Of a DNA stretch of 64,000 nt, positions 1 to 64,000 are shown one piece after another. Numbering within the stretch: the first letter of the stretch is position 1; every line of letters begins with the position of its first letter. Below the pieces are notes generated by a model. The model was given only the letters and a program-made list of their open reading frames with translations, did not search any database and was not told the origin of the DNA. A program made the translations under genes and the position numbers. Location of the stretch: contig QCHI01000001.1 of assembly GCA_003279655.1 (NCBI GenBank), positions 1 through 64,000 on the forward strand. Reading direction: 5' to 3'. The DNA comes from Prochlorococcus sp. AG-402-A21. Its GTDB lineage: Bacteria > Cyanobacteriota > Cyanobacteriia > PCC-6307 > Cyanobiaceae.

Positions 1-411
1 GTTATTTCAAAGAATATTGAGAATGGAATGATTGATATTGAAGGATCTTGGATACCACTTCAATTTGTAAAAAAATCAAAACTAAATAAAATAAAATTAT
101 CTATAGAAAATTGGAATTCAAACAAAAAAAAAGATATCATTTTCATAATAAAAAATAGCTCCATTCTTCAAAGCTCTCTTCAAAAAATCAAAATAAATCC
201 CCTTCAAGAAATCATCATAAAAACAGATCACTTCGATTCAGTTCTTTTAGGTTCAAATACCGATCGATTAATCGATCAAATCAATAAACTCAACCAGCTA
301 CAAAAATCATTACCAAATCTTTTAATCAACACAAAAGTAAAAATCGTAGATCTTAAAGACCCAAGTAAACCAGAATTGAAAATCGAAAAAACATTGAACA
401 ACATCCAGTAA
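1..411 (+). CDS. ftsQ: Cell division protein FtsQ-like, C-terminal part (5' truncated by window edge)
   Basis: Frame is open from base 1 to the stop at 411; lies directly upstream of ftsZ; the C-terminal sequence is compatible with divergent cyanobacterial FtsQ. Confidence 0.65.
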   Translation, partial: VISKNIENGMIDIEGSWIPLQFVKKSKLNKIKLSIENWNSNKKKDIIFIIKNSSILQSSLQKIKINPLQEIIIKTDHFDSVLLGSNTDRLIDQINKLNQLQKSLPNLLINTKVKIVDLKDPSKPELKIEKTLNNIQ

Positions 412-568
412 AGGCCTTGCTATGACACAAATCTACATGAACCGATGAGACATTAAGAATTATTCTTAGACAAATATAGAAATTAATTTGTTAATCAATT
501 TTAACTATTAAACCAACAGAATTCATAGATGATGTTCATAATGCCCAAAACGAGTTCTAATACTGAAT

Positions 569-1678
569 ATGGTTATGGGAATTGGAAACAAATCTAGTTT
601 CAACATGGATGAAGGAATCCTACCCAGTCAATCTGCACGTATTGAGGTTATTGGTGTTGGTGGTGGCGGCAGTAATGCCGTCAACCGAATGATCAATAGT
701 GATCTAGATGGGGTTACATACCGAGTACTCAATACAGACGCTCAAGCTCTGATCCAATCATCTGCAACTCATAGAGTTCAGCTTGGTCAAAGCCTAACTA
801 GAGGTCTTGGTGCAGGCGGCAATCCAAGCATTGGACAAAAGGCTGCAGAGGAATCGAGAACTGATCTTCAACAAGCCTTAGAAGGGGTTGATCTAGTATT
901 TATCGCAGCTGGTATGGGAGGAGGTACTGGAACAGGTGCCGCCCCAGTTGTTGCTCAAGTTGCCAAAGAAAGTGGTGCTTTGACAGTTGGAATAGTTACC
1001 AAACCATTTAGTTTTGAAGGGAAACGGCGTTTAAGGCAAGCTGATGAAGGTATTGCAAGGCTTGCAGAAAATGTTGATACATTAATTGTCATTCCCAACG
1101 ACAGGCTAAAGGACGTAATTTCCGGAGCACCTTTACAAGAAGCCTTTAGAAGTGCAGATGATGTACTAATGAAAGGAGTTCAAGGAATAAGCGACATAAT
1201 TACATGTCCTGGATTGGTGAATGTAGATTTCGCTGATGTGCGTTCTGTTATGACAGAAGCTGGTACTGCGCTTTTAGGGATTGGTTTGGGTTCTGGAAGG
1301 TCAAGAGCTCTAGAAGCAGCTCAAGCAGCAATCAATAGCCCTCTTTTAGAAGCGGCTCGAATAGATGGGGCAAAAGGATGTGTGATAAACATCACTGGAG
1401 GCAAAGATATGACTCTTGAAGACATGACATCTGCCTCTGAAGTCATTTCTGATGTAGTAGATCCAGAAGCTAACATCATAGTAGGTACAGTAGTTGATGA
1501 AAAACTTGAGGGAGAGATTCAGGTAACCGTTATCGCAACTGGATTCGACAGTAATCAAATTTATTCAAACGAAAGAAATAGAGCAAGACTTTCCCCTCAA
1601 TCACTTTATGAACAATCGGAGGCTAGAGAAGCAGGTGCTTCAATACCTGACTTTTTACGTTTAAGACAAAATCGTTGA
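569..1678 (+). CDS. ftsZ: Cell division protein FtsZ
   Basis: Tubulin signature [13 protein letters not shown] and [13 protein letters not shown] motif. Confidence 0.98.
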
Positions 1679-1700
1679 GACTTCTAATCTTACTTTAATT

Positions 1701-1799
1701 GAGGTGACCCGGATTCCACGCCTGCTTTGAGCATCCAATATGGCTGCTACCTTCCGGTCCTGACCAGGTTTAGGCGTCACAGCCGCATGGGGCCGAGTC
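1701..1799 (-). ncRNA. ffs: Signal recognition particle RNA (4.5S, small bacterial type)
   Basis: Reverse complement contains the conserved apical domain CCTGGTCAGGACCGGAAGGTAGCAGCC, with flanking complementary ends (GACTCGGCCCC / GGGTCACCTC). Confidence 0.9.
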
Positions 1800-1841
1800 A
1801 AGAATATTCTAGCAATAGCTAACCACGTTATTAAGAATTAA

Positions 1842-2660
1842 ATGCAAACCACAGAATTGGTTCGTTTTAAAAAGTTGGGCAAACATATAACGGTATTAAC
1901 TGCTTGGGATGCCATCTCATCCTCAATAGTTGAAGCAGCAGGCGCTGATGTTGTTCTTGTAGGAGATTCACTTGGGATGGTTGTCTTAGGGCACTCAACG
2001 ACGCTTCCCGTAACACTTGATCAAATGCTTCACCACACAAAAGCTGTTTGCAGAGGTTTTTGTAAACCTCTATCGGAGCAACCATTAGTGGTTTGTGACC
2101 TCCCTTTTTTGAGCTATCAATGTGGTGAAGATAAGGCTGTTGAAGCTGCTGGAACTCTCCTGAAAAACTCCTGTGCTTCAGCAGTGAAGCTTGAGGGAGC
2201 TGAACCTGAGACTTTATTGGTAATTAAAAGACTTATTAGAATGGGAATCCCAGTGATGGGACATCTTGGTCTAACTCCACAATCAGTTCATCAAATTGGA
2301 TATAAATCGCAAGCAAGAGATAAAGAGAGCCAAGAGAAAATTTTCAAAGATTCCAAACTTCTTCAAGAATCAGGATGTTTTGCAATAGTTCTTGAACATA
2401 TTCCTGGAGAGGTTGCCAGTACATTAAAAAAATATTTAACCATTCCAGTAATTGGTATTGGAGCGGGAAGTGATTGTGATGGGCAGGTTAGAGTTACAGC
2501 TGATATCCTTGGCCTCTCAATTGAACAGCCTCCTTTTGCAAAGCCTTTATTTCCAGGAAGAGAGCTTTGTATAGATGCTCTAAAAGAATGGATTGATACT
2601 ACTAATCCAAATCCAGAGAATCCCACCACAAAAACATCTGAATCAAAATCTGATTACTAA
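1842..2660 (+). CDS. panB: 3-methyl-2-oxobutanoate hydroxymethyltransferase
   Basis: Motifs [46 protein letters not shown]. Confidence 0.96.
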
Positions 2661-3831
2661 TCTGCATTCCTTTGGGATCACTCAAAAAATATCTTCCATT
2701 TTTTTTCAGCAAAGATCCTTCCTTTAAAGAATGCAACCAAAATTTCTCCAATAATTCTAAGTTTTTATCGCATTTTCTTTTTGTCCATCCAACATTTCTA
2801 GCAAGTTCCTCAAAATGAATACCTTCACGTCTTCGTAGACCAATCATCAATAATTCATCCAATGGCATTGGTATTGATTCCTCAAAAAACAAAGTTTTCT
2901 CTAATAATTGACTTTCTTGTTGGTCAATCCATTTTTTATAACCAGCAATTGTTCTTGGTCTAGAAAATCTCTCTCCCCAAGGCGCACTTGTTGCCCCCAT
3001 TCCAAAGCCCCACCAACCAGAACCACTCCAATACACACGATTATGTCTAGAAGCATGTCCAGGCAATGAATAGCTTGAGATCTCGTATCTAGAAAAACCC
3101 CTACTTTTAAGAAATCTATTAGTTTCCAAATCTATTTTTTGAGCTTCTGATTCAATTGGAATATTTAACTTACCTTTTTTGTGTATTCTTCCAAAAACAG
3201 TATCTGGTTCGATAGTTAAATCATAAATTGATAAATGAGGGGCTTCCGTTTGAACCGCTTGTTCCAGCTCTTCAAGCCACTTAAACAAATTTAATCCTGG
3301 AAGATTTTGAATTAAATCAAGGCTCCAACTCCTTAACATTCCTTTTTTAAATAACTTATTTAGCCAATGACAAGCTTCTATTAATTGTGAGCGATTATGT
3401 TTTCGACCAATTGATTTCAAAGTACTGTCATCAAATGCCTGACCTCCCAAGCTAAATCTATTAATTCCAATTTCAATGTACCCAATCAGATCATTTTCAA
3501 AAAATGTTGCTGGATCAACCTCCATCGTTATCTCCGCACCATCTTGAAATCCAAATTTTCTTTGAAGATTATTTAATAAATCACCTACCTCATTTTTATT
3601 CAACAACGAAGGTGTTCCACCACCTAAATAGATTGTTGATAATGCAGGCCCTTTAGGGCTAATTGAAATCTCTCTATGAAGTAAATCCAAATATGCGTTA
3701 ATGGAAGTTATCCCTGGACTATCTGGGACTTGATAGCTATCACCTAAAGGGATAATGGAAAAATCACAGTAAAAACATCTTTTATGGCAAAAAGGTATAT
3801 GCAAATATGCACTTCTTGGTGGGGCTACCAT
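2602..3831 (-). CDS. hemW: HemW-like radical SAM protein (coproporphyrinogen III oxidase-like)
   Basis: [17 protein letters not shown] radical SAM CxxxCxxC motif, [10 protein letters not shown]. Confidence 0.92.
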
Positions 3832-3939
3832 TTGAGTTCTAGATATACAAACCCAAATAAATGGTCACTTTTACAATCCAAATCTTTGAAAATAAATAAA
3901 GCTTTAGTAAAAAACCATAAGCCAGCATAACCTGAATAC

Positions 3940-5049
3940 ATGACAGACCTAGTTATTCTGGTTTTATTTCTCATAACAGGTGCAATCACCGGATGGATTG
4001 GTGTGAATTGGTTACCTGAAGAGACTCTAGATAAAATTACTAATCTTAAAAATTTAAAAATTGCTCTTTCAGGATTAACAGCTCTTGTAGGTATTTTAAT
4101 CGCCTTCCTGTTTCAGCAATTTAGAAATAAATTAACTAAAAGAATAAGAACTATGCCCACGGATTTACTGGTTAGTAGATCCGTGGGCATAGTTCTTGGA
4201 CTTGTCATAGCAACTCTTTTATTAGTACCTGTACTGCTTTTACCTTTACCCGATGAATTGTTTTTTGTAAAGCCTATTTTTGCTGTACTTAGCAACATTT
4301 TTTTCGGAGTACTTGGATATAACCTTGCAGATGTTCATGGTCGAACGGTTTTACGTCTTTTCAATCCAAATAGCACTGAATCTTTGCTAATGGCAGATGG
4401 AATCCTAACTCCAGCCAGTGCAAAAGTTTTAGATACAAGTGTAATAATTGATGGTCGAATTCAGGCCCTAATTAAATTTGGACTAATAGAAGGGCAGATA
4501 ATTGTAGCTCAATCAGTTATGGATGAGCTACAAAAACTAGCTGACTCAAGTAACAACGAGAAACGAGGGAAAGGAAGGAGAGGGCTTAAATTGCTTAACC
4601 AATTAAGAGAAAGTTATGGAAGAAGATTAGTTATCAACAGTACAAAATATGAAGGAGACGGAACTGATGAAATTCTTTTAAAATTAACCTCAGATATTTC
4701 CGGAATATTAATAACCGTTGATTACAACTTAACTCAAGTAGCTCTAGTCCAAGAAATAAAAGTTCTTAACTTAAGTGAACTAGTTCTTGCAGTTAGGCCT
4801 GAGGTTCAACCTGGTGAGAAGTTAAATTTAAAAGTAGTTAGAGAAGGTAAGGAAAACTCACAAGGTATTGCTTATCTTGAAGATGGCACAATGGTAGTTA
4901 TCGAGGAGGGTTTCCAATGGATCGGTAAAAGAATAGAAGTAGTTGTGACTGGAGCATTACAAACACCGACGGGCCGAATGGTTTTTAGTAAAGCTTCCAA
5001 TGATCAGCCCCCGAACAAATTTGAAAAAACAAAAGCATCTCAAGGCTAG
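3940..5049 (+). CDS. PIN/TRAM domain membrane protein (YacL-like)
   Basis: N-terminal TM helices, PIN core (LDTSVIIDGRI ... VMDELQKLADS ... ITVDYNL), C-terminal TRAM-like GIAYLEDGTMVVIEEG. Confidence 0.9.
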   Translation: MTDLVILVLFLITGAITGWIGVNWLPEETLDKITNLKNLKIALSGLTALVGILIAFLFQQFRNKLTKRIRTMPTDLLVSRSVGIVLGLVIATLLLVPVLLLPLPDELFFVKPIFAVLSNIFFGVLGYNLADVHGRTVLRLFNPNSTESLLMADGILTPASAKVLDTSVIIDGRIQALIKFGLIEGQIIVAQSVMDELQKLADSSNNEKRGKGRRGLKLLNQLRESYGRRLVINSTKYEGDGTDEILLKLTSDISGILITVDYNLTQVALVQEIKVLNLSELVLAVRPEVQPGEKLNLKVVREGKENSQGIAYLEDGTMVVIEEGFQWIGKRIEVVVTGALQTPTGRMVFSKASNDQPPNKFEKTKASQG

Positions 5050-5088
5050 ATCTAGCTAGGCTCGATTCCAAGAAGACTTAACTTCAAT

Positions 5089-5763
5089 ATGACTGCATCC
5101 TCTCCGTATTATGGCGATTCTGCCGTAATGAGAACTCCACCCCCTGATTTACCATCACTTCTTCTGAAAGAAAGAATAGTTTATTTAGGCTTGCCGCTAT
5201 TTTCCGATGATGATGCCAAAAGGCAACTGGGGATGGATGTAACTGAACTAATTATTGCCCAACTTCTTTTTCTGGAATTTGATAATTCAGAAAAACCAAT
5301 ATATTTCTACATCAACTCAACTGGAACAAGCTGGTACACAGGAGATGCAATTGGATTTGAAACTGAAGCCTTTGCAATTTGCGACACGCTCAGATATGTA
5401 AAGCCTCCAGTTCACACAATTTGTATAGGTCAAGCCATGGGAACCGCAGCAGTAATTCTCTCGGCGGGGACTAAAGGGCAACGAGCAGCATTACCTCATG
5501 CATCAATTGTTCTTCATCAGCCTAGAAGTGGTGCTCAAGGCCAAGCAACTGATATTCAAATCAGAGCAAAGGAAGTTATTCACAATAAGAAAGCTATGCT
5601 AGAAATTCTTAGCCATAACACTGGAAGATCAGTAGATCAATTATCCAAAGACTCAGATCGAATGAGTTATCTTAACCCTCATGAAGCAGTTGAATATGGG
5701 ATTATAGATCGTGTTCTTACTAGTAGAAAAGACTTGCCAGGAGAGAAAGTTTTGCCTAAATAA
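5089..5763 (+). CDS. clpR: ClpP-like protease subunit lacking the catalytic Ser (ClpR type)
   Basis: ClpP fold, but the ASMG active-site motif is replaced (CIGQAMGTAAVILSAG); immediately upstream of a canonical clpP. Confidence 0.88.
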   Translation: MTASSPYYGDSAVMRTPPPDLPSLLLKERIVYLGLPLFSDDDAKRQLGMDVTELIIAQLLFLEFDNSEKPIYFYINSTGTSWYTGDAIGFETEAFAICDTLRYVKPPVHTICIGQAMGTAAVILSAGTKGQRAALPHASIVLHQPRSGAQGQATDIQIRAKEVIHNKKAMLEILSHNTGRSVDQLSKDSDRMSYLNPHEAVEYGIIDRVLTSRKDLPGEKVLPK

Positions 5764-5823
5764 CCCAATAATTCTTCCAATTTCTTTAAATTATTAACCT
5801 CAATTACTCAAAATCAATTAGCC

Positions 5824-6426
5824 ATGCCTATAGGTACTCCAAGCGTTCCATACCGTCTTCCAGGAAGTCAATTCGAAAGATGGGTTGATATATATACAAG
5901 ACTTGGTGCGGAGAGAATTCTATTTCTTGGTCAAGAAGTAAACGACGGCATAGCTAATAGCCTCGTAGCACAGATGCTTTATCTTGATTCTGAAGACAGT
6001 AGTAAGCCGATATATTTGTATATCAATAGTCCAGGAGGATCAGTGACTGCTGGCTTAGCGATCTATGACACGATGAAATATGTAAAAAGTGACCTGGTAA
6101 CCATTTGTGTTGGGTTAGCGGCGTCAATGGGTGCCTTTTTACTCTCTGCAGGAACAAAAGGTAAAAGGCTTGCACTACCCCACAGCAGAATCATGATTCA
6201 CCAGCCCCTGGGAGGTACTGCTCAAAGACAAGCTAGTGACATTGAAATTGAAGCACGAGAAATTCTTAGAATAAAAGAAATGCTAAATAAATCTATGGCA
6301 GAGATGACAGGACAAACATATGAAAAGATAGAAAAAGATACTGATCGTGATTACTTTTTGAGCGCAGAAGAAGCCAAAAATTATGGACTAATAGACCGAG
6401 TAATAACCCATCCAAGTGAAAGTTAA
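5824..6426 (+). CDS. clpP: ATP-dependent Clp protease proteolytic subunit
   Basis: [14 protein letters not shown] and [14 protein letters not shown] active-site motifs. Confidence 0.97.
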
Positions 6427-6531
6427 GATAAAAAATTTATTGTCCTTATCAACCAAATTGTCTTGATAGTAAAAAAAATATATAAATGAAAGTGGTTTCG
6501 ATAGCACTCTATTTCGTAAGCTCAGCCTTAA

Positions 6532-7551
<1,020 letters not shown>

Positions 7552-7636
7552 AAAAATCATTAACATAATCTTAATTGCCGTTTTTATAGATCTTTTAATA
7601 GGCGATCCAAAAAACTTACCACACCCAGTCGAATTA

Positions 7637-8563
7637 ATGGGTATTGTTATTAGTTTTTCAAAAGGATTAGTAGAAGTAATTGCAAAAGAAAATAAATCAA
7701 AATTATATTTTGGAGGTATAATAATTACATTGACAGTCGTATTGTTAAGCGGAATTTCTGGATGGCTAATAGAAAGATTATTTTTATTTTATGAAAATCA
7801 AACGCCTATTTTAAGTACATTGCTTTTTGCTTTTTTTCTAAGTAGTTCTCTTGCTTCAAGAAGTCTTAATAAAAGTATTTTTGAAGTTATAAATTTAATA
7901 GAAAAAGGAATTTATAAAGATAATGTTAGCAAGATAAAGAAAAAGTTAAGTCTTATAGTTGGTAGAGATGTTGAGAATTTAGATAGAAATGAAATACTTA
8001 GAGCCTCAGCTGAAACAGCAAGTGAAAATTCTGTGGATGGTATTTTTGCTCCATTATTTTGGATCTTTTTAGGAACAATTTTCTGGGAATTCAATCAATT
8101 TTTGCCGGGTCCATTAGCGATGGCTTGGGTCTTTAAAGCATCTAGCACTATTGATTCAATGCTTGGATACAAAGAGGGGAAATTAAAATGGCTTGGCTAC
8201 ACGGGTGCGAAGCTGGATGATCTAATGGTATGGATTCCTTCAAGAATAGTATTAATTACGCTTCCTTTTTGCTGCAAAACAAAGCAATCAATTTTTAAAA
8301 TCATAGGAGATTCCTGGAAGGATGGTATTGCTGACTCTTCTCCAAACTCAGGCATTTCAGAAGCAGTATTTGCTTATTGTGCCGGAGTCAAAATGGGAGG
8401 AGTAAACTATTACAAAGGGAAAAAAAAATTAAAGCCAATCATTGCAAAATCTTATCCTATAGCAAATATAATATCAGTCAAAAAGATACTGAGCCTAAGT
8501 CTTAGGCTTGAGCTTGCTTGGATAATAGTCTTTTCCTTAATAATGAAATTTATAAATCTATAA
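7637..8563 (+). CDS. cobD: Cobalamin biosynthesis protein CobD/CbiB (true N-terminus probably further upstream)
   Basis: CbiB motifs ASETASENSVDGIFAPLFW, GPLAMAWVFKASSTIDSMLGY, DSSPNSGISEAVFA. Conserved N-terminal IDLLIGDPKNLPHPVELMG is encoded partly upstream of the first ATG. Confidence 0.9.
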   Translation: MGIVISFSKGLVEVIAKENKSKLYFGGIIITLTVVLLSGISGWLIERLFLFYENQTPILSTLLFAFFLSSSLASRSLNKSIFEVINLIEKGIYKDNVSKIKKKLSLIVGRDVENLDRNEILRASAETASENSVDGIFAPLFWIFLGTIFWEFNQFLPGPLAMAWVFKASSTIDSMLGYKEGKLKWLGYTGAKLDDLMVWIPSRIVLITLPFCCKTKQSIFKIIGDSWKDGIADSSPNSGISEAVFAYCAGVKMGGVNYYKGKKKLKPIIAKSYPIANIISVKKILSLSLRLELAWIIVFSLIMKFINL

Positions 8564-8565
8564 AT

Positions 8566-9318
8566 TCAAAAAGCACCTCTATCCATTGGAAAGATTAATA
8601 CTCCTAATGTAAGAATAATGATTTCCAAATCAAGTATAAAATTTCTGTTTCTTGCATAAGCCAAGTCTAATTCAACCCTTTTTTTATAACTCAGATTGTT
8701 TCTACCACTAACCTGCCATAATCCAGTTAGCCCTGGTCTAACGGATATAACTTCTTCCATAAAAAGACTATATTTATTAATCTCATTATTAACAATTGGT
8801 CTTGGTCCAACAACACTCATTTCTCCTTTTAAAACATTCAAAAATTGAGGTAATTCGTCTAAACTAGATCGTCGAAGAAATCTACCTAATTTCGTGATTC
8901 TAGGATCTTTACGTAATTTAAAATCTTTTTCAAATTCCTTTCTCATAAGAGGATATTTCTCTAATAAATTTGGTAGTAAATCATCAGCATTTTTATACAT
9001 GGTACGAAACTTAATGCATCCAAATTCTCTATAGTTTCTTCCTACTCTTTTTTGAACATAAAAAATAGATCCTGGAGAACTTAACTTGACTAATATTCCA
9101 ATTAAGATAAAGATTGGTGAACCTATAGTTAACACTAATAAAGAAAAAATAACATCTCCTATCCTTTTTAATGTGCGCCCATAACGACTTTGATTTCTTA
9201 TTATTTCTACAGCAAGCAAAGAAGAAGGTTCTTTTGAAATTACTTCAAAAGGAATTCTTGGAGAGCCTTTTCGGAACTCAGACCATCGCAATAAAGATTT
9301 TCTTGGATTAGTTTGCAC
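8566..9318 (-). CDS. Sugar transferase (undecaprenyl-phosphate glycosyl-1-phosphate transferase family)
   Basis: RRSSLDELPQFLNVLKGEMSVVGPRP and VRPGLTGLWQVSGRN motifs. Confidence 0.93.
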   Translation of the reverse strand: MQTNPRKSLLRWSEFRKGSPRIPFEVISKEPSSLLAVEIIRNQSRYGRTLKRIGDVIFSLLVLTIGSPIFILIGILVKLSSPGSIFYVQKRVGRNYREFGCIKFRTMYKNADDLLPNLLEKYPLMRKEFEKDFKLRKDPRITKLGRFLRRSSLDELPQFLNVLKGEMSVVGPRPIVNNEINKYSLFMEEVISVRPGLTGLWQVSGRNNLSYKKRVELDLAYARNRNFILDLEIIILTLGVLIFPMDRGAF

Positions 9319-9367
9319 AAATTATTGAGTTAGTAATTTCAGAATTTCAAATTTATACCCTACTCAA

Positions 9368-10600
9368 TTAGGAATTTCTTAATGGAGAACCAAGGTCACT
9401 AGTAGCAATGTCACAAGAATTGATATGCGCCCTCCAGACTCTATTTATGGTTTTCTCAAATCTATTTTTAAATGTATCTTGTGAAAAAGAATTACTCCAA
9501 TCTCTAATTAACTCAGGATTTAAATCTCTCCATAGTTTTTTTTCCTTAAAGAATTCAATTGCTTCGACTAAAGACTTCACCGTCTGATTAGAAAACAAAA
9601 GTCCAGTTGCCCCTTTAGCTGAATTAGAGTTAAAGCATTTAACAGTATCTAAAACCCCTCCTTTACCAAAAGCAATCACAGGAGCTCCTGAGGCCATTGC
9701 CTCCACAGGAGCTATTCCAAAATCCTCAATACCCGAATAAACAAAAGCTCTACAGCTACTCATTAGATTTTCAATTTTCTCCTTGCTTTGAAAACCAAGA
9801 ATTTGAACTGTGGGACCTGCAAGCTCTTTTAAATATGCCTTTTCGACTCCATCGCCAACAATTATCAAAGGTAATTTGAGCCTATTAAAAGCCCTAACAA
9901 GCAAATCAACCCTTTTATTAGGAACCAATCTACAGACACTTAAATAGAAATCTTCTCTAGGCTTATTCCATTCAAAACGATTTACATCAACTGGTGGATG
10001 TAGAACTTCTGATCGCCTTCTCCAATACTTCCAAATCCTCTTTGCCGTAAAATTAGAATTTGACAGTAAGTAATCAACTCTTGCGCTACTTAATTGATCC
10101 CATTGCCTCAAAGTATGCAATTGCAATCTAATTAATGGTCCTAAGCCAATTCTTGTTAAAAAAGATCGTTTCAAATATATATTCATTTGATCCCAAGCGT
10201 ATCTAACAGGTGTATGCACATAACTAATATGAAGTTGATCAGGCGAAGTCAAAATACCTTTAGCAACAAGATGACTACTACTAATAACCAATGGATAGTC
10301 TTCTAAATCGAGCTGCTCAATAGCGAAAGGCAAAAGGGGTAAGTATTGTTGAACATGTGAGCTACCGAATGGTAATTTTTGAATAAAACTAGTTTTTACT
10401 TTTCGTTTAAACAACCAGCTATTTTCATGGAAATTCTCATCATTAACCAAAGAAAAAAGTTCTGGCTGCGATGCAATTTGAGTTAACAACTCATCAATCA
10501 CCTGAACAACATTCTCCGCTCCACCAATTGATCTTGGAGTAAACCATTCATGTACTAACGCAATATTGCCAGGAAGATCTAAAGATGAATTAACACTCAA
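9368..10600 (-). CDS. Glycosyltransferase, GT-B group 1 family
   Basis: YLSVCRLVPNKRVDLLVRAFN and EDFGIAPVEAMASGAPVIAFGKGGVLDTV motifs. Confidence 0.93.
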   Translation of the reverse strand: MSVNSSLDLPGNIALVHEWFTPRSIGGAENVVQVIDELLTQIASQPELFSLVNDENFHENSWLFKRKVKTSFIQKLPFGSSHVQQYLPLLPFAIEQLDLEDYPLVISSSHLVAKGILTSPDQLHISYVHTPVRYAWDQMNIYLKRSFLTRIGLGPLIRLQLHTLRQWDQLSSARVDYLLSNSNFTAKRIWKYWRRRSEVLHPPVDVNRFEWNKPREDFYLSVCRLVPNKRVDLLVRAFNRLKLPLIIVGDGVEKAYLKELAGPTVQILGFQSKEKIENLMSSCRAFVYSGIEDFGIAPVEAMASGAPVIAFGKGGVLDTVKCFNSNSAKGATGLLFSNQTVKSLVEAIEFFKEKKLWRDLNPELIRDWSNSFSQDTFKNRFEKTINRVWRAHINSCDIATSDLGSPLRNS

Positions 10601-10728
10601 AGTAAAAGACTTAAATATTACAATTAATTTTATTTTATTACAGCTTAGATATTATGACAAGATAAAATAATTAATTTTAGAAACTTAAATTATTTTCACC
10701 AAGCACAATAGCTAATTAAATAATTTCT

Positions 10729-11190
10729 CTAAAAAGAAATACCTGTTTTATCTATAGATGAAATTAATGGATCATAAAAGTGATGAAATAAACTGCCACT
10801 AAAACAGAATAAACAAACAAAACCACTTAAGAGTCCTAGGGAAATAAAATATCTAACATATCCACTTCTTCTTTCTAATTTAGCAACTGAAAAAAGCATG
10901 ATCAATAAGAAAAATAAACCTATTGATTCAGAAGATAAAAGAGCTGTTCTATCGACTACTAATTCAAAATTGGTTCCAAAGAAGAGATCATTGCCTGAAA
11001 TATTGTTTTTAAATAAAATAAAGTTGATTATTTCAGAGAAGGTTAGACTGATAATAATAAAATATGATACTGGCTTTGTAAGTCTGTTCATTGTTTTACT
11101 AAAACTTAACCAGAGCACAGCTATAAAAATAGATGCCATTAATGGGAGCCCAGGAATTAACCAAGTAAGATTTAATAACATAGCCATCAA
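10729..11190 (-). CDS. Small membrane protein resembling the N-terminal region of an NDH-1 NdhF-type subunit
   Basis: LTWLIPGLPLMASIFIAVLWLSFSKTMNRL and RRSGYVRYFISLGLLSG resemble NdhF N-terminal helices; only 153 aa. Confidence 0.5.
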   Translation of the reverse strand: MMAMLLNLTWLIPGLPLMASIFIAVLWLSFSKTMNRLTKPVSYFIIISLTFSEIINFILFKNNISGNDLFFGTNFELVVDRTALLSSESIGLFFLLIMLFSVAKLERRSGYVRYFISLGLLSGFVCLFCFSGSLFHHFYDPLISSIDKTGISF

Positions 11191-11616
11191 AAAAGCTTAA
11201 TTTTATATGAAACTATAAGTTCTTTTTTTAGCTCTTGAAGACCAAGAATAAAAAAGTAACCTGCATCTAAAACAATACTAATCAAACTAGTACTATTCAT
11301 TTAAAAAAACATATAATATTTTTTTTAGCAAGAAAACGAATCAAAAACAAGCTATCAATTAATAGTCAAACAAAACTTAATAAGAAAAATAGAACCTTAT
11401 TCAATTTTATATAACTCTTTTTTTATATAATACATAAAACTATTAATATATACAATTTTCAAATAATAATATGCTCATGAAAAATTCACATTCTTCTCTA
11501 AATAATGCTTGATTTACTTGTTTCGAAAGATCTAAAAGATATAACCACATATCGAAAAGAATAAAACTCATATCAAAATAGCTTATAATTTAACTATAGA
11601 TAAGCTTTAACCTCAA

Positions 11617-11910
11617 ATGTCTGAGAATGATTCAGAGATCAATAATCAAAGTATCAATTCAGATCTAGATGATACAGAAACAATTGAACCTAATAATGAT
11701 TCAAAACTAATTGATCAAAGTCAAAACCTCAATTCATACCCTAAATGGATAAATAATAAAGGCGAAGAGGTAAAACAAGTTTTTGGTTTTAATGAAAATG
11801 CTGAACTTGTTAATGCAAGAGTCGCTATGATAGGTTTTTTAATGCTCATACTCACTGAATTAGCATTTGGTGGCGAGCCAGCAACGTTGAAAATTTTTGG
11901 AATTAGCTAG
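11617..11910 (+). CDS. hli: High-light-inducible (Hli/CAB-like) protein with N-terminal extension
   Basis: Chlorophyll-binding motif ENAELVNARVAMIGFLMLILTELAFG. Confidence 0.88.
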   Translation: MSENDSEINNQSINSDLDDTETIEPNNDSKLIDQSQNLNSYPKWINNKGEEVKQVFGFNENAELVNARVAMIGFLMLILTELAFGGEPATLKIFGIS

Positions 11911-11966
11911 AAATTAAATCTTTATATTATATTTATTCCAATCACTTAATTCATTTTTTAAAAGCT

Positions 11967-12179
11967 ATGAATAAAAAAACATTAGTTGGTGTTTCATACG
12001 TATCTGCTTGGGTCATTATTTGGGGAACAATTGGGTCACTTATTGATTTTTATTTCCTTCAAAATACATATCTTCCAGGCTCAATAGGGCAGTTTTCAAC
12101 ATTTATAGTTACAGCTTTACTATCTTCAATTGTTGCTATATATATTTTCCCAACAATAAATAATAAATTTATAAGTTAA
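11967..12179 (+). CDS. Small membrane protein, hypothetical
   Basis: 70-aa ORF with two predicted TM segments, ATG start. Confidence 0.65.
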   Translation: MNKKTLVGVSYVSAWVIIWGTIGSLIDFYFLQNTYLPGSIGQFSTFIVTALLSSIVAIYIFPTINNKFIS

Positions 12180-12415
12180 TAACGATAACGTTCAACAACT
12201 TGAGAAGGCTTATCATTAATTCCTTTCTGATAAAGGATCCATTGGTTGGTTTCAAGATCATGGTCACAACCCAAGTCTTCTAGGTCAACAGATTTCAATC
12301 GTAATTCATAATGGCATTGCTGATCAGCTTCAAAGGCGGATTTATAGCCCGTAAAAAAATATACATATCCTAGAATAATTGCTATTAGAGATATAAAAGC
12401 AATGCTTATTTTCAT
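12176..12415 (-). CDS. Hypothetical protein with N-terminal TM/signal anchor
   Basis: 79-aa ORF with hydrophobic N-terminus followed by a soluble Cys-containing segment. Confidence 0.6.
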   Translation of the reverse strand: MKISIAFISLIAIILGYVYFFTGYKSAFEADQQCHYELRLKSVDLEDLGCDHDLETNQWILYQKGINDKPSQVVERYRY

Positions 12416-12470
12416 AAAATCTAATAATTCATTAATAATATATTAGCTTTTCAGGTAGACAAAAAAGAAT

Positions 12471-12659
12471 TTATAATTTTTTGTCTTTTACTTTTTCTAA
12501 AGGTATTTCACATTCAGTTAAATCTTGATCATTTAAACGATCCAATATACGAACCATATCAAGTGCTGAAAGTTCTCCATTGGTTCCCCATTTAAGAGTT
12601 GTCTTTCGCTGTTGAGGAATCTTTTTCTCCTTGTTCTCCTGACCTTTTTTTTGGACCAT
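12471..12659 (-). CDS. Hypothetical protein
   Basis: 62-aa ORF, basic N-terminus, non-repetitive composition. Confidence 0.5.
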   Translation of the reverse strand: MVQKKGQENKEKKIPQQRKTTLKWGTNGELSALDMVRILDRLNDQDLTECEIPLEKVKDKKL

Positions 12660-12831
12660 TACTACTACAATGCCTCTAATTAAATATTAAAATATAGAGC
12701 TTCTATATCAAAACGATAGAAGAAATCCTTTGTCAAACTTTACTTTCTTGTTTAATAGTAATATTTTCCTATTTTTAGCAATTCCACTAAATCATTCTAA
12801 TTATTCAAATATTAAGTTTATAAAACCACTA

Positions 12832-13104
12832 TCATCTGCCAAAATTGTAAACAAACTCTTGAAATGAAGGATTGTAAAAGTAAACAAGTACACTAATAAC
12901 TAATAAGACATTCAAACCAATTACTATTGAACCAATAATAACTCTCTGACGCTTACCTGGGACTTTATATTTCATACCAGCTGGCAAGTTAACTAATACG
13001 TCTGGATCATTAGCAGTTGATTTCTTAAACTTATTGTCTTTGACCTTATTGGTCTTAGTTGCCTTATCATTAGTTTTTTTGGAATCAAAAGCTTTAGAGC
13101 CCAT
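12832..13104 (-). CDS. Small single-TM hypothetical protein
   Basis: 90-aa ORF, lysine-rich N-terminus, one TM helix, C-terminal YNPSFQEFVYNFGR. Confidence 0.6.
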   Translation of the reverse strand: MGSKAFDSKKTNDKATKTNKVKDNKFKKSTANDPDVLVNLPAGMKYKVPGKRQRVIIGSIVIGLNVLLVISVLVYFYNPSFQEFVYNFGR

Positions 13105-13257
13105 TTTCTTAGTTAGAAGAATTTCTTTATCTTTATAGTTCTAAGCTTACTTAGGAAAATCAGATAAAAACCTATTTTGTTCTAGTTTTTCACATTAATT
13201 TGTTAAATAAGTCAGAAATCAAAAATCAAGTGATCATAATCAATTTATTGATTATAT

Positions 13258-13584
13258 TTAGCAAAATTTCCTGATAGAATCAATAATACTTTTCGCTTCT
13301 TTTCTTTTGAAATTAGAATTCATAGCCATTATTAAATTTGCCTCTAAACCTAATAATCTAGTTTGACAAGAAAAATTTTGATTTTTTACAGCATTTTTTT
13401 GATAGTCATTTATTTTAAATAATGCTTCCTTGCAGGATTTTATATCTTTATAACATATCAAAACCAACGCATCAATTTCAAAATAATCTTTAGATTGATT
13501 TGCTATCAGTGGATTTAAAGGAAAAAAAATATATATAAAAAGAAGAGATACGAATTTAATTTTTTCAAATGGATAACCAATCAA
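13258..13584 (-). CDS. Hypothetical protein with signal-like N-terminus
   Basis: 108-aa ORF; hydrophobic N-terminus, four Cys. Confidence 0.5.
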   Translation of the reverse strand: MIGYPFEKIKFVSLLFIYIFFPLNPLIANQSKDYFEIDALVLICYKDIKSCKEALFKINDYQKNAVKNQNFSCQTRLLGLEANLIMAMNSNFKRKEAKSIIDSIRKFC

Positions 13585-13690
13585 AACATAATCTCCAATT
13601 CAATGTATTGGTAATTGTTTGAATATGACTAAAAATAGCAGCGTGAATAAAAAGAAAAATTATTTTCTTAATCATACAAACTTTAGATTT

Positions 13691-13726
13691 ATATAAAAAA
13701 AGGACTCATTTTTAAAGAGTCCCTTA
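13691..13726 (-). terminator. Rho-independent terminator downstream of HU gene
   Basis: GGACTC/GAGTCC stem (13702-13707 / 13717-13722) followed on the minus strand by a T-rich run. Confidence 0.65.
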
Positions 13727-13767
13727 TAAAAAAAGAAAAAGTAAGTAAGAAAAACAGCTTTAAAGAC

Positions 13768-14043
13768 TCATCCCTGAACACGGTCCTTAAAAAGTTTCCC
13801 AGCTGTAAAGGCAGGGACTCGCTTGGCAGGTATTGCTATCTTTTCTCCAGTTTTAGGGTTTAGTCCCTGACGAGCTGAACGATCACGAGGCTCAAATGAG
13901 CCAAAACCCAGAATGGAGACTTTCTTACCCTCCACTACAGAATCAATAATTGTATCTATGGCGGCATCAACTACCAGAGAAACGTCTGTTTTCGTTAGCT
14001 CTGTACGAGCTGCAACCAGGTTGACTAAATCTGCTTTGTTCAT
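13768..14043 (-). CDS. hup: DNA-binding protein HU
   Basis: MNKADLVNLVAARTELTKTDVS; GFGSFEPRDRSARQGLNPKTGEKIAIPAKRVPAFTAGKLFKD. Confidence 0.97.
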   Translation of the reverse strand: MNKADLVNLVAARTELTKTDVSLVVDAAIDTIIDSVVEGKKVSILGFGSFEPRDRSARQGLNPKTGEKIAIPAKRVPAFTAGKLFKDRVQG

Positions 14044-14804
14044 TGGAAAGATTGTATGTAGCAGGGAGTAAGAGGAGGAAAACCAATAGGAAATTGGTTT
14101 CCAAAAAACTCAATCTTGCTAATCGTATGGACCAAATCACTTGCCTGCAACCCAAAGGGCTTGTGACATAAAGCTTTCTAAAAAATATATCTGCATTTTT
14201 TCTTCATTCAATAATCTTTCAAAGATTCGAACTAGATAACTTAAGAAAGACGCAGAATTTCTGTTTTCCCCAAGAAGCTTGTCAGGGCAATACTTCTGAA
14301 AAGATGGTTTAACACATTTATGCTAAAAAAACGCTCTGAAGTTTGAAATTAATTATTTTTTCTAACAAAAATCAGACATTTAATGAAATTCTCATGAAAC
14401 AACAAAGGTCTGCAGAACAGCACATTTATTGGTATTACAAAATAATAACCACACTAAAAAAGAGAATAATAAATGGCAAATCAGATTTTTTATAGCTCCA
14501 GAGCATCCATTCTTAAGCTGTAATTCCTAAAGAAGCTCTAAATTTCTCCTTGACCTTTTTCCAAAAACCTTCAAAAGATTTGATTTTCAATTGGAATAGA
14601 ATATGTTTTAACTCCGTTCAAACCCAAATCGCAAAATCAACGAACTTTTCTAGCAAAAACGATTTAGTATTCATTTGAAAAGCACCAAATTCCTAATACA
14701 AGTTTTTTTTAATTGAATTTCGTTTTTCATAACTTGTTAAAACAAACTAAACACCTAACTTGTAGGAAAAGTTACTTAATTATTTTTATAAAGGACAAAC
14801 ACAA

Positions 14805-16865
14805 TTGGGAAAAGTAAAAGTTGGTTCAGCATGGCCTTTAGGTAGCTCAGTTACTGTTGATGGGGTTAATTTCTCCATCGCAGCACCACATGCAACAAAC
14901 GTAGAATTACTAATCTTCCAGAATGAAGACGACGAATATGCAAAAGAAACAATACCCTTAGATCAGAAAAATAGGTCTGGGGATTATTGGCATGTTGAAT
15001 TAGAGGGGCTAACCGAAGGAACGTTATATGGATATAAAGTATCAATTGATGGGCACTTGGCTTCCGAGGAACATATTGTTTTAGATCCATGTGCAAGAGC
15101 AATTACAGGGTGGGGGCATTACATAAGAAATCAAAAAGAAAAAGTGAATAATTGTTATGGGAATTGCCTAAAGGGAGTAGTAACTAAAAGAGATTATTTT
15201 GATTTCAAATCCCACCCAAGACCTAAACATTCATGGAATAAAACAATCATTTATGAATTACATGTTGGTGGTTTTACTAAAAGCAGTGATTCAAGTATTA
15301 GCAAAAGCAAGAAGGGAACATTTTTAGGATTAATTGAAAAGATACCTTATCTAAAAAATCTTGGTATTACATCTATTGAGCTGCTTCCTGTTTTCGCATT
15401 TGATTCTAATGATGCCCCTGAAGGACTAGTTAACTATTGGGGTTATAGCCCTATCAATTGGTTCACGCCACATCAAGGTTTTGTAAATAGTTGTAATCCA
15501 TTAGAAGCAAGGAAAGAATTCAAACAGTTTGTAGAAGTTTGCCATGATAATGAGCTAGAGGTATTAATCGATGTGGTCTATAATCACACTACAGAAGGGA
15601 ATCAAGATGGTCCAAGTATAAGTTGGAAAAATTTTGGTCCTAAAACTTACTACCATCAAGATGAAAAGGAAAATTATCAAGATGTAAGTGGATGTGGAAA
15701 TAGTATTGCCGCTAATCGTCCTTTAGTTAGGAAATTAATATTAGAATCACTTCATTGTTGGGCAGTTGAGTTAGGTGTTGATGGATTTCGTTTTGACTTA
15801 GGTATTGCTTTGAGTAGAGGAGAAAATTTAATTCCTTTAGAGAAACCTCCCTTATTTGAAGAAATAGAAGCAGATCCTAAACTAAGTGATGTGAAATTAA
15901 TCAGTGAACCCTGGGATTGTGGTGGTCTTTACAAACTAGGTGATTTTCCAGCAAAAGAGTTCAGAACCTGGAATGGACATTTTAGAGATGATATTAGACG
16001 ATTTTGGAAAGGGGATAAAAGCACAATATGGCCACTTAAAGATAGACTAATAGGGAATAAATTACTATATAATGATAATAATTTAGCAAATATTTTTAGT
16101 ATTAATTTCATAACTTCTCATGATGGATTTACCCTAAAAGATCTAGTAAGTTTTAACAAAAAACATAACCTTGCAAATGGCGAAAAGAATAGAGATGGAG
16201 AGAACAATAATAATAGTTATAATTATGGAGTTGAAGGACCAACGACTAATAAAGAAATAAATATTTTAAGGCAAAAACAACAAAGAAATCTTCTTTCAAC
16301 ACTCCTTTTATCTCCAGGAGTACCGATGATTTTAATGGGAGACGAAGTAGGTAGAAGCCAAGGAGGTAATAACAACACTTGGTGTCAAGACAACCCACTC
16401 GGTTGGATGGATTGGAATCATAAGAATTGGGATCATGACTTAAAAGAATTTGTATTAAAGCTGATATCTCTAAGGAAACAACTACCTGAGTTTTTCAGTC
16501 CTGATAGTATTTATGATTGCCAGAAAGATAATACCAAGGTCAAAACATCCAATTTTTGGATTCAGTGGCATGGCATTAAAGTTAATAAACCTGACTGGGG
16601 TGACTGGTCACATACTCTTGGATTTAGCATTAACAAAAACGATGAAGGCTCAGCAATCTGGCTTGGCTTTAATGCTTACAAAGAATCAATGATTTTTGAC
16701 TTGCCTACCCCAATTTCTCCTTGGAAAAAATATATTGATACCTCTATTTTGAAAACTAAAAAAGTCTCTAACAAACCTTTAGCGAATCAAAAAAATGTGC
16801 GAATCGAAAGTAACAGTCTTGTGCTTATGGTCTCCAGCGAGTATTCAAAAAGAATTAAGCTATGA
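14805..16865 (+). CDS. glgX: Glycogen debranching enzyme / isoamylase GlgX-like (TTG start)
   Basis: GH13 motifs VLIDVVYNHT, GFRFDLG, ISEPWD, FITSHDGFTLKDLV. Confidence 0.93.
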   Translation: MGKVKVGSAWPLGSSVTVDGVNFSIAAPHATNVELLIFQNEDDEYAKETIPLDQKNRSGDYWHVELEGLTEGTLYGYKVSIDGHLASEEHIVLDPCARAITGWGHYIRNQKEKVNNCYGNCLKGVVTKRDYFDFKSHPRPKHSWNKTIIYELHVGGFTKSSDSSISKSKKGTFLGLIEKIPYLKNLGITSIELLPVFAFDSNDAPEGLVNYWGYSPINWFTPHQGFVNSCNPLEARKEFKQFVEVCHDNELEVLIDVVYNHTTEGNQDGPSISWKNFGPKTYYHQDEKENYQDVSGCGNSIAANRPLVRKLILESLHCWAVELGVDGFRFDLGIALSRGENLIPLEKPPLFEEIEADPKLSDVKLISEPWDCGGLYKLGDFPAKEFRTWNGHFRDDIRRFWKGDKSTIWPLKDRLIGNKLLYNDNNLANIFSINFITSHDGFTLKDLVSFNKKHNLANGEKNRDGENNNNSYNYGVEGPTTNKEINILRQKQQRNLLSTLLLSPGVPMILMGDEVGRSQGGNNNTWCQDNPLGWMDWNHKNWDHDLKEFVLKLISLRKQLPEFFSPDSIYDCQKDNTKVKTSNFWIQWHGIKVNKPDWGDWSHTLGFSINKNDEGSAIWLGFNAYKESMIFDLPTPISPWKKYIDTSILKTKKVSNKPLANQKNVRIESNSLVLMVSSEYSKRIKL

Positions 16866-16878
16866 GAGTCAAAATCAA

Positions 16879-16949
<71 letters not shown>

Positions 16950-17036
16950 CTAGAACTGAAGATCTACTCACTGTTGGAGTAAAAGTAATTCAGCTTTCTC
17001 CATTATTACCTTGCGAGTCCCATTATCCAAAAAAGA

Positions 17037-18440
17037 GTGCATAAGTCCACATCGCTTTACGAAGGAAATAATCGCACAAGACTAATGATCTCTTATGCAA
17101 TGGGAGATGCTGGAACGGGATTAGCCGCAATACAATTAGGTACTTATCTATTTCTATTTTTTACTTGTGCTGCAGGAATTCCTGCCTTTATTGCAGGCTC
17201 GCTTCTCATGGTTTCAAAACTTTGGGATGCGATAAATGATCCTCTAATTGGATGGATGAGTGATCACACCAGATCAAGATGGGGGCCAAGGCTTCCTTGG
17301 ATGATTGGAGGTTCTGTTCCACTAGGTTTGTTCCTTGCCGCAATGTGGTGGGTCCCTCCTGGAGGAATAGATGCGAAAACAACTTATTACGTATTCGCAG
17401 CAATTTTCTTGATGACAGCCTATACATCCGTAAATCTTCCTTTTGCCGCATTATCTACAGAGCTAACTGAAAATATAGCTATTAGAACAAGACTCAATGC
17501 TGCAAGATTTACTGGGTCTATTATTGCTGGGACAACTGGGTTAATAGTAGCTGCAGGCTTCTTATCTCAAGGAGTGGAAGGTTATACTCCAATGGGAAGA
17601 GTAACGGGAATAATTGCTACTTCGACCACATTAATTTCTTGCTGGGGACTAGCACCATTTGCTAAAAAAGCTAGAAAACCCACTTCTCAATCAGAACCTT
17701 TTAAGCAGCAAATAAAAAGAGTTTTAAATAATAAACTTTTCACACGAATTATCGCTCTTTACTTGCTTCTTTGGTGCGGACTGCAATTAATGCAAACCGT
17801 TTCATTAATCTATCTTGAGCAAGTAATGCTTGTTCCAATAGAAATTTCAAAATGGATACCAATACCATTTCAAATTAGTACTCTATTAGGTTTACAGTTT
17901 TGGAGCTTTTACTCCAATAAATACGGAAGGATATCAGCACTATTTAAAGGGGGGAGAATATGGATATTAGCTTGCCTTTTAGTTATGTTAATTCCTCCAA
18001 TAACAAAGGGAGTCAGTATCAATACTTTATTATCTTTTGGCAATATTGAAGGGATAAAAATGCTAATTCTTCTATTAATAATTGTTTTAGTTGGCTTTGG
18101 AGCTTCCACAGCATATCTAATCCCTTGGTCTTTACTTCCTGATGCTATTGATCAAGATCCCGAAAAACCTTCAGGAATATATACAGCATGGATGGTTTTT
18201 ATTCAGAAAATCGGTATTGGTTTAAGCGTTCAATTTTTAGGAGTTCTTTTATCTTTATCAGGATATAAATCATCAACTAATTGCTTATCAAGTTTTGAAG
18301 ACTTAGATCAACCACTAACAGCAATCATTACTATAAGATTGTGCATGGGATTAATACCTTCTTTTCTAGTAATTGCTGGATTAATAACTATGAAGCCCTG
18401 GAGATGTTTAGATTTTAAATCTAAAAGAGTAAGTCCATGA
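17037..18440 (+). CDS. MFS transporter, GPH/MelB-like cation symporter family
   Basis: SKLWDAINDPLIGWMSDHTRSRWGPRLPWMIGG signature; 12-TM pattern. Confidence 0.9.
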   Translation: MHKSTSLYEGNNRTRLMISYAMGDAGTGLAAIQLGTYLFLFFTCAAGIPAFIAGSLLMVSKLWDAINDPLIGWMSDHTRSRWGPRLPWMIGGSVPLGLFLAAMWWVPPGGIDAKTTYYVFAAIFLMTAYTSVNLPFAALSTELTENIAIRTRLNAARFTGSIIAGTTGLIVAAGFLSQGVEGYTPMGRVTGIIATSTTLISCWGLAPFAKKARKPTSQSEPFKQQIKRVLNNKLFTRIIALYLLLWCGLQLMQTVSLIYLEQVMLVPIEISKWIPIPFQISTLLGLQFWSFYSNKYGRISALFKGGRIWILACLLVMLIPPITKGVSINTLLSFGNIEGIKMLILLLIIVLVGFGASTAYLIPWSLLPDAIDQDPEKPSGIYTAWMVFIQKIGIGLSVQFLGVLLSLSGYKSSTNCLSSFEDLDQPLTAIITIRLCMGLIPSFLVIAGLITMKPWRCLDFKSKRVSP

Positions 18441-19186
18441 ACTACTCACCTCGTTGGCTAAGAAGATTTTTTAGCAGCATGTTAATTGGGGGCCAAGCAA
18501 TTGCATCAATAGCTAAAGGGAAAATCAATAAATCAGATTTAATAGATCAACTAATGGAAGCAGGGCCAGGTAGTTTCCTAATCGTATTAATAACAAGCAT
18601 TGCAGCAGGAACCGTTTTCAATATTCAGGTAGCTGCAGAACTGAGTAAACAAGGTTTAGGTTCTGCAGTTGGAGGACTATTAGCAATTGGTATGGCAAGG
18701 GAGATAGCTCCTCTCCTTACCGCAACTCTTCTCACTGGAAAAGTTGCAACTGCTTATGCTGCCCAAATAGGAACAATGAAAGTTACTGAGCAAATTGATG
18801 CTATTACGATGCTACAAACAGACCCAGTTGAATATTTAGTTGTCCCAAGGCTATGCGCGATGGTTGTAATGGCTCCAATTCAATGCTTGCTATTTTTTTC
18901 TATCGCTTTATTTAGCGGTCAATTTAGCAGCACTGTTCTCTATCAGATTCCACCAAGCATCTTTTGGAATTCGGTTAGAGAATGGCTCATAACATCCGAT
19001 CTTCCATTTATGATTGTTAAAGCATTAGTGTTTGGTCTCTTAATCGCAATTATTGCTTGCGGATGGGGATTAACTACAAGAGGCGGGCCAAAAGAAGTAG
19101 GTTCAAGTACTACTGGAGCAGTAGTAATGACTCTAATAACCGTTTCTTTAGTAGATGTATTGCTTACCCAAGTTCTTTTTGGCTAA
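18437..19186 (+). CDS. mlaE: MlaE/YrbE family ABC transporter permease
   Basis: GMAREIAPLLTATLLTGKVATAYAAQIGTMKVTEQIDAI motif. Confidence 0.93.
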   Translation: MNYSPRWLRRFFSSMLIGGQAIASIAKGKINKSDLIDQLMEAGPGSFLIVLITSIAAGTVFNIQVAAELSKQGLGSAVGGLLAIGMAREIAPLLTATLLTGKVATAYAAQIGTMKVTEQIDAITMLQTDPVEYLVVPRLCAMVVMAPIQCLLFFSIALFSGQFSSTVLYQIPPSIFWNSVREWLITSDLPFMIVKALVFGLLIAIIACGWGLTTRGGPKEVGSSTTGAVVMTLITVSLVDVLLTQVLFG

Positions 19187-19191
19187 AAACT

Positions 19192-19620
19192 ATGACTTCT
19201 GAAAATCTTCTTGATAAAGATAGTGTGATTTTGTCGCCTTCTTATCGTTTACCAATCTTCATAATATTTTTAGGCTTATTATTTTTAATAACATCATTTC
19301 ATCCTTGGCCAACGATTGCAATTAGCAGTTTTGGTTTCTTCCTATTGCTGCAATCTTTTACCTTAAAACTAAAATTTACTAAAGAAGATTTAATTGTCAT
19401 GCAGCTTGGGAATGAATTAAGAAGATTTCCTTTTAAAAATTGGAAAGCATGGAGAATTATATTACCTGAATTACCAGGTTTTCTTTACTTTAGAGAGGAA
19501 GCAAGCCCTCATCTATTGCCCATCCTTTTTGAGGTCAACTCGTTAAAAGAACAGCTAAAGTTAAGGGTCAAGGATTTAGAAATACAAAAAGAAGTAGAAT
19601 CATCAAAATCTAAAACTTAA
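19192..19620 (+). CDS. DUF3119 family protein
   Basis: MTSENLL... start is in frame within the longer ORF call (19057); two TM helices then RRFPFKNWKAWRIILPELPGFLYFREEASPHLLPILF. Confidence 0.8.
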   Translation: MTSENLLDKDSVILSPSYRLPIFIIFLGLLFLITSFHPWPTIAISSFGFFLLLQSFTLKLKFTKEDLIVMQLGNELRRFPFKNWKAWRIILPELPGFLYFREEASPHLLPILFEVNSLKEQLKLRVKDLEIQKEVESSKSKT

Positions 19621-19634
19621 TTGAAGTTTTAAAT

Positions 19635-20663
19635 ATGGAATCCGACGAAAATCTATCTAGAGAAAAACAAAATTTAGAAAAGAATATTTCTGTGGAAAAT
19701 TCTTCTTCATTAAAAAATACAGACCAAAAGCCTCTCGAGAAGCAAACCAAATCACAAAGTGTCATTAGTCCTAAAAACAATCAAAAAATAGCCAACCCAC
19801 AAACACAGCCTTTCATTGACCTTGCTCTTAAAGATCTTCAGCTTTCACGTGAGCAATTAGAACAAGAATTAGAAGAACTTTCTAAAAAGAAAGAACAAAT
19901 TGATAATGAACTTAAAAGCTCATTTACAGGTCAATCTGATGCGATCGCTAGGAAAGTTAAAGGTTTTCAGGAATATCTAACTGGTGCCTTACAAGACTTA
20001 ACTCAGTCAGCAGAGCAACTAGAACTTGTTGTACCACCAGTAATAGTAAAACCATCACCACTTGATGAAAATAATAAAACTGAGCCTTCTAAAGAGCCAG
20101 AAATTATCCCTGCTGTTTCTGATACTTTTAAACCTGATGAGAATTTAATCAGAAGATGCTTTAGTCAATTTCTAGAACAACCCGATTTCTATGCTGAGCC
20201 CTGGAAACTTAGAAGAAGTCTTGAATCCATTGACATTGAAATGCTTGAAGATTGGTTCTTCAGCATGGGAGGTAGAGGTGCCCAACCAAGTAGAGGGAGT
20301 AGATCAAAGAATGCTTTAATTGCAGCAGGGATTATTGCAATATTAGGTGAGTTGTACGGAGAACAATTCCAGACTTTGGTTTTAGCGAGTCAACCAGAGC
20401 GACTTGGAGAATGGAGAAGATGTCTCCAAGATTCATTAGGACTTAACCGTGAGGATTTTGGTCCAAATAGTGGGATAGTCCTTTTCGAACGACCCGATGG
20501 ACTAATTGAAAGAGCAGACCGACTTGAAGAAAGAGGCGAGTTGCCTTTGATAATTATTGATGCGGCTGAAATTAATGTAGAAATTCCAATTCTTCAGTTT
20601 CCTATTTGGCTAGCTTTTGCAGGAAGTCCTAATGAAATTTACGAAGAAGATGGATTAATATAG
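19635..20663 (+). CDS. DUF3086 family protein
   Basis: Coiled-coil N-terminus; conserved EPWKLRRSLE...MLEDWFFSMGGRGAQPSRGSRSKNALIAAG. Confidence 0.8.
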   Translation: MESDENLSREKQNLEKNISVENSSSLKNTDQKPLEKQTKSQSVISPKNNQKIANPQTQPFIDLALKDLQLSREQLEQELEELSKKKEQIDNELKSSFTGQSDAIARKVKGFQEYLTGALQDLTQSAEQLELVVPPVIVKPSPLDENNKTEPSKEPEIIPAVSDTFKPDENLIRRCFSQFLEQPDFYAEPWKLRRSLESIDIEMLEDWFFSMGGRGAQPSRGSRSKNALIAAGIIAILGELYGEQFQTLVLASQPERLGEWRRCLQDSLGLNREDFGPNSGIVLFERPDGLIERADRLEERGELPLIIIDAAEINVEIPILQFPIWLAFAGSPNEIYEEDGLI

Positions 20664-20683
20664 AAATTCCTATTGAAATTATT

Positions 20684-21292
20684 TTGAATCTATTAATTCT
20701 TTTTTTAGGATATTTATTTGGATCTTTTCCAAGTGGTTACATAGCTGGAAAAATTGCTAAAGGAATTGATATTCGTTCATTAGGTTCTGGGTCCACAGGA
20801 GCAACAAATGTATTAAGACAGGTTGGAAAGCGCGCAGCAATTACAGTCTTTCTACTAGATGTTTTCAAGGGGGTTCTATCTATTTTAGTAGCAAAATATT
20901 TCCTACTAAATGATTCATGGCAAGTAGCTATAGGTCTATCAACTTTAATTGGCCACATTTGGCCTATCTGGCTCAATTGGAAAGGGGGTAAAGCCGTAGC
21001 CACAGGGCTGGGAGTATTTCTTGGCCTTTCATGGCAAGTCGGGCTTGCCACACTAGGTATCTTTATCGCGATCATCACACTATTTAGAATAGTATCGCTT
21101 GCTAGTGTTAGTGCTGCATTAGCTCTACCTTTAATAATGTTTTTAAGCTTTAAATCATCAAACATTTCTTTACCTTTTTTAGTTATTTCACTATTAGCTA
21201 TGGCTTTAGTAATTTGGAGACATAGAGAAAATATAGTTAGACTAATTAAAGGTAAAGAGCCAAAAATTGGTCAGTCCTCAAAAATCAAATAA
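20684..21292 (+). CDS. plsY: Glycerol-3-phosphate acyltransferase PlsY
   Basis: GYLFGSFPSGYIAGK, GSGSTGATNVLRQVGK, WKGGKAVATGLG. Confidence 0.96.
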   Translation: MNLLILFLGYLFGSFPSGYIAGKIAKGIDIRSLGSGSTGATNVLRQVGKRAAITVFLLDVFKGVLSILVAKYFLLNDSWQVAIGLSTLIGHIWPIWLNWKGGKAVATGLGVFLGLSWQVGLATLGIFIAIITLFRIVSLASVSAALALPLIMFLSFKSSNISLPFLVISLLAMALVIWRHRENIVRLIKGKEPKIGQSSKIK

Positions 21293-22010
21293 CAACTTTA
21301 TCGCAAAAACTTTTGAACATATATGCAGGATCATTTGATTTTGTAATTGCTCTGCCAATAACTAATTTTGAAGCTCCCATCTTTAAAGCTTCGGATGCAT
21401 CAGAGACCCTGGATTGATCGTTGAAATCTGAACCTAATGACCGTATTCCAGGAGTTACCAACTCAAACGTCTCAGGATAAACTTGACGAAGAAATTGAAC
21501 CTCTCTAGGGCTGCAGACACATCCTCCTAAGCCAGACCTCGATGCAAGATTTGCTAGGTGCTTCACACGTTGATCTATTGATTGATTGATCAATAGATCA
21601 ACAGCAAAACTTTCGCTAGTCCAACTAGTCAATATTGTAATTCCCAAAAGTTTTGGCGGCTCTAAATTAACTTTAGCGGCTCCCTCTTGTGCCGCTTCAT
21701 TGGCCATCTTAAGAGCCTTTATACCTGCACAAGTGTGCAAAGAAATAAATTCTGCACCAGTTTTTGATGCTGCGAAACATGCTCTAGCAACTGTAGTAGG
21801 AATATCATGAAATTTAAGATCTAAAAATATTTTTTTCCCCTTATCCCTTAATATTGACAATACATCTGGTCCTTCACTAACAAATAATTCGAGTCCAACT
21901 TTAACCCAGATAATTTCAGGTATTTTTTCCACTAGATTTAAAACATTACTCTTATCCATACCATCTAAGGCAATAATTATTTTTTCACTTGGATTATCAA
22001 TATTTTTCAT
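21285..22010 (-). CDS. pyrF: Orotidine 5'-phosphate decarboxylase
   Basis: IFLDLKFHDIPTTV, VTPGIRSLGSDFNDQSRV. Confidence 0.97.
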   Translation of the reverse strand: MKNIDNPSEKIIIALDGMDKSNVLNLVEKIPEIIWVKVGLELFVSEGPDVLSILRDKGKKIFLDLKFHDIPTTVARACFAASKTGAEFISLHTCAGIKALKMANEAAQEGAAKVNLEPPKLLGITILTSWTSESFAVDLLINQSIDQRVKHLANLASRSGLGGCVCSPREVQFLRQVYPETFELVTPGIRSLGSDFNDQSRVSDASEALKMGASKLVIGRAITKSNDPAYMFKSFCDKVVI

Positions 22011-22019
22011 GACAATCTA

Positions 22020-23267
22020 TCAATTTGAAACACGAAGAAATTTTTTCTTTCCTACTTGCAATATTTTCCCTATGAGATCATTTGGAGTATCAAATTCTAG
22101 ATTAGGATCCATTATTTTCTCACCATCAATTCTTACTCCACCGCCTAGAATTTGTCTTCTTGCTTCACTGCTACTTGAACACATTTCCATCTTACTAAAT
22201 AAGTAAAATGCTTTAGCTGGAAAATTCACATTAGAAATTGAGGCTTCTGGTATTTCCTCAAGAGAATCTTGGGCACCTAAAACTAATTTTTCAGAATTAA
22301 ATTGAGCTTTTTTGGCGGCTTCAATTCCTTTGAAATTAGATGTTATTTTTAAAGCCATGAATTTTTGAACCTCTCTTGGATTTGAACTTAATTTTTTTAA
22401 ATTTTCATTAGTTAGTAAATTTAAATAACTCAAAACCAAATCATCTGGAACCTTTTCTAACTTTGAATACATAGATAATGAATCTTCATTTATGCCTACA
22501 ATATTGTCTAAGCTTTTACTCATTTTTTGTGTCCCATCTAACCCAACTAAAATAGGTAATAGCATTCCAAATTGAGGTTTCTGTCCAAAAGCTCTTTGCA
22601 AATCTCGTCCCATAGCAATATTAAATTTTTGATCTGTACCACCAAGTTCTACATCAGAATTGATCGCCACTGAATCATATCCTTGAAGAAGTGGATAGAG
22701 AAATTCATGAAGAGATATGGGAGTACCAGATTTATATCGATTACTAAAATCCTCCTTAGCCAGCATTTGACCAACTGTTGAATTTGATAAAAGTTCTATA
22801 ACTTTAGACAAATTAAGATTTTCAAGCCACTCACTATTTCTCCTGATTTCTAAGCGGCTAGGAGTTGAAAAATCAAGTAATGAATCTTTGGGTTCTTTAC
22901 CTAAGCCTAATTGTTCAAGATAATTCAATGCATTTGATTCAACCTCATCTTTTGAAAGCTGAATTCTGGTTTTACTTTTTCCAGTTGGGTCTCCAATCCT
23001 TGCTGTAAAATCTCCGATTATGAGTACTGCCGTATGTCCAGCATCTTGGAAAGCTCTTAATTTCCTAAAAAGAATACTATGACCTATATGAATATCAGTT
23101 CCTGTTGGATCAATTCCAAGTTTTACACGTAGTGGATTTTTATCTTTAGATGCAAGCTCTAATCTTTTTTTAAAGCTTTGATCTGAATCTCCTGAATTAG
23201 CGTAAGGAAAAAGATCGTCTAAACCTCTAGAGATCCAACCAGGCAAATCATTGAATTTATCTGACAT
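22020..23267 (-). CDS. tyrS: Tyrosyl-tRNA synthetase
   Basis: HIGH-like DIHIGHSI and KMSKS motifs, C-terminal S4 domain. Confidence 0.97.
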
Positions 23268-23293
23268 AGTCTAAACATTAAAAAGGTTAATAA

Positions 23294-23611
23294 TCATTTA
23301 TCCAATTCTGATTTCATTCTCACCAACGTTTTATTCATCTGATCAAACATTTGATCAGGAGTAATCCCAAATTGACTCAACTGAGTCTTTAACTGTTCTA
23401 CTGTCATTTTTGCCTGAAAATCTTCTGATAGTTCAAATCGTTTCATAAAAACTTTATACCTCCCCATTAAATTCTCCATACTATCAATAAACATTACTTT
23501 CCCTTCTCTATCAAATTTTCCATAATCAGAGCCTAATTGCATCAGATTCTGATAATCAGTGAAAAGTTTTTTTGCCTCTTCCTGAACAATTTCAGACTCG
23601 AAAAAACTCAT
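23294..23611 (-). CDS. DUF1825 family protein
   Basis: MSFFESEIVQEEAKKLFTDYQNLM; cyanobacterial conserved protein. Confidence 0.8.
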   Translation of the reverse strand: MSFFESEIVQEEAKKLFTDYQNLMQLGSDYGKFDREGKVMFIDSMENLMGRYKVFMKRFELSEDFQAKMTVEQLKTQLSQFGITPDQMFDQMNKTLVRMKSELDK

Positions 23612-23928
23612 ATCCTTAACCCAAGCTGATAGATCAATTGCTCGATTTTGAATTCAACGACTACCATTGATTATAACATTAAATGTTGCGATAATTTTAG
23701 ACCACTTACACCCAAAAAACATTTGTTTAGGGAGTGTAAATAGCCACACCTCCAAAAATATAATTCATACTCAAGTTACATTAAAACCTACGAATGAAGA
23801 AAAACACTTTTTATTTGATCATTAAAAGCTAAACTCAAACTGTTCCCAATCAAAATAATATAAAATCTTAATCATTTCATGATGAAAATATTAATTGAAT
23901 ATCATCTTTTTATTTTAATCTTTTTAAA

Positions 23929-24528
23929 ATGATAAAATTCAACCGACAATATGATTTATTTAACAATAATAATTTAAATTATTCAGGGAAAGATCTTCTT
24001 CAAGATACATATATTGACAAAACAACAATTAAGGAATGGCAAGAAAAAATCATTAATCATCAATCTCCCATTTTTAAATCTGGTTATAAAGATGTAAATC
24101 AATCTTCACTATTTGAATCTAGTTCAGAAGCGTTAAATGAATCTTTTAATCCAATTGAGCTTACTCCTTTACCTTTAAGTTTTTGGAGGTGGCCAAAAGC
24201 AATACATGAGGGACCTGCGGTTTATTTTGTAATGGATAGAATTATTGATTCAGATGAAAATATCATTTTATATATCGGAGAAACAATTTTCGCAGAAAAG
24301 AGGTGGAAAGGAGATCATGACTGTAAAAATTATCTATCAAGTTATTCCGATTGTCTACAAAAAGCAAATATGTCAACCAAGTTAAACATTCGTTTTTGGC
24401 TTGATGTTCCAATTAAAACTACGGAGAGAAGGAAATTAGAACGAAAGCTTATCCAAACTTGGCTTCCACCATTTAACAAAGAGACAAGGGAAATATGGGC
24501 AACGCCATTTACTTCTCAAATCAATTAG
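23929..24528 (+). CDS. GIY-YIG-like protein
   Basis: GPAVYFVMDRI...ILYIGETIFAEKRWKGDH...ERRKLERKLIQTWLPPFNK fits GIY-YIG topology. Confidence 0.65.
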   Translation: MIKFNRQYDLFNNNNLNYSGKDLLQDTYIDKTTIKEWQEKIINHQSPIFKSGYKDVNQSSLFESSSEALNESFNPIELTPLPLSFWRWPKAIHEGPAVYFVMDRIIDSDENIILYIGETIFAEKRWKGDHDCKNYLSSYSDCLQKANMSTKLNIRFWLDVPIKTTERRKLERKLIQTWLPPFNKETREIWATPFTSQIN

Positions 24529-24565
24529 TAAAAATTGTTATCATAATCACAAGTATAAAAATTAA

Positions 24566-26053
24566 ATGCAAATTTCAGCAGTCTCCAAAGAAATTAACGA
24601 ATGGTCAGGATCAGTTCTTATTGCTGGGATTTTGGAAGGAACGATCGAAAGTCAAATTAATTTATTTAATACAATAATAAAAGACACTTTTTTAAGCCAA
24701 AGGTTTGTTGATACGAAGTTTGAAGGCAAAAAAAATCAGAAATTATCAATTGAACTCATAGAAGGCAAAATAAAAAAAATAATATTTATAGGCTTAGGCA
24801 AGGCCGAAACTCTTCAAATTGATGATCTAAGGAAAGCAGCTTCTATTGGCACTCGTCAAGTTTCAGGTTTTGAGAGAAAGTTAGGAATTTTATTCCCTTG
24901 GGATGCCTTTGATCCTTCCTCCGCGGCATGCGCAGTTGGCGAAGCAGTTCGATTGTCATCTATAAAAGATCTTAGATTCAAATCAGAATCTAAAGAACCT
25001 ACTCCAATAGATGAAGTTGAATTGATTGGATTGGACACCCAAGCCACTAAAGCAGCCATTTCTGAAATAAATCCAATTTGCGAAGGAGTTAAATTTGCGA
25101 GAGAACTTGTTTCAGCTCCCCCCAATTTTCTTACCCCATATCAAATGGCGAAAGAGGCTGAAAAATTAGCCAATGAGTATGATCTGGATTTAAAAATTCT
25201 TGACAAAAATGAGTGCGAAGACCAAGGCATGGGGGCTTACTTAGCAGTTGCTAAAGGATCAGATCTAGAGCCTAATTTTATACACATAAAATATTCTCCA
25301 AAAACCGCAAAAAACAAAGTCGTATTAGTCGGTAAAGGCTTAACTTTTGACTCTGGAGGTTACAACTTAAAAGTAGGTGCCTCTCAAATTGAAAAAATGA
25401 AGTATGACATGGGAGGAAGTGCTGCTGTACTTGGAACAGCAAGAGCCATAGCAGAACTAAGACCAAAAGACATCGAGGTTCATTTTATTGTTGCTGCTTG
25501 CGAAAATATGATTAATGGTTCTGCATTACATCCTGGAGATATCATCAAAGCTTCCAATGGGAAAACTATTGAGGTAAACAATACTGATGCAGAGGGAAGG
25601 TTAACTTTAGCTGATGCTTTGGTTTATGCCTGCAAACTTAATCCTGACGCAATTGTAGATCTCGCTACTTTAACTGGGGCTTGTGTAATTGCATTAGGAG
25701 ACGAAATAGCAGGACTATGGACTGACGATGATAAGCTCTCTGACCAATTAAATGTAGCCGCAGATAAAGCTGGAGAAGGTATTTGGAGGATGCCTATGCA
25801 AGATTCATATAAATCTGGAATTAAATCATCTATTGCTGATTTGCAAAACACAGGTCCTAGACCAGGGGGGTCAATTACTGCTGCCTTATTTCTAAAAGAA
25901 TTTGTGAACTCAAGCATTCCATGGGCTCATATTGACATAGCAGGTACATGCTGGACTGAGAAAGATAGAGATATCACTCCAAAGGGGGCAACCGGATATG
26001 GAGTTAGAACTTTAGTTAATTGGATAAAAGAATTTAGTCTCAATAACAATTAG
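24566..26053 (+). CDS. pepA: Leucyl aminopeptidase
   Basis: M17 motif NNTDAEGRLTLADAL; VGKGLTFDSGGYNLK. Confidence 0.97.
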   Translation: MQISAVSKEINEWSGSVLIAGILEGTIESQINLFNTIIKDTFLSQRFVDTKFEGKKNQKLSIELIEGKIKKIIFIGLGKAETLQIDDLRKAASIGTRQVSGFERKLGILFPWDAFDPSSAACAVGEAVRLSSIKDLRFKSESKEPTPIDEVELIGLDTQATKAAISEINPICEGVKFARELVSAPPNFLTPYQMAKEAEKLANEYDLDLKILDKNECEDQGMGAYLAVAKGSDLEPNFIHIKYSPKTAKNKVVLVGKGLTFDSGGYNLKVGASQIEKMKYDMGGSAAVLGTARAIAELRPKDIEVHFIVAACENMINGSALHPGDIIKASNGKTIEVNNTDAEGRLTLADALVYACKLNPDAIVDLATLTGACVIALGDEIAGLWTDDDKLSDQLNVAADKAGEGIWRMPMQDSYKSGIKSSIADLQNTGPRPGGSITAALFLKEFVNSSIPWAHIDIAGTCWTEKDRDITPKGATGYGVRTLVNWIKEFSLNNN

Positions 26054-26076
26054 TCTATTTTCAGATGATCTAATCA

Positions 26077-26685
26077 TTATTGAAATTCACCCCAGACCTT
26101 TTTTAATCTATTATCTCTACCACAACTCGTTCTATAAAAGTTATATTTAAGAGGATTTCTAACTGCAAAATCTTGATGATAGTTTTCTGCTTTCCAAAAA
26201 GCTTTTGAATCAAGAATATCAACTTTTATTTTATCCAAGGGTACATTTAATGCAACAGAAATATTTTTTTGACTATCTTTTGCCTCACGCTCTTGTTCTT
26301 GATCAGATGTAAAAATAACAGGCCTATATGAATCACCTCTATCACAAAATTGTCCCTTATTATCAAAAGGATCAATATTAACCCAATAATTCTTAAGTAA
26401 ATCTTTATAGCTAATACTATCAGAATCAAAATTAACTTTTACAACCTCTTGATGCCCACTATGATTTTCATATGTGGGGTTAATCAGATCTCCTCCAGAG
26501 TATCCACTTTCCGCAGAAACGACTCCATCAAGTTTTTCTAGATCATGCTCTAGACACCAAAAACAACCTCCTGCAAAAATAGCCTCTTCTGATTCAGCAA
26601 ATACTTGTAATGGTAAAACTATTAAAAGTTGCAAGAGCATACATATTACTATTAGTCTTCTTAAGATTTTAGTCATAGTAATCAT
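26077..26685 (-). CDS. msrA: Peptide methionine sulfoxide reductase MsrA with signal peptide
   Basis: AIFAGGCFWCLEHDLEKLDGV motif; hydrophobic N-terminus. Confidence 0.95.
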   Translation of the reverse strand: MITMTKILRRLIVICMLLQLLIVLPLQVFAESEEAIFAGGCFWCLEHDLEKLDGVVSAESGYSGGDLINPTYENHSGHQEVVKVNFDSDSISYKDLLKNYWVNIDPFDNKGQFCDRGDSYRPVIFTSDQEQEREAKDSQKNISVALNVPLDKIKVDILDSKAFWKAENYHQDFAVRNPLKYNFYRTSCGRDNRLKKVWGEFQ

Positions 26686-27857
26686 TGAACTAATAAGTCC
26701 AGAATATCGTTTGATGCTCTTTCTGTAACTCCAGGTTTTCCTAATTTATCTTTCAATCTTTTATAACCAATTACTATGTCTTGTTTTGTCGAGTTATCTT
26801 CCAAAATTTTTAATGCTGAATTAAAGATTTTTTCAGCATTAAAATCCTCTTGTATAAACTCTGGTATTAACATTTCATCTAAAAGAAGATTAACTGGTGA
26901 AATATACTTCACATTAAATCGCAATAAATATCTTGCGAAAAAAGCGGTAAACCTGCTTACTTTATATCCAACGATTTGTGGAACTGAGTTTAGAGCTAAT
27001 TCCATATTTATAGTTCCTGACTTAGCAAATGCTAGATAAGCAGCTGAAAATAAAAATGGCTTTATATCATCAACTTCATTAGAGAAAATGATTCTTCCAG
27101 ACACACCATATTGAGTTAATGAATTATTTAAAATTCCATCAAATTCTTTTAAGCCTGATGGTATTATAACAAAAATTGAAGGATCCTTTTTCTGAAGCAG
27201 CTTAGCTGCATTAAGTAATGTAGGTAAAATATATTTAAGCTCTTGTTTTCGAGAAGCAGGAATAATAAGAAGAAGTTTTCTATCAGAGGTTAGTCCTATT
27301 TTTCTAAATGATTCTTCTCTCGTAGGAATATTTCTATAAAAATCCAACATTGGATGACCCACAAATTTTACGTTTCCTCCTTTATTTGAATAAAACTTAG
27401 CTTCCTCTTCAAAGATAGCTAATATTTTATCTGTAAAACCAATCAAATCGGTTGTACCCGAATCACCTAATCTCCATGCCCATTCCTGAGGCGCAATGTA
27501 ATAAATTATTGGAATATTAGGGAACTTTTTTTTAACTTTTAAACCTAGTCGAATATTTGGTCCCATGTAATCAATCAAGACAACCATATCAGGAGGGGAA
27601 GAATTTAAGTAATTGTCAATTTTTGATTGTGCATTTAGAGTTGGCATCACGTAAGGAAGAGCTTCTAAAAAACCAATTGCACCTATTGCAGAAGTATTGG
27701 ATATTAATTTAGCCCCAGCTTCTTTCATCCTTTCTCCACCTAAAGCAATAATCTCTAATTCAATTTTTCTTTTTTCTGCATTAGCCTTTAAAGCTTTTAT
27801 TAATAAACTTCCCTGCAAATCTCCTGAGACTTCACCGGTACTGATTAATAACTTCAT
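26682..27857 (-). CDS. lpxB: Lipid-A-disaccharide synthase
   Basis: STGEVSGDLQGSLL, YYIAPQEWAWR motifs. Confidence 0.95.
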   Translation of the reverse strand: MKLLISTGEVSGDLQGSLLIKALKANAEKRKIELEIIALGGERMKEAGAKLISNTSAIGAIGFLEALPYVMPTLNAQSKIDNYLNSSPPDMVVLIDYMGPNIRLGLKVKKKFPNIPIIYYIAPQEWAWRLGDSGTTDLIGFTDKILAIFEEEAKFYSNKGGNVKFVGHPMLDFYRNIPTREESFRKIGLTSDRKLLLIIPASRKQELKYILPTLLNAAKLLQKKDPSIFVIIPSGLKEFDGILNNSLTQYGVSGRIIFSNEVDDIKPFLFSAAYLAFAKSGTINMELALNSVPQIVGYKVSRFTAFFARYLLRFNVKYISPVNLLLDEMLIPEFIQEDFNAEKIFNSALKILEDNSTKQDIVIGYKRLKDKLGKPGVTERASNDILDLLVQ

Positions 27858-27860
27858 TAT

Positions 27861-28727
27861 TTATTTAATTGGAATCAAAGAAGGCATTGGTCCTCTTCTA
27901 CCTTTCCCAATAGAGAGCTCTAAAAATCCACACAACCTTGCGGAAGATTGGAATAAATTCTCTTGTCTAGCAATTCTTAAACCTTCAGAAATTACATATT
28001 CAGATTTAAATAATAAGTTCCAAATTCTTTTCAATTGTAGATATTCTTCTTTATTATCTTTATCTATGCTTTTCCTTTTAATTCCAACTTTATTTAATCC
28101 TCGCATTCTTCCGGGATGACCTTCTGCTAAACAATATGGAGGAACATCTCGATCAACTCTTGTCATACCTCCAACCATAGCTAAATAACCAATATGAACA
28201 AATTGATGTATCCCCAAGCAACCTCCAATAACAGCTCGATCTTCAACAACAACATGACCTGCGATCTGAACGCTATTAGCTATGACTATATTGTTCCCAA
28301 TTTCACAATTATGTCCTAAATGTGAATATGCCATTAACAAATTTTGATTACCAACTATTGTTTTTTCTCCTTCAAAAGTAGCTCTATTAATTGTTACACA
28401 TTCTCTAATAGTATTATTATCTCCAATTAAAACATTGGAAGAATCTCCTCTATACTTCAAATCTTGGGGTTCTAATCCGATACAAGCTCCTGGGAAAATC
28501 TTATTATTTGATCCTATTTTTACTTTCCCTTCAATAATTACATTTGGTCCTATCCAAGTATTGGGACCAACAATAACATCTGGACCAATTACAGCTCCTG
28601 AACATACGTATACACCTTTTCCAAGCTCAGCCTTTGGGGAGACAACAGCAAAGTCATGAATATTGACTTTGTTATCTCTGATTAAGCTTTCAGAAAATTC
28701 AAGTTCACTCATCAGTTCAATCCACAA
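27861..28727 (-). CDS. lpxA: UDP-N-acetylglucosamine acyltransferase
   Basis: Left-handed beta-helix hexapeptide repeats, [20 protein letters not shown]. Confidence 0.95.
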
Positions 28728-29175
28728 GAGAGAACATCAAATCACCAGAACAAACCAATTGATTATCTACTTTTGCTTCTCCTCTAACTTTTCCAAATCT
28801 CTTCCTTTTAATGCTTATCAACTCACAAGATATTAATAATTGATCTCCAGGGACCACTGGCCGCCTAAAGCGAACTGAATCAATCCCAGCGAAAACAAAC
28901 AGACCTTTTGGAAGATCAGGCATTTGAGAAACAATCAAACCACCTACCTGAGCCATTGCTTCTACTATTAAGACTCCTGGCATTAATGGTCTTTCAGGAA
29001 AATGACCTTGAAATTGAGGCTCATTAAGAGTGACATTCTTTATTGCCACCGCTTTCTTTCCTGGATCATGTTCTATTACTCTGTCAACGAGGGCAAAAGG
29101 ATATCTATGTGGCAAAAGCCCCATTATTTGCTCGCTATTTAAGACAAAAGGTTGGGAAGAAGAAATGTCAGTCAA
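28717..29175 (-). CDS. fabZ: 3-hydroxyacyl-ACP dehydratase
   Basis: [37 protein letters not shown]. Confidence 0.97.
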
Positions 29176-29187
29176 AATAAGATTTAA

Positions 29188-30045
29188 TTAAGTTAATACT
29201 TTTTGAAGAGAAGCAGCAAATTCAGAATGAAGAGAGTGAGACCCCTTATACACAAAAATTTGCGCTCTCGGTAATCCAACAAGGGCTAGGTCTCCAATCA
29301 AGTCAAGCAATTTATGACGCACTGGTTCGTTTTCAAATCTCAAGGGTGGATTCACCCAAGAATCGCCGTTACAAACCAAAGCATTTTCAAGTGCTCCTCC
29401 TTTAATTAGACCCGCTTTCTTTAAGTCTTCTAACTGATCAAGAAAGCCAAAAGTTCGTGCAGGTGCAATTTCCTTAACAAAATTTTTTGGAGATAGCTCA
29501 ATAGAGAACATTTGCTGTCCAATTGCCTTATATGGGAAGTCAATCAAACCTATCAATTTCAAAATTTTTGATGGTGTTGCGAAAATTACACTGTCTCCTT
29601 GGCTCACAAAAATTGGCGATGTTATTTCTGGCCTTCTTCTAGGAGATGTAGCCGAATTAATCATTCCAACCTTTTCAATTTCCTTAATCCAACCAATCGC
29701 AGAACCATCAAGTAAAGGAATCTCACTACCAGTAATTTCTATATGTACATGAGTCAAGCCTGCACCAATTAACGAAGCCAGCAAGTGTTCTACAGTAGAC
29801 ACCTTTTTACCATGCAAATCGAGTGTTGTGCATAAAGGCGTATTCCTTACTTGCGAAATATCTATAGGAAAAATTTGATTAGGTGCCTCTGAAAAAGAGA
29901 TATGAAATCCCTTTAATTCTGTTGGCTTAATAATCACCGTACATTTAAGACCTGTATGCAATCCAATACCATGATTTTCTATTTCGTCTTGAAGCGTCCA
30001 ACCTTGTTCGTAATCATCGGGAAATGAGAACACTAGAATTTCCAA
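29188..30045 (-). CDS. lpxC: UDP-3-O-acyl-GlcNAc deacetylase
   Basis: GIGLHTG, VSTVEHLLASL, RHKLLDLIGDLAL. Confidence 0.95.
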   Translation of the reverse strand: MEILVFSFPDDYEQGWTLQDEIENHGIGLHTGLKCTVIIKPTELKGFHISFSEAPNQIFPIDISQVRNTPLCTTLDLHGKKVSTVEHLLASLIGAGLTHVHIEITGSEIPLLDGSAIGWIKEIEKVGMINSATSPRRRPEITSPIFVSQGDSVIFATPSKILKLIGLIDFPYKAIGQQMFSIELSPKNFVKEIAPARTFGFLDQLEDLKKAGLIKGGALENALVCNGDSWVNPPLRFENEPVRHKLLDLIGDLALVGLPRAQIFVYKGSHSLHSEFAASLQKVLT

Positions 30046-32354
30046 CCAATTCCAATGTTATATCGCCAATTGCCACTGAAATCTTGAGTTGCTGCCTCTA
30101 TCCGAATTGGGCCAACTGGTGTATTGATGACAGCTCCAGGTCCAACAGAAAAACCAGATCCTGGTTTTTCAAGAATTTTCCCAGGCTTCCCTGGGACATT
30201 TGATTGGGAACCAAAATCAGATCCTGCGTCAACAAATAAGAGTCCAGAAACTAATCGCCATACAGGGAATCTGTATTCTGCTGTTGCTTCTCCATAATTT
30301 CTTGCTACACCTAGATCGCAAGAGTTCCAACCTCTAACAGAGCTGGTTCCACCCAAGCAAAATGCTTCATAAGGAGGAAGGTCCCCAATAATTGTTCCCA
30401 CCTTTGCTTGAAAACCTATTGATTGAGAGCAATCTGATTTTTCACCAGGCTTGGGACGACAACCCTTGTGAAACTTCAACCAATTAACAGGATAAAAACG
30501 TGAATAACTAACCCTAGATCTGTTAAAGGTCGGTGAATTTTCACCTAAACTAATAAATTGTTCTGAACCAATATTTAAATAATCTCCGGAAGTTGGATTT
30601 CTTGAATTATCTAAATTGTTATATGTTATAGCACTTTTAAAACTAACTAGTGTGTTTTCTTCGGAACAATTATATGCAACACAAATAACTTCATTCTCAG
30701 GGACCTTACCATCATTAAAATTCGTTGATGCTACTCCATAAGGTCTTTTATCTCCTGCGTAGTCTATTGGTTTAACTTTCTGGAAATTAGCACCAATAAG
30801 TACACTCCAAGGAACCTTTTTGAGAGGCTGACCTCCATTTAAAGGTCTTGCGAAAGAGAAACCTCCCCCAGTTCTCTCTAAGACAATAGAGTCACCCTCA
30901 TAATCAAACCAACTAAACTGCGGCGCCGACAACTTAGCTGAAGAAAGATTAGTAAATGGTCCCGTTTCAATCAAAGTATCATTATCGTATAAGTCTAATT
31001 TTTGAGATCGATTAGTGTCGTAACTACTCGATGAATTAGGTGCTTCATATCTATCTGTAACTCCTCTAATACTTCCCCCCTCTTGACTTCTAAATTCTTG
31101 AGGAACTTCTCTACTTAAATACAATGAAGTTCTAAAAGATGTTCTATATTTATCATTTTTTATCCAGGGATCATATAGTGAAAGATTTAAGAGTGCTCCA
31201 TATTCACCATAAGTCAAATTCATATTTGATGACCATGATCTTCCAACCAGATTGGACTCTTGCAATCCGATCTGTCCAAAAACGCCTTGGGCTCCGCTAT
31301 AACCAAGTCCACCGGTCAAAGAACCAGTTCTCTGTTCTGTTATACCTAGTAAAATAATAACCTTACCAGGTTCAGAATTAACCGGTTTAAGCGTTACCTT
31401 TATATCATTAAAAAGTGAAGTTGCGTATAATCTTTTTATATCTTCTTCTAATTTATTTCTGTTAAAAATATCTCCGACTTTAGTTATTAATTCTCTTTCA
31501 ATTACCCATCTTTTTGTTTTTCCTTTTATCAACATACCCTTTTCATCTTCTGCATTTCCATCTTCATCTATAAAGCTAATTTCTATACCAGAAATATATC
31601 CTTCTTGAATCTTAAGCTCTACTATTCCATCTTTGGTTACACGACTAGGTCCAGATATCCTTGCCAATGAAAATCCATTAGAATTATACCAATCTTTAAT
31701 TTTTTTAATTCTTATCTGTAGAGTATTTAGATTTAAGGTTTTTCCATAATCACTATTAAAAATCTCATTTAATTTCGTATTTGATAGTTTTCTCTCATCC
31801 GGAAGGATATTAATCTTACTTAACACCGGATTTGGTTCAACTTTAATCAAAAGTTGAACTCCTAAAGGACTCTGTGAAGATTCAACTTTTGCTCCAGAGA
31901 ACCAACCTGTTGAATAAATTCGAGCTAAATCCTTCTTAACTTCTTCACTTGTAACTTTGCTACCTGGTCTAATTAACATTGCATCATAAGCAAGAGCTTC
32001 CAAGCGCTCTTTTTCAGGATGCTTATCAAGTCCCTGAATAATTATTTCTGAAATTAATACCCTTTTTTCTCTCTTTTCTTCAGTTATACTTTTTTCATCT
32101 TTTTGATTTGTTTCATCAGAAATCAAAAACCCATCAAACTTTAAATTAAATTCATTAATATTAAGTTGATAAGTAGATTTAAAAATTTCAGTTTGTTTAT
32201 TTTCAGAAAATATTTGATTTCTACCTGAGATTATTTTAGAAGCTTTAGTTTCTCCAAAAAGACTAATAAACGGGAATAAAAAAGCAATAGCATATGCACT
32301 TTTGTTTTTTAATTTCTTATTAAAGATGGGGTGTTTTTTGAACATAGATTTCAA
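30033..32354 (-). CDS. bamA: Outer membrane assembly factor BamA/Omp85
   Basis: POTRA repeats and C-terminal beta-barrel ending NWRYNIGIGWKF; LGGTSSVRGWN motif. Confidence 0.94.
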   Translation of the reverse strand: MKSMFKKHPIFNKKLKNKSAYAIAFLFPFISLFGETKASKIISGRNQIFSENKQTEIFKSTYQLNINEFNLKFDGFLISDETNQKDEKSITEEKREKRVLISEIIIQGLDKHPEKERLEALAYDAMLIRPGSKVTSEEVKKDLARIYSTGWFSGAKVESSQSPLGVQLLIKVEPNPVLSKINILPDERKLSNTKLNEIFNSDYGKTLNLNTLQIRIKKIKDWYNSNGFSLARISGPSRVTKDGIVELKIQEGYISGIEISFIDEDGNAEDEKGMLIKGKTKRWVIERELITKVGDIFNRNKLEEDIKRLYATSLFNDIKVTLKPVNSEPGKVIILLGITEQRTGSLTGGLGYSGAQGVFGQIGLQESNLVGRSWSSNMNLTYGEYGALLNLSLYDPWIKNDKYRTSFRTSLYLSREVPQEFRSQEGGSIRGVTDRYEAPNSSSSYDTNRSQKLDLYDNDTLIETGPFTNLSSAKLSAPQFSWFDYEGDSIVLERTGGGFSFARPLNGGQPLKKVPWSVLIGANFQKVKPIDYAGDKRPYGVASTNFNDGKVPENEVICVAYNCSEENTLVSFKSAITYNNLDNSRNPTSGDYLNIGSEQFISLGENSPTFNRSRVSYSRFYPVNWLKFHKGCRPKPGEKSDCSQSIGFQAKVGTIIGDLPPYEAFCLGGTSSVRGWNSCDLGVARNYGEATAEYRFPVWRLVSGLLFVDAGSDFGSQSNVPGKPGKILEKPGSGFSVGPGAVINTPVGPIRIEAATQDFSGNWRYNIGIGWKF

Positions 32355-32398
32355 AGAATTCTGTTAAATGACGCACTTATTAGGTGATAATGATTAAA

Positions 32399-33142
32399 TC
32401 AAGTAGCATTAGAGGAATTTTTTTCTATACGTTTTAAAATCTCCTCATAAGCATCTATAACACCTCCAAGATCTTGCCGAAAGCGGTCTTTGTCAAGAAT
32501 TCGTTCCTTAGGATCAGAATTCTTTTTATCCCAAAACCTACAATTATCTGGACTTATTTCATCAGCTATCACAAGTTTTCCTAATGAGTTAAGTCCAAAT
32601 TCTAATTTAAAGTCGACTAATAGTAAATCAAGTGAATCAAAATATTCTTTTAAAACTTTATTGACACTTCTAGTGATCCTCTCAACCTCTTCCATCTGAG
32701 TAGGACTTATTAAACCAAGCAACTTCAATCTTTTTTCTGTAAGTATAGGATCTCCTAATTCATCATCTTTATAATAAAAATCCAGAAGGGGAGGATTTAA
32801 GATTGTGCCTTGATTGATTGGAGTTTCTCTACATAATGAACCAGTAGCAATATTGCGAATAACAACTTCCAAAGGGATAACATTAATTTTTTCCGCAATC
32901 ATGAAAGTTTCTGAATGAAGTTCTAAAAAGTGTGTAGGAATTCCATTCAATTCAAGCAATTTAAAAAGGGCCGCAGAAATTTTACAATTCAATCGTCCTT
33001 TGCCCTCGATCTCTGATCGTTTTTTTGCGTTAAAAGCAGTAGCATCATTCTTGAACTCAATTAAGACCTTATTTGGATTTTCACAAGCAAATACTCGTTT
33101 TGCCTTCCCTTCATAAATTAGTGATCCTTGGATATGATTCAT
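32399..33142 (-). CDS. purC: SAICAR synthase
   Basis: [31 protein letters not shown]. Confidence 0.97.
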
Positions 33143-33331
33143 TAATACCTCTGTTATCTAATTAGTATAAATAGACAATGCTAAAAAAATCACCTCAATC
33201 AAAACAAATTCATTTAAGAACTAAAGTCCAAACAACAAAATAACTTCTCTTCAAACAATTGATTAACTAATAATCAAAAGGTAATTAAAGGTCCACTAAA
33301 ACTATTTTTCCATTCAAGCAAGAAAAAAGCT

Positions 33332-34645
33332 ATGACAAAGAATCAAAAAACAGACAAGTTAAGAGAACTAAAAAAAATTTTAATAGTTGGAAGTGGAGGG
33401 AGAGAAAACTCAATTGCTTGGGCACTATCAAGGAATCAAACCATTGAACAAATATATGTTTGTCCAGGTAATGGTGGGACTGCCAACTTTGAAAAATGTA
33501 TTTGTCTAAATCCTAAATCTGAAGATGCAAAAACAATTATCAAAGAGTGTCAGCGTCTTCAAATTAATTTAGTCATCATTGGTCCTGAAGTGCCTTTGGC
33601 TGAGGGCATGGCTAATAAAATGCGTGATGCAGGATTAACAGTTTTTGGGCCTGACAAAGAAGGCGCTCAATTGGAAGCCAGTAAAGGCTGGGCTAAAGAT
33701 CTGATGATAGAAAACAACATCCCTACAGCCAAGTACTGGTCGGCAGAATCTAAAGAAGAAGCATTAGAAATTCTAAAAAGATTCAATCAACCTCTTGTTA
33801 TCAAGGCAGACGGTCTTGCAGCAGGTAAAGGTGTAACTGTTTGTGAAACCATAGAGCAATCTAAGGAAGCTATTAAAGAAGTCTTCTCTGGAAAGTTTGG
33901 CTCTGCAGGAAAGAAAGTTATTCTTGAAGAAAAAATTGAAGGCCCAGAAGTTTCTATTTTTGCTCTTTGTGATGGAGAAAAATTAATTGTTCTTCCCCCA
34001 GCCCAGGATCACAAAAGATTACTTGAAGGAGACAATGGTCCTAACACTGGTGGAATGGGAGCCTATGCACCTGCGCTTGTCATCAATCAAAAAGATCTTG
34101 AGGACTTAACAGAGCTTGTTCTTCAACCAACATTAAAAGGTTTAAAAAAAAAGGGAATTAACTATATCGGCATAATTTATGCAGGCTTAATGCTCACATC
34201 ATCTGGACCAAAAGTTATTGAATTTAATTGCCGTTTTGGTGATCCAGAATGTCAAGCATTGATGCCATTAATGGGCGAAGAATTCGCATCTGTAATTTTC
34301 GCTTGCGCTCGAGGAGAGCTAGAAAACGCCCCAAAACTTACTTTTAACAATCAATGTAGTGTTTGTATTGTTGCTGCTTCAAAGGGATATCCTGAAAGCC
34401 CTCAAAAAGGTGACAAAATAAACATAAACATTGATTCAAATTCTTCACTCCAAGTTTTTCACGCGGGGACCACGATCGACAAGTTTGACAATATAATTAC
34501 CTCAGGAGGTAGGGTTCTTTCACTAGTCGCTCAGGGAGAAAGCTTTGAAAAAGCCTTTGATTTAGCCTATTCTAATATGAAAAAAATCAATTTTGATGGT
34601 ATGCATTTTCGCGAAGATATAGGCTATCAAGTTAGAAATATTTAA
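33332..34645 (+). CDS. purD: Phosphoribosylamine-glycine ligase
   Basis: VGSGGRENSIAWAL, DHKRLLEGDNGPNTGGMGAYAPA. Confidence 0.97.
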   Translation: MTKNQKTDKLRELKKILIVGSGGRENSIAWALSRNQTIEQIYVCPGNGGTANFEKCICLNPKSEDAKTIIKECQRLQINLVIIGPEVPLAEGMANKMRDAGLTVFGPDKEGAQLEASKGWAKDLMIENNIPTAKYWSAESKEEALEILKRFNQPLVIKADGLAAGKGVTVCETIEQSKEAIKEVFSGKFGSAGKKVILEEKIEGPEVSIFALCDGEKLIVLPPAQDHKRLLEGDNGPNTGGMGAYAPALVINQKDLEDLTELVLQPTLKGLKKKGINYIGIIYAGLMLTSSGPKVIEFNCRFGDPECQALMPLMGEEFASVIFACARGELENAPKLTFNNQCSVCIVAASKGYPESPQKGDKININIDSNSSLQVFHAGTTIDKFDNIITSGGRVLSLVAQGESFEKAFDLAYSNMKKINFDGMHFREDIGYQVRNI

Positions 34646-34660
34646 TTTGATTTATCTTAC

Positions 34661-36730
34661 ATGAATAACTCAAATTTAAATCAAAATAATTCTTTATCAC
34701 AATCAAAAGAAGACGTCTTCTTGGATGATTTAAGTATGTTAGAAAAAATAAATTTATGGTGGTCAAGATTTAATTTGAGATCCAAACTACTTGCTTTTGG
34801 AACCTTAGTAGTTAGTTTTATAATGACACTTATCACATTTTTTGCTCTAAGCAGCATACAAAAAGATGCTGGTATGAATGATACAAGATATGCCAGAGAT
34901 TTAGGATTATTATTATCTGGAAACGTTACAGAATTAGTCGCTAACAATCAAACAAGAGAACTTTTCAATGTGGCTGAGAAGTTTTGGCGTTCAAGCAGAA
35001 ATTTAAGATACATTTTTTTTACTGACCCAGATGGCTTAGTGAAACTTGGCATTCCAGTAAGTGCAACAACTTCAGAATCTGATGTTGAAGGGGCCCTGCA
35101 ACTAAATAGAAAACTACAACTACCAAGTGAATTAAAAAAACAACCTCAATTTCCTTTAGTTAGACAACATTCAACCCCTCAAGGTCAAGTGACTGATGTT
35201 TTTGTTCCCATGCTCTGGAAGGGTGAATATCTAGGTACGTTAGCTCTAGGAGTAACACCCAATAAAAAAGCTCTTGCCACAGCCGCATTAACTAGAGAGA
35301 TTACTGTTGCAGTATTTATTTCTATCTGGGTTTTAGTAATAATTGGCGCAGTATTTAATGCTCTAACAATCACTCGTCCCATTAAAGAATTAGTTATTGG
35401 AGTAAGAGAGATTGCTAAAGGCAATTTCAAATCAAGAGTAGATCTTCCTATGAGTGGAGAACTTGGAGAGCTCTTAAACGGTTTCAATGCGATGGCATCC
35501 AGATTAGAAGATTATGATGCTGCAAATATTGAGGAATTAAAAGCTGCACAAGTCAAACAGGAATCTTTAATAGCAACCATGGCAGATGGCGCTCTTCTTC
35601 TTGACGAACAGGGAAATATTGTTTTGGTCAATCCAACTGCCAGAAGACTATTTCGCTGGGAAGGTAGAAAACTTGAAGGTCAGAAATTATTAAATCAACT
35701 TCCTGATTCTCTTGCAAAAGAGCTCGAAACACCAATCACTTCTCTTTTAAATAATTTTGGAGATAGCGATGATTTGCGTTGCAATCTTGAAGAACCTCCA
35801 AGGACACTTCGTATAGTTTTAAAGTCCGTCAGAGACACAACAGGAGAAAATATCAAGGGTATTGCTGTTACGGCACAAGATCTCACTAGAGAGGTGCAAT
35901 TAAATGCAGCACAAAAAAGATTCATCAGTAATGTTTCCCACGAATTAAGAACGCCATTATTTAATATTAAAAGCTATGTTGAGACTCTTTATGACTTAGG
36001 TGAACAACTTTCAAAAGATGAACAAAAAGAATTTCTGGGTGTTGCAAATTCAGAGACAGATAGACTTACCCGCTTAGTCAATGATGTTCTTGACCTATCC
36101 AAGTTAGAGTCTGGAAGAACTATACAATTAGAACCACTAAGTATAAAAGAAGCCATGGAACAGACCTTAAGAAACTACAAGCTTAATGCTGAAGATAAAA
36201 ATGTAAAATTAATATTAAATGTTGAAAATAATTTAACATTGGTATTAGGTAACTGGGATATGCTTCTTCAGGTTTTAGATAACCTTATTGGTAATGCACT
36301 AAAGTTTAGTAAACATGGAGGAATAATAAATTTAAAAGCATATACCTGGCCAGATATCTGCGTTGCTGCGCCAGTTGATCAAGATAATAAAGCTCCACAT
36401 TGTGAGATATTGTCTCCGATGCCAAAAATCAGAGTGGAGATTTCTGACTCAGGATGTGGCATTTCCGAGATAGATCAACAAAAAATATTTGAACGTTTTT
36501 ACAGAGTTGAAGATTCCGTTCACACTGAAGTAGGAACTGGCTTAGGGCTGTCAATTGTTAAAGGCATAGTTGATAAACATGGAAGTGAAATAAGAATGGC
36601 TAGTGAGCTAAATACTGGAACGACTTTTTGGTTCGAACTTCCTCTTGAAGACTCTGATGCTGATCAGTTGTTACTGAAATCTGCAAGGAAAAACTGGGAA
36701 CTTGAAAATGATAAGTCCCTTATTACATAA
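34661..36730 (+). CDS. nblS: NblS/Hik33-type sensor histidine kinase
   Basis: HAMP, PAS, H-box NVSHELRTPLFNIKSYVETLY, ATPase GTGLGLSIVKGIVD; conserved cyanobacterial architecture. Confidence 0.9.
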   Translation: MNNSNLNQNNSLSQSKEDVFLDDLSMLEKINLWWSRFNLRSKLLAFGTLVVSFIMTLITFFALSSIQKDAGMNDTRYARDLGLLLSGNVTELVANNQTRELFNVAEKFWRSSRNLRYIFFTDPDGLVKLGIPVSATTSESDVEGALQLNRKLQLPSELKKQPQFPLVRQHSTPQGQVTDVFVPMLWKGEYLGTLALGVTPNKKALATAALTREITVAVFISIWVLVIIGAVFNALTITRPIKELVIGVREIAKGNFKSRVDLPMSGELGELLNGFNAMASRLEDYDAANIEELKAAQVKQESLIATMADGALLLDEQGNIVLVNPTARRLFRWEGRKLEGQKLLNQLPDSLAKELETPITSLLNNFGDSDDLRCNLEEPPRTLRIVLKSVRDTTGENIKGIAVTAQDLTREVQLNAAQKRFISNVSHELRTPLFNIKSYVETLYDLGEQLSKDEQKEFLGVANSETDRLTRLVNDVLDLSKLESGRTIQLEPLSIKEAMEQTLRNYKLNAEDKNVKLILNVENNLTLVLGNWDMLLQVLDNLIGNALKFSKHGGIINLKAYTWPDICVAAPVDQDNKAPHCEILSPMPKIRVEISDSGCGISEIDQQKIFERFYRVEDSVHTEVGTGLGLSIVKGIVDKHGSEIRMASELNTGTTFWFELPLEDSDADQLLLKSARKNWELENDKSLIT

Positions 36731-36733
36731 AAA

Positions 36734-38236
36734 TTAGTCTTTACTTCCTTCAATGCTCCTAAAAACGCCAGGCATCTGCTCTTCAGGATTAATACGGTGA
36801 GGAGCTCCACTAAATATCTGTTCAAAGTTAGAGAATGAATCTTTAATCTCAGGACCTTCATTAGTAATAATATATTCACGTATCCTTTTGTCATGCCATG
36901 ATCCCCGCATCTTAAAAACATTTATTGCTCTTGCCATTTCACCTCTTATTTCCACATACTGCAAAAGCAAAATAGTATCAGTTATTGTTGAAATATGAGA
37001 ATCAGTAATTGAGTGACTTCCCATGAATTCTTCTGCGGTATTAGTAAAGAATCCTGCTATTTCTTCTTGTTTTGCATAACCAGTTACTCCAATAACAAAT
37101 TGCCTAAAAGCATTCAAACTTACACCTCTAGCTAATGCAGATAGAGAATCAATTGCCATTCTGGAAGGTTTATATTCGCAAATCTCGGATTTGATGATTT
37201 GCAGATGGTCTTCCAACCCAGTTGATTCTGGATATGCACAAATAATCTTCAATAATCCATCAGCCTCCATTTTTTCAAAGTCAATCCCCCAGCTAGTGGC
37301 ATTACGAAGCAGTTGTGCTCTTGATTCCTCATATGCAAAAAGTATTGTTCTTTCTTTATTCTTGTAAGCATCTTCAACAAACTTAGAAACTAACATTGTT
37401 TTTCCAGTACCTGTTGCACCAGTTGCAAGAATAATTGAATCTTGAAAATAGCCGCCTCCACACATTTCATCCAAATCTGGAACCCCAGAACTTATACGAA
37501 TATTTGATGATCTTTGAGTCAACCTCATTGCACCTAAAGGGAATGCAACTATTCCTTGGGGACCCATTGTAAAAGGGAATTCACCCTTCATATGTGTCGT
37601 TCCTCTTAATTTCAAAATTTCTACAGTTCTTCTCCTTTTCTCTGCCTCTAAAACATTCCTCAAGATAACGACATTATCAGAAACGAATTCTTCAACTCCA
37701 TATCTAGCAATAGGACCATATTCATCTATTCTTTCAGTAGTCATTACAGTAGTAACACCTATTTCTTTAAGTCTTGCTATTAGTCGAAAAATCTCTCTTC
37801 TAACAACATATATAGCATCATATTGTTGAAAAACTGCCGTCATTGAATCTATAGCTACTCTCTTAGCTTTGAACTTTCTTATGGCATAACTGATCCTTTC
37901 AATTAACCCTGACAAATCAAAACTACCAGCGACATCTTGTCCATCTGGGTCTGGAGATGCGTCTAAAATAAAGAGCTTATTTTGGTCAATTAATCCTTGT
38001 AAATCCCAACCAAAACTTGCAGCATTCCTAATAATGTCTAAAGGGGATTCTTCAAAAGTAACAAAAATCCCAGGTTCATCAAAATTACATATTCCATGAT
38101 GAAGATATTGCAAAGAAAAAACTGTTTTACCAGTCCCAGATGTTCCGCTAACAAGAGTGCTGCGTGCATTTGGCAACCCACCATGACAAATATCATCAAA
38201 ACCCTCAATTCCAGTAGGAAGTTTTTGAACCTGCAT
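36734..38236 (-). CDS. kaiC: Circadian clock protein KaiC
   Basis: Two Walker A motifs (GTSGTGKT, GATGTGKT); DSHISTITDTI retains the tandem Ser/Thr phosphorylation pair. Confidence 0.97.
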   Translation of the reverse strand: MQVQKLPTGIEGFDDICHGGLPNARSTLVSGTSGTGKTVFSLQYLHHGICNFDEPGIFVTFEESPLDIIRNAASFGWDLQGLIDQNKLFILDASPDPDGQDVAGSFDLSGLIERISYAIRKFKAKRVAIDSMTAVFQQYDAIYVVRREIFRLIARLKEIGVTTVMTTERIDEYGPIARYGVEEFVSDNVVILRNVLEAEKRRRTVEILKLRGTTHMKGEFPFTMGPQGIVAFPLGAMRLTQRSSNIRISSGVPDLDEMCGGGYFQDSIILATGATGTGKTMLVSKFVEDAYKNKERTILFAYEESRAQLLRNATSWGIDFEKMEADGLLKIICAYPESTGLEDHLQIIKSEICEYKPSRMAIDSLSALARGVSLNAFRQFVIGVTGYAKQEEIAGFFTNTAEEFMGSHSITDSHISTITDTILLLQYVEIRGEMARAINVFKMRGSWHDKRIREYIITNEGPEIKDSFSNFEQIFSGAPHRINPEEQMPGVFRSIEGSKD

Positions 38237-38365
38237 TTTTAGTCGATTTTTTTTATTGAAGAACGCTAAAAGCTCTTACTTACAAAACATAATAAACAAA
38301 CAGTAAAAATAGCTTAGTTATCGGTTGGACTTAAGGATTCATTTACTTATTTACTTATAGTTCAT

Positions 38366-38689
38366 TTATTTATCTGAAGAATAAAACATTTCTTGATCTG
38401 ACAGTTCATCATACAAAAGGTCCAATCCAATTAAAACCTTTTCTCTATCTGATAGATCACCAATTATTCTTCGGACAGGTGGAGGTAAAATCTTAGATAA
38501 AGTTGGTGTAGCAAGTATTTTGTCTTCTTCCGCTAGTTGAGGACTTTTTAAAACATCAATCACTTTCAGGGCATAAACACCTTTGAACTCACTTTCTAAG
38601 ATCTCTCTCAATGTATTCAAAGCTCTCATTGAGTTTGGCGTATTCCCAGCCACATAAAGCTTAAGAATATATGTCTTCCTTGCATTCAT
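38366..38689 (-). CDS. kaiB: Circadian clock protein KaiB (start trimmed to MNARKTY)
   Basis: [30 protein letters not shown] call extends 24 codons further upstream. Confidence 0.96.
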
Positions 38690-38875
38690 TTCAAACCTCC
38701 AAAAAATCCAAAGAGCATATGTCTTTCTTAAATCTTGACTAAGTAACCAACAAAAAGCCAAAATGTTAGTTTGTTTTCCGATTACGATTAAGGCTTAATC
38801 GATTATTAACTAAATAAAAAGGTGAAAAACTGTTTTTTTAATTAATTTCGAGCCTTAACGTGTCACCAACTAATC

Positions 38876-39304
38876 ATGGCTGAAAAAAAATCATCTCCTA
38901 AAAAGGAAACAACTCAATCTGAAACCTATGCGATAGTAGAAGCCTCAGGGAAACAATTTTGGCTTCAATCCAACCGTTATTATGACTTAGACCGATGCCA
39001 TGCAGAAGTTGATGACGTTTTAACTATTGACAAAGTGCTTCTTTTAAACGATGGCAAAGATTTAAAAATTGGAAAACCTTATGTTAAGGATGCCAAAGTA
39101 GAAATAAAAGTCTTAGAACATAGAAGAGGACCAAAAATAATTGTTTATAAAATGCGACCAAAGAAAAAAACAAGACGTAAAAATGGTCACCGTCAAGAAC
39201 TTACAAGAGTTTTAGTTCAATCAATATCTACTGGATCAAAAGCAAAAAAAACAAAAGAATCTAAAGGAACCAAAACCTCCGCTAGTAAAGTAGAATCCGA
39301 ATAA
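38876..39304 (+). CDS. rplU: 50S ribosomal protein L21
   Basis: YAIVEASGKQFWLQ... VYKMRPKKKTRRKNGHRQ. Confidence 0.97.
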   Translation: MAEKKSSPKKETTQSETYAIVEASGKQFWLQSNRYYDLDRCHAEVDDVLTIDKVLLLNDGKDLKIGKPYVKDAKVEIKVLEHRRGPKIIVYKMRPKKKTRRKNGHRQELTRVLVQSISTGSKAKKTKESKGTKTSASKVESE

Positions 39305-39328
39305 CCTAATTAAATGTTTACATAAATC

Positions 39329-39601
39329 ATGGCTCATAAGAAAGGTACTGGATCAACTAGAAATGGAAGAGATTCAAACTCAAAGAGACTTGGTGTTAAA
39401 GCTTATGGTGGCGAGAAGGTAACCGCTGGGTCTATTCTTATTCGGCAAAGAGGAACATCTGTTCTTCCAGGAATCAATGTTGGTAGGGGCAAAGATGATA
39501 CTCTTTTTGCTCTAACTGATGGTTCAGTTCATTTTGAAAGTATTCGTAGAGGCTTAAGGAATAGAAAAAGGATTAATATTTCCGCAGCCAAGGCTGTTTA
39601 G
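39329..39601 (+). CDS. rpmA: 50S ribosomal protein L27
   Basis: [24 protein letters not shown]. Confidence 0.98.
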
Positions 39602-40371
39602 TTTATCCTTATTAATGGTTTATAAGCTCGAGTAGTAATCAAAAAAGGATGAAAAACTTCTAAATAATTTAATTGTAATGTCGAAAAGAAATTCTCAATA
39701 AGATCAGGATCATCAAAATGAAAGGGATACTCTCCATTTTCTCCCTTATAAAAATACCAATTCATTAAAGCTATTCCGTCTGGAGAAAGTTTGTCCAAAA
39801 ATATTTTTAATTGTTTTGCAGGATTTGGAAGATGCTCAAGAACATCCAAGCAAATTAAAGAATCAAAAACAACATCAGATGTGCTATCTAAATCTCTAAA
39901 AACTGAAATCTTATCTTCAATACCAAATTCCTTAGACCGATGTTCTACAAAGCTTCGATTTTGAGGGTTAAGGTCCACAAACCATACATGTTCAACTTCT
40001 GGCAAAAATGATGCAGCCAGAGCATGTGTGCCAATACCACCGCCAAAATCTAAAACTTTTCCAGAAGCAAATTTTTGTTGTAAGCGAAGCGTGTCAGCTA
40101 TGTAATTAGAACTATTTAAATGCCAAGATGCAAGATCTATTAAATGAGCATCGCCTACTCTTTCCTCGTAAAAATTACCAGCATTGGTCTCATTAAATGC
40201 ACCTGGATGCAGAGAGGCCAAATCATCAATACCGTTAATCAACCTTTTATCTAATTCATCATTATTAATCTCAAGGAAATCAATTAGGTGTTTTTTCAAA
40301 TTAAAGCCATCTTTAAGGAAGCAGGAAATACTTAGATCTACATTAGGCATATTATTTGGCTCAATGGTCAC
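39598..40371 (-). CDS. SAM-dependent methyltransferase
   Basis: [31 protein letters not shown]. Confidence 0.88.
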
Positions 40372-40446
40372 ACTGAGTTATAACTCTAAATGTTCAGGGT
40401 TACTTGAACAATCATTTCATCTGAGCCTCAACCTTCAATATTAACT

Positions 40447-41391
40447 TTGGAAAAGCCTTTTGGATTTGTTGTCATTGATAAGCCTTCTGGGCTTACTTCT
40501 CATGATTGCGTCAATAGACTTAGAAAAGTCTTTGGCATCAAAAAAATTGGACATAGTGGAACTCTAGACCCCTTAGTCACAGGAGTACTTCCAATAGCGA
40601 TAGGAAATGCGACACGATTAATCTCTTATTTACAAGGCTCTAAAGCCTATACAGGAATCATTCAGCTAGGTGCCACTACTAAAACTGATGATATGCAAGG
40701 AGATATTATAGAAGCAAGAAATTGGCCAATAATTAGCGAAAATGATCTAAATTCTCTACTAAAAAATTTTAAAGGTGAGATATTACAAAAGCCTCCGATT
40801 TTTTCTAGTGTTCATATTAAAGGAGAAAGAGCTTATAAAAAAGCAAGAAAAGGAGAGAAATTTGATTTAATTCCTAAAAAAGTTACTATAAATAAATTAA
40901 ATTTAATAAGCTGGTTTCAAAACAAAGGTGAGTTATTAATTGAGGTTGACTGCTCAACAGGAACATACATTAGATCCTTGGCTAGAGACATTGGAGATAA
41001 ACTAGGATGTGGTGGCTATTTAAAAAGATTACGCCGTACAAAAGCATATAGTTTTAATGAAAATCATTCAGTAATGCTTCCTGAGAAATCAGATTTTTAC
41101 CCAGAAGTAAATAAACCTAAAATCCTTAATCCTAATATCTTTTTCAAGCATCTTTCTTCTTTTGAATTAATTTCTGAAGAGGAGATTATTAGTTGGCGCT
41201 CAGGAAGAAAGATAAGTTTTCAGAATAATATTAAGCGTCTAAAGATAGGGAAAAGCAATGAAATTAAAAATAGTATTATTCATAATCAAAATATATTAGT
41301 ATTGGATAAAAAAAACAATATCCTAGGCATAGGAAATTTAGATGAAAGTTTTGAAATTAAACCTAGGGTTGTTTTCAATGCATTAGGTTAA
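40447..41391 (+). CDS. truB: tRNA pseudouridine(55) synthase
   Basis: KIGHSGTLDPLVTGVLPIAIGNATR motif; non-ATG start. Confidence 0.95.
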   Translation: MEKPFGFVVIDKPSGLTSHDCVNRLRKVFGIKKIGHSGTLDPLVTGVLPIAIGNATRLISYLQGSKAYTGIIQLGATTKTDDMQGDIIEARNWPIISENDLNSLLKNFKGEILQKPPIFSSVHIKGERAYKKARKGEKFDLIPKKVTINKLNLISWFQNKGELLIEVDCSTGTYIRSLARDIGDKLGCGGYLKRLRRTKAYSFNENHSVMLPEKSDFYPEVNKPKILNPNIFFKHLSSFELISEEEIISWRSGRKISFQNNIKRLKIGKSNEIKNSIIHNQNILVLDKKNNILGIGNLDESFEIKPRVVFNALG

Positions 41392-41444
41392 GGCCATGAA
41401 ATCTATAAATTACAATAACAAATAAAAATCTATTAGATAATTAG

Positions 41445-42644
41445 CTAATAGGTTTTTATTTGTACACCTGTATAATAATGCTTTAGAATTTCACGAAAAC
41501 TTGATCCTCTTTCAGCCATAGATTTGGCCCCCCATTGACTCATTCCCACACCATGGCCAGCGCCGTAACCTTCAACTAATAGGAAATAGTTCGCTGGAAT
41601 AGAAGGGAGAAGCTGAGGTGTAAAATCTTCAACTATTTTATTATCTAAATTAATTGGATTGAAGTTCAAATCAACCTCAAATTTAGTACTAAGCAATTGC
41701 AATCTTTCTCTTAATTCTTTGCCGGAGATAATCTTATTTCCATTTGTTCCGTGAAGTCTGATTTTCAAAACTCTTCCAGTATTACTTTTATCAATGATTT
41801 GAATACTATTTACTCCACCAATATCAGAAAAAATTTTTTCCATTTCAGCAGAAGTAAATTTATTCGTCCATTTATATTTTGTACTATTTTGATCATAGTC
41901 AATAACACTTTTTAAATAAGGTAATTGATACTTCCATACTTGACCACTATTTTCTGTCCTACCGCCAGAACTACTATGAAAAACTGCATCAATTAGCTCA
42001 TTCTTATAAAAAAGAGCAAGTGAACTTGTACTTCTAACTGCCCTATTTATTTTTGCTGTTTCAGATTCAAGTCCTAAATAAACTTGGCTAGCTTGTGTTG
42101 AATGTACATCAAATAATTTCTTTTTATCTAAAAGTTTTAAGGCATAGGTCCTTGCGGCTATTGCTTGAGCCTGAAGTGCTGCTAGGGGGAATTCTTTAGG
42201 CATTTCACTACCTACCACACTTTTCAAATACTTCTCTAATTTCAAATGATTTATTATATTTAATTTCTTATCATTCAATGAAATTCTTAGTTCTCCAGCA
42301 TATCTTCTATTCTTAAACCAAATCCCTCTTTTATCACTATTTTTAATGATTATATTAAAGTCATTAGGCAATTCAAACCATTTATTTAGATTATTATTAA
42401 TTGAATATTTAACGTTACTATCTCTATAGATTAAATCTATAGATTTAATTCTACTATGATTAGAAGAGAGCCCTTTAACAAAAATATACTCGAGATTATC
42501 TGCTCTAAATCTTGCCTTATTTTCATTTCCTATTAAGACACGCATTATTGGATTTTTGGCCGCGATCACCTCTAATGGAGAGATAACAAATATAGCTACA
42601 AAGATTATTGCCAATCCCAAATTGCTTTTAGGTGATGCGCTCAC
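41445..42644 (-). CDS. SpoIID/LytB domain protein
   Basis: YLKSVVGSEMPKEFPLAALQAQAIAARTYAL and GYGAGHGVGMSQWGA motifs. Confidence 0.9.
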   Translation of the reverse strand: MSASPKSNLGLAIIFVAIFVISPLEVIAAKNPIMRVLIGNENKARFRADNLEYIFVKGLSSNHSRIKSIDLIYRDSNVKYSINNNLNKWFELPNDFNIIIKNSDKRGIWFKNRRYAGELRISLNDKKLNIINHLKLEKYLKSVVGSEMPKEFPLAALQAQAIAARTYALKLLDKKKLFDVHSTQASQVYLGLESETAKINRAVRSTSSLALFYKNELIDAVFHSSSGGRTENSGQVWKYQLPYLKSVIDYDQNSTKYKWTNKFTSAEMEKIFSDIGGVNSIQIIDKSNTGRVLKIRLHGTNGNKIISGKELRERLQLLSTKFEVDLNFNPINLDNKIVEDFTPQLLPSIPANYFLLVEGYGAGHGVGMSQWGAKSMAERGSSFREILKHYYTGVQIKTY

Positions 42645-42741
42645 AATAAAAATTGGATTTAGGAACTAATTCTGCCTATAAGAAAGAAGATCCACCAGTG
42701 GTAAAACTCTGAATGGCACCATGTCTTAAAAAGAGAAAAAC

Positions 42742-43704
42742 TTGCAAGTCACTTTTCTAGGAACAAGCTCAGGGGTTCCAACTCTGAATAGGAATGTATC
42801 AGCAATGGTACTTAAGCCTCCACAAAGATCAGAATTGTGGTTGTTCGATTGTGGCGAAGGTACTCAACATCAATTCATCAGAAGCAATCTTAAATTATCT
42901 CAAATAAAAAAAATATTCATTACTCATATGCATGGGGATCATATATATGGTCTTCCTGGGCTTCTAGCAAGTATTGGATTAGCGGGAAGTAGCTCTGGTA
43001 TTGAACTATACGGACCAGCACCTCTTCAAACCTACATTGATTCTTGTTTGTTCAACAGTTCAAGCAGATTGGCTTACCCTTTAAAATTCCACATGGTTGA
43101 GAATGCTGCCATTCATAAAGAAATTTTGTTTGAAGATTCCGATTTAGAAGTCAAAACTGCTCCACTCAAGCATCGAATCCCATCTTTTGCTTACAGAGTG
43201 AATCAAAAAACTAGGCCAGGTAGATTCAATATTGAGAAAGCAAGATTAAAAGGAATTCCTCCTGGTCCCGTTTATGCAGCCCTTCAGAGAGGGGAGGAAG
43301 TGAGATTAGAAGATGGTCGCAATTTCTCTGGGAAAGAGTTCTGCGGCCCTCCTAGACCTGGGGTAAGCATGGTTTATTGCACAGATACTGTATATACAGA
43401 ATCAGCCATTGAGATTTCTAGAAAAGCCGATCTACTAATCCATGAATCAACTTATTCTTATAAAGAAACTGAAATGGCTTACGAACGCGGACATTCAACT
43501 GCAACTATGGCCGCTCAGATTGCTGCAAAAGCAAATGTTAATCAACTAATCCTGACTCATTTGAGCCCAAGGTATACCCCTGGTAATCAAACATGTCCTA
43601 AGGATTTACTCAATGAAGCAAAAGCAATTTTTCCAAATACTCAGTTAGCAAGGGACTTTCTACAAATTGATATAAAAAAACTCTGCAACTGCAACAGTTC
43701 GTGA
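42742..43704 (+). CDS. rnz: Ribonuclease Z
   Basis: [42 protein letters not shown]. Confidence 0.95.
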
Positions 43705-43779
43705 TCCCTTTGCCTATGAAATGCCACTACATGAAACAATGGTCGGGTTTGGTGCTTCCGTCAATCGCTGGCGTTATTA

Positions 43780-44328
43780 ATGGATTCTCTTATTTCTTCC
43801 CTTAAACGGTCCCTTACAAGACTCTTTGTCTTGATACCTGTGCTTGTAAGTCTTAGCATTAGTCCTTTATCTGTAAGTGCCCTGTATCCCAGCGACCCTT
43901 CTTCAGTGGAGACCTTAGATACAAGCTTGGCTGGTCAGGACTTGCAAAATACAGAGTATGTAAAATACGACTTATCAGGCAAAGACCTTGGTGGGGCTAA
44001 TTTTACTGGGGCTTATTTCAGTGTCTCAAGCTTGAAAGACTCTGATCTAACAGGTGCAAACATGACCAATGTTATTGCCTATGCAACAAGGTTTGATAAT
44101 GCAAACCTGACAAATGTAAATCTCACAGGTGCAGAATTACTAAAAAGTATTTTTGATGGTGCGACCATTGATGGTACTGACTTTACTGATGCTGTATTAG
44201 ATAGAAGTCAGCAAAAAAATCTATGCAAAGTGGCTACTGGCAAAACTGCCGAAAGTCTTGGTTGTAGCACTACAGCTGCTGGATATGTTCCTGCGACCAA
44301 AGGGCAAGGTTTCAACCCAGGTACTTAA
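43780..44328 (+). CDS. Pentapeptide repeat protein with signal peptide
   Basis: A(D/N)LxxAxFxGA repeats after a hydrophobic leader. Confidence 0.88.
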   Translation: MDSLISSLKRSLTRLFVLIPVLVSLSISPLSVSALYPSDPSSVETLDTSLAGQDLQNTEYVKYDLSGKDLGGANFTGAYFSVSSLKDSDLTGANMTNVIAYATRFDNANLTNVNLTGAELLKSIFDGATIDGTDFTDAVLDRSQQKNLCKVATGKTAESLGCSTTAAGYVPATKGQGFNPGT

Positions 44329-44348
44329 ATTCATCAAAAAATCAAATC

Positions 44349-44389
44349 AACCAATAAAAAAGGGGCTATCAGCCCCTTTTTTATTGGTT
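44349..44389. terminator. Bidirectional rho-independent terminator between convergent genes
   Basis: Perfect 19-bp inverted repeat AACCAATAAAAAAGGGGCT-atc-AGCCCCTTTTTTATTGGTT with flanking A/T runs. Confidence 0.92.
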
Positions 44390-44404
44390 AGATACTGCCT
44401 TATA

Positions 44405-44596
44405 TCACTTTGTGATAAGAAAGAATGCTGCTGCAGCTCCTCCGACCGCAAACATAGGCAAACCAACTAACAAATGTGAGGTTCCAAAGCCAAAACCTTT
44501 TTGGCGCAATATAAAATAGCCAACTCCAGCAGCTCCAGCCGCCAATGGAATAGCAGCAGTAGCAGCAGAAGCAACAGCGTGATAGTCGAAGTTCAT
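44405..44596 (-). CDS. Small membrane protein, hypothetical
   Basis: 63-aa ORF, two hydrophobic segments, Ala/Gly rich. Confidence 0.65.
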   Translation of the reverse strand: MNFDYHAVASAATAAIPLAAGAAGVGYFILRQKGFGFGTSHLLVGLPMFAVGGAAAAFFLITK

Positions 44597-44720
44597 CCCT
44601 GTGTTGAAATTTGTTTACTTATGATTATCCTTCAAATTTGAAAAATGGTATGAACTTATGCCTAAAATGCTTAATATCTTCATCACTTTAAATCCAAAAA
44701 GAATTTCCAATTTTTTAAAC

Positions 44721-45110
44721 TCATGCTGCTTCAGGAGAAATATTTGAGCTATCTCTAGAACGTGGATGCTTGCTATACCACCATTCCTGAATATTTGAAT
44801 CTAAACGAAGAGAAAATAAAGTCAAAATAGTTTTTGTTGGTTTCACACCGGGTTGGATAATCTCAACAGAATATGATGGGCATTTTTGTGAAGCAATATC
44901 AGCAACCAATCTTTTCCCAATTCTTCTCCAACTAGGTTCCTTACTTCGCCATGAGAGCCTGCAACAAGGCCAAGGTAATTCTTCACGGTCATAGAGTCGA
45001 CAACATGGGCCTAAAACCCTAAAACTAAATTGACCACCAATACTTGAGTGAATAGAACCATGGTCTAAAAGACCTTGAACTTTATCCGTTGGTAAAACTT
45101 CTGAAATCAA
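44721..45110 (-). CDS. Hypothetical protein
   Basis: 129-aa ORF with Cys/Trp-rich core; no overlap with neighbours. Confidence 0.6.
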   Translation of the reverse strand: MISEVLPTDKVQGLLDHGSIHSSIGGQFSFRVLGPCCRLYDREELPWPCCRLSWRSKEPSWRRIGKRLVADIASQKCPSYSVEIIQPGVKPTKTILTLFSLRLDSNIQEWWYSKHPRSRDSSNISPEAA

Positions 45111-45219
45111 TTAATCCCTAAATAATTTTATTTGCGCTCATGAGCACATAAACCAGAGGTTGGCGAGAAAGGAAAGAGTTGGCAAGCAAAACGATAAAAA
45201 TCTGGCGAAAAAATTAATA

Positions 45220-45540
<321 letters not shown>

Positions 45541-45555
45541 TTAGAATCAATTAAA

Positions 45556-46491
45556 TCAAGCTAAATCTAAAGTCAAAACAATTAAAGCCCATTGATCCTT
45601 TGTCTTAATTTCAAGAATTTTCCAACCCAGCAGGACAAAAAATTCTTGAAGTTCTTTGATTTGCTCAACTAATAAACCAGACAAAATCACTTTACCTTTA
45701 TGACCAATAATTTTTTCGAAACTTGGTCCTATTATTTTTATGACAGGTGCAAGAATATTGCAGAGCACCAAATCAATTTTTTTGCCAGGCATATTCGCCT
45801 CAACTTCTTCAATAGAACCAAGAAAAACATTTAATAGGTTTTCAGGAAAATCATTCAAGGCAGAATTAATTTTGATGGCTGATATTGCTAAAGAATCAGT
45901 ATCAACTGAGAAAGTACTCTTTGCTCCTAATTTCAATGCAGTTAAAGATAGTATTCCACTTCCACAACCTATATCAGCAATTACTTGACCTACTGGAGGA
46001 TCATTATCCAAGGCTTCAATACATAGCCTAGTAGAAGGATGGCTACCAGTTCCAAAAGCACTTCCAGGATCTAAACGAATGATTTTTCGTTCTAAAAATT
46101 TTTCAGGAACGTCTAACCACGCCGGTAAAATTAAAATTGATTTTCCTACTGGATCAGGTTTCCAACTTTTTTTCCAACTTAAGCTCCAATCTTCATCTTT
46201 TACCTGAGTCCACTTGCAAGGGGGCAAAGTCAAGTCAAAAGTTTTTGCCAGCGAGAATAATGATTTTACTAGGATCTCTTGCTCTCTAACTGACCACTCA
46301 TTCAACGGAAGCCATACAAATATAGTTTGAGTGGAGTTGTCATTTGGATCATGCTCAAAAGAAAATCTATGAATTTCTAAATTGCTAAAAAGCCAATAAA
46401 AAGAATCTTCTAGCTCAACTGGAAATTCCTGCTCCAATCTCAACCAAGAAAGCTGGGATTTTTGCAAATCTATAGTTTTTTCAACCAACAA
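45556..46491 (-). CDS. prmA: Ribosomal protein L11 methyltransferase
   Basis: DPGSAFGTGSHPSTRLC, VIADIGCGSGILSLTALKLGA. Confidence 0.95.
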   Translation of the reverse strand: MLVEKTIDLQKSQLSWLRLEQEFPVELEDSFYWLFSNLEIHRFSFEHDPNDNSTQTIFVWLPLNEWSVREQEILVKSLFSLAKTFDLTLPPCKWTQVKDEDWSLSWKKSWKPDPVGKSILILPAWLDVPEKFLERKIIRLDPGSAFGTGSHPSTRLCIEALDNDPPVGQVIADIGCGSGILSLTALKLGAKSTFSVDTDSLAISAIKINSALNDFPENLLNVFLGSIEEVEANMPGKKIDLVLCNILAPVIKIIGPSFEKIIGHKGKVILSGLLVEQIKELQEFFVLLGWKILEIKTKDQWALIVLTLDLA

Positions 46492-46492
46492 T

Positions 46493-48079
46493 TTATAAAG
46501 TCACAGAATGAGCTTCGTTTATTCCTTGCATTGAAAGAATTGAGCCCAACAATTCAGATGGGATAGGATCATCGATACTTAAAACCATAACGGCCTCACC
46601 TCTTACTATTCTTCTTCCTACTTGCATTGAAGCGATATTCACATTGTGTTTCCCAAGAAGTGAGCCTATCTGACCAATAATTCCTGGCATATCCCTATGC
46701 CTTGTAAAAAGCATATGTCTACTTGGCACAAAATTTATGGGGTACTCATCAATAGTTGTAATACCAAGATCGCCATCACTAAAAACAGTCCCAGAGACAC
46801 TATGTCCACCTTTGTCGCTAAAGCTATCCAACTGCAAAGAGCCTCGAGCAAATTCTGGGCTCAACTCATCCTTAATTTCGACGACATCAATACCTCGTCC
46901 TTTAGCTTCCAATGAAGCGTTTACATAATTAATTTTATCTCCCAATGCACTAGTCAGTAATCCTTTCAGAGTTGCAATAACAAGCGGTTGAGATGGATGT
47001 TGAGCAAATTCCCCTTGCAAACGGACTTCTAATTTTTGAATCTGTCCCCCTGAGATTTGACTAACTAATAATCCTAATGTCTCCGCAAGTTTTAAATGTG
47101 GTTTAAGACTATCCATTATCTCTGCGCTAAGTCCTGGAATATTTACGGCGCTACGTGCAGGCAAGCCTAAAAGAACATCTCTAATTTGTTCTGCGACATC
47201 AATAGCCACATTTTGTTGAGCCTCAACAGTTGAAGCTCCTAGATGTGGCGTAAGTACCAAGCCTTTTTTTACAGCACGTAGTGGAGAGTCCTCAGCCAAA
47301 GGTTCTTTTGCAAAAACATCGATTGCAGCACCTTGAATAACATTTTCCTCTAATGCATGAGCTAAATCATTTTCATTAATAATCCCGCCCCTTGCACAAT
47401 TAACCAATCTCGCAGTTGGTTTCATTTTCCTTAGAAGATCAATATCAACTAAGTCCTCTGTTTCAGGTGTCCTTGGAAGATGAAGAGTTACATAATCTGA
47501 TTCTTTGAACAAGTCTTCAATATCGCTTAATCGAACCTGCATTTGCTGAGCTCTTTCAGTAGAGACAAAAGGATCAAATCCAATGACTTCCATACCCATT
47601 GCATTTGCAACCTTTGCCACATGAGATCCAATCTTGCCAAGTCCAACGACTCCTAAAGTTTTCTTATAAAGCTCATTCCCTACGTATTTCTTTCGATCCC
47701 AACCTCCAGAGAACATACTTGCGTGTGCTTGAGGAATATTTCTAGATAATGCAAGGATCATTGCGAGAGCATGCTCAGCTGCAGCAATCGTATTTCCGCC
47801 TGGAGAGTTAACTACTAAGACACCCTTTCTAGTAGCAGTTGGTACATCTACATTATCTACGCCAACACCAGCTCTACCAATTATTCTTAATTTCTTAGCC
47901 TCAGAAATCACATCTGAAGTAACTTGGGTTCCTGAACGGATCATCAATCCGTCATAATCACCAATAATATTCTTCAACTGATCTGCTGAAAGACCTACTT
48001 TTTGGTCAACCTGAGCAACCTGAGTAAGAATATCTATACCTGCTTGATCAATGGGATCAGAAACAAGAACTTTCGTCAT
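46493..48079 (-). CDS. serA: D-3-phosphoglycerate dehydrogenase
   Basis: GRAGVGVDNVD, LGVVGLGKIGSHVAKVA, NCARGGIINE, C-terminal ACT domain. Confidence 0.97.
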   Translation of the reverse strand: MTKVLVSDPIDQAGIDILTQVAQVDQKVGLSADQLKNIIGDYDGLMIRSGTQVTSDVISEAKKLRIIGRAGVGVDNVDVPTATRKGVLVVNSPGGNTIAAAEHALAMILALSRNIPQAHASMFSGGWDRKKYVGNELYKKTLGVVGLGKIGSHVAKVANAMGMEVIGFDPFVSTERAQQMQVRLSDIEDLFKESDYVTLHLPRTPETEDLVDIDLLRKMKPTARLVNCARGGIINENDLAHALEENVIQGAAIDVFAKEPLAEDSPLRAVKKGLVLTPHLGASTVEAQQNVAIDVAEQIRDVLLGLPARSAVNIPGLSAEIMDSLKPHLKLAETLGLLVSQISGGQIQKLEVRLQGEFAQHPSQPLVIATLKGLLTSALGDKINYVNASLEAKGRGIDVVEIKDELSPEFARGSLQLDSFSDKGGHSVSGTVFSDGDLGITTIDEYPINFVPSRHMLFTRHRDMPGIIGQIGSLLGKHNVNIASMQVGRRIVRGEAVMVLSIDDPIPSELLGSILSMQGINEAHSVTL

Positions 48080-48183
48080 TAAGGGCGATAAACGTGCCGA
48101 TCTGAACTTTAGTGATCTATTTGCCGCTGACCAGAATTATGTTGAGCAGGATTGAATATCCAAACATTTCAAGGAGCTAATTC

Positions 48184-48750
48184 GTGTCCAAATACGTAAT
48201 CACCTTCAAAGAAAAGAAACAAGCAAAAGAGTTGTTACTCAAATTGAGAGAAGCTCAAACACCTATCCTTAATTGCGATCTTGTAGAACCAACGAATAAT
48301 AAAACGAACAATGATGACTCAAATCTAGACACATATGAAGAAGTATTTACCAATCAATCAAGTTTTAATGATATCAAGCTTTTAAATCCAACCCTTGCTA
48401 AGAAAGATCGCCAAAAAACCTTAGCAACATGGTTAATACCCTTTGGTTTTATTGCAGGGCTAAGCTTTTCTCAAATGACCGATCTGAAAACATTTTCAGA
48501 TATTGGGTTCCCAAATCAATTCGAGAAGCTTTTAGGTGGCTTAGTAGGAATGATTTCAGGAGCTCTAGGAAGTTTTTTTTCAGCTGGAGGTATTAGCAAA
48601 GAAACAGATGATGATTTAAGAGCTCTTCAAAAAAAAAGTGAGGAAGGTTTTTGGCTATTAATTCTTGAATTGCCAATAGAGATAGAACCTCCTTGGGCAA
48701 TCCTAAAAGAAATAGATAAGCTAGAAATAATAAGCTTAGGAAAAGAATAG
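48184..48750 (+). CDS. Hypothetical protein with central hydrophobic segments (GTG start)
   Basis: 188-aa ORF, glycine-rich TM segments (LLGGLVGMISGALGSFFSAGG). Confidence 0.7.
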   Translation: MSKYVITFKEKKQAKELLLKLREAQTPILNCDLVEPTNNKTNNDDSNLDTYEEVFTNQSSFNDIKLLNPTLAKKDRQKTLATWLIPFGFIAGLSFSQMTDLKTFSDIGFPNQFEKLLGGLVGMISGALGSFFSAGGISKETDDDLRALQKKSEEGFWLLILELPIEIEPPWAILKEIDKLEIISLGKE

Positions 48751-48901
48751 TAATAACTTAAATAAGATTTATATAAAAAATGAATATAAATATTAAAAGT
48801 TTTGATCCAATATTTAATATTATTTTTAGTAAATAATAGCGAATGTTAAAAAGAAATTTTAGACTATTTATATATAAAATAAACAAATTCATTCTCTGTT
48901 A

Positions 48902-49690
48902 ATGCATCTTCCAAAAGAAAAGATGTTATTTCAAAGCCCTTTTCGCATTGAGTTAGAGACTTTGATTAACTACGCAGAAAAAGCTCTAAACGATAGAGAA
49001 CCAATATGGTCCCCTTTTGTATCAGCACAATTAATAGAGGAAGTTAAAACTAAATTTAATAATTTAGTTGATATAACTCTCTTTTTCGATGGAGGGTTCC
49101 CTAATGCAGAACGTAAAAGAATATGTTTCCTCAGATCTGAAGAAGAGATGAACTTTCCTCACCTCAAAAGCCCTATAAAAGGTATTTATATTAAAGGCAA
49201 TTTCCTCTTTGATAGAGCTAAACAAAATGATTTCAGAGATGTCTTACATGACCTTGAGGTGCAATCAGATGAAATTGGAGACATTTGGTTGATTAGAGAT
49301 AGAGGAGCTCAAGCTGTTTGTTCTAAAAAATGTGCTGATTCAATGCATCAAAAAAATGGAAAATTAAGAGAAGTCGATATATCGATTGAGGCACTAGATC
49401 TTAGTGAAATGGAGATCCCTTTTAATAGACCAGAAAAAGTAATTAATACAGTCGAGGCATCTACTAGGATTGATGCAATAGCCTCCGCAGGTTTTGGACT
49501 ATCAAGATCAAAGATAACCAAGCAAATCAAGCAAGGAAGTTTGCGACTCAACTGGGCATTGAGTAATCAACCCAGCAAATCGGTAAATATTGGAGATCTT
49601 ATACATTTAGATAAAAAAGGTTCTATTAAAATTTTAAATATTGATAAAACAAAAAAGGAGCGCTGGAGAATCAAATTACTAAGGCGATGA
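48902..49690 (+). CDS. S4-domain RNA-binding protein (photosystem II S4 domain protein / YlmH-like)
   Basis: RIDAIASAGFGLSRSKITKQIKQGSLRLNW S4 domain. Confidence 0.88.
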   Translation: MHLPKEKMLFQSPFRIELETLINYAEKALNDREPIWSPFVSAQLIEEVKTKFNNLVDITLFFDGGFPNAERKRICFLRSEEEMNFPHLKSPIKGIYIKGNFLFDRAKQNDFRDVLHDLEVQSDEIGDIWLIRDRGAQAVCSKKCADSMHQKNGKLREVDISIEALDLSEMEIPFNRPEKVINTVEASTRIDAIASAGFGLSRSKITKQIKQGSLRLNWALSNQPSKSVNIGDLIHLDKKGSIKILNIDKTKKERWRIKLLRR

Positions 49691-49758
49691 TTATTAGGTC
49701 CAATTGCCTGCTAGCTTCAATGAAGTACTTAACACTTCAATTCTAAATTGTTTTGTAA

Positions 49759-49830
<72 letters not shown>

Positions 49831-49896
49831 TCAGCTGAGTTTCGATGGAGTGAGTATTTGACTAGATTAAAAGCAATATGGAAATTTTAAAGCTAT

Positions 49897-50043
49897 TTAC
49901 TTATCAAACATTTGATGAAGTTTAATCCATGTAATCTCACTCTCACTCTGATCTGCTAAACCCAATACAGAATACTCAACATTCGTTGACTCTTGTATTT
50001 CTTGTTGTTTTAAAATCCCTCTACCTTCGATGTTTGTAGGCAT
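49897..50043 (-). CDS. Possible 48-aa small protein
   Basis: ORF read by eye: MPTNIEGRGILKQQEIQESTNVEYSVLGLADQSESEITWIKLHQMFDK; below the ORF-track cutoff. Confidence 0.35.
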   Translation of the reverse strand: MPTNIEGRGILKQQEIQESTNVEYSVLGLADQSESEITWIKLHQMFDK

Positions 50044-50344
50044 TAAACAGAAGCAAATTCCTATGCATCAAAACAACTGCTAATAAATAAAGCCAGAAGT
50101 ATTAATAATTTTTTAACTTTATTAAAATGAAGATGTAAATTCTCTTGTTAATTTCCTTTTCTTTAAACCAGGAGTATAGATCTAAGCGTTAATGAGAAAA
50201 ATGTCTTTGTTTAGCAATCAAAGCAATAGTAATGTAAAAATATTTTATATTAGAGAGTAGTGGAAGTTTTATGCAATCAAATTCATCTTGAGGAAATAGC
50301 TGCTAACAATGAGAAAAGGCTGTTTACATTAAATCTAAATTAAA

Positions 50345-51754
50345 TTGTCAAAACAAACAAAATCAAACAAAATACATATAGTACTTGGGCTGGGTAGTTC
50401 AGGAATAAGTGCAGCGAAACTCCTTAAATCAGAAGGTAAAAATGTATTAGTATTAGAAAATAATTCAAATGAAAAATTAATACATAAATCTAAAAGATTA
50501 AAAGCAGAAGGAATTAAAGTTGTTTTACTAGGAGAAGCACTAAATATTAATAATTTCACCCCATGGATAGAGAGGATTTATTCAGTTATTGTAAGCCCAG
50601 GAATAGATTGGGAGCATGTAGCTCTAAAAGAATTAAGAAGTAAAAATATTGCTATTCAGGGAGAAGTCGCATTAGCATGGAAAAGATTAAGGCATATTCC
50701 ATCTATTGGCATTACAGGAACTAATGGAAAAACCACCGTCACTAATATGCTTCACCATGTTCTTAAATTAAATAATTTAAATACTCAAATGGGCGGAAAT
50801 GTTGGGAAAGCATTATCTGAAATTGCCATAGAAAGTATGAACAAGAATTACCAAGAATTAAAATGGTTGGTTTTAGAATTAAGTAGTTTTCAAATTGAAG
50901 GTTCACCAAATATAGAACCAACTATAGGTATATGGACAACATTTACTCCTGATCATTTAGAAAGACATATTAATATAGAAAATTATTTCAAAATCAAAAG
51001 GAGTTTACTAGAGAAGTCATCCATTCGCATTTATAACTCTGATGATAAATATTTATCTAGCAAGAGAAAAGAATTACCTCAAGGTATATGGGTTGGAATA
51101 AATAAGCAGTCCTCCTATTCTCATTACCCAAAATTTTGGATTGACACAAAGGGTTTTATTTTTGAGAACCAAAAAGAACTGTTTCACACTTCTTTACTTA
51201 AGTTACCTGGCAAACATAACTTGCAAAATCTCTTGCTCGTAACAGCCGCAGCAAGAGAGATAGGTCTTGATCCTTTATCAATAGCTACATCTATAAGTTC
51301 ATTTAAAGCTATCCCCCATAGATTGGAATATTTAGACAAAATACACAATATAAGTTTTTATAATGACAGCAAAGCTACGAATTTCGACTCCTCGATAACT
51401 GGACTAAAATCTATTGCTAAACCAACAATCTTACTCGCTGGCGGCATACAAAAGAAAGGAGATTATCTTCCTTGGATAGAACAAATAAAGCAATCAACTA
51501 ATGGGGTCGTGTTATTTGGGCTTAGTGCAAATAAGTTAAAGGAAGCATTATTAAAATCTTATTATGAAGGAGAAATTATTGTAAAACAAAATCTCGAAGA
51601 AGCCACCATAGCTGCTATTGATCTCGCAAGAAAAAAAAATTCAAGCAGCATATTATTATCTCCAGCATGTTCCAGTTTTGATCAATATCAAAACTTCGAG
51701 GAAAGAGGTGATCATTTTAAAAAACTAGTTAAAGAACATAGGCCCATAAAATGA
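50345..51754 (+). CDS. murD: UDP-N-acetylmuramoylalanine-D-glutamate ligase
   Basis: SIGITGTNGKTTVTNM, KATNFDSSITGL. Confidence 0.96.
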   Translation: MSKQTKSNKIHIVLGLGSSGISAAKLLKSEGKNVLVLENNSNEKLIHKSKRLKAEGIKVVLLGEALNINNFTPWIERIYSVIVSPGIDWEHVALKELRSKNIAIQGEVALAWKRLRHIPSIGITGTNGKTTVTNMLHHVLKLNNLNTQMGGNVGKALSEIAIESMNKNYQELKWLVLELSSFQIEGSPNIEPTIGIWTTFTPDHLERHINIENYFKIKRSLLEKSSIRIYNSDDKYLSSKRKELPQGIWVGINKQSSYSHYPKFWIDTKGFIFENQKELFHTSLLKLPGKHNLQNLLLVTAAAREIGLDPLSIATSISSFKAIPHRLEYLDKIHNISFYNDSKATNFDSSITGLKSIAKPTILLAGGIQKKGDYLPWIEQIKQSTNGVVLFGLSANKLKEALLKSYYEGEIIVKQNLEEATIAAIDLARKKNSSSILLSPACSSFDQYQNFEERGDHFKKLVKEHRPIK

Positions 51755-51848
51755 ACAAATTTTTCATAAGAAAAACAACTTGGTCGGTGATCCACCCTTT
51801 AATGATTTTTGTCACATGATATTTTATGTATAGTCAAAAATATATAGA

Positions 51849-52157
51849 TTGGATAAAGACCTATTTCCAAAGAAAGCTATTAGTCATAAAGAGTTAAGTG
51901 ACTTTTTGATTAAAGCAAAAAAAGATGTAACTTCAATCAACAAATTTGAAGAGAATGAAATCAAGGATAATGAAGAATTCAATGATTTAATAAAAACATG
52001 GACAGAATCAAGTCAGAAAATATTACTAATGATTAATAATGGAAAAAAAGTTTTAACTAAAAACAAGGATACAAAATCTCTTATGGCTTTTGGAGCTATG
52101 GGGGCACATATCAATATGGCTTTACAAGCACTCAAAGCAACAGAATCTGATCAATGA
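51849..52157 (+). CDS. Hypothetical protein
   Basis: 102-aa ORF, non-ATG start. Confidence 0.6.
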   Translation: MDKDLFPKKAISHKELSDFLIKAKKDVTSINKFEENEIKDNEEFNDLIKTWTESSQKILLMINNGKKVLTKNKDTKSLMAFGAMGAHINMALQALKATESDQ

Positions 52158-52271
52158 AGATGAAATATTAGGAAGTTTATTACGTAAGAAATTAAAAGAA
52201 CTAAATGTACTTTTTAAAAAATATAATTAGGACTTAAATCCTTTAAAAAAGTCTCATTCAGCTATTTTATT

Positions 52272-52694
52272 TTGACCAAACAAAACCAAAATCCACTTGT
52301 TCTCGTTCCAGAGTCAACAGCTAAATTAATGAAGTCGATATCAGGAAAAAGTCAAGGATCGGATGATGATTTGATTTTTTGTCATCTTTATGGAGTGGTA
52401 GGTGACTGGTACCTTTCGGAGATATCAGATGATAGGGAAAAAGCCTTTGGATTTCAAATAATAAATTCTGAACCTGCTTGGGAAATGGATAATTGGTTAA
52501 CTAATTCCAGTAAATGGGGAGAAATCCCGATAAAAGCACTGCAAGAACTAGTCAATGAGAAATTTTTAAAAGAGAAAGATATTCGTTTTTTAATTACAAG
52601 AGATTTATTTTGGGAACCTATCAAGTTTTCAGCAATTAAGATTGATCAAAATACTCTTTTCTATCCCGGAACGACTGATAGAAGTTTATCTTAA
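52272..52694 (+). CDS. Hypothetical protein
   Basis: 140-aa ORF, TTG start. Confidence 0.6.
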   Translation: MTKQNQNPLVLVPESTAKLMKSISGKSQGSDDDLIFCHLYGVVGDWYLSEISDDREKAFGFQIINSEPAWEMDNWLTNSSKWGEIPIKALQELVNEKFLKEKDIRFLITRDLFWEPIKFSAIKIDQNTLFYPGTTDRSLS

Positions 52695-52741
52695 ATACAT
52701 GAAAGGCTGTATCTCACCTACCTAAATAATTTTTAATTAAA

Positions 52742-52987
52742 ATGAAAGAAATAGACCCCAAAAGTGATCCTCTATATTTATTAACCAAAGCTGTTGAACA
52801 AGGAGAACCTGAAGTTGCTAAAAAAGTCAAGGATCGTCTAGATAACTCAGATGATCCTTCAGAAATGAGATATCTGGAAGGATTGCTTATACTTCTTGGT
52901 GAGAAGCCTGGAGAACTAGAAGATCCACCCGACGTCGAAGATGATCCAGATGAATACTGGCAAGAAAATGATTACTTTGAAGTTTAA
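52742..52987 (+). CDS. Acidic small hypothetical protein
   Basis: 81-aa ORF, strongly acidic C-terminus. Confidence 0.65.
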   Translation: MKEIDPKSDPLYLLTKAVEQGEPEVAKKVKDRLDNSDDPSEMRYLEGLLILLGEKPGELEDPPDVEDDPDEYWQENDYFEV

Positions 52988-53850
52988 ATCAAAGCAAGAG
53001 CAACTCCAATAAAAGATAAAAGAGAATAAAAAATGGTTACTTTATTTATTTTATCTCCCTCCCTCTTTGAAATAAAAAGTGCAAAAATAGGAGAAAGACT
53101 TAACAAAGTCCACCCAATCCCAATAGGTAAAAATTTAAAAACTATCTGTTGAAATAATATTCCAAAATTAGTCCCAAGCAAGGTGGATAAAATTAAACTT
53201 GAATGATTTCGTTTAGTTATTGATCTATTTTTAATTAGATACAAAAAATCTTTTTTAAAAATTACAAATAAAAATATTGATGCTGATAAAAGTCTTATCT
53301 CAGTAGTTTGAAAGGGGGTTAATGTAGAGCTGATTAAAACTACTCTTGACATTAAAGCTGCCAAAACGGCACAAAATACCGAACCCAATGCGCAGAGGAC
53401 ACCAAGAATATTTGTTTCTCTACATTCCTCTTTTTGAAATGTATTTTGACGTACAATCATCAATAAAGAAAAAGAGACAATCAAAGATCCTATCCATACT
53501 TTTTGAGGATATATCTCATTGATACTCAATGCTCCTAAAGTAGTTGCAATTATTGGCGTTAACGCTTCAAATGAAAGAGTTTTTCTAGTCCCTATTATTT
53601 TTAAAGAATTGATATATAAAGTATCCCCTATAGAAATACCGACTATTCCACTTATCATCAAAACAAATATAGAAAACACATCTGAAAACCAACTTATCGT
53701 TAGGACAACTGGTAAAAAAAAGATTGAAGCAAGAACATTTTTATAAATATTAATTTGCCTAGGTAGCAGTTTTTCAGATTCTTTGCGCCAAATAGAACAC
53801 GCAAAAGTCCAGGATAATACTGCGGATATTGCTGCAAAAAAACCAATCAT
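52984..53850 (-). CDS. EamA/DMT family transporter
   Basis: Ten hydrophobic segments, two EamA-type halves (ISGIVGISIGDTLYINSLKIIGTRKTLSFEALTPIIATTLG). Confidence 0.85.
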   Translation of the reverse strand: MIGFFAAISAVLSWTFACSIWRKESEKLLPRQINIYKNVLASIFFLPVVLTISWFSDVFSIFVLMISGIVGISIGDTLYINSLKIIGTRKTLSFEALTPIIATTLGALSINEIYPQKVWIGSLIVSFSLLMIVRQNTFQKEECRETNILGVLCALGSVFCAVLAALMSRVVLISSTLTPFQTTEIRLLSASIFLFVIFKKDFLYLIKNRSITKRNHSSLILSTLLGTNFGILFQQIVFKFLPIGIGWTLLSLSPIFALFISKREGDKINKVTIFYSLLSFIGVALALI

Positions 53851-53944
53851 ATTTCAAACTTTTTGATAAAAGATTTCAAAAGAATTTAATATTCTTCAAA
53901 AGGTGAGTAAACAATTAACTCACGTAAATTTATTTTCTATATAA

Positions 53945-54706
53945 CTAAGTATTTTTTTTGCATTGTGGCTTGTTTTTTTTACTATTTAATGTAAGTTTTT
54001 CGTCACTCCAAACTTCCAAAACATCAGGGAAGTGCTTCTCCATACATACATCGCAAATCCCATGACTGAAACGAATATCTGTGATTTTTGAAAGATATTT
54101 TTCTAGATGCTGCCACTCACCATCAGAATCCCTGACCTCTTTGCAATATGAACATGTCGTTAAAATACCCTCAGTTTTATGCATATGGGTAAGCGCATCA
54201 AGAAGACGAATAGATCTTTTGCGAAGCTCCAACAAGGTTACAACCTGTCTAGATAATGCCTCCATAATTTGATGCTGTTGATCAGATAAATGTCCTGGCT
54301 TTCTATCTATCACGCAGAGAGTTCCTATTCTCTGATCATTTGGAGTTTGCAATGGAAACCCAGCATATAAACGAATTTTTGGTTCCTCAACCACCAAAGG
54401 ATTTGATTTAAAACGCTCATCTAACAGAGCATCCTCAATAACCAACGGTTCTGGACTAGCAATTGCATGAGCACAAAAAGAAACGTCCCTTGATGTTTCT
54501 TTCGTCTCAAACCCACACATTGATTTAAACCATTGCTTATCTGTATCAACCAAGCTCATTAAAGAAATTGGCGTCCCACAAGTTAAAGAGGCAATTTTAG
54601 TTATATCGTCATAACATTGCTCAGGTTGAGTACCTAAAATCCTGTACTCAGCAAGAGCTCTCAAGCGCTCTTCTTCATTGCTAATTTTTGGGGGAAGAGA
54701 ACCCAA
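53945..54706 (-). CDS. GAF domain protein with C-terminal CxxC zinc-binding-like module
   Basis: GAF: CGTPISLMSLVDTDKQWFKSMCGFETKETSRDVSFCAHAI; C-terminal TCSYCKEVRDSDGEW...SHGICDVCMEKHFP. Confidence 0.85.
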   Translation of the reverse strand: MGSLPPKISNEEERLRALAEYRILGTQPEQCYDDITKIASLTCGTPISLMSLVDTDKQWFKSMCGFETKETSRDVSFCAHAIASPEPLVIEDALLDERFKSNPLVVEEPKIRLYAGFPLQTPNDQRIGTLCVIDRKPGHLSDQQHQIMEALSRQVVTLLELRKRSIRLLDALTHMHKTEGILTTCSYCKEVRDSDGEWQHLEKYLSKITDIRFSHGICDVCMEKHFPDVLEVWSDEKLTLNSKKNKPQCKKNT

Positions 54707-54933
54707 AATAAATCCTTATTTTTATAATTTAACATTAGATAAAATTGAATGATAAAAACAAATCGCTTCTCAATAATAAATAATTAAGTTTTCATAAGAA
54801 ATGCTTCGACAATATTAAGTTAAGCCCTATCTCGAAAGAGAATTTCCAAAAGGAACCAAGCTAGAGAAGCTATCAAAGCTAGCTATATGTGCATTTTTTC
54901 TAACAAATTGAGTAAATACTTTTAAATTTATTC

Positions 54934-55221
54934 TTAAAAAGTCTTGGTAGTCCTAATTTTAAAACTACTTTTAGTTATCAAATTACCATCACTAATATCT
55001 AGACCTTTGACGCTAGAGATCTGCCCTTTCAGGCCCTCTAATTGAAGTTGATCAATCATCTGTTGAATCACCTGACTTTCTACTAATTTCTGATCAATCA
55101 TTTCTGGAGTCATTTTTTCAAATAATTTGCCTGCTTTAGAGGCAACCACATCAGAGGCATTAGAAATTTTGAGAAGGATCATAATTAAATCAAAACTTAG
55201 ATAAATTGAAATCAAATCCAA
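54934..55221 (-). CDS. Hypothetical protein
   Basis: 95-aa ORF; probable internal start at a later Met. Confidence 0.45.
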   Translation of the reverse strand: MDLISIYLSFDLIMILLKISNASDVVASKAGKLFEKMTPEMIDQKLVESQVIQQMIDQLQLEGLKGQISSVKGLDISDGNLITKSSFKIRTTKTF

Positions 55222-55289
55222 TCTATATACAATTAAATATTATATAAATTAATCATTCATCTAATATTAAAGAATTATGGAAATATAAT

Positions 55290-55421
55290 TCAACTAAGGA
55301 TCAATATAAAAATTTGAATTAAGGCCAAGAATATAAAGATCCACAGCAAAATCATTCCTATTTTATTATGGAACGAACCCTTCTTATAAAATGATGGACC
55401 TGAGTCATAATCCCTTCTCAT
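55290..55421 (-). CDS. Possible 43-aa single-TM protein
   Basis: Read by eye: MRRDYDSGPSFYKKGSFHNKIGMILLWIFIFLALIQIFILILS. Confidence 0.45.
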   Translation of the reverse strand: MRRDYDSGPSFYKKGSFHNKIGMILLWIFIFLALIQIFILILS

Positions 55422-55635
55422 TATTAAAATTCAAATAATCTAAAAATAACATAGCAATATATTTGTATTTTGATTGCTCCCACAAAAAAGAAAAATAATT
55501 TAATAACATAATTTAAAAAAATCGAGATATATCCACAAAAACAAAATATATGTTACATAATAATAAAGATAGAAGAAATTTCAAACATTACAAATTTCCT
55601 AGAGAAATTTATTTTCCATCTCTGATAATGAGTAA

Positions 55636-56037
55636 ATGAATTTTGAACAAACAAGAAATTTAATTGGAAGAATATTAATTTCAGCTATCTTTATTTACGC
55701 AATTCCTGGTAAAATAATAAATTTTGAACGGACTGTTGACATTATCTCAAATAAAAACATACATCCTAATTTAGCGCCACTTTTATTAACTTTGGCCATA
55801 ATTTGCCTGACATTTGGCTCAATACTTTTCATCTCAGGATTTAAGCAAAGATTAGGTGCATATCTTCTACTAATATTTATCGTCCCAACAACCTTTATAT
55901 TTCATTTTTCTCCTTTCCAAATAAAAGCTATTCTAATAAATGCTTCTCTAGTTGGAGGATTACTTCTTGGTCTAAACAATGTAAAAGGCATCTCACTCAA
56001 AGAAATTTTTAATAATCAGACAATTGATAAAGATTAA
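55636..56037 (+). CDS. DoxX family membrane protein
   Basis: GRILISAIFIYAIPGKI...; four TM DoxX-like pattern. Confidence 0.75.
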   Translation: MNFEQTRNLIGRILISAIFIYAIPGKIINFERTVDIISNKNIHPNLAPLLLTLAIICLTFGSILFISGFKQRLGAYLLLIFIVPTTFIFHFSPFQIKAILINASLVGGLLLGLNNVKGISLKEIFNNQTIDKD

Positions 56038-56423
56038 TTCCGTTTTATATTTTTTTGATGCCAATTAAACTTAATATCCACTGAGCCCTCAAGATTAAGT
56101 TTAACAGGACAATCTTCAGATACTCTTTGAAGGATTTTATACTTTTCAGAATCTAATTCAGATGGCATAAAAATTTCTAGCTCAAGAGTCTTTATTTTTC
56201 TATGCCCTTCTGATGTCATTGTTTTATAAACATCAATTTTAATCTTACCAAGTTCCCACCCTCTTCGTTTTGCCTCAATACCCATAATTGTTATTACACA
56301 AGTCCCCAAAGAAGAAGCTAACAAATCAGTTGGAGCAAAATCTTTTCCTTCTCCGTCATGGTCTTTAGGTGCATCAGTATGGATAATACTCCCTGAAAGA
56401 GAATGCTTTACTTCAGTCTGCAA
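56034..56423 (-). CDS. OsmC family protein
   Basis: FAPTDLLASSLGTCVITIMGIEAKRRGWELGKIKIDVYKTM; CPVKLNL. Confidence 0.88.
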   Translation of the reverse strand: MQTEVKHSLSGSIIHTDAPKDHDGEGKDFAPTDLLASSLGTCVITIMGIEAKRRGWELGKIKIDVYKTMTSEGHRKIKTLELEIFMPSELDSEKYKILQRVSEDCPVKLNLEGSVDIKFNWHQKNIKRN

Positions 56424-56634
56424 ATCTCCAAGATATGTGCAACTGATTTTCGTAGATTTGGAATTAGTATCTTTTGTGTTGTTGATTTGAAGAACCTATG
56501 TAATGAATTTATTTTACCGAATTGTACTCTCATCAAGTATCCAATAGGGACCTTATATTAAAGAAAAGTATATAATAATCACAAATAAAAATAATATTAT
56601 TTTCACAGAAAAGATTCTCTTATAATCGAAATAA

Positions 56635-57006
56635 ATGATTTTTATTTCATTTTTTCTTAGTTTACTTATTACTCTGAACCCTTCTTCCATTTTTAATTGT
56701 GATGGAGATAGATTAACTGCGGTTATCAGGAATAACTTAAATGGAGATTTTGCAATAACTAATGATCTTGAAAATATTGATAAAGGGGCATTTATAGTTC
56801 TTAATTGGCGCGATATCAATCTCATGCTCCCAGTGTCTTTTAAGGTCGGTGACATTTCGTTCACGGACAAGAAATGGTTGTGGAGTTATCAGGATGAGAA
56901 AAATGGATTAAGAATGGATAATCCCAGGTTTGCTCATCTTTTGCCTAATGGAGAAATTCAAGAATTTTCTTGTCAAGCTATTTATATGGGAGACAGAGTC
57001 TCATAA
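56635..57006 (+). CDS. Hypothetical secreted protein
   Basis: Signal-like N-terminus; ORF of 123 aa. Confidence 0.6.
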   Translation: MIFISFFLSLLITLNPSSIFNCDGDRLTAVIRNNLNGDFAITNDLENIDKGAFIVLNWRDINLMLPVSFKVGDISFTDKKWLWSYQDEKNGLRMDNPRFAHLLPNGEIQEFSCQAIYMGDRVS

Positions 57007-57059
57007 AGAAAGTCTTAAGCAGGAAATATTCAAGACATGATGTAGCTATGTATTAGGAA

Positions 57060-57269
57060 GTGGAGAAAATGTACATGACCATCTCAAGATCAAATAGATT
57101 TGTATTTATAGATACGAAGCAAAATGTAAGCAAAAAACAAGTTTTTATTTTTGGATCAATAATTGCTAGTGGTTGCTTGAGTGGTGCATTTTTAATCGCT
57201 TTGTATATTGAATATCTTCATAATCCAGCTTTTCACGGCTTTGTTCAATCAAGGGGAATATTCCTTTGA
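57060..57269 (+). CDS. Small single-TM hypothetical protein
   Basis: TM helix followed by HNPAFHGFVQSRGIFL. Confidence 0.55.
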   Translation: MEKMYMTISRSNRFVFIDTKQNVSKKQVFIFGSIIASGCLSGAFLIALYIEYLHNPAFHGFVQSRGIFL

Positions 57270-57303
57270 TTTTTGAGCTCATTGATATTAGGTATTGCAT
57301 GTA

Positions 57304-57333
57304 AAACAAAAAAGCTCCCGAAGCGAGAGCTTT
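57304..57333 (-). terminator. Rho-independent terminator for the minus-strand hli cluster
   Basis: Minus-strand AAAGCTCTC-GCTTC-GGGAGCTTT stem followed by TTTGTTTT; stem arms 57311-57319 / 57325-57333. Confidence 0.75.
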
Positions 57334-57341
57334 ATATTGAC

Positions 57342-57460
57342 TTAAGAGAGTTTATATATTCCTTGGAGCAATATATCCAAAGAATCAATTGACAATAACT
57401 GCAGTAAGTAGACCAAAATCACTAAACGTCTGTTTAACTGTTCAGCAATTTTTAGTAACT
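57342..57460 (-). pseudogene. Decayed hli (high-light-inducible) gene
   Basis: Minus-strand translation gives KIAEQLNRRLV, then after a 1-nt shift FGLLTAVIVN*FFGYIAP, then after another shift GIY: the Hli core with two frameshifts and one TGA. Confidence 0.6.
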
Positions 57461-57467
57461 TTTTTGG

Positions 57468-57614
57468 TTAAACAAAACCGGGGATGATTTGTCCTGTTGT
57501 TGCATATGCACCAACTAAAGCAATACAACCAAATAATGCTGCATAGCCGTTAAGCCTTTCTGCGGTTACCTTCTCAGGGTCAATGTTTCTTGTATTGTTG
57601 TTTTGAGTAGACAT
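57468..57614 (-). CDS. hli: High-light-inducible protein (48 aa)
   Basis: Read by eye: MSTQNNNTRNIDPEKVTAERLNGYAALFGCIALVGAYATTGQIIPGFV; TTGQIIPG signature. Confidence 0.92.
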   Translation of the reverse strand: MSTQNNNTRNIDPEKVTAERLNGYAALFGCIALVGAYATTGQIIPGFV

Positions 57615-57733
57615 TACACAACTCCAGGAACAAGTTGACCGGTTGTCAGGTAAATACCTGTTAGAAGTACGAAAGCCATCATTGCTGGCCTGCCGATACT
57701 TCTTTCCAAAATTGTCTTGTTAGAAGGTTTCAT
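57614..57733 (-). CDS. hli: High-light-inducible protein (39 aa)
   Basis: Read by eye: MKPSNKTILERSIGRPAMMAFVLLTGIYLTTGQLVPGVV; overlaps the next hli as TAATG. Confidence 0.92.
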   Translation of the reverse strand: MKPSNKTILERSIGRPAMMAFVLLTGIYLTTGQLVPGVV

Positions 57734-57742
57734 AATAAGAAC

Positions 57743-57850
57743 TTAAAAGATGCCAGGGATTATTTGTCCTGTTGTTGCATATGCACCAAAGGCTGCAACG
57801 AAGCCGAGCATTGCGGCCCAACCGTTAAATTTTTCTGCTTCAGGAGTCAT
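57743..57850 (-). CDS. hli: High-light-inducible protein (35 aa)
   Basis: Read by eye: MTPEAEKFNGWAAMLGFVAAFGAYATTGQIIPGIF. Confidence 0.92.
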   Translation of the reverse strand: MTPEAEKFNGWAAMLGFVAAFGAYATTGQIIPGIF

Positions 57851-58044
57851 TTGAGGATGTGTTGTTTTATGTGAATTAATGTAACGGATCTTTGCCTGCG
57901 GCTGATGGTGGGCAACCGAACATACTAGTAAAGATGATCAAATACATTAGAAAAATCTATATAAAAAACGAAGTTTGAATCCATATTTTTTCTTTGAAAC
58001 ATTTGTTGGATTCTTATAATTAAAAGAATTAAATAATAAACAAT

Positions 58045-58305
58045 TTGTACGATCCCTCGATTGGACAAGAATCACTCACTACAGTTGATGTCGTTGGCGT
58101 ACTTGTCGGACATGTCCTTTTTGGCGTTGCCGCCACACTTTTAATTGATTGGAGCTGGATTCCCTTAAGTCCTCAACAAAGAGAGAGTGGTCGCTCATTA
58201 AAAGACATCAAAAAAAGCTGGGGTTGGGATGAAAATACTGATAACAATGAGGAGTCTCCAGGCCCAGAAAATAGAAAATCCTCATTCGAAGAGAATAACG
58301 AATAA
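58045..58305 (+). CDS. Small membrane protein, hypothetical (TTG start)
   Basis: 86-aa ORF with one TM helix and acidic C-terminus. Confidence 0.6.
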   Translation: MYDPSIGQESLTTVDVVGVLVGHVLFGVAATLLIDWSWIPLSPQQRESGRSLKDIKKSWGWDENTDNNEESPGPENRKSSFEENNE

Positions 58306-58411
58306 ACTTTTAATTGCCTATAAGGTCAAATGATTTGCAATGATGTGTATAAAATAATCTGACAATTTTCGAAAGATATATTAAAAATATATCGCAAGAG
58401 TTTTTCAACTA

Positions 58412-58561
58412 ATGGGATTCTTTTGCGTAATAACCATCTCTTGCGTGATCTTGGCTATCAAAAATAATAACCTTGAAAAAATGCAATTAAACATTATTTC
58501 CTGGAAAGTAATTTATCTGTGTTTATTGCTCATAGCAATCGCCATAGATAACTATAAATAA
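58412..58561 (+). CDS. Possible 49-aa two-TM protein
   Basis: Read by eye: MGFFCVITISCVILAIKNNNLEKMQLNIISWKVIYLCLLLIAIAIDNYK. Confidence 0.4.
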   Translation: MGFFCVITISCVILAIKNNNLEKMQLNIISWKVIYLCLLLIAIAIDNYK

Positions 58562-58607
58562 TTCTGTTTAGACAATATATTTTTAATTAGTTTATTAATA
58601 TCTTTAA

Positions 58608-59312
58608 TTGACTAAAGTAAGTGATAAAAAGAGTTCTATGCTAACCAAGGAAATGAAAGGTGCAGATTGTACGCATTTATTTAAGTCTGCCTATGAAAAT
58701 CGCTACACATGGGGATCAGATTTTTCAGGTTACGAAGGTAGATGTTCTTGGACAGATGGCGAAAGAGAAATCAAAGGAAGCTTTTGCTTAGGACAAGATT
58801 TAAAAGCCACAGTTAAAGAAATAGATGACGAAGAAATACACAAAGCCATTTCTTCTCAACTTTGGGAAGTTGCTATTCATCGAGTCAGAAGATCATTTGA
58901 ACAAACTCATGGTAAAAACACCTTTACTTTGGGAGATTCAAATGAAATCGGCTCAGAAGTTATAGTTGGAGGAAAAAATGAAGGTGACAAATATAGGGTC
59001 AAAGACGATGTTGTTACCATGGTTTATAGGCATATTCATGGGAATCTAATAATCATCCTCACTAAAGATGTGACTCATACTGGTAATGGCTACTTAAGCA
59101 AAAGTTATTCCAGCCAATATCTTGATCCAATTTCAAAAAAGGATTTAAAAGGAAAAAGCCTTTACAAAGATACTTTTATACCTTTATTCAAAGGTGGGCC
59201 TTGGGTTTTGTCTTCTAGATCGATACATCAAGAATCCTCAGAAGGTTCAATAATAAATAAACAAGTATTTTCTTTTTCGGAGTTAAAAAGTCTTGTTTCT
59301 AAGCAAAATTAG
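58608..59312 (+). CDS. DUF3386 family protein
   Basis: LFKSAYENRYTW...QLWEVAIHRVRRSFEQTHGKNTFTLGD...VYRHIHGNLIII. Confidence 0.82.
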   Translation: MTKVSDKKSSMLTKEMKGADCTHLFKSAYENRYTWGSDFSGYEGRCSWTDGEREIKGSFCLGQDLKATVKEIDDEEIHKAISSQLWEVAIHRVRRSFEQTHGKNTFTLGDSNEIGSEVIVGGKNEGDKYRVKDDVVTMVYRHIHGNLIIILTKDVTHTGNGYLSKSYSSQYLDPISKKDLKGKSLYKDTFIPLFKGGPWVLSSRSIHQESSEGSIINKQVFSFSELKSLVSKQN

Positions 59313-59431
59313 GCTACTAAATCTGAGCGAGAATCATAATATTTATAAGAATATCTGCCTAGGTGAGAGCCGGGATTTATAAATTAACTATTTTCGATTA
59401 TAAATGAATCGTAAGAACAGGGGGGTTACAA

Positions 59432-59926
59432 ATGCTTCTTCGTTTTGTCCCTATTAATGTTTTTCGTGAAACACCACAAGTATCATTCTTTGACGCAGGC
59501 GTAAGTGGATCAAATGGCGCCGATGTTGTCATCTATCGCAAAAATGCCATATCTCCTCCTGATGATGGAAATTTTGAGCAATATTACATTCACCATCATC
59601 AAATTGATCACAATTTAGTGATTGATGGTAGTTAAAAATTCACTCTTATCAACCCCAAATGGGATGAGCCGCACCATGTGATTTTTTTAAATAGAGCAAT
59701 GGGTGCACTGCAAATACGAATTGGAACCCATCACCGATCAGAATCAGGACAAGAAGGTAGTATTGTGTTGAATCAATCAACTAGAGATCATGCATTTGAT
59801 CAAATAAAAGAATTCTCACCTATTAGCTTAAGATCAAACAAACAATTAAGAGAGGCTAGACAGGCTCATCCCGTTTACTGGATTTGGGAAAAAGAGAAAA
59901 TACTCTCGAGCAATATACTCAACTAA
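59432..59926 (+). pseudogene. Cupin-like protein gene interrupted by one in-frame TAA
   Basis: ORFs 59432-59635 and 59678-59926 are in the same frame; translating through TAA (59633-59635) gives continuous IHHHQIDHNLVIDGS*KFTLINPKWDEPHHVIFLNRAMGALQIRIGTHHR. Confidence 0.65.
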
Positions 59927-60087
59927 AATTAGACATGCCAGTACAAAATCACAACTTCTTATAGACGTAAAAATAATAAATAATTTATAAATCTATTATT
60001 CATTAATTTAAAAAAACCTATTATAAAATCAGTCAAAGAGAATGTGGTCGACAGTTGCTCACATAAACAATCAAGCGAAGCAACTAA

Positions 60088-60310
60088 TCATCTTATCAGC
60101 AGTTTTTTATTAAATCTCCTTTTAGAACAACCAGGGATAATTTTTCCTGTTGTGACTTTTGTACGTAAAAGGCTGATCATTGCCCAATGTCCATTATTTT
60201 TCAGCGTCCTTTGGATAGCTTGTATAGTTATCTACTAATTGTGAAGGAGTTTCACGAGCAAATATATTTTGCTTACCGTATTCAGTAATCACCTGAGAAG
60301 AGAATGACAT
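60088..60310 (-). pseudogene. Frameshifted hli gene
   Basis: Minus strand: MSFSSQVITEYGKQNIFARETPSQLVDNYTSYPKDAEK* then, in a shifted frame, NNGHWAMISLLRTKVTTGKIIPG. Confidence 0.75.
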
Positions 60311-60822
60311 GCGCTGATTGTCGTGTGACGCTATAGCAAATGCTTCAATTAAGGAATATAAAGATTCGGTCGAACTCGTCTCGCACACTTTCGGAATGGA
60401 GAAAGGAATAAAGTTTTGCACCAACGCCAATACCTGTCTTGTAATCAAAGACTTAAGAAAATTCGAGCCAGCAATTATCGTAATCGTCCGCAAGACTATG
60501 GCTCAGTGAGAAACTGAAGTATCGCACTAGAGAGAACATCCAAGCTAATGGTTAGATGTCATGAACCTTCTAAAATTGAGAATTGATAACTATCCCGAGT
60601 TAAATAAACCATCCCACCCCCATCATTATCATCAAAGCTGGAAATCCAAATTCTAATCCCCATCAATGCAATAAATCCTGAGAGTTACCACAATTAATTG
60701 AGCATTCATTATTTTTATCTAAAGCTCAATGTTAAAAGTATCTCTAACCACGAAAAGATAGTAATTCACGCAAAGATATCCAAAGAGAACGTGATCAATG
60801 CTTCTAAAAAAGAATAAGGTTA

Positions 60823-60924
60823 TTACTTGGCTGTTTTTTTAAGTGTTTTTGAAGTTCTATTATTCGTTTTAGCCAGATCAGCCTTGCTTGGATTAGGAAT
60901 ACTGAACTGAGTTAGTAATTTCAT
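60823..60924 (-). CDS. Possible 33-aa basic peptide
   Basis: Read by eye: MKLLTQFSIPNPSKADLAKTNNRTSKTLKKTAK. Confidence 0.25.
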   Translation of the reverse strand: MKLLTQFSIPNPSKADLAKTNNRTSKTLKKTAK

Positions 60925-61117
60925 GAAAACTATGAGAAATTAAAAAATATTCAAAACTTATAAACAACTAATCATTATCAACGTGAAACTCTTTCAATGA
61001 GTCTCCATAGTAACTCATAGCCAATTGAAGCAAAACCCAGTTCACAGCTTTAGTCATTGTGATCTCGAAATGAATTCAACTTAAACATGGCTTATGTTTC
61101 AAAGCTTTGCCATGAGT

Positions 61118-61165
61118 AATTATTATTTTTAAAGGATTTAACAAAATCCTTTAAAAATAATAATT
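61118..61165. repeat. Perfect 22-bp inverted repeat with 4-nt loop
   Basis: AATTATTATTTTTAAAGGATTT (61118-61139) / AACA / AAATCCTTTAAAAATAATAATT (61144-61165). Confidence 0.95.
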
Positions 61166-61276
61166 CAATTCAGCAATCAATCTTGGCTCTAAGGCCAAGT
61201 AACGATAAGTAATTATTCATAGCATTTGTGCATTTTAAATATAAAATTTGCTGATAAAGAAATAGTAAGGGATTGA

Positions 61277-61471
61277 ATGTTTTTCCTATCAAATCCTCAG
61301 GTGTGGAACTTACCTGGCACTTGGTCTGAGCAACCTATTGATGGTCCTTACTTAGGTATGACCTCAAGTCAATTAAGTTGGGTGGCTGCATCGATTTTGG
61401 TGACTTTATTAATAGTTTTCAGTGTTTACATCCTTGAGACGAACAGCTCAAAACGTAATAGAAGTTCTTAG
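61277..61471 (+). CDS. Small single-TM hypothetical protein
   Basis: 64-aa ORF, ATG start, one TM helix. Confidence 0.55.
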   Translation: MFFLSNPQVWNLPGTWSEQPIDGPYLGMTSSQLSWVAASILVTLLIVFSVYILETNSSKRNRSS

Positions 61472-61517
61472 AATAGATAAAATGACAGGAATCAACTTAT
61501 TGGGTAAGTAATATTTC

Positions 61518-61841
61518 ATGACATATTTTATTTTATATTTTTTTGGCATAGTCTCAATTTTGTGGGTTTATCGTGTTGGATGGACTGAAGCTCTAAAGAC
61601 CATTCTCAGTGTTTTAATTCCTTCTCTCTTAATTATTCTTTTTAATATAAAAGCAGGGCGACTTATATTCAAAAACCCTACGATTGGGATAATAAGTGTT
61701 CTTCCCACAGCCATTTTCATTTATCGAGGATCAAAACCTCTCGTATCTGGAATTCATAATTGGATAGATAGGAAAACAAACGAGTTTGTTGATTCAAAAG
61801 AAGTTGTGGATGCGGAAGTAGTGTCTAAAGAGGAAGCATAA
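61518..61841 (+). CDS. Hypothetical membrane protein
   Basis: 107-aa ORF with two to three TM segments. Confidence 0.6.
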   Translation: MTYFILYFFGIVSILWVYRVGWTEALKTILSVLIPSLLIILFNIKAGRLIFKNPTIGIISVLPTAIFIYRGSKPLVSGIHNWIDRKTNEFVDSKEVVDAEVVSKEEA

Positions 61842-62047
61842 ATTTCCATTTAAACAAAGCAGTCATACAAATAAATTTCAAGGCTCGAAAACTCTCAAAC
61901 CATTTATATCGAACTCTTTTACCATTAAGAAAAATTGATTAGATTTTGAATTTCGAAACAATTTAGGAGTTTCTTTATGCTTTTATTAGTTATATTTGTT
62001 GATCGCGTTGGATAAATGGCAATAATAAAGTTATTAATACTTCAACC

Positions 62048-62200
62048 ATGACAGAGAACGAGCCAAAGTGGGATTACACCACAAAAGAAGGAAATTTTGC
62101 TGCAGGAGCTGCTGTTGTTGGAGGGAATTTACTAGTTCTTATTATTTACATTCTCTATAGAACTGTACCCTCTGTTCACCATTTCATTATCGGGAGATAA
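62048..62200 (+). CDS. 50-aa single-TM small protein
   Basis: Read by eye: MTENEPKWDYTTKEGNFAAGAAVVGGNLLVLIIYILYRTVPSVHHFIIGR. Confidence 0.6.
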   Translation: MTENEPKWDYTTKEGNFAAGAAVVGGNLLVLIIYILYRTVPSVHHFIIGR

Positions 62201-62256
62201 CTCAAATTCACCTGGAGAAAGACTTTAATTATTGGCGAACAGAATTCTCAGTGTCT

Positions 62257-62475
62257 TCAGTTAGTTGTTGATTGCGACCAGATGAAAGCCAATAAAAAAG
62301 CCATTCCAATCAAAGGGAGAAGGGTTTTAATCAACCCAACCAGAACCAAAACCCCAACCCCAGCAGAACTATAAATTGCCCATTTCGGGATATTTCTGCC
62401 TGCTCTGCTCCCTTTATTACTTGAAGGGGGAATTACTTCTGGATCAATAGCCATTTCTAACTGAAAGAAAATCAA
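62257..62475 (-). CDS. Small membrane protein, hypothetical
   Basis: Probable start at MAIDPEVIPPSSNKGSRAGRN; one TM region. Confidence 0.55.
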   Translation of the reverse strand: MIFFQLEMAIDPEVIPPSSNKGSRAGRNIPKWAIYSSAGVGVLVLVGLIKTLLPLIGMAFLLAFIWSQSTTN

Positions 62476-62584
62476 TCTTTTAACACAATAAATTCATTCA
62501 AAAGGAAAACAAGCAACTAATGGATGCTGTAATCATGAGAATTTGTTAGTAGCCATATCCGTATATCTAAGTTTACTGAAGAAT

Positions 62585-62770
62585 CTATGTATTTTTGGTT
62601 TCTTCAAATAATCCAAAAAAAGTCCATGCTATTAATGAAATAAGTCCTATCACCAAAGAGATGAAGGCAAAAATAAATTTCCCTAAAAAAAGAAATGCAA
62701 TACCTGTTGTTATGAAAACCAAAGAAAGAATTAAATAAATATTGGGAGGCATTTGTTTTAAAAACTCCAT
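62585..62770 (-). CDS. Small membrane protein, hypothetical
   Basis: 61-aa ORF with two TM helices. Confidence 0.55.
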   Translation of the reverse strand: MEFLKQMPPNIYLILSLVFITTGIAFLFLGKFIFAFISLVIGLISLIAWTFFGLFEETKNT

Positions 62771-62795
62771 TTTTCACCTATTAAAAACGTCTTTA

Positions 62796-62963
62796 TTAAA
62801 AGGGAAACTCAGATTTTATCCATAACGCAGAAATAACTTTCATAAGTAACCACATAACTAAAGCCCCCTCAAGGAAGCCAAACCAATAAAGAGCATAGTT
62901 CGATACCCCCATTTCTTTTTGGGCACGTTCAACAAATGATTTATGCCATTTAATCAAATTCAC
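62796..62963 (-). CDS. Possible 55-aa small protein (GTG start)
   Basis: Read by eye: (V/M)NLIKWHKSFVERAQKEMGVSNYALYWFGFLEGALVMWLLMKVISALWIKSEFPF. Confidence 0.55.
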   Translation of the reverse strand: MNLIKWHKSFVERAQKEMGVSNYALYWFGFLEGALVMWLLMKVISALWIKSEFPF

Positions 62964-63541
62964 AATTTATCTTTGTATACAAAATTATTATAGTTAAGAT
63001 CTCATAATAAAAACCTTTTAGAATAATATAATTTCTTATTTTTTTAGAGGTTTTTCTGAACCACATCTCCAAGGCTAGCCAACTAAAAACAAACATAATC
63101 TTTTTCGTCCTGTATTAATACCTACTAATATGAGTCATTTAAAATTTATAAAAATATCACTCTAATAATTCAGCAAACTTTAATAGACATAAATATTATA
63201 TTACTTTAATAATATAGATATTTTAAGATGCATTAAATTATTAGAGACATGAATTTGTCTTGAATAATTTAATGACCTATAAGCAAGCTTTATCTGAGCC
63301 TTTAAAGCAGAATTACAATATACGTAGATCTTCCATTGAATACATATTGACCATGATAAAGACTCCTCAAACATGCTCAAGCCCTCGTCCTGTGACTTCA
63401 GTCAAACAGCGATCTAAATTGGCAGATCGGACGATCGAGCAGCAAAAAATACATCTCTCCAAAAATATTTAGACCAAAGAATGTCAACGATGATGACTTG
63501 GCCTCAATCTGTGTTCCTAGGTCACAAGAAAAATTACATTC

Positions 63542-64000
63542 TTATTTGGCTGCTTCAGACAACTCACTAAGCTCAATCCATCTATCCTCATGCTCTTGAA
63601 TAGCTTCAATAAGCTCTGCTAGTTGATGACTGATTTCACTAACGTCTACATCAGTATCAGTTATTTTTTTTTCTAAATATATTTTCTGTTTTTCTAACAT
63701 AGGTATTTTGAGATCTAGTTCTTTTAATTCTCTAGCTTCTTTAAAACTCAATTTTCTCCTATTATTTTGAGGATTTGATTTTGCTGCTGATCCAGGTTTG
63801 TTATGTGAATTATTAACTATCTGATCTCGTTCTTTGGTTTCATTATTTCGCTCCTCTAATATTTTTTGTTCCAGAAATCGAGAGTAATTACCTTCATATC
63901 TTCGTAAGTGACCATTTTCAAAATTAAAAATTCGATCAATAGTTCGATCAAGAAAATATCTATCATGCGATACGACTACTACACAACCTTTGAAGTCCTC
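63542..64000 (-). CDS. ABC-F family ATPase (Uup-like), C-terminal part, truncated by window edge
   Basis: Minus frame open to the window end: EDFKGCVVVVSHDRYFLDRTIDRIFNFENGHLRRYEGNYSRFLEQK...RRKLSFKEARELKEL...LSELSEAAK. Confidence 0.92.
   Translation of the reverse strand, partial: EDFKGCVVVVSHDRYFLDRTIDRIFNFENGHLRRYEGNYSRFLEQKILEERNNETKERDQIVNNSHNKPGSAAKSNPQNNRRKLSFKEARELKELDLKIPMLEKQKIYLEKKITDTDVDVSEISHQLAELIEAIQEHEDRWIELSELSEAAK

What the first reader, a model, noticed from the sequence alone, without database searches (positions are those of the whole stretch)
4146..4197. Near-perfect 24-bp hairpin with GGTT tetraloop inside the PIN/TRAM protein coding sequence
AAGAACTATGCCCACGGAT (4146-4164) and ATCCGTGGGCATAGTTCTT (4179-4197) are perfect 19-bp inverted repeats. 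The inner bases add a U-G wobble and a TACT/AGTA stem, leaving loop GGTT. It sits mid-CDS and encodes RTMPTDLLVSRSVGIVLG, so both strands read as MPTDLL.SxSVGIVL. A hairpin this stable in an expressed AT-rich gene is unusual. It could be an mRNA structure recognised by RNase III or by the PIN-domain nuclease it encodes, a translational pause between TM helices, or a trace of template-switch palindrome correction.
Basis: partly seen in the sequence, partly recalled or inferred. Interest (0 to 1): 0.7.

Follow-up and report, generated by a model that had tools for sequence, protein, structure and literature searches.

The report
Self-correcting palindrome inside a bacterial gene
A 24-base-pair hairpin lies inside a membrane-protein gene of the marine cyanobacterium Prochlorococcus; across a whole genus its two arms change together, most likely because one DNA arm is recopied from the other, although selection for a hairpin function is not excluded.

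Summary
Positions 4146-4169 and 4174-4197 form a 24-bp stem (23 Watson-Crick pairs, one G-U) with a GGTT loop inside a yacL-like PIN/TRAM gene. It is the longest coding hairpin in about 1.26 Mb sampled. The peptide RTMPTDLLxSRSVGIVLG can be encoded as a palindrome in which third codon positions pair with third codon positions; random synonymous codons rarely give this (P about 1e-5). Across about 33 related Prochlorococcus species the stem is kept while its synonymous sites change at the normal rate. The changes are matched in both arms: 10-12 double compensations on the tree against 0.4-0.5 expected, and no excess outside the genus. So it is not a coding coincidence. A·C mismatches arise as often as G·U (10:10), there is no rate slowdown, some lineages lose the stem, and a second unrelated gene (HlyD family) behaves the same way. 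This favours DNA-level arm correction (template switching) over a selected mRNA structure. That inference is not proven: a 15-bp hairpin in nifS decays, and one in aroH is frozen. Closest precedents: coding palindromes of Nematomorpha mitochondria and template switching in yeast genes.

The parts
3940..5049 (+). yacL-like gene: N-terminal membrane part, PIN domain, TRAM domain (369 aa)
   Evidence: ORF; Pfam PF13638 residues 163-277 and PF01938 residues 289-338 above cut-off; orthologs in nearly all Cyanobiaceae searched
4146..4169 (+). 5' arm of the coding palindrome (AAGAACTATGCCCACGGATTTACT), codons 69-77
4170..4173 (+). GGTT loop (third base of codon 77 plus codon 78, a variable V/I/F/L position)
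4174..4197 (+). 3' arm (AGTAGATCCGTGGGCATAGTTCTT), codons 79-86
4156..4187 (+). inner 14-bp half (PTDLL/SRSVG), possible in the whole family because the peptide is conserved; the outer 10 bp need GIVL instead of GLIL and are essentially genus-specific

Best explanation
It is a coding palindrome kept by concerted evolution of its own arms at the DNA level. The peptide RTMPTDLLxSRSVG[I][V]LG is, by chance of the genetic code, nearly self-complementary in the register in which third codon positions pair with each other (and first with second). In this Prochlorococcus genus it grew to about 24 bp. From then on a new synonymous mutation in one arm is often copied into, or erased from, the other arm, probably by DNA polymerase switching template within the hairpin during replication (quasipalindrome correction). 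Protein selection removes copies that change important residues. Shown here: the stem, its persistence in the genus, and matched changes far above chance. Inferred: template switching as the mechanism, and that no function of the hairpin is needed.
For: 10 Watson-Crick-to-Watson-Crick double changes at the eight 3-3 pairs against 0.38 for change-matched random third positions; sliding partners by 1-4 codons gives 0-2. With outgroups the genus gives 12 against 0.47 (0 of 1500) and other genera 5 against 3.4. An independent tool gives covariation 0.112 against 0.046 shuffled, 0 of 500. Third-position substitutions in the stem are not slowed: 80 observed, 73.4 expected for the same amino acids elsewhere. 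Departures from pairing: G.U 10, A.C 10, so no preference for what sense RNA tolerates. Matched double changes are 5 transitions: 10 transversions, like ordinary 4-fold sites (208:291). Some lineages lose the stem (L026, L029, L030, L014). A 17-bp palindrome of the same codon register in an unrelated HlyD-family gene also covaries (5 against 0.14, 0 of 2000), including a matched pair of amino-acid changes, with A.C 10 and G.U 4. Across 320 other genes, nearby complementary arms change together about 2.4 times as often as distant ones, but only at p 0.03-0.08. Literature: template switching homogenises arms in yeast genes (PMC8604942), is proposed for rRNA stems (PMC8794818), and Nematomorpha palindromes evolve in concert (PMC6649704).
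Against: No event was caught in the act. A 15-bp perfect coding hairpin in nifS decays without compensation and one in aroH is frozen rather than homogenised, so correction is not universal. Strong selection in a very large population could also give fast compensation. No clear loop inversion or single multi-pair jump was demonstrated; L001 differs at two neighbouring pairs but they may be separate events. The genome-wide proximity effect is weak.
Confidence: 0.55

Rival explanations
1. The hairpin is functional and kept by selection: a structure in the yacL mRNA (RNase III or PIN-nuclease site, autoregulation, or a ribosome pause between the second and third membrane helices), in an antisense RNA, or in DNA (cruciform or protein site).
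For: Compensatory changes are the classic mark of a selected structure. It persists through a genus with many synonymous changes per site. A different coding hairpin (aroH) is frozen at synonymous sites (third-position minor fraction 0.018 against 0.181, 0 of 104 windows as low), so selected coding hairpins seem to exist in this genus. Position lies in the loop between predicted membrane helices (sequence reading).
Against: No excess of G.U over A.C and no slowdown, the two things expected for a selected sense RNA. Stem damaged or lost in several lineages. No covariation in other genera that have the same protein. No Rfam match above gathering score; no sigma-70-like promoter or terminator-like site found at the hairpin. 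An antisense RNA or DNA role is less constrained by the G.U/A.C argument.
Confidence: 0.35
2. Coding coincidence: the peptide is conserved and AT-rich codon bias makes both arms complementary.
For: Sixteen of 24 pairs are set mostly by the amino acids; random codons already give about 15 of 24 pairs; the inner 14 bp is seen in other genera.
Against: P(>=23 of 24) about 1e-5; rare codon pairs such as CCC/GTG and ACG/ATC occur together; double changes 10 against 0.4.
Confidence: 0.05
3. Recombination: matched arm variants arose few times and spread between species as one allele, inflating the count of independent compensations.
For: The gene tree has nine open forks, so some P73/V82 events may be shared by descent or transfer.
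Against: Several different matched states (A-T, C-G, T-A, G-C) occur at the same pairs in different backgrounds; change-matched control columns on the same tree, which suffer the same tree error, give 0.4. Recombination does not explain why arms match in the first place.
Confidence: 0.05

Closest known systems
Coding palindromes of Nematomorpha mitochondrial genes (PMC6649704)
   Same: Perfect inverted repeats inside protein genes, both arms coding conserved residues, arms evolving in concert, gained and lost between species, template switching proposed.
   Different: Those reach 284 bp, are numerous, mitochondrial, and the longest avoid the 3-3 codon register. This one is 24 bp, in a bacterial chromosome, in the 3-3 register, and its concert is seen mainly as synonymous covariation.
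Quasipalindrome correction / template-switch mutation (Ripley 1982; van Noort 2003; Lovett 2017, as cited in PMC6649704, PMC8604942)
   Same: Nearby imperfect inverted repeats become perfect by copying one arm from the other; works on DNA, no G.U preference expected.
   Different: Usually described as single events or hotspots in reporter genes; here long-term upkeep over dozens of species is inferred.
Template switching in yeast coding genes (PMC8604942) and in rRNA stems (PMC8794818)
   Same: Arm homogenisation inside genes; matched multi-base changes.
   Different: Eukaryotic or rRNA; individual events on branches rather than one palindrome followed through a genus.
Conserved RNA structures inside coding sequences
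   Same: Stem with compensatory synonymous changes.
   Different: No G.U preference, no slowdown, no family match.

Membership tests
Coding palindrome with concerted arms (Nematomorpha type) | Near-perfect inverted repeat inside a protein gene, both arms translated and conserved | tested here: met
Coding palindrome with concerted arms (Nematomorpha type) | Arms change together between relatives | tested here: met
Coding palindrome with concerted arms (Nematomorpha type) | Dynamic gain and loss among species | tested here: met
   outer stem absent in other genera and in L029/L030, damaged in L026 and L014
Template-switch (quasipalindrome) correction | Matched changes without preference for G.U intermediates and with the general mutation spectrum | tested here: met
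Template-switch (quasipalindrome) correction | Acts on nearby inverted repeats regardless of gene | tested here: inconclusive
   HlyD-family gene yes, nifS no, aroH frozen; near versus far arms p 0.03-0.08
Template-switch (quasipalindrome) correction | Loop (spacer) inversions or several pairs changed in one event | tested here: inconclusive
   no loop inversion seen by eye; L001 differs at two neighbouring pairs, timing unresolved
Template-switch (quasipalindrome) correction | Measured correction of an engineered mismatch | not testable with these tools
   needs a mutation-rate assay
Selected sense-strand mRNA structure | G.U tolerated over A.C; slower synonymous change in the stem | tested here: not met
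   10 against 10; 80 against 73.4
Selected sense-strand mRNA structure | Processing or regulation at the stem | not testable with these tools
   no RNA data
Known RNA family (Rfam) | Score above gathering threshold | tested here: not met

The most novel reading that the evidence does not exclude
Short palindromes in bacterial protein genes can behave as self-maintaining elements: once a peptide allows a 3-3-register palindrome of about 17 bp or more, replication errors keep its arms in concert for the lifetime of a genus, producing RNA-like covariation and even matched amino-acid changes without any selected structure.
Probability: 0.4. Interest if true: 0.75.

Novelty: new member of a known kind. 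Interest (0 to 1): 0.55.

Why it matters
Covariation is the standard proof of a functional RNA structure. A natural case in which compensatory changes are abundant but show neither G.U preference nor slowed evolution would be a concrete counter-example to test. It would also show template switching shaping a bacterial gene over long times, and warn against reading such stems, or matched amino-acid changes, as adaptation. If instead the hairpin is functional, it is a conserved regulatory element in a gene of unknown role.

Tried and rejected
Rfam gave only sub-threshold chance hits. Promoter and terminator scan gave nothing at the hairpin. Counting near-versus-far arms in both directions looked stronger (p 0.004), but that counts shared stems twice; the one-direction figures are p 0.03-0.08 and are the ones used. 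The apparent strong excess for stems of 12 bp or more came from yacL itself and was discarded. A single multi-base origin of the outer stem (GGATTAATACTT to GGCATAGTTCTT) was considered, but the sister lineage L088 already has GGCATT, so it may be stepwise. Literature searches for yacL PIN/TRAM with RNA and for Prochlorococcus template switching found nothing relevant.

Full report
Observation. The hairpin is present exactly as described: 24-nt arms at 4146-4169 and 4174-4197, 96% complementary, four-base loop. As RNA it folds at -43.8 kcal/mol (z -9.45), as DNA z -9.71. The gene is 3940-5049 (+), 369 aa, with PIN and TRAM domains. Records of close relatives are named Prochlorococcus; that the window is a low-light type is my inference from genome size, base composition and those names.

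Chance. The pairing register puts third codon positions opposite third codon positions, and first opposite second. The conserved peptide therefore fixes most of 16 pairs and leaves eight pairs to synonymous choice. Drawing synonymous codons from the window's own usage gives a mean of 15.1 Watson-Crick pairs of 24 and P(>=23) about 1e-5. In 1.26 Mb (window plus 1.2 Mb of relative G033) no other coding hairpin exceeds 17 bp, and the yacL stem is longer than every intergenic hairpin listed there.

Relatives. 34 distinct sequences covering the stem were taken from the genus, and 77 from other genera. In the genus the arms vary together: CCA/GTT, CCC/GTG, CCT/ATA; ACT/ATA, ACA/ATT, ACG/ATC; ACA/TCT, ACG/TCC, ACC/TCG, ACT/TCA. 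[quoted passage not shown] With 70 AT-rich sequences of other genera added, the genus gives 12 against 0.47 (0 of 1500) and the others 5 against 3.4. The session's pair-counting tool agrees on 28 rows: 95.7% paired, 18 cells changed on both sides against 3.9 shuffled, slid versions 32-45% paired.

History. Other genera nearly all have GLIL after the SRSVG motif, which allows only the inner 14 bp. The genus has GIVL, written GGC AT. GTT CTT, which extends the stem by 10 bp. In the sense direction GGCAT occurs only in this genus and in one genome of another (G063). Basal lineages L029 and L030 lack the outer stem, and L026 and L014 have damaged ones. The stem is thus long-lived but not indispensable.

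Selected RNA or DNA correction? Three comparisons were made. (1) Departures from pairing: 10 to G.U and 10 to A.C; a selected sense RNA should favour G.U, and an expectation of 75% or 90% G.U is rejected at p 0.017 and 7e-6 (those two expectations are my own choice). (2) Rate: 80 third-position changes in the stem codons against 73.4 expected for the same amino acids elsewhere. (3) Spectrum: matched changes are 5 transitions to 10 transversions under one reconstruction, not different from 208:291 at ordinary 4-fold sites, so they did not run mainly through G.U steps. All three fit copying of one arm from the other with ordinary neutral mutation. None excludes selection on DNA, on an antisense RNA, or strong selection with rapid compensation.

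Other coding hairpins. The 17-bp hairpin in an HlyD-family gene (L313:6204-6241), in the same codon register, is also kept with matched changes (5 against 0.14; A.C 10, G.U 4), including a matched Asn-to-Ser and Val-to-Ala pair. A 14-bp one in ftsW shows two matched changes against 0.04 but is mostly broken. A 15-bp one in a cysteine-desulfurase-like gene (called nifS here) decays with none, and one in ctpA exists only in G033. A 15-bp one in aroH is frozen. Across 320 further genes compared between two genomes, stems of 8 bp or more with short loops show matched changes about 2.4 times as often as equally complementary but distant arms, at p 0.03-0.08. So arm correction looks real but not universal, and at least one coding hairpin (aroH) looks selected.

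Comparison with the known. Coding palindromes with concerted arms are described in Nematomorpha mitochondria (PMC6649704), where non-specific repeat conversion by template switching is proposed. Template switching homogenises inverted repeats in yeast genes (PMC8604942) and is proposed to create and maintain RNA stems (PMC8794818). I found no report of a bacterial coding palindrome followed in this way, but the library is limited to open papers.

Verdict. The palindrome and its concerted evolution are shown. Template-switch correction is the best-supported cause (0.55), with selection on a hairpin function the main rival (0.35).

Noticed in passing
L185:1310-1342 (relative G033); own genome G000:C14:14471-14499 (L207, L415): A 15-bp hairpin inside the chorismate mutase (aroH) gene is almost frozen at synonymous sites in 30 genus genomes (third-position minor fraction 0.018 against 0.181 in the rest of the gene); found only in this genus among 61 family genomes. 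A candidate overlapping functional element.
   Followed up: partly
L313:6204-6241: 17-bp coding hairpin in an HlyD-family secretion-protein gene, same 3-3 codon register as yacL, with matched changes in both arms, including a matched pair of amino-acid changes.
   Followed up: yes
L178:15235-15274: Palindrome in the ctpA (S41 peptidase) gene present only in G033, where a dense cluster of substitutions makes the arms complementary; looks like a recent template switch or a recombined patch.
   Followed up: partly
L304:821-857: 14-bp coding hairpin identical in G033 and G025; conservation elsewhere not examined.
   Followed up: no
window 61118-61165: Perfect 22-bp AT-rich intergenic hairpin with a four-base loop in a gene-poor stretch.
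   Followed up: no
window 44349-44389: 19-bp perfect intergenic hairpin (AGCCCC stem followed by T run), probably a terminator usable in both directions.
   Followed up: no
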